Shown one piece after another: positions 1 through 35,606 of a DNA stretch of 35,606 nucleotides. Origin of the DNA: Microcaldota archaeon (GTDB lineage Archaea > Micrarchaeota > Micrarchaeia > Micrarchaeales > CABMGC01). The notes beneath the pieces were generated by a model, which saw nothing but the letters and a program-made list of their open reading frames with translations, was not told the DNA's origin and searched no databases. The stretch spans positions 1 through 35,606 of the forward strand of contig JAJZKQ010000006.1 in the NCBI GenBank assembly GCA_021804095.1. Reading direction: 5' to 3'. The translations under genes were made by a program, and so were the position numbers. Within the stretch, counting starts at the first letter, position 1. Every line of letters starts with the position of its first letter.

Positions 1-193
1 CCACTGCGTTTCTATTCTTATCTTTAAGGTCTTTTGACTCCATCTCCACGAGCGTCTCCCTAAGTATGTATGTAACGCAGTCTGAAACCGAAGAGAATCC
101 AGTGCCTTCTATCTTATCCCTGAGTTTTTTGAAAAGAGGGAGCGGTATTGTTATTGTTGTATACTTTCTCTCTTTTTTATCCATTGATTTCAT
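1..193 (-). CDS. Ribbon-helix-helix (CopG/RHH-type) DNA-binding protein, partial (runs off left edge)
   Basis: Reverse strand translates to MKSMDKKERKYTTITIPLPLFKKLRDKIEGTGFSSVSDCVTYILRETLVEMESKDLKDKNRNAV... with RHH-like beta strand and 'GFSSVSDCVTYILRE' helix; start at 193 or 184; no stop before the window edge. Confidence 0.72.
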   Translation of the reverse strand, partial: MKSMDKKERKYTTITIPLPLFKKLRDKIEGTGFSSVSDCVTYILRETLVEMESKDLKDKNRNAV

Positions 194-200
194 AAAATCA

Positions 201-251
201 TCATGTATTTTAATGTAAATTAATGTATATTAATGTAAATACATTAATATA
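201..251. promoter_or_regulatory. Candidate operator: 10-bp tandem repeats TAATGTAWAT plus 26-bp palindrome upstream of the RHH gene
   Basis: taatgtaaat|taatgtatat|taatgtaaat at 211-240 in exact 10-bp register; palindrome TATATTAATGTA-AA-TACATTAATATA at 226-251. Confidence 0.6.
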
Positions 252-373
252 TAAACCTATGCAGAAACATATTTTTGTAACAGATAGCGCATCTGGTAAG
301 AATATTATACTGATGAATCAAATTCGCTCAAAACCATAATAACTAATATATTGATTATGTGTGATTATGAAGC

Positions 374-595
374 ATGTGCAATAGATGCCCCGGTGAGTAC
401 AAGACAGTCATGGAGAACAAATCTCCAATTTTCTCATCATATTCCTCAAGCCAGCATTCGGAAAAAAATCCTGCCACGCTACCGAAAAAGATTCTAACTT
501 CATGCATCTGCCACTGCGATGTTAATATTCAGCATATAGAAGCGCAGAACAACAGGGAATACTGCCCAGTCTGCCATCACTATCTTAGAAAATAA
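374..595 (+). CDS. Small cysteine-rich protein, possible zinc ribbon
   Basis: 73-aa ORF with ATG start, CxxC near the N-terminus and CICHC...CPVC at the C-terminus. Confidence 0.35.
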   Translation: MCNRCPGEYKTVMENKSPIFSSYSSSQHSEKNPATLPKKILTSCICHCDVNIQHIEAQNNREYCPVCHHYLRK

Positions 596-782
596 CCGCT
601 CCTTGCAAGATTGGCCAAGCGAATCAGAAACCACGCATGCATCGATTCCTGTAAAAAGCGAAATAAAATACAGTATTAATATAGACACGAAATTCCAAGC
701 GTCTAATAAAATAAGAATATCACAATAAGTTTATATTCCATTCCAGACCATAATAACTTTGGATATATCCGTAGGCTAAAAC

Positions 783-2498
783 ATGAAAATACTGCAGCTT
801 GATGTAAACAAGATAACCTATATGCCTGTAAAAAAAGAAGCCAAGATCTTCGACGATGTTGAAAAAGAGGAGGTATCTATCACCGATACCCTTGTCATAC
901 TAACTTCCATAGAAAAAGGAGACACTGTAGAGCTTGCAGACAAAGCAATTGCAGATACTAAGAATTTTCTAGAAAAACTGCAGAGAAAAAGGCTTGTCAT
1001 ATATCCGTATGCTCACCTCAGCAATAATCTCGCAAGCCCAGAAGACGCATATAATCTCCTGAAGTACATGCAGAGCAATACTATCGAAGGCATAGAGGTA
1101 TTCAGGGCTCCTTTCGGCTGGAGCAAAAAACTTATGCTTGACATAAAAGGGCATCCACTGGCAGAACAGTCCAGATCCTATTCAGATGACAAAGAATCAG
1201 AAAAGATATACAAAAAAGTAAAGCCAATCAGCTTTAACACCTCTATAGTTCGCAAAAGCAACTGGTCAGGCCTTCCTGATGCCGATCACCGCACCATAGG
1301 GGAACGGATGGATCTGTATAGTTTTCAAGAAGTCTCACCTTCTATGGTATACTGGCATCCTAAAGGGCATACGATCCTACGCGAACTAATCGAATTCATG
1401 CGCTCTATGGAAGAAGAAAACGGTTTTCAGGAAATAGGCACTCCTGTAGTGGCAAACACTGCCCTCTGGCATGTAAGCGGCCATTATGAGCACTATCGTG
1501 AAAATATGTTTATGTTCAACTCCGAAGCGGAAGAAATGGGTTTAAAGCCCATGAACTGCCCATCAAGCATTCTTATATACAAGTCAAAAAGCTGGAGCTA
1601 TAAAGATCTCCCATTCAGGACTGCAATATTCGACAAGCTATACCGGAAGGAGGTTTCAGGATCCCTTACCGGACTATTCCGCGTCCAGGAATTTACTCAG
1701 GACGACGGCCACATATTCTTAAGGGAAGATCAAATAGAAGAGGAAATAAGCATGGTTCTATTGATGGCAAAAAAAACCTATGCTACATTCGGACTAAAAT
1801 TCATTGCAAACCTCTCCACAATGCCAGATAGCCACATGGGCGATGAAAACCTATGGGCCAAAGCCACCGATTCGCTTAAAAAAGCCCTGGAAAAAAACGG
1901 CCTGGAATACAAAATAAAAGAGAAGGAAGGCGCATTCTATGGGCCAAAAATAGATTTTGACGTAATAGACTCAATCGGAAGATTATGGCAGCTCGGAACT
2001 ATACAGGTCGATTATCAGCAGCCACTGCGTTTTGACCTGGAATATGCAGCCGAGGACGGAAGACTTGAACGCCCTGTAATGATTCATAAAGCAATATTCG
2101 GAAGTCTTGAACGTTTTATAGCAATACTCACAGAACATTATCAGGGGAGATTTCCTACATGGATGGCTCCAACCCAAGTAATGATAATTCCAATATCGGA
2201 GCATACCAATCATTATGCAGAGAAAGCATATTCAAAATTAAAGTCGGCAAAGATAAGGGTATCTATAGATTCAAGCGACAAGACAATGGAAAATAAACTG
2301 CGCGAGGCAATAATGCAAAAAATTCCATACATGATAATACTCGGGAAGAAGGAAGAGGAAGCTGACACTGTAACAGTTAGATGCAGGGGAGACGGAAAGA
2401 ACCAGAAGCCTAACCAAAAATTCGGTGTAAACCTTGGCGAATTCGTCAAAAAGCTTGAAGAAGAGATAAGGGAAAAAGAACTGAAACTGCTGTATTGA
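783..2498 (+). CDS. thrS: Threonyl-tRNA synthetase with archaeal-type N-terminal editing domain
   Basis: 571 aa; class II aaRS core (GLKPMNCPSSILIYKSKSWSYKDLPFR, LFRVQEFTQDDGHIF, RPVMIHKAIFGSLERFIAILTEHYQGRFPTWMAP) and N-terminal archaeal editing-like domain. Confidence 0.97.
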   Translation: MKILQLDVNKITYMPVKKEAKIFDDVEKEEVSITDTLVILTSIEKGDTVELADKAIADTKNFLEKLQRKRLVIYPYAHLSNNLASPEDAYNLLKYMQSNTIEGIEVFRAPFGWSKKLMLDIKGHPLAEQSRSYSDDKESEKIYKKVKPISFNTSIVRKSNWSGLPDADHRTIGERMDLYSFQEVSPSMVYWHPKGHTILRELIEFMRSMEEENGFQEIGTPVVANTALWHVSGHYEHYRENMFMFNSEAEEMGLKPMNCPSSILIYKSKSWSYKDLPFRTAIFDKLYRKEVSGSLTGLFRVQEFTQDDGHIFLREDQIEEEISMVLLMAKKTYATFGLKFIANLSTMPDSHMGDENLWAKATDSLKKALEKNGLEYKIKEKEGAFYGPKIDFDVIDSIGRLWQLGTIQVDYQQPLRFDLEYAAEDGRLERPVMIHKAIFGSLERFIAILTEHYQGRFPTWMAPTQVMIIPISEHTNHYAEKAYSKLKSAKIRVSIDSSDKTMENKLREAIMQKIPYMIILGKKEEEADTVTVRCRGDGKNQKPNQKFGVNLGEFVKKLEEEIREKELKLLY

Positions 2499-2513
2499 TA
2501 CCTGGCGCGGCGC

Positions 2514-3170
2514 ATGCAACAAACAAGAATAATAGTAGACAACAGGGAGAGAAATCCGGAACTGTTAGCATTTTTGAACAGAAACGGCGTAGACCTAACC
2601 TTTGCCCAACTGCCTATTGGCGATTACATACTTTCCGATAGGATGTGCGCCGAGAGGAAGACAGAAAAGGATTTTGAAAACTCAATAATTGACACAAGAC
2701 TCTTCGAGCAGGCCAACCGCCTAAGCAATAGTTTTGAGAAGGCAGTAATGATAATAGAAAATGACGGCAGCGAGCGGGTTATGGGAAGGAACATAATCCT
2801 GGGCGCAATACTAAAGCTGCATTCGGAATTCGGCATACAGGTTCTATTCTCTTCTTCAGGCGAGGAGACTGCCTATATACTAAACAAGCTTGCAGACAAG
2901 GAGCAGCAAAGAGAAGGCAGAGAGCCCAGGCTGGCAGGGCAGAAAAAAGCATCAAGTACCTACCAATGGCAGCTTCTCATCCTTGGCTCGATACCCGGGA
3001 TCGGACCTACCCTGGCAAAAAGCCTGATAAGACATTTCAAGACACTTAAAAATGTCGCATTGGCAAGCCCTGAAGAGCTTATGGAAGTCGAAAAGATAGG
3101 AAGGAAAAAAGCAGATAAGGTCTTTGAGATCCTAAACTCCGAATTCATTCAGAACGAGCCTGTGTCATAG
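2514..3170 (+). CDS. XPF/Hef-type (ERCC4) structure-specific nuclease with C-terminal HhH, no helicase domain
   Basis: VDNRER...PIGDYILSDRMCAERKTEKDF nuclease motif and IPGIGPTLAKSLIRHFKTLKNVALASPEELMEVEKIGRKKADKVFEIL HhH. Confidence 0.92.
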   Translation: MQQTRIIVDNRERNPELLAFLNRNGVDLTFAQLPIGDYILSDRMCAERKTEKDFENSIIDTRLFEQANRLSNSFEKAVMIIENDGSERVMGRNIILGAILKLHSEFGIQVLFSSSGEETAYILNKLADKEQQREGREPRLAGQKKASSTYQWQLLILGSIPGIGPTLAKSLIRHFKTLKNVALASPEELMEVEKIGRKKADKVFEILNSEFIQNEPVS

Positions 3171-3609
3171 CATATGGTTCATCAATAAATCCGACTGAAG
3201 CAACGACTTCCGCAACGCTCTCCGAGAAATCAAGCCTGTACTCCTTTATTATACTGGTGCTTTTTTTCGAAGCTAGTCTCTCGAACTCTTTCCTGTTATC
3301 TGTAAACACTATAAACCTTTTATTGTCGTAAGCGCCGCATTCTTTTATTGCTTTATCTATTTTCATAGTACCGGCAACAAAGAGAAGCATCTCCATCGGA
3401 AGAGATCTCGCCCGCAACTCCCCTTCCGCCTCTCTTAGTTTTGCATTTATATATGAAGGAATCAGCCTCTTAATTACATCCTCATCATACTTGAGGAGAA
3501 GGATGAATCCACTGTTTCTAAAATTCCTAGTCTCCTCAACTATGGAATTTATCTTCTTATCCGAAGTGCAGAGAAATCCGCAAGGCTCTCCCCACTCAAT
3601 TTTATGCAG
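3145..3609 (-). CDS. KEOPS complex subunit Cgi121-like, probable non-ATG start
   Basis: Track ORF 3145-3417 is extended upstream in frame: (CTG)HKIEWGEPCGFLCTSDKKINSIVEETRNFRNSGFILLLKYDEDVIKRLIPSYINAKLREAEGELRARSLPMEMLLFVAGTMKIDKAIKECGAYDNKRFIVF...; 'sl.mEmLLfvaGt..IdkAi' is Cgi121-like. In-frame TAA at 3628-3630 with no ATG/GTG/TTG between it and the conserved region; CTG at 3607-3609 follows AGGTG. Confidence 0.7.
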   Translation of the reverse strand: MHKIEWGEPCGFLCTSDKKINSIVEETRNFRNSGFILLLKYDEDVIKRLIPSYINAKLREAEGELRARSLPMEMLLFVAGTMKIDKAIKECGAYDNKRFIVFTDNRKEFERLASKKSTSIIKEYRLDFSESVAEVVASVGFIDEPYAMTQARSE

Positions 3610-3643
3610 AATTACACCTGATTGTAATTATACCCTCGCAAAT

Positions 3644-4117
3644 TTATTCCTTTACCTCAAGTTTGAATGCCCTTCTCTCACTGTTGCTTCTTATAGTAAA
3701 TAACTCAGGAGGAACTTCATTAAGGCCTATTTCCTCAAAGCCCATCTCCAATAAGAGCTTATTCCCCCTCTCCGTCCTGTTTTTTATTGCTATAAATATG
3801 GCCTTATGATTCTTTGATAAAAAATCATCCAATAATCTTCTGGTCATTTTATATGCTATTCCCTGGCCTCTGAAATCCTCAAGCACTACTGCAGAACGCA
3901 GTTCAGCCCAACCTGATTCAGGCCAGAGATCAAGTGCTTCATGCCCTACTATCTTTTTGTCTGATACAGCAACAACGGACTTCTTAGACCTTATCCACCT
4001 TTTTACTGTATCAGAGCTGACTTTCATGACCGCCCCGGATATCTCATGCTCTCTATTTATCAACTTCACTATCTCTTCTATCTCGCTACTCCTGCCCAGC
4101 CTTATCTTTATTTCCAT
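3644..4117 (-). CDS. GNAT N-acetyltransferase (ArgA-like pattern)
   Basis: RLGRSSEIEEIVKLIN...ELRSAVVLEDFRGQGIAYKMTRRLL...GNKLLLEMGFEEIGLNEVPPEL. Confidence 0.82.
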   Translation of the reverse strand: MEIKIRLGRSSEIEEIVKLINREHEISGAVMKVSSDTVKRWIRSKKSVVAVSDKKIVGHEALDLWPESGWAELRSAVVLEDFRGQGIAYKMTRRLLDDFLSKNHKAIFIAIKNRTERGNKLLLEMGFEEIGLNEVPPELFTIRSNSERRAFKLEVKE

Positions 4118-4147
4118 ATTATCCTACCGAGATACAAAAATTCAGAA

Positions 4148-5272
4148 TCAAGGCCTTTCATCTTTACCCATCAATGCAACTAAAAGCCTTGATACGGTCT
4201 TCATATCCTCTATTCTTATGTATTCATCTTTCGAATGCGGAAATCCTCCCCCTCTAGATATTCCCAAGATGGGATATCCTCTATCCACAAGAATATTTGC
4301 TTCTGTAGTGCCTTTAATTGCAGAAACTGAAAATCTTACCCCGGCCCTTTCTGCAGCTCTCTTCGCATAATTCAATATCTTTAGGTTTCCTGAAGCGAAC
4401 GGGTCCATCAATTCTTCCTTATTTACGGTAAGCTTGTAAGCTGCCCCATATTTTTCGCATATCTTAGCTACTATCTTTTCCATACCTTCAAATCTTCTAT
4501 CCATGGGACCCTTTTCATATCCTCTAATCTCTCCCTCCATAATCACATAGTCAGGCACTACGTTGGCCTGCCTCCCGCCAGATACCTTTCCTATATTCAT
4601 AGTTATTCCTGATCCATCTGACCCTAGCTTCAGTATCGATAATATGATTCCTGCTATCTTTATTGCATTTATTCCCTTTTCAGGATCATTTGCGGCGTGA
4701 GCCTCTTTCCCATAAATCTCAAGTTTGAAAAGCAGATATCCTCTGGACTTATTAATAAATCCTCCAGCACTCTCTGAACCATCAATCACAAAACCAAAAT
4801 CTATCCTCTCTTCCAAATTCAGAAATTCCACTCCCATCCTTCCTTTTTCTTCCCTAGTCGAGAAGACCGCTATTATATTATTCCTCTTCTTTTCCTTGGA
4901 AATTTTACCCAACGCATCAAGCAGGGGTGCAATACCTGCCTTATTGTCAGCTCCTAAGATTGTCTTTCCGTCGCTCTTTATGATTCCTTTATCTGTTACT
5001 GTCTTTATTCTTCTGTCACCTATCTCTACAGTATCCATATGTGCTATAAAAAGAATAGTCTTCCCGCTTCCTTTCAACTTAACAATCAAATTCCCGGAAT
5101 TACTATCATTAAGCCTTCCGGTTTTGTCAAAATAAGGCTTAATCCCAAGATTCCCAAGGTATTTTTTAATATACTCGGCAACCTCAATCTCGGAACCACT
5201 TGGAGAAGGTATCGAAACAAGTTCATAAAAAATCTTTGTAATGTCTTTCAAAATATAACCTATCTTCTGCAT
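4148..5272 (-). CDS. M20-family metallopeptidase (PepT/ArgE/DapE-like)
   Basis: FIAHMDTVEIGD, LGADNKAGIAPLLDAL, FSTREEKGRMG, 'VSGGRQANVVPDYVIMEGEIRG' dimerisation domain, and C-terminal GGGFPHSKDEYI. Confidence 0.92.
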   Translation of the reverse strand: MQKIGYILKDITKIFYELVSIPSPSGSEIEVAEYIKKYLGNLGIKPYFDKTGRLNDSNSGNLIVKLKGSGKTILFIAHMDTVEIGDRRIKTVTDKGIIKSDGKTILGADNKAGIAPLLDALGKISKEKKRNNIIAVFSTREEKGRMGVEFLNLEERIDFGFVIDGSESAGGFINKSRGYLLFKLEIYGKEAHAANDPEKGINAIKIAGIILSILKLGSDGSGITMNIGKVSGGRQANVVPDYVIMEGEIRGYEKGPMDRRFEGMEKIVAKICEKYGAAYKLTVNKEELMDPFASGNLKILNYAKRAAERAGVRFSVSAIKGTTEANILVDRGYPILGISRGGGFPHSKDEYIRIEDMKTVSRLLVALMGKDERP

Positions 5273-5787
5273 TCTTTAGTTATAGTTAACATATACGCTT
5301 TCCATTCCTGCTCCCCTCCTATACTTAGCATCTCTTTTGGTATCTCATGCTTCGGAATGATCCCAAATCCCAATGCCTTTAATGTACCGCTTCCTCCGGA
5401 TTTTCCATTTTTTAGAGAGATTATCCGAACAACATCCTTCTCACTTCTCTGAACTATTTCCTCTATCATCAACCTTTTCATCCAATAATTAATGCCCTGC
5501 TTTCTATTCTCAGGAGCTACCACTGCAGATCTAAATTCAAATATTTCTGTTATTGGCCATAATGAAACTGCCTGATGTGCCTTTATCTCCCCCTTTCCAT
5601 TTAATGCAATTATTGAATTGCCTTCATTTACCCATCCAGCTACATCGTCTTTCGAAACAGGCAAAACAGCTCCGCTTCTTGCATGTTCATCGTTTATAAA
5701 TCTTACTACCTGGGCTATATCACTACGGTCAGGAATCTTAAAACACAACGTTCCATCTGGGCCTTTTGATTTTAATCCTATCTCCAT
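5260..5787 (-). CDS. GNAT N-acetyltransferase, paralogue of 3644-4117
   Basis: IAQVVRFINDEHARSGAVLPVSKDDVAGWVNEGNSIIAL...EFRSAVVAPENRKQGINYWMKRLMIEEI...LKALGFGIIPKHEIPKEML parallels the other GNAT. Confidence 0.78.
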   Translation of the reverse strand: MEIGLKSKGPDGTLCFKIPDRSDIAQVVRFINDEHARSGAVLPVSKDDVAGWVNEGNSIIALNGKGEIKAHQAVSLWPITEIFEFRSAVVAPENRKQGINYWMKRLMIEEIVQRSEKDVVRIISLKNGKSGGSGTLKALGFGIIPKHEIPKEMLSIGGEQEWKAYMLTITKECRR

Positions 5788-5831
5788 GCTATCTATTCTG
5801 CTTAATCCGTATATAAACTTTAAGTCAGATA

Positions 5832-5868
5832 TGATACAAAATTGCTCTAAAATGTATCAAATGATACA
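5832..5868. promoter_or_regulatory. Candidate operator: TGTATCA-AA-TGATACA palindrome plus half-site TGATACA 30 bp away, in a divergent promoter region
   Basis: Palindrome 5853-5868; extra TGATACA at 5832-5838, 30 bp from the right half-site at 5862-5868. Confidence 0.55.
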
Positions 5869-5898
5869 AATATAAACGTTGCCTTCCAATATCAACAT

Positions 5899-6486
5899 AT
5901 GTCAACAGCCAACATGGTAAGAATATATCTGAAAAACAAGCCATACATGCAAGAGGCCTTGGAAAATGGCATAGTAAATATGAGCGCACTGGCAAGGCGC
6001 ATACAGAAAGAACTGAAAATATCCGACTACCTGGCAGTAAAGGCGGCTGTCCGGAGATACTATCAGCAACTTGAAAAGACAAAATCAACTATAGAGCAGA
6101 GGGCACTCTCCGTACTCAAGGGAAACAGGATCACCATAATAGATGGCATATCAATCCTTGTACTAGACAAAGATGTCGAGATACAAAACAGCGCAAAGGT
6201 AAAGGTGAATAATTATTTCATATATCTATGCGAAAACAGGGATCTAAAAAAAGCAAAAATAAAAAACGGAATAATACACAAATATGAAAACTGTGCAGCA
6301 TTAAACATAGAATCCGAAGAAAATGTAGAAAATGTCTCAGGAGTAATGGCGTATGTAACTTCACTCTTTGCAGAATACAACATAAATATAATAGAACTTA
6401 TCTCATGTTATACGCAGAATCTTTTCGTAATCCGCAAAGAAGATACTCTCAGGGCGTACGAACTGATATCTGAAATAGTGAAATGA
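5899..6486 (+). CDS. Putative transcriptional regulator: N-terminal HTH-like region and C-terminal ACT-like domain
   Basis: VNMSALARRIQKELKISDYLAVKAAVRRYYQQL helical N-terminus; C-terminal 'VSGVMAYVTSLFAEYNINIIELISCYTQNLFVIRKEDTLRAYELI' is ACT-like. Confidence 0.65.
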   Translation: MSTANMVRIYLKNKPYMQEALENGIVNMSALARRIQKELKISDYLAVKAAVRRYYQQLEKTKSTIEQRALSVLKGNRITIIDGISILVLDKDVEIQNSAKVKVNNYFIYLCENRDLKKAKIKNGIIHKYENCAALNIESEENVENVSGVMAYVTSLFAEYNINIIELISCYTQNLFVIRKEDTLRAYELISEIVK

Positions 6487-6545
6487 AATAATATTTTAAT
6501 TTGAATTGTATAAATTCTTTTCCTCCCAAATTAATACTGACAAAA

Positions 6546-6602
6546 ATGCAAAAGTTTTCTGTGAGGAAGGATTTTTCAGTATACGAAAATATGAAAGACC
6601 CT
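6546..6602 (+). pseudogene. Truncated duplicate of the 5' end of the nre gene (19 codons, then Gln-stop)
   Basis: ATGCAAAAGTTTTCTGTGAGGAAGGATTTTTCAGTATACGAAAATATGAAAGACCCT against 9603-9659: 54/57 identical, three synonymous differences, then CAG TAG. Confidence 0.9.
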
Positions 6603-6695
6603 CAGTAGAATTGTATGCTGAATCCACAATAAAATTCTTACAAAATATTACATATTATTAATATAATAGTTATTACAATATGATTGTTGAGTTTT

Positions 6696-8048
6696 ATGAC
6701 AAAGCTCTGGGAAAAGAATTGGAAGTTGAATGAAGAAGTAGAATCCTTTGAAACTAAAGACGATTTAGAAATGGATCAAAAACTTGTAAAGTTTGATATT
6801 TACGGTTCGATAGCCCAAACAAAAATGTTAAACAAAATAGGCCTATTAACAAAGGATGAAACGGACAGAGCAATAAAAGGACTTTCGGAAATACTTTTAT
6901 TGGTAGAAAAAGATAAATTTAGGCTTGAACTTGGAGACGAAGATATCCATACTAAGATAGAGAATTTTATTACTGAAAAATATGGTGAAGTTGGGAAAAA
7001 AATACATACGGGCAGATCAAGGAGTGACCAAGTACTTACTGATATGAGACTATACACCAAAAGTAAAATAATAGAGATCTGGGGAGAGCTATTAAAATTG
7101 TCAAGGAGTTTTTATACATTTTCAGAAAAATATGAATTTGTTCCCATGCCTGGTTATACACATATGCAAAAAGCGATGTTATCTTCAGTAGGTATGTGGG
7201 CATCTGCCTTTTTAGAGGCTTTTCTTGAAGATGTATATTCAATAAAAGTAGCATTTGAAATAAACGACAAGTCTCCTCTAGGTTCTGCAGCATCATATGG
7301 TGTACCCATATGCATTGACAGAGATTATACTGCGAAAATTTTGGGTTTTGCAAAAATTCAGAAAAACTCATTGAACACACATAATTCAAGAATAAAGATA
7401 GAATCAGGAGTCATTTCTGGATTAATACCCATATTAATGGATATTAATAGATTTGCAAGTGATATTATGCTTTTTACTACTTCAGAATATGGATTTTTTA
7501 ATATAGACGAAAGTTTATGTTCTGGAAGTAGCATAATGCCACAAAAAAAGAACGTCGATGTCGCTGAACTTTTAAGGAGTAAGATACATCTATTAATTGG
7601 ATACTATATACAATCGGTAAGTATACCCAACAATCTGTTTTCTGGATATAGTAGAGATTTTCAGGACGGGAAAAAACCACTTTTTATGAGTCTTGATCTG
7701 GCATCGGAATGTATAAAGATAACCAATATCCTGATTAATGGTATAAAACCCAACATATATAATTTAAACAAGTCGATTACTCCAGAATTGTTTGCTACAT
7801 ATAACGCAATTAAGATGACTTCAGAAGGAAAATCATTCAGAGATGCGTACAGGATCATCGGAAATTCTAAAAAATATAATAAACCACAAAATATCAGAAG
7901 TGTACTGAACGAATCCAGTCATCTGGGAGGTACAGGCAATTTAGGTATTAAATTATATTTTAAAGATATAGTAAAAGAGGAAAAAATCCTTAATATAAAG
8001 AGTAAAGAGTTTGAAGATGCTATTGAAAAACTGGTTTATGGGAGATAA
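6696..8048 (+). CDS. argH: Argininosuccinate lyase
   Basis: IHTGRSRSDQVLTDMRLY, PGYTHMQKAMLSSVGMWASAF, GSSIMPQKKNVDVAELLRSK signature; track start 6684 is TTG, ATG at 6696. Confidence 0.96.
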   Translation: MTKLWEKNWKLNEEVESFETKDDLEMDQKLVKFDIYGSIAQTKMLNKIGLLTKDETDRAIKGLSEILLLVEKDKFRLELGDEDIHTKIENFITEKYGEVGKKIHTGRSRSDQVLTDMRLYTKSKIIEIWGELLKLSRSFYTFSEKYEFVPMPGYTHMQKAMLSSVGMWASAFLEAFLEDVYSIKVAFEINDKSPLGSAASYGVPICIDRDYTAKILGFAKIQKNSLNTHNSRIKIESGVISGLIPILMDINRFASDIMLFTTSEYGFFNIDESLCSGSSIMPQKKNVDVAELLRSKIHLLIGYYIQSVSIPNNLFSGYSRDFQDGKKPLFMSLDLASECIKITNILINGIKPNIYNLNKSITPELFATYNAIKMTSEGKSFRDAYRIIGNSKKYNKPQNIRSVLNESSHLGGTGNLGIKLYFKDIVKEEKILNIKSKEFEDAIEKLVYGR

Positions 8049-8049
8049 A

Positions 8050-9306
8050 ATGAATAAAAAAACAGAATACACAAAGGTTTCGTCATATGAAGCTAGAAAA
8101 GGAGATATAAAGAATACACTTCTACTTTATTCTGGAGGATTGGACACATCAGTTATGCTTAAATGGATACAAGACGAGTATAAAATCGATGTTACTACAT
8201 TGACACTTAATATCGGACAACAACATGATGACCTTGAAGAAATCAAAAAGAAAGCTTTAAAATTCGGGGCAGTGAAAGCAATCGTTGTCGATGCTCGTAA
8301 AGAATTTGCAGAAGAATTTATATCTAAAGGAATCAAAGCAAACGCATCGTATCAAGGAAATTATCATCTATCTACTCCTATAGGGCGAGCTATTCTAGCT
8401 AAAAAGGCAGTAGAAGTTGCAAAAGCGGAAGGTATAAAATCTATAGCACATGGAGCAACTGGAAAAGGCAATGATCAAGTACGAATAGATGGTTACATTA
8501 TGACCCTAGATCCAACAATGAAAATAATCGCACCGGTAAGAGAATGGTCAATGGACAGAAATGATGAAATAAAATACGCAGAGAAACATAATATCCCTAT
8601 ACCAGCAACTATGGATTCTCCATATAGTGATGATGACAACATGTGGGGAATCACTTGGGAAGGCGGTGAAATAACAGATCCTTCTTTAATAATTCCCGAG
8701 GAAAAATTCCTCAAAACATATACGTTACCAAAAAACGCAATAGATACTCCCGAATTTATTAAGTTAGAATTTATAAAAGGAATACCCGTTTCATTAAACG
8801 GAAAACGATTGGATCTAGTTAGCTTGATCAGTAAGCTAAATAAGCTGGCAGGTAACCATGGAGTTGGTACCTATCAGGTTTTAGAGGATAGGATTATAGG
8901 TCTAAAAAATAGAGGAGTATACGAACATCCAGCAGCCCATGTAATAATAGAAGCACATAAAACTTTAGAGAAATATGTATCTACAAGACAATTAAATGAA
9001 TTAAAAGAAATCTTAGACATTAAATGGGGTTATTATTGTTATAGCGCATATTGGTTTGATCCGGTTATGGAAGCCATAAATGCATTTAACGATAAAATAA
9101 ATGAGCGTGTTACCGGAGTAGTTACTGTACGTTTATTCAAAGGAAATACAACGGTTGTTGCTATCGAATCTCCTTTCAAGCTGGCTCACGTATCATTCAA
9201 TAATAAAGAGGGTTACGATTTAAACACAAATGCAAGCCCAGGTTTTATAGAGATATATACCCTTCAAATGAAGATTGCAGAAGAAGTGAAGAAAAGAAGC
9301 TCGTAG
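8050..9306 (+). CDS. argG: Argininosuccinate synthase
   Basis: LLYSGGLDTSVMLKWI P-loop, AHGATGKGNDQVRID; ATG at 8050 follows the argH stop (track start 8011 is probably too long). Confidence 0.97.
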   Translation: MNKKTEYTKVSSYEARKGDIKNTLLLYSGGLDTSVMLKWIQDEYKIDVTTLTLNIGQQHDDLEEIKKKALKFGAVKAIVVDARKEFAEEFISKGIKANASYQGNYHLSTPIGRAILAKKAVEVAKAEGIKSIAHGATGKGNDQVRIDGYIMTLDPTMKIIAPVREWSMDRNDEIKYAEKHNIPIPATMDSPYSDDDNMWGITWEGGEITDPSLIIPEEKFLKTYTLPKNAIDTPEFIKLEFIKGIPVSLNGKRLDLVSLISKLNKLAGNHGVGTYQVLEDRIIGLKNRGVYEHPAAHVIIEAHKTLEKYVSTRQLNELKEILDIKWGYYCYSAYWFDPVMEAINAFNDKINERVTGVVTVRLFKGNTTVVAIESPFKLAHVSFNNKEGYDLNTNASPGFIEIYTLQMKIAEEVKKRSS

Positions 9307-9602
9307 GAATTCTGTTTTATTCACGAGTATTCGAGTCCCAACCACCATGTTAATTTTACCTTTGGCGGCAAGAAAATCCAGGCCAGTATAATATATCGGA
9401 TTAATTAATCATTTATCATTATTATCTCTATCTAAATCTATTATTTTTTTATTACTAATCAAACTACTATTCACTATTCATTGTAATTTTCCTGCAAGTA
9501 TTTTTTCAGGCTTCTTACTATATTATAAGCTATTACTCTATCCCTAGCTATGGCGAAGAACTAATATAAATTTCTTTTAATCGTATCAATATTGGTCTTT
9601 AA

Positions 9603-10805
9603 ATGCAAAAGTTTTCCGTGAGGAAGGATTTTTCAGTATACGAAAATATGAAAGATCCCTACTTTTTAAAAAGATTCTACAAATTCAAGACTATAGACCT
9701 TATAAAAAGCAATGAAATATATGGTTCTTCTCCTCCCGATCTCTTTATAGGAAGGATAGGGTATCCTGATGTATTCATAGGGCCTATGGTACCCCCTATT
9801 CTGGGAAACACTGAAGTAATGGGTACCCCTGAGCTCTGGGTAGGTAAGTCTATCCCAGAAATAGTGGAATTAAGATCCTCACTTGTAAGAGGCATGTATC
9901 GCACCAAAGTAACAAATGCAGACAAGGGAAGAGTGGAGGAAGCAGTAAAGGAAATAGCCTTGGCTGATAAATTTACCAGTATGGAGCTTATGCTTAAACA
10001 TACTCCTTCACTTAAAATGAGCTTTAGCGAAAACAGCCAGCCTTTCGGTCCAAGCGCACCTCTCACAAAGATAAATATGGGCAATATAAAAGCAGAGCAG
10101 CATGTAGAAGCAGCATATCTGGATACCTCAATGACGGCTTCGAATGCAATAATAGAGCTTTATGACAAAGGTATACCTGTATCAAAGATACAGAAGGCCC
10201 TTGCAGCCGGCCTGCTCGGCAGGGGAAGATCAAGGCGCTTTGTTCCTACGAGATGGAGCATTACTGCAACTGATGATACATTATCCAAAAATAAGTTATC
10301 AAGCATAAAGCAGATGGAAACAATAGATTCCTACAAGATATACGAAAAGACAGCACTTGACAACAGATGGATAATAATCTTTTCTCCGGGCCAATGGGAA
10401 TACGAATCTATGGAGGCATGGTATCCCAACACTACATGGAATACCAATTCCTCACAGATAGACATAGGAGCATCTTATGAGCCTTTTGAAGGAAGAAAGA
10501 CATATGCCGAGATAGGCGGCTGCTATTATGCGGCAAGGCTCGCAGTAAGTGAATTGCTGGAGAATATTCAGGCCCAGGCAAAAGTATTGATACTGCGGGA
10601 GGTTCACTCCGGATACATAATGCCTGTAGGCGTATGGAATGTGAGAGAGCATGTTCGCGACGCTTTAAAAGGAACCCCTACAGAATTTCCCAGCTTTTCA
10701 GAAGCATTAACATACGCCTCCAAAAAACTAGAAATCCCTATAAAAACATGGTCTCAGTACAGCGTAATGCTAAAGAAAATGCTCTACCAGAAACACCTCG
10801 TCTAA
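9603..10805 (+). CDS. Archaeal Nre-family DNA repair protein
   Basis: GRIGYPDVFIGPMVPPI, FGPSAPLTKI, LLGRGRSRRFVPTRWSITATDDTLSK are typical of the Nre family. Confidence 0.9.
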   Translation: MQKFSVRKDFSVYENMKDPYFLKRFYKFKTIDLIKSNEIYGSSPPDLFIGRIGYPDVFIGPMVPPILGNTEVMGTPELWVGKSIPEIVELRSSLVRGMYRTKVTNADKGRVEEAVKEIALADKFTSMELMLKHTPSLKMSFSENSQPFGPSAPLTKINMGNIKAEQHVEAAYLDTSMTASNAIIELYDKGIPVSKIQKALAAGLLGRGRSRRFVPTRWSITATDDTLSKNKLSSIKQMETIDSYKIYEKTALDNRWIIIFSPGQWEYESMEAWYPNTTWNTNSSQIDIGASYEPFEGRKTYAEIGGCYYAARLAVSELLENIQAQAKVLILREVHSGYIMPVGVWNVREHVRDALKGTPTEFPSFSEALTYASKKLEIPIKTWSQYSVMLKKMLYQKHLV

Positions 10806-10844
10806 TGCAAAACTCAGACCTGCATTTCTGGCAGCCCTCCCGCA

Positions 10845-11600
10845 TCAATTATAGCTATACGAAAAAATTACATTCACACTTCCAGTGACTGACTCGCTTC
10901 CTGTAAAGTAGCCAGGATTCGGGCTAGGCAGTGCTGCAGAAGTTGCAAAAGCATATGGTATTACTATGGGGTTGTAATAGCTCACCGAAATGTTTCTTGC
11001 AACAAGTGTCTTACCTGGAAGAAGCCCCTCAGCCTGATCTGTAGCGTTTGAAAGGGCTCTCTGCAAAGCTACCGATCTCAATGATGAAAGCTGATTGCTT
11101 GAGAATTTCTGGGAAAGGCCGCTTATCGATATGCCATTCACAGAGGCGAGGCTTCCGAGCACACTGCTGGCATTGTTTATGCTGGGTATAGTTATGCTCA
11201 TGTATTCCTCTGCCACATAACCATTATACGACGTATAATAATTTCCGCTTTGATTGTAAAGATTATATGAGGTTGTGGCTATATTGCTGAGATTTCCGTT
11301 AAGATACTTGATTACTGTCGCATTAAGTTCTGAAACATCATTGCTAAGGTTATACGTAGCAGCATAAGCTGTGCTTCCTCTACCGGAAACTCCTACTGTA
11401 AGCAAGCCCTCGGTAGGTATTCCTGATGCACTGCCTGTCGCTGTAATCTCAATGCTTCCTGTATTCTTCTGATTTACTGCAGAAGTCACTGCAGTCTGGA
11501 TATTCTGCATCTTTAGCCCAACAATCAGAAATACCTGCATTATTATCACTATTCCGAGCAGCAATACGATCATGTATGCCAAATTTTTCTCATTTTCCAT
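10845..11600 (-). CDS. SIMPL (DUF541)-domain membrane-anchored/secreted protein
   Basis: N-terminal TM; ITATGSASGIPTEGLLTVGVSGRGSTA..., 'LRSVALQRALSNATDQAEGLLPGKTLVARNISV' SIMPL pattern. Confidence 0.85.
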   Translation of the reverse strand: MENEKNLAYMIVLLLGIVIIMQVFLIVGLKMQNIQTAVTSAVNQKNTGSIEITATGSASGIPTEGLLTVGVSGRGSTAYAATYNLSNDVSELNATVIKYLNGNLSNIATTSYNLYNQSGNYYTSYNGYVAEEYMSITIPSINNASSVLGSLASVNGISISGLSQKFSSNQLSSLRSVALQRALSNATDQAEGLLPGKTLVARNISVSYYNPIVIPYAFATSAALPSPNPGYFTGSESVTGSVNVIFSYSYN

Positions 11601-11611
11601 ATTAACGCCTA

Positions 11612-12610
11612 TTACTCATAAATCGAGCTCTTCTGAACGATCTTTCCCTTGTAAGGTCCATTGCCTATTGTTACAAGAAATGGGCCTATTCCTCCCTGGC
11701 ACGGGCCATCTATTCTAACTATGTATGTGCCATTATAAGAACTCTCTGAATTTATTCTAACCTGAAAAATTATTGTGGAATTTTCCACCGCATTGTATCT
11801 CTCAGGATAGAATGTTATATTTAATCCATTGTACACCGAAGAATTCAGACTAGTTACAGTTGCATAATGTGTCTTATTATAGAATAATCCGTTTCCTGTA
11901 CTGTTATTCTCTGCCAGTACATCTTTTACGAATTCCTCACTCTCAAGGATCCCTGTTGTTGAGTTTCCATGGGATGCCTGCCTGGTTATCACATAATCCG
12001 AAACATTTCCTATTTCTGTATTGTTAAACCTGTATCTTGTGAAATTAGAGTATCCAACTATAGATCCGTTAAGGTTATAATCTATCATAGGGCATGCCTC
12101 CAGGCTTCCCGGCAGCACCGGATGTGTTGAATTTTCAGGAGCCGATATGTTCACCGAAGAATTAACTCCAACTGCGGTTGAAAGGTTTCCCGGATTTATA
12201 GACTGCACGTGACTTGAACTATTGATACTGCTATTATTCTTAGTTGGAGATATGCCATTGTTCAGAACTGGACTCCTGACTCCTATGTAATAATAAGAGA
12301 CTATCACCGCGATTCCCAAGATAACAATCGCTCCAACAATGTATTTAGCCATCATATCAGAACTTCCGATATTGTTATTTTTCATATCTGCCAACCTGTA
12401 ATACTTCAATTTTTTGAAATGGTCATTTTCCAATTTTGTAACTACTCCCATCTCAGACAATTCTTCCATATGCTGATCTATCGTTGCTGTGGAGAGACCC
12501 AACTCCCTCCCCAGCTCAGTGACTGTCATTTCTCTCTTTTTCAGCAATTTGACTATCTTTTTCTTTGTTTCATTTGTCTTTCCCATAAATGCACATATCT
12601 CCTTTATCAT
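11612..12610 (-). CDS. Membrane-tethered HTH protein with extracytoplasmic domain (one-component sensor candidate)
   Basis: N-terminal wHTH 'KKREMTVTELGRELGLSTATIDQHMEELSEMGVVTKL', TM 'YIVGAIVILGIAVIVSYYYIGV', then about 200 aa rich in NxS/T. Confidence 0.78.
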   Translation of the reverse strand: MIKEICAFMGKTNETKKKIVKLLKKREMTVTELGRELGLSTATIDQHMEELSEMGVVTKLENDHFKKLKYYRLADMKNNNIGSSDMMAKYIVGAIVILGIAVIVSYYYIGVRSPVLNNGISPTKNNSSINSSSHVQSINPGNLSTAVGVNSSVNISAPENSTHPVLPGSLEACPMIDYNLNGSIVGYSNFTRYRFNNTEIGNVSDYVITRQASHGNSTTGILESEEFVKDVLAENNSTGNGLFYNKTHYATVTSLNSSVYNGLNITFYPERYNAVENSTIIFQVRINSESSYNGTYIVRIDGPCQGGIGPFLVTIGNGPYKGKIVQKSSIYE

Positions 12611-12645
12611 GTATATATAAACATCTTTCCTGATTTCTAGGTTTT

Positions 12646-14019
12646 TTATAGGTTTTTATCTCTAAAACCTGAAACATGGCTTAAAGCCTCTTCAAAGATT
12701 TCCTTTGGTATTCTCACCACCTTCTCAAGATCTTCGCTGTTTTTTGCCTCTGCGACTATCTTTATCATAGGGGTCGTATTCGAAACCCTGATAATGAACC
12801 ATCCTTCATCCGTCTTCACCTTTATCCCGTCTATGGTTATCGGTTCATATTTTTCAGAAAGTTCCTTATGTATAATTTCCATCACTTTCGACTTCAAACT
12901 ATCTTCAATAGGCATCTCAAGCACTATGCTTTTATAATCAGGAAGCTCCCTCCCCAACTCTTCCAACGACTTTTTTCTGTTGGATATGATTTCCATTATC
13001 TTCAATCCCGCAAACATTGGGTCATCTGCGTAATACATATCTGCAAAATAAGTATGTCCTGATAGCTCTCCTCCTATGCCGGCTCCAACCTCGAGCATTT
13101 TTTTTGATATGAACGTCCTTCCTATCCTTGTCACTACCGGAATGCCTCCAGACTGCCTAAGCCCATCTTCTACAGCTTCGCTGCAACTAACATCAAAAAC
13201 AAGCTTATCCCCTTTCTTAATCATGTTCATTGCTATTATGGCCAGTGTTCTGTCTCCACGCAGAACCTCGGCATTGTTGTTTACAAAGACTCCCCTGTCT
13301 CCATCAGCGTCAAAGGCAATTCCAAAATCAAGCTTCTCTTTTGAAACTAATTCTTTAAGTCCTGAAAGTGATTCATCCTTAGGTTCAGGGCTTCTGTTCG
13401 GAAAATTTCCATTCCTAGAATCATTTATAGCAAATACCTCTGCCCCCGCTTCCTTAAAGATATCTTTTGCTATGCCCGAATAAGCTCCATTTCCAGGATC
13501 TATGCCTACCCGCATTCCTTTTCCTGCCTTCAGCCTATCTAACAAGAATCTCTTATAATCCTCCAATACCTCCTGCTCCAAGTTTTCCACATTCCTATGT
13601 TCCTTCTTCACATACTCCGGCCTTTCAGCAATATCCCTTATTTCAGAAAGCCCGTTCTCCAAGCCTATCGAAACGCTACCGCTCTTATAAAACTTGAAAC
13701 CGTTCCACTCTTTTGGATTATGGCTTGCGGTTATCATCATGCCTCCATCAAGCTTGTAGTAACTTACTGCAAAATGCAATACGGGAGTCGGAGCTACTCC
13801 TATGTCTACTATCTTCAATCCGCTATCCAAAAGGCCCTGCATGGCATTTCTCTTCAATTCAGGACTGCTTGTCCTCACATCCATGCATAGCCCGATTCTC
13901 TCTCCTTCCCCAATATACCTTCCAAAAGCATACCCTACCATCTTGGCAGTGCTTCCGTCAAGATCCCTGGGAAAAATTCCCCTTATGTCATAAGCTTTGA
14001 ATATTCTCTCATTAATCAT
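12646..14019 (-). CDS. Phosphomannomutase/phosphoglucomutase family
   Basis: FKAYDIRGIFP, MMITASHNPKEWNGFKF active-site Ser motif, FDADGDRGVF metal loop, GGELSGHTYF sugar loop; ATG at 14019 favoured over the track start 14043. Confidence 0.95.
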   Translation of the reverse strand: MINERIFKAYDIRGIFPRDLDGSTAKMVGYAFGRYIGEGERIGLCMDVRTSSPELKRNAMQGLLDSGLKIVDIGVAPTPVLHFAVSYYKLDGGMMITASHNPKEWNGFKFYKSGSVSIGLENGLSEIRDIAERPEYVKKEHRNVENLEQEVLEDYKRFLLDRLKAGKGMRVGIDPGNGAYSGIAKDIFKEAGAEVFAINDSRNGNFPNRSPEPKDESLSGLKELVSKEKLDFGIAFDADGDRGVFVNNNAEVLRGDRTLAIIAMNMIKKGDKLVFDVSCSEAVEDGLRQSGGIPVVTRIGRTFISKKMLEVGAGIGGELSGHTYFADMYYADDPMFAGLKIMEIISNRKKSLEELGRELPDYKSIVLEMPIEDSLKSKVMEIIHKELSEKYEPITIDGIKVKTDEGWFIIRVSNTTPMIKIVAEAKNSEDLEKVVRIPKEIFEEALSHVSGFRDKNL

Positions 14020-14151
14020 CGCTTCACCTATTATTATTAACAAGATTAAGCTAAATTAATTAACTATTTTAACTACTTCCAGGCTGGATGATTTCAAGAA
14101 AGAGCTTTCGGCTTAGGCACATTTAAAAATCTTGATGTATCAGGTAATCGT

Positions 14152-14766
14152 ATGGTATTCATAGACGATTTGGCATATTCCCTATTCAGCATAAGCTTTG
14201 CTGGCTTTCTTTTATTCTATACTGTTGTATCTATATACAAATCCTACAAGAGGAAAGGCAAGGATTTCACCGAGCATCTTAATGGAGCCAGCATACCTTT
14301 AGCACTTATAGGCGCATATATATTCATAATGGGTCTCTGGGGCCAGTTTTCATGGCCACTACCGGGAAGCTATAATATCCTATTTTACGATCCCTTTGTA
14401 GCATTTGGGATAGTTCTTCTATCCTTCTCATTTGTAATACGTTTTAAGGGCAGAATAGATTATGCAGGTTTCTTAGGCCTTATGTCTGGAGTCATGGCAA
14501 TAATATACGGGATTGAAGGCTACGGCCTGGGCCTTACCCAAGCGCCTCTCGCCCTTCTTGTCATGTATTTCTTATATGGCATAGCCGGAATATTCTCATA
14601 TCCTGTCTCGCTTCTTCTGGACAGGTTTCCAGGAACACAGAAAAAATTCTGGAAAGGATGGTACTACATACTTGTGATATTTCTGGCATCACTCTTCCTG
14701 GCAAGCCTTCTTGCCGGATTTATAGGAGCGGCAGCAATACCTTCACACCTTTTCAGTGCACCATAA
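14152..14766 (+). CDS. Polytopic membrane protein, DUF981-like
   Basis: 204 aa with about 6 hydrophobic segments; sequence pattern resembles DUF981. Confidence 0.65.
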   Translation: MVFIDDLAYSLFSISFAGFLLFYTVVSIYKSYKRKGKDFTEHLNGASIPLALIGAYIFIMGLWGQFSWPLPGSYNILFYDPFVAFGIVLLSFSFVIRFKGRIDYAGFLGLMSGVMAIIYGIEGYGLGLTQAPLALLVMYFLYGIAGIFSYPVSLLLDRFPGTQKKFWKGWYYILVIFLASLFLASLLAGFIGAAAIPSHLFSAP

Positions 14767-14979
14767 TGTATTATCTCTATTGTCATCATCAATAGATAGC
14801 AAGTGAAGGATTCAGCATAAAGGAACCGAATCCATGCATAGTTTGCAGGCATCAGATCCAACATCCAAATGAAAATTCATACCTGCAGATATACAAAACA
14901 TTATAAATTTGAGATGCTCTATCTACTTGGGAAAGATAGTACAGACTAAAAAGGATATCTTCTGGACTATGTAAACCCT

Positions 14980-15085
14980 GCAGGGATGGCAGAGCCTGGT
15001 TTGGCACCTTGTGCCACAGAAAAACGCGCAGGACTTAAGATCCTGTGGCCTAGCGCCTTCGAGAGTTCGAATCTCTCTCCCTGCA
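14980..15085 (+). tRNA. tRNA-Leu (anticodon TAA), with about 20 extra nt in or after the D-arm (possible intron)
   Basis: Acceptor GCAGGGA/TCCCTGC-A; anticodon arm CAGGA-CTTAAGA-TCCTG; T-arm GAGAG-TTCGAAT-CTCTC; total 106 nt. Confidence 0.85.
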
Positions 15086-15149
15086 AATCCAATCTTTGAC
15101 GTCAAGCAAGGGTTTGGAAATCCGAAACGGAAATCAAGGAGGCACCTCC

Positions 15150-15349
15150 ATGGACTGACTACCCACAGCCTTCGGCACTATTCCATAACCAGCTTTGCCA
15201 AGCAGACTAACGGGAATCTGGTGCTGACAAGCAGGTTCGCTAGGCACAGCGATCCCAGCACTACAATGATCTACATTACAGCACGCAAAGAGGAACTATA
15301 CAAGGAAATAGACAACGCCTTTGGCCTGAGCGAAGCTGTTGTGGCCTGA
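15150..15349 (+). pseudogene. Tyrosine recombinase (integrase) C-terminal relic no. 1
   Basis: GLTTHSLRHYSITSFAKQTNGNLVLTSRFARHSDPSTTMIYITARKEELYKEIDNAF: HxLRH...H...Y catalytic-block pattern, directly downstream of tRNA-Leu. Confidence 0.8.
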
Positions 15350-15371
15350 AAGAGAGGCTCTCCAAGCCATT

Positions 15372-15578
15372 CTAGCTCTTATACCTAGCCTCGAATAATT
15401 TGCTGCTCACACTCCATGCCTTCCTGAATACGTGCTTCTTTTTCCTCTGGCACGCCCTGCATTCATCCTTCATCTTGAATATCTCTTGCGCTGTCCTCGG
15501 TTTCCCAGCCTTGAGGTCAAAAGTCATTGCATTATGCTTTTTGCAGAGATTCCAAACGATTAGAGACCCCCCCAGCAA
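15372..15578 (-). CDS. Small CxxC-containing hypothetical protein (island cargo)
   Basis: 68-aa ORF 'NLCKKHNAMTFDLKAGKPRTAQEIFKMKDECRACQRKKKHVFRKAWS'; single CxxC. Confidence 0.35.
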   Translation of the reverse strand: MLGGSLIVWNLCKKHNAMTFDLKAGKPRTAQEIFKMKDECRACQRKKKHVFRKAWSVSSKLFEARYKS

Positions 15579-15584
15579 ATCCAG

Positions 15585-15845
15585 CTAGGCTAGGAGCTTG
15601 TCAAATTCATTTACTGATAGGTCTGCCTCTCGCATTATGGTTCGTACCATGCCTTTGCCTATCGGCCTGTGGGCTGGAACTACGATCATGTTTTCCGGCT
15701 TGCGTTCTCCAAAAATAGATGCATACTTTGTCTTATCGGATAGCTGCATTACTATGTGGCTGCCTTTCTGGTGGCTTACTTTGTAGCCTGCGTTAGTGAG
15801 GGCTTTGATTACCCTGTCGTAGTTTATGGGCGCTAGCCTAGACAC
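15585..15845 (-). CDS. hicA: HicA-family toxin (mRNA interferase)
   Basis: VIKALTNAGYKVSHQKGSHIVMQ...VPAHRPIGKGMVRTIMREADLSVNEFDKLL, HicA pattern with catalytic 'GSH'. Confidence 0.92.
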   Translation of the reverse strand: MSRLAPINYDRVIKALTNAGYKVSHQKGSHIVMQLSDKTKYASIFGERKPENMIVVPAHRPIGKGMVRTIMREADLSVNEFDKLLA

Positions 15846-16047
15846 TTACCTGCACCATCTCTACTGGGACAGGGTCGCCGTGCTTCTTCAGCGTTTCTAG
15901 ATAAGCCTGTATTGCCTCCTTAACGTTCTTCATCAATTCCTTTCTGGTCTTGCCTTCCGTAGCGCAACCTGGCAGATCCAGAACCTTGGCTACATATAAT
16001 CCATCTTCGTCTTTCTCTATTATTACTCTGTACTTCATCCTTTCCAT
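15838..16047 (-). CDS. hicB: HicB-family antitoxin
   Basis: YRVIIEKDEDGLYVAKVLDLPGCATEGKTRKELMKNVKEAIQAYLETLKKHG. Confidence 0.92.
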   Translation of the reverse strand: MERMKYRVIIEKDEDGLYVAKVLDLPGCATEGKTRKELMKNVKEAIQAYLETLKKHGDPVPVEMVQVSV

Positions 16048-16097
16048 GGTTATATTACGTATGTGCAGATATTAAATCTTTCCTCGAATCACCACTA

Positions 16098-16235
16098 ACA
16101 AGCAGGTTCGCTAGGCACAGCGATCCCAGTTCCACCATGATCTACAGCACTAGAAAAGAAGAGCTATACAAGGAGATAGACAATGCCTCTGGCTTGAGTC
16201 AAGCCATAGACCTGAAAAGAATGTTAAGTCATTGA
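16098..16235 (+). pseudogene. Tyrosine recombinase C-terminal relic no. 2
   Basis: SRFARHSDPSSTMIYSTRKEELYKEIDNASGLSQAIDLKRMLSH*; 32 bp (16098-16129) identical to 15227-15258, then diverged. Confidence 0.8.
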
Positions 16236-16242
16236 ACACAAT

Positions 16243-16470
16243 CTAGTCTAGAAGCTGCTCAAATTCTTCGACTGTTAAGCCAGTCTCCCTTATTATTGCA
16301 CGCAATGTGCCTCTTGGCACCTCTTTTCTATTTGGCACTACAGCTCTTCGATGTGGAGGCTGCGTATTTCTGAGTATTATGTGGCTTCCCGTTTGATGGT
16401 CGTATCTATATCCAATCTTGGATAGTGCCTTGACTACCTCTGCCGCTGATACTATAGGAATTTTAGGCAT
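16243..16470 (-). CDS. hicA: HicA-family toxin, second and divergent copy
   Basis: VVKALSKIGYRYDHQTGSHIILRNTQPPHRRAVVPNRKEVPRGTLRAIIRETGLTVEEFEQLL. Confidence 0.93.
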   Translation of the reverse strand: MPKIPIVSAAEVVKALSKIGYRYDHQTGSHIILRNTQPPHRRAVVPNRKEVPRGTLRAIIRETGLTVEEFEQLLD

Positions 16471-16687
16471 TCACATTCACCGATACGACTTCCTCTTTTA
16501 TAGAAGGTGGTATCGGCTCGTTGTGCTTCTTGAGACTAGCCAGATAACCGGCTATGGCATCCTTGACGTTCTCTATGGCCTCTTTTCTAGTCTTGCCATC
16601 AGAAACGCATCCGGGCAACTGAGGTACAGTAGCTACGAATACGCCGTCTTCGTCCTGCTCTATTTCAACCCTGAAATATCTTCTCAT
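16463..16687 (-). CDS. hicB: HicB-family antitoxin, second copy
   Basis: FRVEIEQDEDGVFVATVPQLPGCVSDGKTRKEAIENVKDAIAGYLASLKKHNEPIP. Confidence 0.93.
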   Translation of the reverse strand: MRRYFRVEIEQDEDGVFVATVPQLPGCVSDGKTRKEAIENVKDAIAGYLASLKKHNEPIPPSIKEEVVSVNVNA

Positions 16688-16749
16688 GTCCGTTCACTGT
16701 ATATTATACAGCCCAAGCTATTTAAATTTAGGAGGTGTCCTGGCCCTAA

Positions 16750-16798
16750 CTAAAGACCTCCGGGCGACTAAAGACCCTATAGCTCAAAAGGTCTTTAG
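16750..16798. repeat. Repeat cluster CTAAAGACC (two direct copies, one inverted)
   Basis: CTAAAGACCT 16750-16759, CTAAAGACC 16768-16776, AGGTCTTTAG 16789-16798. Confidence 0.7.
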
Positions 16799-17024
16799 TA
16801 GGCTCTCGACGAACCAGCTTAATGTAAGTGTAGAGAATGAGCCGAATCAGATAGGAAGTGACAATAACACCACGAGCAGCGGCCCATAACACAAATTGCT
16901 TGAAGATACGCTGGACATCTGCACGCTTAGAAATTAAGATATGGGTTGGATTATACGGTCGCATAACCATATTCCTTATATTGGAGCTTACGTTACTGTT
17001 CGCATAACCTTATGCAAGGTTCAA

Positions 17025-17051
17025 GGTTCAGATTTTCCGGAAATCTGAACC
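17025..17051. repeat. Perfect 11-bp inverted repeat, 5-nt loop
   Basis: GGTTCAGATTT-TCCGG-AAATCTGAACC. Confidence 0.75.
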
Positions 17052-17187
17052 GTTTCTGCTTATATGCCTCGCTAAGCTATAATTCACGGTTCAGATGAAT
17101 CGGCTTTGGCTTAGAATCTTGCGTTGTTTTTGGTGTGAAATATGGCTAGAAATATAGACGTGAAACATATAGAAAACGCTCTCAAAC

Positions 17188-17226
17188 CCCTAGCGGGTTC
17201 GAGAGTTCAAATCCCTCTCCCTGCAA
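17188..17226 (+). pseudogene. tRNA-Leu-like 3'-half (variable arm to discriminator), candidate att remnant
   Basis: ACCCCTAGCGGGTTCGAGAGTTCAAATCCCTCTCCCTGCA aligns with the tRNA-Leu 3' end (CCTAGCG..TTCGAGAGTTC.AATC.CTCTCCCTGCA); no 5' half adjacent. Confidence 0.8.
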
Positions 17227-17239
17227 ATTTTCCATCTTT

Positions 17240-17290
17240 AACAAAGTGAGCTGGAGTACCACTTTGTTTATGAGTCTGATCAAATCAGAC
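17240..17290. repeat. Two consecutive short hairpins downstream of the tRNA-like remnant
   Basis: AACAAAGTG(17240-17248)...CACTTTGTT(17260-17268); GTCTGAT-CAA-ATCAGAC (17274-17290). Confidence 0.55.
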
Positions 17291-17633
17291 CGCAGAAAAG
17301 TGTATAAACATGCATAACAATATAAAGCCATGGAACTTGCAAATGCATATAAGTTTAGAATAAACATATTGCATAGAAGGGCTATTTTAGGACAGAGGAA
17401 AAATCACGCTCAAGGAGATATGGGATTTAAGATGCAACAGGCATCCAAAAGCCGCACCAAAGAACTGAGAACTAACAAAATACATTCTTGCCAGGAGGCA
17501 ACGATCGCATGATACAGAAGAAGCCCGAATTATTTATGGACGGAAGGATATTACAAGTATTACTAAATATACTAATATCTCGTAACAATATCCTAAAAGC
17601 ATCAATCCAAAAGAAAATCGTATTGATTCAAAT

Positions 17634-17705
17634 GCCTCTGTAGCTCAGTGGTAGAGCGCGTCCTTGGTAAGGACGAGGCCGCGAGTTCAATCCTCGCCGG
17701 AGGCT
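17634..17705 (+). tRNA. tRNA-Thr (anticodon GGT)
   Basis: GCCTCTG...CGGAGGC-T; anticodon arm CGTCC-TTGGTAA-GGACG; T-arm with GTTCAATC; 72 nt, CCA not encoded. Confidence 0.93.
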
Positions 17706-17774
17706 TCATAAATCAAATCGTACAAAATCTATCTTCAAATGCAACATATGTATCTACTCGCCGATGAAGACAAC

Positions 17775-20015
17775 TCAATCTCTAAAACTATTCTCTCTTT
17801 CTTGCTCTCCCATATCTATGTCTATTCTGCATCCTCCGTAAAAATCAAAAATCCTGGTGCTCTTTTTCGTTTTTCCAGGAATTACCATCTTATACTTCTT
17901 CTGCTCAAGTAAATTCTCAATTAAAATCTGCCCGTTTTCATCAGCAAAAACGGACATTATCGGTTCTCCAAGATACTTTATTTCTATAGGTGTCTGTATA
18001 CCTTTAAAATATTCCTTATCCTTAATTAGATTTATCCTGGTAATTTTTCTATTTATGACTTCATGCGTTTTAGGATTACTATCCTCTTTTTTCAAAAAAT
18101 ATTCCGGTATTTTTAAGAATAACGATTTTTCAGGTTTCTTAATCTTATCTTCCGAGCTTACATAATTCACTACACATATTCTATACTCAAGCATCTTAAG
18201 CCTTTCTTCAAGTTCTTCAGTTTCACTTCCTTCAAATATAAGGTCATTTGCAGCATACTTTACCGAATCTGCACTCTGTCTAAAATAAACCTTGTTTTGG
18301 CATAACCTCCTTATCCTAAGGTTTATGTCAGTGACACTATGTGTTATAAGCATTACTCCTATTCCCTTCTTTCTGAAATCCTGAATTCTCTGTCTTAAAT
18401 CAAGCATGGCTGCAGATTGTTCATCAGAATCAAAGATAAGCTGCGCTTCTTCAAGACATATGACCATCCGCAGTTCATCATTGCCTTTTTCATCAGTCAG
18501 GTCGGCAAACGAATAAATCTGGTTTAATGTTAGTGCGTAGAAAAAGGGCTTCATACTGTTACTTATTCCTGAAATGTCAAAAACCATGCCTTCTCTTATG
18601 ATCTTAAATAATTCCAATCCATCATTGTATGCAAATTGAGGCTTCAATAATATTAATCTCAGGTTCTGCAGGGCTGCCCTTATATTCTCACCATGTTTGC
18701 TATATCTTACCCCCGTATTGTTTCTCTTTCCATGGTTCTCTATAATCATCTCTTCTATCTTCTCATATACATAGTTTGGATCCGGATCAAGAGTCTCAGA
18801 ATAAATTTTGCTAAATGCAGAAAGTAAACATTTCTCCATGGAATTTTTATATGGTCCGGCATTAGAAGCATGCGCAAGAAGCATTGCAAGATTTTCATAA
18901 AATTTTTCTTTATTGCGTGTATTTTCACATCTGAAGAAATTGATCTTAAAATCTTCATCATGGAACTTTAATACCCTGATTCCTATCTTATTTGCAAAAG
19001 CTCCCCATTCTTCTGTAGGGGCTATTATTGTGATATGGCTTCCACTTCCTTTTAGTTGGTCTAATATATTCATGGCAGCAAATGTTTTACCTGTGCCAGG
19101 CAAACCTGTTATAAGCGTGCCCAGATTAAGTGTTGAGGGATCTATCTTAATCTCCTTGCTATCTTCCCTTACCGAACCCTCAACATAAGAGCCGAGCGAT
19201 ATGCTATCTGTGTTTTTACTATCCTTATTAATCTCTGTATTTATTACTTTCAACCTTCGGGTCTTCTCTGGAAAGTTTATCAAAAATTCCGCATTTCTAT
19301 AAGAAATAGGAAACGAGTCACAATTTCTAACCTCATTCCATATTTCCTTTAGCGTGCTTGATCTAAGTTTCTTCTCACCTAAAACTAACATCTTAGAAAG
19401 CAAATAATTCTCCAAAGAAGAATTATCACCATCTGTCAATATCAGATTTGATCTGTATCCAACTCCGTTTTTCACTATTATGTCATTTAAATTATTCAAA
19501 ACTGCAAGAGTTACCCTTCTTCTTCCTGAATCATAATAAAGTTCGCTTTGAGCGGATCCCGAATCTTCTCCAAATCTCTTATCCCCAAAATTTTTAGATA
19601 TGCGTATTTTATCGCTGCTAGCAAGCTCTTCGACCTGTTCTTTCAAAGTTCTTATGTCTCTTTCAGAAGAAGGAACAAATGATAATATAAGATCAGAAGA
19701 ACTACCTTCCAATACTCTATGTATGTTATCCAATATCGGACATTCTTTTTCCTTAATATCTCTCGTATCAAACGCTATTAACGCCTTAGGATTCTGTACC
19801 TGCAATTCATAATTCTGTAAATTCTTTAATCTCATCCCAAGCACTGCATATGAAAGCCTCTCCCCTATTCTACAATCTTCTGAGACTATAAAAGACCTGC
19901 TTTCCTTGAACCTATGTATAAGCATAAACTGCAACCCTAACATCGAATCAAGGAAAAGTTCCGTGTCAAATTTCTCCGGAACCGTCTCTATCTCAAAAAC
20001 TTTTAAAACCATCAA
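17775..20015 (-). CDS. HerA/TraG-like P-loop ATPase (DNA-transfer cluster)
   Basis: Walker A LITGLPGTGKTFAAMNIL; Walker B MVICLEEAQLIF; 'FRKKGIGVMLITHSVTDINLRIRRLCQNKVYFRQ' sensor region. Confidence 0.85.
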   Translation of the reverse strand: MMVLKVFEIETVPEKFDTELFLDSMLGLQFMLIHRFKESRSFIVSEDCRIGERLSYAVLGMRLKNLQNYELQVQNPKALIAFDTRDIKEKECPILDNIHRVLEGSSSDLILSFVPSSERDIRTLKEQVEELASSDKIRISKNFGDKRFGEDSGSAQSELYYDSGRRRVTLAVLNNLNDIIVKNGVGYRSNLILTDGDNSSLENYLLSKMLVLGEKKLRSSTLKEIWNEVRNCDSFPISYRNAEFLINFPEKTRRLKVINTEINKDSKNTDSISLGSYVEGSVREDSKEIKIDPSTLNLGTLITGLPGTGKTFAAMNILDQLKGSGSHITIIAPTEEWGAFANKIGIRVLKFHDEDFKINFFRCENTRNKEKFYENLAMLLAHASNAGPYKNSMEKCLLSAFSKIYSETLDPDPNYVYEKIEEMIIENHGKRNNTGVRYSKHGENIRAALQNLRLILLKPQFAYNDGLELFKIIREGMVFDISGISNSMKPFFYALTLNQIYSFADLTDEKGNDELRMVICLEEAQLIFDSDEQSAAMLDLRQRIQDFRKKGIGVMLITHSVTDINLRIRRLCQNKVYFRQSADSVKYAANDLIFEGSETEELEERLKMLEYRICVVNYVSSEDKIKKPEKSLFLKIPEYFLKKEDSNPKTHEVINRKITRINLIKDKEYFKGIQTPIEIKYLGEPIMSVFADENGQILIENLLEQKKYKMVIPGKTKKSTRIFDFYGGCRIDIDMGEQERENSFRD

Positions 20016-20016
20016 C

Positions 20017-20202
20017 TCACAATATAAAAATCACCGCAAACAATATCAAAAAATTAATCAAAACCAAAGAAAATACCTCAGAACTTTTTATTGTCTTTAT
20101 CCTCTTGTATGAAAAACAGGCAATTATTATCCCTATGACAGAGAGTAATAGTGTATATTCAAGTTTAAAATTCAGAATTAATCCTATTCCCAACATACTC
20201 AA
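20017..20202 (-). CDS. Small hydrophobic membrane protein
   Basis: 61 aa, at least 2 TM segments; frame is open upstream to about 20286 without an ATG/GTG start, so the true N-terminus is uncertain. Confidence 0.55.
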   Translation of the reverse strand: MSMLGIGLILNFKLEYTLLLSVIGIIIACFSYKRIKTIKSSEVFSLVLINFLILFAVIFIL

Positions 20203-20282
20203 CTCAATATTTCCGCAGGCTGCCGCAAATTTTAAAATAGTGTAATCTTTCCTTATTTTCTGAATATAATGCTCTACAAACT

Positions 20283-20486
20283 CTATCTAATCACCTCATA
20301 AATAATAAAAGAAAGTGTAAACAAAAATGAGAACCCTACACTCTTGTTAATCAAAATTTTTCTGTTTTTTCTATTCGAAAGCAATGCGGCATCTATTAAA
20401 AAACTCGAAGCTATCGCACTCATTTTCACTGTAGATAAAAGAAAACCTCCAACAATATTCATCCAACCACTAACTAATAGTAACAA
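20283..20486 (-). CDS. Small hydrophobic membrane protein
   Basis: 67 aa with 2 hydrophobic segments, overlaps the upstream gene. Confidence 0.55.
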   Translation of the reverse strand: MLLLVSGWMNIVGGFLLSTVKMSAIASSFLIDAALLSNRKNRKILINKSVGFSFLFTLSFIIYEVIR

Positions 20487-20949
20487 TCCTTATTCTAGAG
20501 ACTAATACATAATGCAAAAGGAGTCCGGAAAACGGATCAAACCTAAGTATCCTATCTAAGAATTCCCTCCGACCTGTAGAAAATACACTAATTCTATCTT
20601 CTAAAATGAGATTGGCAAAAGGTTTTGAAGGATCTCCAAATCTAAAATCAAGAATACCGAGTTCTCTTTTGCAGAGAGACTTATAGCTATTATCCTCTAT
20701 TCCACTCAACAATCCATTAATGATAAGTTCTTCCCTTCTGAAAATATTAAAAAGATCCTCAAGATATGGGTATCTTTCCCTTTCCATCTCCTGATTATTT
20801 TTACAGGGCAGATTTCCAGTATACTCTATTCTATCTAGATATACTTTTATGGTGTCTTTCGATATCTTAAATGATCTGGCAACGTAAAAAAATAAGATGC
20901 CTAATGGTATAGGTATGAAGTTCCATAAATAACTAATAGAAAAGCTCAT
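20470..20949 (-). CDS. Membrane-anchored hypothetical protein of the DNA-transfer cluster
   Basis: N-terminal TM (YLWNFIPIPLGILFFYVARSF) and soluble domain; overlaps adjacent genes. Confidence 0.7.
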   Translation of the reverse strand: MSFSISYLWNFIPIPLGILFFYVARSFKISKDTIKVYLDRIEYTGNLPCKNNQEMERERYPYLEDLFNIFRREELIINGLLSGIEDNSYKSLCKRELGILDFRFGDPSKPFANLILEDRISVFSTGRREFLDRILRFDPFSGLLLHYVLVSRIRIVTIS

Positions 20950-21569
20950 GCTCTCACCAAAGAGTAATTACCATCACGCAAGAGAATTTTTCTATAACCC
21001 GAATCCTCCAATTTCTTTATAGCAAAAAGTATATCTTCCTCATTAAATCCTGTTTCTTCTACTATTGTTTTAATTCGTAAATTATCGCGATATTTATCCT
21101 GTATATACTTTGATAACAATGCTATGGAAGTAGACTTTATTTTATAAAGATCTACACTTAGTTTTTTATTCTCATTATGAAGCATGTTTATTCTTTTTGC
21201 AAGAATTATGTCTGTTTCACGGCTCTCTGTATGCAATACTTCTATCTTTTCAAAAATGCTAGCGATTCTGCCTGAACCTAAAACTCCAATTATATATGGA
21301 TAAATATCTTCAAAATTAGCAGAATAGTGGTCTTTTAAGAAAGCAAGAATGCTTAAAAGCCTCAAAAGCCCATCATGCATATAATATTGGGGCTCCACAA
21401 GTGAAAAAATCTGAAAGACTATTCTTTCTCTCGAAAAGCTTATTGTAAAATAATGGTCATCTACGCCTTCATCAACAATATACTCTCTTTCTGTTCCTTT
21501 TCTTACGCATCTGAGTTTTGGATATTCTTCTATCTTCCTGATTGTGGAAACGAACTTCTCATTCATCTT
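20946..21569 (-). CDS. Hypothetical protein with C-terminal winged-helix-like domain
   Basis: 'DNLRIKTIVEETGFNEEDILFAIKKLEDSGYRKILLRDGNYSLV' resembles wHTH; ATG at 21569 (MNEKF) suggested over the track start 21620. Confidence 0.6.
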   Translation of the reverse strand, partial: KMNEKFVSTIRKIEEYPKLRCVRKGTEREYIVDEGVDDHYFTISFSRERIVFQIFSLVEPQYYMHDGLLRLLSILAFLKDHYSANFEDIYPYIIGVLGSGRIASIFEKIEVLHTESRETDIILAKRINMLHNENKKLSVDLYKIKSTSIALLSKYIQDKYRDNLRIKTIVEETGFNEEDILFAIKKLEDSGYRKILLRDGNYSLVRA

Positions 21570-21600
21570 AACTCCAATAGAAATCCTGCTTACTAGAAAT

Positions 21601-22737
21601 TTACCCTTCGACATCCACATCTCCTCTTACCATTGCAATTGCGAAAGCATCTGATATGTCCTCTTCTGGTATTTTCAGCTTCATAAGGCATCTCAGCATC
21701 TTCCTTCTATCTGCTTTAAGTCTGATCAGGCATGCAACAAGATATGAAAGTTCTACTTCCTTCTCTGCAGAAATTTTCCTTATTAAATCAGAAGGATCAT
21801 CCCTGACAAGTTCATTTACCATCTTCCTAAATCTACCGTATTCTACTTTTATCATATCATCCCCAAATAAAATAGTAAGATAATCTCTGAGCCTTACTCC
21901 TATTACCTGCTTTATAAAAAACGCATCTCTCCTTTTTGTTTTATGCGTCTGCACCACAAAACATTCCCCCACTTCAAGATTCTGTATCCTATTTAATGTT
22001 TTTTCATCAAGCCCATAACTTTTCGAAAGTTTATTGAGGCTGTTTTTGTTCTGGATCCTAAAAACAAACAATACTGCAGAATTGTAGAGCATAGGTATAT
22101 CAATATCCTCAAGCATCTGGGAGGCCATAACAATTCCTACGCCGTATTTCCTGCCCTCTCTAACTATGCTTTCAAGGCTATTTATCTCTTTTAAAAATTT
22201 CCATGCTTCGTCTAGGAATATGAAAACCCTGAAATCTCCATCCGCATTCCAGAATCTCATATTCCTGTCTATCTTATTTAAAAGATCGGAGACTCTTCTG
22301 CTCTTCTCTTTCTCTTCTAGATTTTTCAGATCGTAATAAATAATTGCATAATCCTCCTTATTCCCCTCCTGATCTTCAATTCCGAATAAACGGTCAAGTT
22401 TCAAAGAAGAATCCTCCCTATTTGTATTCGAAAGTTCTGCGTATTCCCCATTAAGGTCTATGACTACTATCTTGCACCCCAGCAAAGAATAAATTTTGAG
22501 CATAAGGCTCTTCATGAGATATGTCTTTCCACTTCCGCTCATTCCAAGTATAAATGTATGTGGATTTAAAAGAGATCTAAAATTCAGGAAAAATGGCATA
22601 GAATACTCTAATGATCTTCCTACAAAAACTCCCCCTTTTGAATATTCAATTGCCTCATCTCCTCTCTGTTCATTCATATTTGGGATTACAACTATTCCAG
22701 ATGCAAACAGCGATCCTGTAATAAAACCATTTCTCAT
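21601..22737 (-). CDS. VirB4-like ATPase domain protein
   Basis: GGVFVGRSLEYSMPFFLNFRSLLNPHTFILGMSGSGKTYLMKSLM; VVIDLNGEYAEL; FIFLDEAWKFLKEINSLESIVREGRKYGVGIVMASQMLEDI. Confidence 0.9.
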   Translation of the reverse strand: MRNGFITGSLFASGIVVIPNMNEQRGDEAIEYSKGGVFVGRSLEYSMPFFLNFRSLLNPHTFILGMSGSGKTYLMKSLMLKIYSLLGCKIVVIDLNGEYAELSNTNREDSSLKLDRLFGIEDQEGNKEDYAIIYYDLKNLEEKEKSRRVSDLLNKIDRNMRFWNADGDFRVFIFLDEAWKFLKEINSLESIVREGRKYGVGIVMASQMLEDIDIPMLYNSAVLFVFRIQNKNSLNKLSKSYGLDEKTLNRIQNLEVGECFVVQTHKTKRRDAFFIKQVIGVRLRDYLTILFGDDMIKVEYGRFRKMVNELVRDDPSDLIRKISAEKEVELSYLVACLIRLKADRRKMLRCLMKLKIPEEDISDAFAIAMVRGDVDVEG

Positions 22738-23462
22738 CAGAACCCCTCAATTAAATTAACAAGTTCTTCCCCGTTTGCAATTTCATATTTTACTCCCAAT
22801 GCAGCAGAGAACGAGTCTCCTATCTGCATAATATTCGAATAGGCTTCCCTGGAAGCCTCAATCTCACTACCGGAATTAGCAAAAGCAAAAACCCTGATAA
22901 ACATATCCAAAGCTCTTCCTCCGGTTCTAATACTACTTATTTCGCTTTCAAGAATGTCTATTTCCCTCTTTAATGAATTTACTTTATCGTGCTTTTTAGG
23001 ATCTGTCCTAGAAAGCAATATCTCTTTCATCCTTTTTTTCGTTTCGATTGTATCATAAAGCCTCTTGCTATCGACCTCCTTGATCGTGACTCTAAACTCG
23101 AAAGGCAACCTTATACTTTCTATTACCTCTTTAACCCTGCCATGGTCTACCAGCTTTTTCTCTTCAGGCATTATAACCGCAATGGCAACTGCCACATATC
23201 CTTCATCGGTCTTCTTTATCATTGAATTGAGATTATGGGAAAGCCAAAATCCATTGCACATCTCTATTATTGCGGATTTCCTAAGAATCAAATTGTTTAT
23301 CATGTGCCCACTGTTAAAATAAGCAACAGAGGAAAAAATCATAACTGCAGTAAATGCTACTAAATATATATTTGAAAAAAAGACTGAACATAAAATTGTG
23401 AAAGCCCCAATTCCATAAAGCATGTAAGCGTACACTTTTTTATCCTGTGTTTTATTATCCAT
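22737..23462 (-). CDS. TM protein resembling VirB3/PrgI-like TMs fused to a VirB4 N-terminal domain
   Basis: N-terminal hydrophobic pair, then 'FEFRVTIKEVD...LKREIDILESEISSIRTGGRALDMFIRVFAFANSGSEIEASREAYSNIMQIGDSFSAALGVKY'; TGATG overlap with the ATPase gene. Confidence 0.65.
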   Translation of the reverse strand: MDNKTQDKKVYAYMLYGIGAFTILCSVFFSNIYLVAFTAVMIFSSVAYFNSGHMINNLILRKSAIIEMCNGFWLSHNLNSMIKKTDEGYVAVAIAVIMPEEKKLVDHGRVKEVIESIRLPFEFRVTIKEVDSKRLYDTIETKKRMKEILLSRTDPKKHDKVNSLKREIDILESEISSIRTGGRALDMFIRVFAFANSGSEIEASREAYSNIMQIGDSFSAALGVKYEIANGEELVNLIEGF

Positions 23463-23465
23463 AAA

Positions 23466-24518
23466 CTAACCTAACATATAAAATCTGCCAAAGGAAGCTT
23501 CGCTTCCAAGCAGTTCAGAAAGCTCCTTTATCGATATTCCTGTTATTATAAGGCTGAAAGCAGGAAGTATGAAAGTATAAACTATAAAATATGCCACAGC
23601 TGAGAATATCTTGTCCAGAAGTAGCGCAATATTATTTTGCAGAGAGGTTACCGCTCCGGATATTTTTCCAATAACGCCATTATCCTTTGTACTGTTATAA
23701 TAACTTCCTGAAGAAAACAACTGGTTCTCCACAGATACTGCCGAATATGTCACATTTGTTATTCCGGACGAAGAAGCACTTTGAAGGAATGAACTTGATA
23801 TTGCCATATTGAAAAGATATGAAAGAGGCAGTACTACATACAGGCCTATGCTTACCGCTATAAAAAACCCGCCAAGTTTTCTAGTGGGATAAAATGACCT
23901 TAGTATAAGTCCCAATGGCAGCATTATACTCAGTGCTCCAACAGCAACAAAGGATAAGACTGCCGCCTGGACCAACACGCTTATAGCTACCGTGCTGAGA
24001 ATCTTGATTATATATTGTATTTCAGTTATTACGGGCAAAAAAACATAACTAAAAGAGAACTGTACAAACTCAAGATTTATTTTAACTGAAGAAATTGCAC
24101 CTACCACCGCATTTAACGCTAAAAGTGAAGTTATGGTACCCGAAACCATTGAGAATATGGGCTGGTGATCTTTTCCCATAAATGTGTAATCTCCAGATCC
24201 TGCAAGATAATCATAAGAGAGGCATATGGACGGATTTGAGCTCATATATCCCAAACAGTTTATCTTTGTGCCATTGACAATAACTAAAGAGTTTATCATA
24301 CTTCCGATCAGTCCGGAAGGCGTGAAAAGCAGAATTAGCGTACCAACCAATATCCCGTTTATTACAGACTGGTATAATTCCTCTCTTCCAAATTCTTTGA
24401 ATTTTTTCTCGTTAAGTGCATAGCCTATTCCCAATGAAAACCCGCTTAATGCTATCATAATACTTATTACGTATACGGATATTGCGTATCCCTGGTATCC
24501 TAAAAGAATATTTGCCAT
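23466..24518 (-). CDS. Polytopic membrane protein, VirB6/TrbL-like
   Basis: 350 aa with many TMs; position between pilin-like and VirB4-like genes; 'AFSLIITGISIKELSELLGSEASFGRFYML' C-terminus. Confidence 0.65.
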   Translation of the reverse strand: MANILLGYQGYAISVYVISIMIALSGFSLGIGYALNEKKFKEFGREELYQSVINGILVGTLILLFTPSGLIGSMINSLVIVNGTKINCLGYMSSNPSICLSYDYLAGSGDYTFMGKDHQPIFSMVSGTITSLLALNAVVGAISSVKINLEFVQFSFSYVFLPVITEIQYIIKILSTVAISVLVQAAVLSFVAVGALSIMLPLGLILRSFYPTRKLGGFFIAVSIGLYVVLPLSYLFNMAISSSFLQSASSSGITNVTYSAVSVENQLFSSGSYYNSTKDNGVIGKISGAVTSLQNNIALLLDKIFSAVAYFIVYTFILPAFSLIITGISIKELSELLGSEASFGRFYMLG

Positions 24519-24522
24519 CTAT

Positions 24523-24915
24523 TCACAGTGTGTTTGAGGTAAAATTGGAGAGAATATGTGTCGATGCTATTGCAAGATTTGTAGAAGCTACAGAGAGGAC
24601 CGCAACGACAACAGCGCCTATTATAATATCTATGGCCATCGTATGAAGACTTGCCCTCTTATAAGAAGGAAACAACTGTCCAACAGCGTAAAATATGCCT
24701 CCAAGAACAAAAAGCATAGCGCTGAATGCAGGACCTATTCTCATGAGAAGCAGCTGTATATTTTGTATAGTACCAAAAATATCCAGTGAAATATATTCCG
24801 CATTTACTATTCTGAATATCACTCCAAAACCCATAAGCATTGCAACTGATGTCTTCAGCAGTATTCTCCTTACTGTCTTCCCATTATTCATGTTTATATC
24901 CAAGTAATCATCCAT
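24523..24915 (-). CDS. VirB2/TrbC-like two-TM protein (pilin candidate)
   Basis: LMRIGPAFSAMLFVLGGIFYAVGQLFPSYKRASLHTMAIDIIIGAVVVAVLSVASTNLA; start at 24915 preferred over track 24978 because a TATA-like TTTATATATTTA lies at about 24946-24957. Confidence 0.65.
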   Translation of the reverse strand: MDDYLDINMNNGKTVRRILLKTSVAMLMGFGVIFRIVNAEYISLDIFGTIQNIQLLLMRIGPAFSAMLFVLGGIFYAVGQLFPSYKRASLHTMAIDIIIGAVVVAVLSVASTNLAIASTHILSNFTSNTL

Positions 24916-25295
24916 ATACTTTAGTATAAACCTTTTACTACAATAAATATATAAATATTTAGGAAGAGCATTAATCACAATGCGATAAGTATCCCACAGA
25001 ACTGTAGAGAAAGAATCAGTGCCATAAACAATCTTTCACTACCAACTAAGGTGGTTTTGGGCGATTTTCCGCTCAGATACGGTGAGAAAAGCCTCAATAT
25101 GCTCCGGTAAAATCCGATTTAGTGAATCGGATCAGGTCAAAAAGTCAGAACTCCATTGCTCAAAGCGGCGAGTCTAAGTTGTGGTATCTTTTTCCTTGTC
25201 AATACCGGGTGCAATACCCTCTATGCAAAGTTCTTTGCCAAATAAACAGATCGCGCTCCGAGAAGCCGAATCACTCTTCATCAAATTCCATCTGC

Positions 25296-26540
25296 CTACT
25301 TCTTCATGTGCTTCTTGCACATCTTATTTATCTTTTCCATTGCATATTCAAGTGTCTCCTCCTCAGGAAGTGCAACTATCCTAAAATTAGAAGGAGCACC
25401 GAATGCAGAGCCTCTTGTTAACTGGACACCTGCCTCAAATAGTGCAGCCCTGACAAATTCATCCCCGTTTTTGAAATCCAATCTTTTCAGATCAATCCTA
25501 GGGAAGACATAGAATGTACTGTCTGGCATTACCACATCCATCAAATCATTCTCGCCAATCATCTTTACTACTGTCTCGACTCTATGTTTTATCTCACGCA
25601 CCATCTTATCTATTGCCTTATTATGTTCCCTGAAATTGTTAAAGCCTTCAGCTACGGAATGCTGTGCCGGAGTATTCAAAGAGAGGCGTGTCAAGGCATA
25701 TTCCTTAAGCTTCTCCCTTATCCTTACCGATTCTCTGTCATCTCCTGGGAGTATTGCAAAACCTACCCTGAACCCTGTAGAATCAAGGTTTTTAGAGCTG
25801 CCGTTAAGTATTATATGTGGTATGCCTTCTGCAACTTCTGACATGCTTGTGAACTTTGTACCGTGGTAGACTATCTCATCATATATCTCATCGCTTATAA
25901 GCAGAAAGCCGAACTCGTTTGCCAAGCTTGCTATCCTCTCAAGCGTTTCTCTTCTAAAAACCCTTCCTGTAGGGTTTCCGGGGTTTGTGACAATCATGTA
26001 TTTAAGGCGCTTAAGCTTATTTTGAGATTTCATTGATCTTAGTTTATGTTCTATTTCATCGGTATTGACATCCCATTCATTCTCCATAACCTGGTTCATA
26101 AATATGGGCTTTCCCTCCTCGGACATAAGCCTTGGTATATACTGTGGATAATAAGGCTTCAGTATTATTGCCGTATCGTTCCTTTCCATCAACGCGTGGT
26201 TTATGAAAAAGAGGGCTTCAGTCACACCTGCAGTAGCTATTATCTTCTCGCTTCCTATCTTCTCGCCATACAATCTCTCATATCTTTTTGAAACAGCATC
26301 AAGAAGCTCATATGTCCCTGACGCTCTGGAATAATTAGTCTGATTCTCCTTAAGTGCTTCTATATAAGCATCAATCATAAATCCAGGAGTCTTGAAATAA
26401 ACAGGGGGATCTCCTCTATTCAGCTTAATTATCTTCCTTCCGGCTTTCATAAGCTTTTCAGCGTCAGCATCAAGTTCAAGTATGGGATTTTTTATGTATT
26501 CGCTTCTTTTTGAGAAAGATATCATATGACAAACCATCAA
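25296..26540 (-). CDS. PLP-dependent class I/II aminotransferase
   Basis: VTNPGNPTGRVF, LLISDEIYDEIVY, NGSSKNLDSTGFRVGF (PLP lysine). Confidence 0.93.
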   Translation of the reverse strand: MMVCHMISFSKRSEYIKNPILELDADAEKLMKAGRKIIKLNRGDPPVYFKTPGFMIDAYIEALKENQTNYSRASGTYELLDAVSKRYERLYGEKIGSEKIIATAGVTEALFFINHALMERNDTAIILKPYYPQYIPRLMSEEGKPIFMNQVMENEWDVNTDEIEHKLRSMKSQNKLKRLKYMIVTNPGNPTGRVFRRETLERIASLANEFGFLLISDEIYDEIVYHGTKFTSMSEVAEGIPHIILNGSSKNLDSTGFRVGFAILPGDDRESVRIREKLKEYALTRLSLNTPAQHSVAEGFNNFREHNKAIDKMVREIKHRVETVVKMIGENDLMDVVMPDSTFYVFPRIDLKRLDFKNGDEFVRAALFEAGVQLTRGSAFGAPSNFRIVALPEEETLEYAMEKINKMCKKHMKK

Positions 26541-26686
26541 ATACTATCAAGTTCAACATTCCGCTTTTTATACTTTGACTGCCATTTCGTTTTTTGACGC
26601 ATCAACCTTGCCGCCAGGAATAAACGGCTTCCTACCGATATATATAAAACATCTACTATAGATTATAGATAAATCCAGAAGAGTGC

Positions 26687-29368
26687 ATGAAAACTATCCA
26701 ATCAGCATCAGAATTCCTTTCAGTGTATGGGATAGCCTTACTTATAATAGCAGTAGTCACAGTGATAATCTATGCAATAACCTCTCTTCCTTCTTCCACT
26801 GTTCCAAATACATGTACCTTTTCCGGATATGTTTCCTGCAGAAACATAGCAATAGGCTCAAACACTTTAGCTTCAAGAGCAATACTTCTGTTCTCGAACC
26901 CACAACAGTATGCCGTAGAAAATGCAATACCTACCATAAACATAACCAATATAGGGACATTTACCGGAAGCTGCAGTCCTTATTACGCGCTTCCCGGAGG
27001 AATATTCGAATGTGTCATAAACTTCAATAAGAAAATGATCCCAAACCAGCTTTCCAACGGGAGAATAAACCTAAGCCTAACCGTATGCACAACGATAAAC
27101 AATAAAAACTGCGGCCTTTCTCAGAGGGAAGTTTACTCCGGCAGCTTCAATGTACATATATCTCCAATAGTGCCTCCTCCAAGGTGTACAATCACATTAT
27201 CTGGAAATTCTGTAATTCCCTATGGCACCAGAAGCAACTTAACTGCAAATGTAAAGCTCTTCAAAACCAATATAGCAGGGGCGACAGTTAATTTTACAAC
27301 AGCAAACAGCATTAACTTACTCCTAAGCCAATCCCTTGTCAATACGGATAGCAATGGCAACGCAACAGCTTCAATATACTCTTCAACACCAGGTAACTAC
27401 CTTATAACTGCATCATTTGCAAACTGCACTGTCTCAAATACGATTACCTATCAGGCGCCGCCAGAATTTTTATCTGTTCTATCGAACGGATGCGGAGCCG
27501 CATCCGGTTCAGGAGAATATGCCTATGGGAGCAATGCGGCCTTTTCCATAATTCCATATAATGGATATACCTTTACAGGATGGACAGGATATGGCACAGG
27601 CTCTTACACCGGCAATATGTTGTCTCAGAATGTAATATTATATAATTCAGAGACAGAATCAGCAAGCTGTCAATTAAACCTGCCTTCCCTATACAGTCTC
27701 AATGTTATTCAGAATCCGCCTAATACGGGTTTCGTTTCAGGCTCAGGATATTATGCATATGGCCAAATAGCAGAAGTAAATGTATCAGCTCCGACTATTG
27801 CAGGAACAGAACAGTATTCAGAAAACTATTTCAAACCAGGTTACTACTACTTCCAGACGCCTCCTGGTACTTCTACAAGTACTCTATATACTATTTCAAT
27901 AGTGGGCGCAGGCGGCGCCGGAGGCTATGGCTATAGCGGCGCAGGCGCTTCCAGCGGAGGTTCAGGCGCCGGAGGCGGAGGATATCTGCAAGCTGTAGTA
28001 TCAGGATACCCTCCCGGTACTGGTTTCTATATAAATGTCGCAGAGGGAGCCCAAGTATCCAATGGACAGGCTGGCATATCTTCAGTAAGCGGGCCTAACT
28101 TCTATTCATACTCACTAGGAGGCCAGGGCGGAAGCGGAAATTATGATTCCGGAGGTTGTTATATTATACCAGGAGGCGCCGGAGGAACCGCTGGCGCTTC
28201 AGGCGCTATAAAGATACTTATAAATGACCAAGGAGCTTCAGGCCAGGAAAACACCTGTACTGTAGGTGGCAATGGCGGAGATTCCGGAGACTCCCAAGGA
28301 GCAGGCGGCGCCGGAGGCGGAAGCCAACAGACACATAATTCTAATACCGGATATCCCGGAGGAAACTTCGGCGGCGGCGGAGGCGGCGGAGCTGCAGGTG
28401 AAGGAAGTTCAAACAAATACTGTCATGGAAACGGATGTCTTCAAAACGGAGGTCCCGGTGCCGGAGGAGCTGTAAACATATTCTGGACCGAACCTGTTCA
28501 GGAATCAAACTATATCTTTTCGCATTGGACATGCTCCGGAGAAGCTTCATGCTATTCCGGAACCACGTATAATTTCACTATACCAATAACATCAAACACT
28601 ATAGAAACTGCAAACTTCAATGAAAGGCTCCTTCCAGGTTCTGTATCATACACCTCTCCTAATACCTATAACTTCTATACTCCCGCAGCGAGCAACACGT
28701 TAACTACATACCATGTAGTTCTTATCGGCGCCGGAGGAAACGGAGGCTATGGGTATTGGGGCGCTTCAGGCTGGAACGCAGGCGCCGGAGGCGGCGGAGG
28801 AGCATATATGAGCTTCAATATTTCCGGATATCCTCCTAATACCTTGTTAACATTTGTAGTTGGAAATTCAAATAATCCATATCCAAACTCTCCAAATCCC
28901 GATACTAATCCAGGAACATGGCCAAGCCATCCTTGGACATACTATGCTAATTACGGCGGAGCCACTACTCTTGCCGGCCCATCACTCTCAGTATCTGCCG
29001 GCGGAGGAGGAGGCGGCGGAGAACAATCCGATTCAGGAGATTGTTATCCTCTTCCAGGAGGCGCCCGAGGAATATACCAATACTCTGGAAATCTGGAAAA
29101 TATAATGTCAATTGATGGATACTCGGGCCAGAGTATCGGGTGCACATTCACTACAGGAGGAGCAGGCGGCGCCGGAGGAAACTCTGGAAATAACATGGGA
29201 ACTCCGGGCATAGCCGGAGCACATACTCTACAGGGAGGAAACGGAGGAATCTGGGGTGCCGGCGCCGGAGGCGGAGGCCTACCCCAATATGTAGACTGCC
29301 ATTCAATAGGCTGCAGTACCTCTGGTGGAACAGGCGCAGTAGGCTATGCTGAAATATCCTGGGGATAA
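26687..29368 (+). CDS. Large class III-signal-peptide surface protein with InlB-B-like repeats and duplicated Gly/Cys-rich domain
   Basis: N-terminal QSASEFLSVYGIALLIIAVVTVIIY; Ig-like region; 'GSGEYAYGSNAAFSIIPYNGYTFTGW' and 'GSGYYAYGQIAEVNV' repeats; two Gly-rich domains. Confidence 0.85.
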   Translation: MKTIQSASEFLSVYGIALLIIAVVTVIIYAITSLPSSTVPNTCTFSGYVSCRNIAIGSNTLASRAILLFSNPQQYAVENAIPTINITNIGTFTGSCSPYYALPGGIFECVINFNKKMIPNQLSNGRINLSLTVCTTINNKNCGLSQREVYSGSFNVHISPIVPPPRCTITLSGNSVIPYGTRSNLTANVKLFKTNIAGATVNFTTANSINLLLSQSLVNTDSNGNATASIYSSTPGNYLITASFANCTVSNTITYQAPPEFLSVLSNGCGAASGSGEYAYGSNAAFSIIPYNGYTFTGWTGYGTGSYTGNMLSQNVILYNSETESASCQLNLPSLYSLNVIQNPPNTGFVSGSGYYAYGQIAEVNVSAPTIAGTEQYSENYFKPGYYYFQTPPGTSTSTLYTISIVGAGGAGGYGYSGAGASSGGSGAGGGGYLQAVVSGYPPGTGFYINVAEGAQVSNGQAGISSVSGPNFYSYSLGGQGGSGNYDSGGCYIIPGGAGGTAGASGAIKILINDQGASGQENTCTVGGNGGDSGDSQGAGGAGGGSQQTHNSNTGYPGGNFGGGGGGGAAGEGSSNKYCHGNGCLQNGGPGAGGAVNIFWTEPVQESNYIFSHWTCSGEASCYSGTTYNFTIPITSNTIETANFNERLLPGSVSYTSPNTYNFYTPAASNTLTTYHVVLIGAGGNGGYGYWGASGWNAGAGGGGGAYMSFNISGYPPNTLLTFVVGNSNNPYPNSPNPDTNPGTWPSHPWTYYANYGGATTLAGPSLSVSAGGGGGGGEQSDSGDCYPLPGGARGIYQYSGNLENIMSIDGYSGQSIGCTFTTGGAGGAGGNSGNNMGTPGIAGAHTLQGGNGGIWGAGAGGGGLPQYVDCHSIGCSTSGGTGAVGYAEISWG

Positions 29369-29478
29369 GAACCCAATTCCTTGTCTATCATGTCCGGCAC
29401 TCTCTAATTTCCGAAGCATGGCAAACTCTTTATAATCTTTCCTGACAATATATAATAAAACTTACCTCAGTGGTTATA

Positions 29479-30021
29479 ATGAAACTCAGACCTGCAAGAA
29501 CTATGAGATATATAACAAGCCAAGCGTGGAGCAGATACTCCGTGAAGAAACCAAAAAAGAATTTTGTAAAGGCGCTGCCACATACAAGCCTGTTAATATT
29601 CCGCATGGGCGTGAATAAACCTGAATACGATACAATACTAACGTTAAAGGCAGACCATTATGTACAGGTAAGATCAAATTCCCTTGAAGCCGCAAGGCAG
29701 ACAGCAAACAAGTATCTGGAAAGCCAGCTTCCTAACAATTACTTCTTCAGAGTAGTAACCTACCCTCATCAGGTAATAAGGGAGAAAAAGAGAGCCACAG
29801 GCGCCGGAGCAGACCGACTTTCACAGGGAATGTCCATGTCTTTCGGCAAGCCTGTATCTGTAGCAGCAAGAATAAATCAGGGAACAGATGTCTTCGAAGT
29901 TAAAGTAATAGGCAACACGGCCTCGCTCAGCGTTGCAAAAGAGGCACTCAAGAGGGCATCCTCGAAAATCTCCGGGCACTATTCCATAATAGCAAAGCCT
30001 ATAGCGAAAAAAGCCGGATAA
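29479..30021 (+). CDS. rpl10e: Ribosomal protein L10e (L16 family)
   Basis: MKLRPARTMRY...NVNKPEYD-like 'GVNKPEYDTILTLKADHYVQVRSNSLEAARQTANKYLE', 'FFRVVTYPHQVIREKK'. Confidence 0.95.
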   Translation: MKLRPARTMRYITSQAWSRYSVKKPKKNFVKALPHTSLLIFRMGVNKPEYDTILTLKADHYVQVRSNSLEAARQTANKYLESQLPNNYFFRVVTYPHQVIREKKRATGAGADRLSQGMSMSFGKPVSVAARINQGTDVFEVKVIGNTASLSVAKEALKRASSKISGHYSIIAKPIAKKAG

Positions 30022-30182
30022 TCAACATACACAAGCTCCAAGCCCAAGCTTCAATAAGCCCATTCGATGTTATGTTCCATGCATTCCAATCCTGCCTATG
30101 TCCCGGCATATCCGTTTTCATACAGGCAGGGATTAACCGGAAATATTTATGGCCTGGAATTCAAAAATAGCAAATCCCGGAT

Positions 30183-30722
30183 CTACAGCTGTTCGTTTTT
30201 ATACTGCCTTATTACCTCATCAATCATAAGCCTCAGCCATGCCGTGAATTCTTCAGGTTTTTTTCCGATTTCAGATCTAAGCTCTTCAAGGCCTATCCAC
30301 TTCCAGTCCTGAACCTCTTTAGGATCAGGTTTAGGCGTGCCATTATACCTGCCGAATATTATATGGTCATATTCGCGTTCACGTAGCCCGCTTCCTACAT
30401 CAGCCTCATAGGGAAAGACGAAAGCTTCATGCATCTCGCAATCAAAGCCCATCTCCTCCACAAGCCTTCTATGTGCGGAATCTATGACACTCTCCCCAGG
30501 CATCGGATGGCTGCAGCAGGTATTTGACCATTTCTCTCCGGAATGATACTTCTCTCTATCTCTCTGCTGCATCATTGTCTCTCCCTTATCATTGAAGATG
30601 AAGACAGATATGGCTCTATGCCACTTTCCATTCTCCTTATCATGGGCCTTCATCTTCTCCTCTATTCCTATAGCCTCATCAGTCTCCTTATTTACCAGTA
30701 TAACCATATTTTTTTCATCCAT
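30183..30722 (-). CDS. idi: Isopentenyl-diphosphate delta-isomerase, type I (Nudix)
   Basis: KWHRAISVFIFNDKGETMMQQRDREKYHSGEKWSNTCCSHPMPGES...AHRRLVEEMGF...EREYDHIIFG. Confidence 0.95.
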   Translation of the reverse strand: MDEKNMVILVNKETDEAIGIEEKMKAHDKENGKWHRAISVFIFNDKGETMMQQRDREKYHSGEKWSNTCCSHPMPGESVIDSAHRRLVEEMGFDCEMHEAFVFPYEADVGSGLREREYDHIIFGRYNGTPKPDPKEVQDWKWIGLEELRSEIGKKPEEFTAWLRLMIDEVIRQYKNEQL

Positions 30723-30857
30723 CTAAACCCTTTTATATGAATCAATACTATTCTAATATGATTGTAATTCTTATATAATATACCTATAAAACTAAAGTCT
30801 AAATACCATCAAATCCAGATAATATTCCGAATAGGAATAAAACAAAGGTTCTTTCTA

Positions 30858-31775
30858 ATGAAAATATTATTGCAGTTTCCTGAAGGGCTTAAGCCAAAGG
30901 CATTAGAATATGCGAAAAAGCTTGAGAATGAAGGGAATACTGTATTCATCTCATCGTCACCAACATACGGCGCATGCGACCTGGCCATAGACGAGGCAAA
31001 GGCAATAGGCGCTGAAAAACTTGTGCACTACGGCCACGCCGAGTTCCACCATGTAGACTTCAATGTTGAATATGTATTCTATACTGTAGACGCACCGACA
31101 GAAATCCTGGAGAGATCCATGGAACAAATCAAAGACTTCAATACAATAGGTATAGTCACCACAATACAGCATGTACACCAGCTTGATGAAGTGAAGCGCT
31201 TTTATGAAAGCAGGGGAAAGACTGTAGTCATCGGCAGGCCTTACGGGTTTGCAAAACACCAGGGCCAAATACTGGGCTGCGATATAGGCAGCGCAGCAAA
31301 CATCGACAGGAAGGTAGATGCACACATATACTTCGGCGGCGGAATATTCCATCCGCTGGGTGCAGTATTGCATACTACAAAGCCATTCCTCGCAATAGAG
31401 CCATTTACAAATACCATAGAGTTCATGGATCACTACCGTGAGAAGTACAGGAAAAGGAAGATGGGAAAGATAGCCGCCGCATTAGATGCAAAGAAATTCG
31501 GAATACTAGTAAGCACAAAAAACGGCCAGCATAATCTAAACCTTGCAAAACTGATCAAAGACAGGATAGAGAGAAATGGATTATCTGCCGCAATACTCAT
31601 ATCCAACAATATAGACTTCCAGTCGATTGAGAATATGATGGAATTCGATGCCTTCATCAATACCGCATGCCCAAGAATAGCGGTCGATGACACAGAGCGG
31701 CTGAAAAGGCCACTCCTCAGCGCAAATGAGCTTATGGAGGTATTAAACCTCAGAAAAGAACACTCCGGCAAATGA
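30858..31775 (+). CDS. dph2: Diphthamide biosynthesis protein Dph2
   Basis: LLQFPEGL, three cluster-Cys motifs YGACDLA, LGCDIG, NTACPRIAVDD. Confidence 0.94.
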   Translation: MKILLQFPEGLKPKALEYAKKLENEGNTVFISSSPTYGACDLAIDEAKAIGAEKLVHYGHAEFHHVDFNVEYVFYTVDAPTEILERSMEQIKDFNTIGIVTTIQHVHQLDEVKRFYESRGKTVVIGRPYGFAKHQGQILGCDIGSAANIDRKVDAHIYFGGGIFHPLGAVLHTTKPFLAIEPFTNTIEFMDHYREKYRKRKMGKIAAALDAKKFGILVSTKNGQHNLNLAKLIKDRIERNGLSAAILISNNIDFQSIENMMEFDAFINTACPRIAVDDTERLKRPLLSANELMEVLNLRKEHSGK

Positions 31776-31902
31776 ATATGCTATTCCATACTCTTCGGTG
31801 CTTCAAAATCCGTACAAAAAGCAGCATAATCTGAGTACACCCGGCTAAAAACAAAAGCCGGAATAAACTTTATCTAATTTTATCAAAAGCCGAAAAGCCT
31901 GT

Positions 31903-32409
31903 TTAGCTCGTGGCCTTTGCTGAAATTGTAGCTATCTCTACCTCGTTCAAAGAGCCAGATCCTCCTCCTACCGTATATTCAGCCCATAATGTTCCTGTAA
32001 TGCCTGATCCTATTCTTACTGATGCAGGAGCTGCAATAGGAACTGATACCTGGACCTGAGTCTCAGAAGGAAGCCCATTAGTGAGCGTATTGCTTGTCTC
32101 AAGCATCTGTGGTGTAAAGACTCCGCTCTGTGCGTTCGACGCAGATGTTGTGTTAACAAAAATTATATTTGCAGTCACCCATGGAGTTCCGGTATCCTGT
32201 CCTATTGTAACCAGGAGATTTCCAGAAGAAGCACTGTATGACTGTATGTCACATGTGAATCCGGAAGTTGCAGTACACTGGTTGCCAAGAAGGCTTCCAT
32301 TGAATACCCCTATAGATACCAATGCAATTATTACAACCGATATAATCAGCAGTGCCCATCCGTATGTCATCAGATATTCCATTGCGCTTTGCAGCTTGAA
32401 TATTGCCAT
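31903..32409 (-). CDS. Class III signal peptide (pilin-like) secreted protein
   Basis: LQSAMEYLMTYGWALLIISVVIIALVSIGVF N-terminus. Confidence 0.85.
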   Translation of the reverse strand: MAIFKLQSAMEYLMTYGWALLIISVVIIALVSIGVFNGSLLGNQCTATSGFTCDIQSYSASSGNLLVTIGQDTGTPWVTANIIFVNTTSASNAQSGVFTPQMLETSNTLTNGLPSETQVQVSVPIAAPASVRIGSGITGTLWAEYTVGGGSGSLNEVEIATISAKATS

Positions 32410-32452
32410 ATAATCCGATTAATAATAGAAAAGAAAGATTTAAATAACTATT

Positions 32453-32492
32453 ATCCTTTCTTAACAAACCCTCCCCATCCTTTCTTAACAAA
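32453..32492. repeat. Two direct repeats ATCCTTTCTTAACAAA, 24-bp period, upstream of the pilin-like gene
   Basis: Copies at 32453-32468 and 32477-32492. Confidence 0.8.
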
Positions 32493-32540
32493 ACCCCTAC
32501 TGACAAAATTGACAGGATTCATAAAATATCAGTGAAGGCT

Positions 32541-33347
32541 TCAATCCTTGCTTTCCATTATCACTGCTATGGTCTTGTCAAGCTGTTCCTTAAGCTTGTC
32601 TGCAATGAATCTCTTGGAATACGCATCCGCCCTTGCCGCTATGCTTATCTTAGTTGCATAAGCCCTTGCCAATCTTCCCCTCTGCTTCTTGCTTGCATTC
32701 CCAAGCTGCGGGAGCTTGAAAAGCACTCCGTATTTGGGAGGCCTCCCTCCAAATTTCAGATGCTTGAAAAGGGCCTTCTCGGCTCCAAGTAGCTGTATAG
32801 TGCTTGCCGGGAATGTCGCAAGCCTCTCAACCGAGCCTGCCTTAAGCAGAAGCTCAGCTGCAATCTTGGGTTCAATAAGATATGTTACATTAGGAAGGGC
32901 CTTGCCCACGCTTTCTCCTATGTATTTATCCAATGTATTCTGAAGTTCGGTAAGATCCTTCTCTGTTTTTGCCAACTCTCTCAAAGCCTTGTATTCCTCT
33001 TCCCCTATTTTCGGCCTGGTACTGTTCCCAATTATTCTTTTGAATATCTCAGTTCCGGCTGCCCCGGCGGCCTTCTCCAGCATCTCCTGGGTGACGCTTT
33101 CAGAATCTTTCATATTCAAGACAATTTCCGCGTATGCTTCCGCATTCAGTCCCTGCAATTCGGGAAAGTATATGCTATACCATTCATCCATTCTCTCATA
33201 TACTATGCCTTTTACCTTGTCTATCTCTTTGTAGGTGCTTATGGCCTGCATTATGGGATGGTCGGCTGTAGAATAGGCAATCTTTACCTCTTCCCTAGAC
33301 TCAGCAAGCATCCTTCTCCTTTTTTCGTTTTTCCCTTCCCTTTCCAA
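32541..33347 (-). CDS. nop5: Nop5/Nop56/58-family C/D RNP protein, short form
   Basis: WYSIYFPELQGL; VGKALPNVTYLIEPKIAAELLLKAGSVERLATFPASTIQLLGAEKALFKHLKFGGRPPKYGVLF Nop domain. Confidence 0.93.
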   Translation of the reverse strand: MEREGKNEKRRRMLAESREEVKIAYSTADHPIMQAISTYKEIDKVKGIVYERMDEWYSIYFPELQGLNAEAYAEIVLNMKDSESVTQEMLEKAAGAAGTEIFKRIIGNSTRPKIGEEEYKALRELAKTEKDLTELQNTLDKYIGESVGKALPNVTYLIEPKIAAELLLKAGSVERLATFPASTIQLLGAEKALFKHLKFGGRPPKYGVLFKLPQLGNASKKQRGRLARAYATKISIAARADAYSKRFIADKLKEQLDKTIAVIMESKD

Positions 33348-33462
33348 ATAATCATCTCAATTCAAAACAAATCCTGTTACCGATTCCCAACACTTTCAAA
33401 GCACTCTGCCAAAATAACGGAAAGGCTTCCCTCCCATCTATATCATACTATTTTATGCTCTT

Positions 33463-33496
33463 TTTATGCCTAAAGATTATTTATGCCTAAAGATTA
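33463..33496. repeat. Perfect tandem duplication of a 17-bp unit TTTATGCCTAAAGATTA
   Basis: 33463-33479 and 33480-33496 identical and adjacent, upstream of the glycosylase gene. Confidence 0.9.
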
Positions 33497-33532
33497 ATAT
33501 ATATAGAAGCGTCAGTATGTGGTGGGATTTAA

Positions 33533-34465
33533 ATGTCATCAAGGACTCATGCAGAAGAAGGAACTACTACTCTAAAAGATAGCGGATGGAATCGCATAGA
33601 TACGAAGTTTCCAATAAATGTAAAGGCAAGCCTCGAGAGCGGCCAGCCTCTCTCCTTCCACTCAACATACAACATTACGAATGGAATTGCCAGAGTATGC
33701 TATGTAACACGAAATGGCGTAATAGAACTTTCATACAGGGAAGGCAGGCTCCAGGATACTCTCTTCTTCAGGCATCATGGGAAATACACTAAAAAGACGG
33801 CTTCGGAAGAAATAACAAAAAGATTCGGACTTGAAGACGACATGGAAGACATATACAAAAAGATATCGACAGACAAGCACATAAAAAAGGCAATAGACTC
33901 CCACTACGGCTTGAGGGTAACGCATAACGATCCATGGGAGACTACCTTATGCTTTGTAATATCCCAATTCAACAACATAAAACGGATAAAAGGAATAGTA
34001 AGAAACCTCATAAACAGTTATGGCATGGAGCTAGAATCCGGAAACACGCTTACACATATCTTTCCCGAGCCGGAGGCCATAGCAGATGCAAGCATCGGGG
34101 ATCTTGTCAAGGCAGGCACTGGCTTCCGCGCAAAATACATAAAAAACGTTGCCACCGCGGTGTCAAACAATTTCGATCTGGACAAAATACACGGCATGGA
34201 TTACCAGGAAGGCAAGGAGTACCTTATGGAAATGGAAGGCATAGGGGACAAAGTCGCAGACTGCATACTTCTTATGGGCTATAAAAAGCTCAATGCGTTT
34301 CCCATAGATGTCTGGATAAAGCGTTCCATGGAAGATCTCTACATGAAAAACAGGAAGGCAAACATATCCGAGATACACTCCCTTGCCGATGAAAAATGGG
34401 GAGGCTATGCGGGATATGCCCAGCAGTACCTCTTCCACCACGCAAGAAACCCGGTATATCAATGA
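33533..34465 (+). CDS. ogg: 8-oxoguanine DNA glycosylase, OGG1-like HhH-GPD family
   Basis: NDPWETTLCFVISQFNNIKRI, MEGIGDKVADCILLMGYKKLNAFPIDVWIKR (HhH, catalytic Lys and Asp). Confidence 0.92.
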   Translation: MSSRTHAEEGTTTLKDSGWNRIDTKFPINVKASLESGQPLSFHSTYNITNGIARVCYVTRNGVIELSYREGRLQDTLFFRHHGKYTKKTASEEITKRFGLEDDMEDIYKKISTDKHIKKAIDSHYGLRVTHNDPWETTLCFVISQFNNIKRIKGIVRNLINSYGMELESGNTLTHIFPEPEAIADASIGDLVKAGTGFRAKYIKNVATAVSNNFDLDKIHGMDYQEGKEYLMEMEGIGDKVADCILLMGYKKLNAFPIDVWIKRSMEDLYMKNRKANISEIHSLADEKWGGYAGYAQQYLFHHARNPVYQ

Positions 34466-35028
34466 TAAAGCGGATAGACGATATAGAGGAAGAGCTCATC
34501 CTGATGCAGAAGCGCAAGGACAAAGTCCTGGACATATCCAGGAGTCTGATAAGGCTTGCAGGAAAATCGATAACATTCATGCACGCCAGGGATATGAAAA
34601 AGGCAAAGCTTCTCCTTGGCAATACGGAAGAGCTTGTCAGGAAGCTCCAGAAGGAAGACAAAGGCTTTGAATACAATTCGCAGCAGGCATATCAGGAATA
34701 TGCCGAAGCGGCTGTCCTATATTCTATAATAAACTCGGGCAAGATCCCCACCGATAAAGACCTGGGGATAGATAGCATATCCTACATGCTGGGCCTTCTC
34801 GATACTGTGGGGGAGCTTAAGCGTGAGATCTTCGAAGCCCTTCGAAAGAACGACGTAAAAAGCGCAGAGAGCCTCTTCGGCTTCATGTCGGAGATACACG
34901 ACTCGATGCTTCCATTGAGGTTCAGCAGCTCTCTTGTAGGGGATCTGCGTAAAAAACAGGATACCGCAAGGATACAGCTTGAAAATGCAAGCAGCGAGCT
35001 TCTCTCGTTCAGGAAGAAATCCTCATGA
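34462..35028 (+). CDS. Translin-family protein
   Basis: ATG overlaps the ogg stop (ATGA); 'QEYAEAAVLYSIINSGKIPTDKDLGIDSISYMLGLLDTVGELKREIFEALRKNDVKSAESLFGFMSEIHDSML'. Confidence 0.88.
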   Translation: MIKRIDDIEEELILMQKRKDKVLDISRSLIRLAGKSITFMHARDMKKAKLLLGNTEELVRKLQKEDKGFEYNSQQAYQEYAEAAVLYSIINSGKIPTDKDLGIDSISYMLGLLDTVGELKREIFEALRKNDVKSAESLFGFMSEIHDSMLPLRFSSSLVGDLRKKQDTARIQLENASSELLSFRKKSS

Positions 35029-35134
35029 CCTTCCGCTTTCGCCAGAATCTAAAATGTGCAAATTCATCTTGCAGGGTGTCGTATAACACCGCAAGAAGCA
35101 TAAATATCATGGCATATCAAAATATAATGGACGC

Positions 35135-35593
35135 ATGTGGGTATTAGTGATGCCAAACAAGCTTGAATCAATAATCGAAGAAGAGCAAAAGCGTATGCTT
35201 ACGGAAGGCAAGAGATACGTGATAGAGCCCAGGTACTTCCATATTGTAAGCGCTATACTTAGCCCGGGGGAGTATGTCGTCATGGGCGCCTCCCAGCGAT
35301 TCCCACACGCCCTGGCCCCATCCCTTCTCATAGCAACAAACAAAAGGGTGCTTCTGATAAAACTCTCTTTCTGGACATTATATACCGGGCATAATCTCTG
35401 GTCTCCTTCAAATGTTATAAACATACATTACGACAGGATAGCACAGATCTCCCTGAGCAGCGGCAGGTTTTTCTCCACTATAAAGATGAAGATTGTAGGA
35501 AGTGAAACCAATGTGGAGCTGTCAAAACTTACAAAGAAAGAAGGAAGGCGGCTGGTGGGCTTCCTTGAAAGGATAGCGCTTGCAGACGAATAG
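35135..35593 (+). CDS. PH-like (YokE/bacterial PH) domain protein
   Basis: 'ILSPGEYVVMGASQRF...LLIATNKRVLLIKL...VINIHYDRIAQISLSSGRFFSTIKMKIVGSETNVEL'. Confidence 0.7.
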   Translation: MWVLVMPNKLESIIEEEQKRMLTEGKRYVIEPRYFHIVSAILSPGEYVVMGASQRFPHALAPSLLIATNKRVLLIKLSFWTLYTGHNLWSPSNVINIHYDRIAQISLSSGRFFSTIKMKIVGSETNVELSKLTKKEGRRLVGFLERIALADE

Positions 35594-35606
35594 GATATGG
35601 AATACA

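Follow-up and report, generated by a model that had tools for sequence, protein, structure and literature searches.

Remnants of two integrase genes and two toxin-antitoxin (TA) pairs lie between a tRNA-Leu gene and a second copy of its 3' end, which raises the question of what was inserted at this tRNA and why these parts of it have been kept. The locus is part of the window, the whole stretch of 35,606 nucleotides analysed, which is contig C36 of a draft archaeal genome (811 kb, 41 contigs, 83% complete). The island at tRNA-Leu(UAA) spans positions 14980-17228 of the window; inside it are the 3'-end relics of two integrases and two HicBA pairs that are intact and differ from each other (Table 1). 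Relatives carrying the same integrase are Candidatus Micrarchaeota MAGs and a few from Marsarchaeota, and a mobile-element system is thereby placed in ultra-small DPANN archaea; the open literature searched held nothing relevant on such systems in these organisms. Among phage records the sole match to the window was tRNA-Thr, and a search of plasmid records found no relatives of the integrase.

Table 1. Features of the island at tRNA-Leu(UAA), in window positions (int, integrase gene; int(N), its start-bearing part; int(C), its catalytic part)
Feature	Position	Strand	Basis
tRNA-Leu(UAA) target gene, with non-canonical D-arm insert	14980-15085	+	full length kept in relatives
attL, tRNA 3' end, counterpart of attR	15049-15088	+	direct repeat D3
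Left element end: 5' part of int(C), SRVRISLPANPIFDVKQGFGNPKRKS, in frame with tRNA 3' end	15062-15140	+	alignment
Junction of internal int deletion, about 580 bp	15135-15140	+	alignment breaks
Integrase relic 1: C-terminal end (HSLRHY...RHSDPSTTMIY), without Arg I	15140-15349	+	profile and alignment
Truncated orf88, first 18 codons lost	15375-15584	-	HMM match 19-87/87, E 2e-43
hicA-1 toxin gene, intact	15585-15845	-	Pfam HicA_toxin, 1.7e-12
hicB-1 antitoxin gene, intact	15838-16047	-	Pfam HicB_lk_antitox, 9e-11
Integrase relic 2: final codons of int, about 45	16095-16235	+	repeat and alignment
hicA-2 toxin gene, intact	16243-16470	-	Pfam HicA_toxin, 2.9e-16
hicB-2 antitoxin gene, intact	16463-16687	-	Pfam HicB_lk_antitox, 3e-11
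Junction of 1.85-kb cargo deletion, 16-bp overlap	16797-16812	+	L338 alignment
C-terminal remnant of 292-aa HTH/membrane cargo protein (...STNQLNVSVENEPNQIGSDNNTTSSGP)	16812-16889	+	comparison with intact elements
Right arm: conserved, short direct and inverted repeats, GGTG Shine-Dalgarno at 17132-17135	17009-17141	+	alignment
int(N) remnant, MARNIDVKHIENALKPLAGSRVQIPLPAN, running into attR	17142-17228	+	frame test
attR, displaced tRNA-Leu 3' end	17189-17228	+	direct repeat and own-genome match

In the tRNA-Leu(UAA) gene the acceptor strand GCAGGGA (14980-14986) pairs with TCCCTGC (15078-15084) and the anticodon is TAA. ARAGORN and Rfam made no call for this gene in the window, because about 17-20 nt are inserted in its D arm, and ARAGORN with intron options still did not recover it; it was recovered by comparison with relatives. 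The insert follows the pattern TGGC-loop-GCCACAG in an alignment of about 35 relatives, and the gene with its insert is present in nearly all of 61. Decay of the gene was rejected since the insert is kept in relatives, which makes this a real gene. It is best read as a functional tRNA in which the insert either enlarges the D arm or, more probably, is a conserved non-canonical intron of the kind known from ARMAN archaea. The initial annotation had called this an intact tRNA-Leu, which is right as to a real and conserved gene, although the D-arm insert means that it is not a plain one.

The tRNA-Leu-like 3' half that had been described at the far border is a real duplication, attL and attR being 90% identical over 40 nt (E = 1.9e-9 in a search of the own genome). 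It closes the island, as in tRNA-integrated islands generally. Just past attR is a TnpB pseudogene (17237-17526) in which the N- and C-terminal ends are joined and about 1 kb is missing; an intact 411-aa copy lies at L240 1575-2810, and several genomes of the genus gave similar matches. Further on, beside tRNA-Thr, genes for HerA/VirB4-like ATPases (AAA_10, DUF87, TrwB-like) and membrane proteins (17775-24978, minus strand) look like a type IV secretion or conjugation-like gene set.

The integrase family and the genes it travels with

Full-length integrases of the family were found by profile search in 86 of the 165 genomes of the order, with up to nine per genome. These genes are 250-300 codons long and encode the catalytic set of PF00589 tyrosine recombinases (Arg I, HxxR, His, Tyr); R71 (in LGxRxGE), H189 and R192 (HSxRH, the HxxR motif), H216 and Y225 are invariant in their alignment (A1). 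The window relics keep the HxxR-to-Tyr end only (relic 1) or less (relic 2). Relic 1 matches PF00589 positions 126-171 weakly (E = 0.011), and its family was settled by the full-length relatives; 30 of the 61 genomes searched gave a DNA match to it. The relics share exactly 32 identical bp, as the initial annotation had counted, within a 52-nt repeat of 90% identity. That annotation had staked its reading on tyrosine-integrase relics and on a tRNA 3'-end duplication, and proposed a search for full-length homologues; both features are borne out.

Among 80 distinct full-length genes, 55 have a tRNA gene in the 300 bp upstream of them (Leu 21, Glu 13, Ala 9, Val 4, Gln 3, Pro 3, Arg 2), and the elements of relatives are about 2-9 kb with int directly 3' of the tRNA. 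The own genome carries two further family integrases, one downstream of tRNA-Val on contig C1 with a DNA methyltransferase gene beside it (L042) and one beside tRNA-Glu on contig C3 with a RelE-like pair and stop codons in its N-extension (L222). At L371 (G141:C4) two full-length integrases lie divergently, about 0.5 kb apart.

A module convergent to int was present within 700 bp in 13 of the 17 Leu-type elements with enough downstream sequence (hand count). It comprises HicBA, orf88 and/or DUF2283, or a RelE-like protein with a small partner. The matches behind the name RelE-like are weak, ParE_toxin (E 0.003) and RelE_StbE (E 0.016) both being below cut-off, and orf88/DUF2283 is a candidate TA pair. 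Non-Leu elements more often have other cargo, for example a DNA methyltransferase gene.

The same tRNA-Leu(UAA) is occupied differently in other genomes. In G031 a full-length int, whose tRNA-derived frame is interrupted by one stop codon, is accompanied by a RelE-like pair, and G053 has int, two cargo genes and an att copy. An AbiEi/AbiEii-like pair lies there in G001, and in G006 and G028 AbiE pairs are bordered on the far side by a tRNA 3'-end copy, without an integrase. At loci L117, L118 and L123, from three species other than that of the window, the tRNA is followed by AbiEi/AbiEii-type pairs without an integrase, as TA-only islands. No distal att copy was detected in G010, where tRNA-Leu is followed by a GNAT gene and tRNA-Thr; this is the nearest to an empty site. 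The comparison of occupied and empty sites that had been suggested thus yielded intact relatives, other occupied states and one site without a distal att copy.

Both HicBA pairs in the window have HicA and HicB domains in adjacent genes and score above the Pfam cut-off. They are as divergent as had been claimed, the two HicA proteins being 36% and the two HicB proteins 59% identical. HicA-1 has 78% amino acid identity to L186 (dN/dS 0.13), dN/dS of hicB-1 is about 0.02-0.16, and for the window pairs together it is mostly 0-0.23 in the comparisons that could be scored. For HicBA-1 (15585-16047) the matches are HicBA loci in G043, next to tRNA-Glu, and in G031, next to an intact tRNA-Arg int; the integrase belonging to it is gone from the window. 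HicB-2 and HicA-2 have 100% and 96% amino acid identity to their counterparts at L313, L318 and L343 in other genera (dS 0.08-0.18). Identity between genera is typically about 40-66% for a chromosomal DUF981 protein, so HicBA-2 has spread horizontally in recent times.

That both pairs are open and conserved fits selection for keeping them, to judge from these substitution patterns. Toxicity upon loss of HicBA could plausibly help to retain the remnant. The pairs may instead be defence genes, with an anti-phage or stress benefit, or neutral cargo that has not yet decayed, a reading to which we give appreciable but less than even credence. AbiE pairs at the same tRNA in other species and the methyltransferase gene next to int in the contig C1 element favour defence; however, defence and addiction may both apply, and the window data fit either.

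Blocks of different origin

Alignment to intact elements establishes the sources of the left and right parts of the island. On the left, 50 bp of the int 5' end adjoin the tRNA, and 15062-15140 has 85-88% identity to the left ends of intact L338, L339 and L342. The stretch 15089-15140 matches sequence that lies about 580 bp upstream of the rest in relatives, and int is therefore internally deleted; alignments to L337, L339, L340 and L342 break off at 15135 and pick up at 15140. From there to 15586 the int tail and truncated orf88 match the int-orf88 elements L337, L339 and L340 at 80-88% DNA identity. orf88 is the normal convergent partner of the relic-1 type of int and is full-length in L122 (G004); in G004, of the same genus, tRNA-Leu(UAA) is followed by 38 bp of int leader and then directly by orf88. 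A third att scar at 15571-15583 (CCCAGCAAATCCA, repeat D7) was rejected, as the alignments of intact orf88 pass through it to 15584-15586.

On the right, the int tail with hicA-2 and hicB-2 (16096-16812, which includes relic 2) is 94-95% identical to intact L338 and L342, which lie at tRNA-Leu(UAG) in two other genera, and the right end (16797-17229) is 91-92% identical to the same elements. In L338 the corresponding positions are 1197-1916 for 16096-16812 and 3765-4192 for 16797-17226. Of the 1.85 kb of cargo in intact elements, the window retains only the last codons of the 292-aa protein. The right arm (17009-17229) is also 77-85% identical to L024, L029, L030, L032, L039 and L119. Within it, at 17026-17052, are a perfect inverted repeat (GGTTCAGATTT...AAATCTGAACC) and direct repeats, which could be recombinase arm sites. 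An 81-bp stretch at 16742-16822 contains the inverted repeat CTAAAGACC/GGTCTTTAG and has copies of 91-93% identity directly 3' of the int of tRNA-Ala elements (L201, L203); it is possibly a shared terminator or recombination site.

HicBA-1, judged by its matches, is a separate third block beside the left int-orf88 and right int-HicBA-2 blocks. Since the left and right blocks match different element types and HicBA-1 is separate, at least two elements, and probably three sources, contributed to the island. The initial annotation had placed each relic beside its own HicBA pair, which is correct for relic 2 and hicBA-2; relic 1 adjoins the truncated orf88 instead, what is left of the orf88/DUF2283 module that was its partner, and the idea of relic 1 and HicBA-1 as one unit was dropped. 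Besides orf88, the annotation had overlooked the int 5' end next to the tRNA, the cargo-gene remnant and the int(N) piece. Its picture of two related elements that integrated one after the other and decayed is supported as to successive related elements at one tRNA gene and as to decay that left TA modules behind, and has to be widened to at least two, probably three, sources.

A single integration of one composite element (or product of gene conversion) that carried both TA pairs, the 52-bp repeat arising as a later duplication of the int tail, would explain why only two att copies remain, and the cargo slot can be exchanged between elements. We regard this as unlikely, because the blocks match different intact types and have different divergences from them (80-88% for int-orf88, 91-95% for int-HicBA-2), and relatives (L026, L121, L357) contain tandem arrays in which att is present several times. 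The HicBA-2 module itself recurs at another tRNA-Leu array (L169, in G017), where int carries its own, different deletion between att copies.

An att site within the integrase gene

In 53 of 55 elements no stop codon interrupts the int frame between the tRNA 3' end and the int body, and 35 of the 55 have no ATG, GTG or TTG between tRNA and body. Both ends were available for 21 elements, which are related to one another and are therefore not independent. Read back through the distal att, the int frame reaches an ATG ORF in 20 of these 21 and the other two frames in none. The distal ATG lies 24-34 codons before the end of the att copy (20 elements), with GGTG just upstream in most cases. The first residues of the small ORFs are MARNIGVK in the Leu type and M(K/E)LE in the Glu, Gln, Val and Pro types, or similar. 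The test gave the same result for six tRNA identities (Leu, Glu, Gln, Val, Pro and Ala). Both reading frames through att are used, with the two halves agreeing in each case (L039, L215, L269 and L366 versus L030, L338 and L214). The exceptions are L029, off by one base, and L026, with a stop codon; L121 scores in the test although its ORF does not resemble those of the rest.

The window retains the two halves of int in matching frame: SRVRISLPANPIFDVKQGF follows the tRNA, and MARNIDVKHIENALKPLAGSRVQIPLPAN, with its GGTG at position 17132, precedes attR. In the relatives as in these remnants, the att core lies inside the int frame and separates int(N) from int(C). Read from these frames, the arrangement is the SSV-type 'suicidal' layout in a PF00589/XerA-like family. 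Integrated N-extensions have codon-substitution ratios of 0.66 (Leu) and 0.74 (Glu), only mildly below 1, as expected of short dead pieces. Internal start codons might allow some int(C) copies to be translated even in the integrated state.

In ordinary tRNA-targeting elements of the pNOB8 type, int would start downstream of att and stay whole after integration, and the distal in-frame ORF would be a by-product of the tRNA sequence. Some ATG, GTG or TTG does lie between tRNA and int body in 20 of the 55 elements, and some elements have a Met close to the start of the body. However, such a codon is missing in the other 35, the start codon and Shine-Dalgarno sequence are distal in 20 of 21 elements and always in the int frame, and both frames through att occur with matching halves. 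We therefore regard ordinary elements of this type as unlikely.

Formation of the island and comparison with known systems

The island is very probably the decayed remainder of at least two, and probably three, tandem elements of Micrarchaeota with self-splitting integrases, of which the HicBA pairs have been kept. An assembly chimera of repeated int and TA fragments is highly improbable: the bin is an incomplete metagenome draft, the region is rich in repeats, the contig of relative G003 breaks off within the same tRNA and the orf88/hicA-1 and hicB-1/relic 2 junctions were seen in one draft MAG assembly only, but the left junctions recur in G004, the HicBA-2 block occurs with the right end in G017 and both HicBA pairs have intact coding frames.

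In the free circle of such an element int would be whole, the att core would lie in roughly the first 30 codons of the gene, and the N-terminus of the integrase would be read partly from tRNA-like sequence. Insertion into the tRNA 3' end would restore the tRNA, leave the start codon and Shine-Dalgarno sequence of int at the far end as int(N) and fuse the catalytic part to the tRNA as int(C). Since integration separates int from its start, the layout implies that an inserted element should not make normal integrase, and it would then be unable to excise unless whole integrase were supplied from elsewhere. As the tRNA is restored, repeated insertion is allowed, which is seen as tandem att copies in relatives. 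Many Leu-type elements carry a two-gene module convergent to int, often a TA pair. At tRNA-Leu(UAA) an int/orf88 element, an int/HicBA-2 element and the HicBA-1 block would have been joined and then trimmed by deletions that remove integrases first, so that neither integrase survived while the two HicBA pairs remained open and conserved. We infer the order of integration and the loss of excision ability from this arrangement.

Self-splitting integrases have so far been reported only from the PF16795 (SSV-type) group (PMC8371274). It seems probable that the XerA-like integrases of Micrarchaeota became self-splitting independently, and that the TA slot takes over retention and outlives the integrase. 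The layouts are alike and the families differ. If true, a second, unrelated suicidal family would make integrase self-splitting a repeatable evolutionary solution and would provide independent replicates for asking why integrases split. Because the family is common (86 of 165 genomes), small and available in intact, decayed and tandem stages, a link between loss of self-excision and TA carriage can be tested by comparison.

According to a 2021 review of archaeal tyrosine recombinases, known suicidal integrases go back to a single event in the PF16795 group and are associated with hyperthermophilic archaea (PMC8371274). SSV-type (type I) elements such as SSV1, pTN3 and pT26-2 are likewise archaeal, have attP in int and integrate into tRNA genes (PMC8371274), and when they integrate their int is also divided, into int(N) with the start and int(C) with the catalytic part. 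In contrast, att lies at about codons 64-78 in SSV1 (annotated site) and at about codons 10-30 in the Micrarchaeota family, whose elements are only about 2-9 kb. Membership in the SSV integrase family was rejected. The family matched PF00589 alone at E values up to 10, with no match to Phage_integr_3 (PF16795), for which the SSV1 control gave 1.5e-61; the R...KxxR...Y motif of the SSV1 subfamily (PMC8371274) is absent, HSxRH being invariant in A1; and hhalign detected no similarity to SSV1 Int.

A second comparison is with archaeal XerA and pNOB8-type recombinases, the nearest solved structure by sequence being the XerC-like recombinase 4a8e (E 8.7e-5). The match to NCBIfam recomb_XerA_Arch is weak (44 bits against a cut-off of 220), and the Micrarchaeota int differs in lying beside tRNA genes and in being interrupted by att. 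The HicBA pairs resemble type II TA systems in the HicA Pfam domain with its GSH histidine motif, in their overlapping genes and in the adjacent short HicB-like antitoxin. They differ in that HicB is short (69 and 74 aa) and that the pairs lie convergent to the integrase in a recurrent cargo slot. With tRNA-bounded islands and tandem prophage or ICE remnants the island shares the direct repeat of the tRNA 3' end, the decayed integrase and the TA or restriction cargo; unlike these, the Micrarchaeota elements are very small and consist almost wholly of int and a two-gene module.

What the first reader, a model, noticed from the sequence alone, without database searches (positions are those of the whole stretch)
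17775..24978. Compact T4SS-like DNA-transfer cluster in a probable DPANN archaeon
Seen: nine co-oriented, mostly overlapping minus-strand ORFs. In transcription order: a two-TM VirB2/TrbC-like protein; a 350-aa polytopic VirB6-like protein; a TM protein with VirB4 N-terminal-like domain; a VirB4-like ATPase; a wHTH-like protein; a TM-anchored protein; two tiny hydrophobic proteins; a 746-aa HerA/TraG-like ATPase. Established: pilin + VirB6 + VirB4/HerA ATPase is the minimal core shared by bacterial conjugation and the archaeal Ced/Ted DNA-import systems. Inference: a minimal DNA import, export or conjugation machine. No relaxase is visible in the window, which fits an import or exchange role better than classic conjugation. 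Whether it is already described in this lineage cannot be judged here.
Basis: partly seen in the sequence, partly recalled or inferred. Interest (0 to 1): 0.93.

Follow-up and report, generated by a model that had tools for sequence, protein, structure and literature searches.

The report
Micrarchaeal T4SS-like cell-to-cell transfer machine
A tiny host-dependent archaeon carries, as a normal inherited part of its chromosome, a stripped-down relative of the machine bacteria use to pass DNA between cells, and nearly every member of its order also carries a second, more elaborate relative, so these cells are probably equipped to move DNA (or proteins) to or from their partners.

Summary
The nine ORFs are real and form one conserved unit. 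The lineage is Micrarchaeota (DPANN), one order, two families. The first gene is a VirB2/TrbC-type pilin: 18 of 27 orthologues match Pfam T4SS_pilin. The third gene folds like the N-terminal domain of R388 VirB4 behind a membrane hairpin. The fourth is the VirB4/CedB-type ATPase domain, so VirB4 is split over two genes. The 350-aa protein has VirB6 position and topology, but no detectable homology to proteobacterial VirB6. The 746-aa ATPase is HerA-type; its presence tracks the cluster across genomes even where the genes are unlinked. The cluster is chromosomal, occurs in about 70% of the order (both cultured strains included), and shows no att repeats or viral relatives. It is a vertically inherited T4SS-like machine, most like Ced/Ted. 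DNA as cargo, and direction, are inferred. Lack of a relaxase does not favour import, because archaeal conjugative plasmids also lack a recognisable one. Following paralogues revealed a second T4SS-like system, its ATPase in all 51 near-complete genomes of the order, with exactly six tandem, non-interchangeable VirB6-like genes in 20 of 21 loci, suggesting a hetero-oligomeric pore.

The parts
24523..24915 (-). VirB2/TrbC-type pilin: signal-like N-terminus, then two hydrophobic helices joined by a K/R-rich turn (ORF extends to GTG 24978; ATG 24915 preferred)
   Evidence: 18/27 orthologues match PF18895 T4SS_pilin (best 4e-7), 14/27 PF04956 TrbC/VirB2; 13/27 match NCBIfam pLS20_p028 conjugation TM protein
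23466..24518 (-). VirB6-position polytopic membrane protein, 350 aa, about 7 hydrophobic segments, invariant Cys pair C88/C99, conserved LRxFxxTRxxGGxxIA motif
   Evidence: topology, alignments; AF2 pLDDT 74 without PDB match; homologous to system-B VirB6-like family, hhalign 99.9%
22737..23462 (-). Membrane hairpin (VirB3-like by position, inferred) plus VirB4 N-terminal domain, 241 aa
   Evidence: AF2 pLDDT 88.6; Foldseek top 13 PDB matches all R388 VirB4 complexes, best TrwK/VirB4 E 2.3e-4, prob 1.00
21601..22737 (-). VirB4/CedB-type ATPase domain, 378 aa, invariant Walker A and B
   Evidence: Pfam AAA_10 3e-14, DUF87 6e-14; NCBIfam best CedB 3.2e-18, then HerA_antiphage, CedD, TraC; PDB HerA and VirB4; invariant columns
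20946..21620 (-). Conserved cytoplasmic partner, possible C-terminal winged helix, 224 aa
   Evidence: present directly after the ATPase in 27/31 loci and in other families; HTH matches weak
20470..20949 (-). Single-TM anchored protein, 159 aa
20283..20486 (-). Small two-TM protein, 67 aa
   Evidence: orthologues in 11 loci
20017..20202 (-). Small two-TM protein, 61 aa; similar small TM ORFs at the same position in other loci, not alignable
17775..20015 (-). HerA-type FtsK-HerA superfamily ATPase, 746 aa, no TM
   Evidence: HerA_C 1.5e-5; weak HerA match in PDB; genome-wide co-occurrence with system-A VirB6, Fisher p 5e-17

Best explanation
A chromosomal, vertically inherited, minimal T4SS-like machine of Micrarchaeota. 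The pilin forms a conjugation-type filament or seal. The 350-aa membrane protein forms the channel in the single membrane. The hairpin/VirB4-NTD protein docks the separately encoded VirB4-type ATPase ring under it, and the HerA-type ATPase feeds or takes up the substrate. The most likely cargo is DNA passed between contacting cells, either kin or the Thermoplasmatales partner, as in Ced/Ted. Shown: gene content, pilin family, VirB4-NTD fold, ATPase family, conservation, co-occurrence of the second ATPase. Inferred: pilus assembly, channel role, DNA as cargo. Direction is open; import is slightly favoured only by analogy with Ced.
For: Pilin family; VirB4 N-terminal fold; VirB4C closest to CedB and to the DUF87 ATPase of the conjugative Sulfolobus plasmid pKEF9, hhalign 98.3%. 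Core synteny in 31/31 loci. Strong VirB6 orthologue in 104/148 genomes of the order. HerA-type ATPase in 98/148, both present in 91 and both absent in 37, Fisher p 5e-17, even when on other contigs. Conserved neighbours (Nre, L10e, Dph) and no tRNA-derived att repeats. Clade f1 has 100% support in the VirB4C tree. Core also in families f3, f4, f6, f7, f18, f26, with gaps in some loci.
Against: VirB6-like protein: no match to PF04610, Pfam, NCBIfam, PDB or an MPF_T VirB6 profile; scores equal reversed controls. No direct evidence of DNA as cargo. No relaxase of family PF03432 in 59 genomes, and almost no NurA (1/59), so the HerA-NurA ssDNA-generating step proposed for Ced/Ted is not available in its usual form. 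Not universal: 12 of 51 near-complete genomes lack the strong VirB6 orthologue. The Fisher test ignores shared ancestry.
Confidence: 0.6

Rival explanations
1. Same T4SS-like machine, but the cargo is protein or other macromolecules exchanged with the host cell (a symbiosis or effector system), not DNA.
For: T4SS genes are essential for epibiotic growth in a Patescibacterium (PMC12102498); VirB4-type ATPases on giant surface proteins were proposed as effector secretion in nanohaloarchaea (PMC10266531); host contact with filaments seen by cryo-ET in Ca. M. harzensis co-culture (PMC8975820); no relaxase; a large Ig-like surface protein lies close to the cluster.
Against: No effector candidate found in the operon; closest ATPase relatives (CedB, pKEF9) serve DNA transfer; the HerA-type second ATPase suggests nucleic acid.
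Confidence: 0.27
2. An integrated conjugative plasmid or ICE-like mobile element.
For: Archaeal conjugative elements also show VirB4-type ATPases without a relaxase; the cluster ends 70 bp from tRNA-Thr.
Against: No integrase or replication gene in the window by the Pfam scans; no repeat of the tRNA 3' end; present in about 70% of the order with clade-consistent phylogeny; conserved housekeeping neighbours across genera; no relatives in viral or plasmid collections.
Confidence: 0.05
3. An adhesion filament only: the T4SS-derived pilus attaches the micrarchaeon to its host and nothing is transported.
For: Filaments between host and micrarchaeon; the pilin is the best conserved component.
Against: Two conserved ATPases with intact Walker motifs and a co-retained VirB6-position protein.
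Confidence: 0.06
4. HerA-NurA type repair complex or virus packaging ATPases, with the membrane genes as unrelated neighbours.
For: Both ATPases belong to the FtsK-HerA superfamily.
Against: NurA in 1/59 genomes; VirB4-specific N-terminal fold; pilin family; fixed synteny; no match in the viral collection.
Confidence: 0.02

Closest known systems
Ted system (Thermoproteales; TedC pilin, TedA VirB6-like, TedB VirB4-like, with HerA-like neighbour in some genera; PMC9905601)
   Same: Pilin + polytopic protein + VirB4-type ATPase on the chromosome, no relaxase, a HerA-like ATPase associated
   Different: VirB4 split in two genes here; extra small TM genes and a conserved wHTH-like gene; no VirC1/ParA or Rad50 gene seen; NurA rare; host-dependent DPANN lineage; no detectable similarity to TedC in the PDB sequence search
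Ced system (Sulfolobales; CedA, CedA1, CedA2, CedB, CedD, CedE; PMC11868833)
   Same: ATPase domain closest to CedB among NCBIfam models; two ATPases; VirB4 N-terminal domain distributed over more than one protein
   Different: NTD is a stand-alone membrane protein; far below the CedB equivalog cut-off (65.7 vs 700 bits); compact operon; no UV-regulon evidence
Patescibacterial T4SS (PMC12102498)
   Same: Ultrasmall host-dependent cells with a chromosomal VirB2/VirB6/VirB4 system; separate VirB4 N-terminal protein (TrsD)
   Different: Bacterial, MPF_FATA-related, VirB3 separate and no VirB3-VirB4 fusion found; unrelated lineage, apparent convergence
Nanohaloarchaeal giant SPEARE proteins with VirB4/TraG domain (PMC10266531)
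   Same: DPANN, VirB4-type ATPases proposed as T4SS-like
   Different: There the ATPase is fused to a giant adhesin; no pilin or VirB6-like operon described in the passages read
R388 (MPF_T) conjugation T4SS
   Same: VirB4 N-terminal domain fold; VirB2 family
   Different: No VirB5, VirB7-11, VirD4 or relaxase identified in the cluster; VirB6 not detectably homologous

Membership tests
Type IV secretion system superfamily (broad) | VirB4-type ATPase with VirB4 N-terminal domain | tested here: met
   ATPase; NTD fold, separate gene
Type IV secretion system superfamily (broad) | VirB2/TrbC pilin | tested here: met
   PF18895 in 18/27 members, PF04956 in 14/27, found at E up to 0.1 (best 4.1e-7 and 4.1e-5); the window's own pilin alone does not reach the limit
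Type IV secretion system superfamily (broad) | VirB6-family channel protein | tested here: inconclusive
   position and topology fit; no homology found to MPF_T VirB6, PF04610 or PDB folds
Ced/Ted | CedB/TedB-type ATPase | tested here: inconclusive
   best NCBIfam match is CedB, E 3.2e-18, but 65.7 bits against a cut-off of 700
Ced/Ted | CedA/TedA channel and CedA1/TedC pilin orthologues | tested here: inconclusive
   no NCBIfam or PDB match to named Ced/Ted components; CedA and TedA sequences could not be fetched for direct comparison
Ced/Ted | DNA import, UV-inducible | not testable with these tools
   needs experiment
Conjugative element (plasmid/ICE) | relaxase | tested here: not met
   PF03432 0/59 genomes; other relaxase families not searched; archaeal elements lack recognisable relaxases
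Conjugative element (plasmid/ICE) | mobility (integrase, att repeats, scattered distribution) | tested here: not met
HerA-NurA repair system | NurA nuclease partner | tested here: not met
   1/59 genomes

The most novel reading that the evidence does not exclude
Micrarchaeales cells build two different T4SS-like machines. One (this window) is compact with a single VirB6-like subunit and a dedicated HerA-type second motor. The other, whose ATPase is in all 51 near-complete genomes of the order, has a pore made of six different VirB6-like subunits in fixed genetic order on two VirB4-NTD proteins and one ATPase. Together they form the DNA/macromolecule exchange interface of these symbionts with their Thermoplasmatales hosts.
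Probability: 0.35. Interest if true: 0.92.

Novelty: new variant of a known kind. Interest (0 to 1): 0.8.

Why it matters
How DPANN symbionts exchange macromolecules with their hosts, and how host genes enter their genomes, is open. It extends T4SS-like systems of the Ced/Ted kind to a deep, ultrasmall archaeal lineage. The companion system, with six fixed VirB6-like paralogues, would be an unusual hetero-oligomeric T4SS pore.

Tried and rejected
HerA-NurA repair: NurA nearly absent. Virus origin: no relatives in viral contigs. Plasmid origin: no VirB6 match in plasmids and only partial, generic ATPase matches. ICE at tRNA-Thr: no repeats. VirB6 homology by profile: hhalign against nine MPF_T VirB6 sequences gave 0.3%, no better than reversed controls; pKEF9 proteins gave nothing for VirB6 or VirB2; PF04610 search without a real match. 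First genome-contig scan with a single sequence found nothing; an alignment worked. A relaxase-based argument for import was rejected.
Full report
Observation. All nine ORFs are present on the minus strand of 17775-24978. Spacing is operon-like, from -20 to +80 nt. Homologues indicate that the pilin starts at ATG 24915, not GTG 24978. The flanks are ordinary chromosomal genes, such as ThrRS, argininosuccinate lyase and synthase, Nre, L10e and Dph2, plus a tRNA-Thr.

Lineage. The window is contig 36 of an 811-kb, 83% complete genome. A scan with the pilin alignment returned loci labelled almost throughout Micrarchaeota. A few records are titled Marsarchaeota, probably a submitter's label. Two relatives are single contigs of 952,257 and 989,838 bp, the exact lengths published for Ca. 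Mancarchaeum acidiphilum Mia14 (PMC5498576) and Ca. Micrarchaeum harzensis (PMC8975820). I take them to be those genomes; both carry the cluster.

Components. Pilin: 18 of 27 orthologues match T4SS_pilin (best 4e-7) and 14 match TrbC/VirB2. The 241-aa protein: AlphaFold2 pLDDT 88.6, with the first 13 Foldseek matches in PDB all from R388 VirB4 complexes, best E 2.3e-4. It begins with a membrane hairpin; VirB3 equivalence is inference. ATPase: VirB4/HerA type, best NCBIfam model CedB, with invariant Walker motifs. So VirB4 is split into NTD and motor genes, comparable to TrsD in some monoderm systems (PMC12102498) and to CedB/CedD (PMC11868833). The 746-aa protein is a HerA-type ATPase of low similarity to solved ones. 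The 350-aa protein is polytopic with two invariant cysteines, but I found no homology to MPF_T VirB6, PF04610, NCBIfam or PDB folds. 'VirB6-like' therefore rests on position and topology.

Conservation. A strong VirB6-like orthologue (E below 1e-20) occurs in 104 of 148 genomes of the order (counted). The four-gene core is contiguous in 31/31 system-A loci read. The 746-aa ATPase occurs in 98/148. Both are present in 91 genomes and both absent in 37 (Fisher 5e-17); among genomes at least 90% complete the table is 37/2/1/11. This holds where the ATPase gene is elsewhere, for example G001, G005, G025 and G064. Shared ancestry inflates the p value, but several separate absences argue for functional linkage. 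Neighbouring genes are shared between genera, the tRNA end is not repeated, and the pilin has no relative in viral contigs. This is a chromosomal system, not a mobile element.

Evolution. Core genes also occur in other families of the class (f3, f4, f6, f7, f18, f26), most completely in f7; some of those loci lack a recognised VirB2 or VirB6, in places because the contig ends. In the VirB4C tree the window's clade is fast-evolving. A slower paralogue, system B, groups with the single systems of f4, f7 and f18, though the joining branches are only moderately supported. The simplest reading is an old duplication before the two families split. The VirB6 tree instead joins the window's VirB6 with the single VirB6 of other families, so the detailed history is open.

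System B. The second cluster reads: pilin, six VirB6-like genes, two VirB4-NTD genes, one ATPase of about 505 aa, wHTH-like gene. Exactly six VirB6-like genes occur in 20 of 21 loci read. The exception, L227, has the ATPase but no VirB6-like gene within about 13 kb. Two loci (L067, L068) begin at the edge of the stretch read, inside the array, so their first gene is partial and further genes beyond the edge were not looked for. In a 12-locus tree each of the six positions is its own clade (SH-aLRT 99-100). The system-B ATPase is in 51 of 51 near-complete genomes. Six retained, non-interchangeable paralogues suggest a hetero-oligomeric ring; that is inference. Tandem VirB6 paralogues are known from Rickettsiales (PMC7648143, PMC2653234; titles and abstracts only).

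Function. The closest functional models are Ced and Ted, which move DNA. The Ced/Ted proposal that HerA-NurA makes the ssDNA (PMC9905601) does not transfer simply, because NurA was found in only 1 of 59 genomes. PF03432 relaxases are absent, but archaeal conjugative plasmids lack recognisable relaxases too (PMC12857230), so this says nothing about direction. Protein or metabolite exchange with the host remains a serious rival, given the essential T4SS of a Patescibacterium (PMC12102498) and the host-symbiont filaments seen by cryo-ET (PMC8975820). That paper attributes the filaments tentatively to the host side.

Literature. Within the open library searched, no paper was found that describes a T4SS-like system in Micrarchaeota. 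Mia14 was credited with two type IV pili systems and possible conjugative elements in genomic islands (PMC5498576). Main texts only were read, mostly by term search; subscription journals, preprints and supplements were not available.

Verdict. It is better described as a vertically inherited, Ced/Ted-like minimal T4SS, a new variant of a known kind, with cargo and direction untested.

Noticed in passing
L223-L226, L228-L236, L054, L066-L069, L073, L074: Second T4SS-like cluster (system B): pilin, exactly six tandem VirB6-like genes (20 of 21 loci), two VirB4-NTD genes, one ATPase of about 505 aa, wHTH-like gene. Each VirB6 position forms its own clade in a 12-locus tree. ATPase in 51/51 near-complete genomes.
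   Followed up: partly
L054 (G000:C33) and L070 (G000:C21): In the window's own genome system B appears split: six VirB6-like and two VirB4-NTD genes on one contig, the ATPase on another, both inside contigs.
   Followed up: no
L227 (G024): System-B ATPase and wHTH-like gene present but no VirB6-like gene within about 13 kb; system A in this genome (L055) is also very divergent.
   Followed up: no
window:26687-29368:+: 893-aa predicted surface protein (Big_1, InlB-like and Gly-rich matches), separated from the cluster by the aminotransferase gene and on the opposite strand; homologues lie near the cluster in L035 (55%) and L062. Possible adhesin.
   Followed up: partly
L073:14905-15831: Laminin_G_3 domain protein beside the system-B ATPase.
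   Followed up: no
order-wide (59 genomes): NurA, usual partner of archaeal HerA, was detected in only 1 of 59 genomes, and that one weakly.
   Followed up: no
L071 and L072 (G000:C5 and C37): Two closely similar 531-aa HerA-family genes on different contigs of the same assembly.
   Followed up: no
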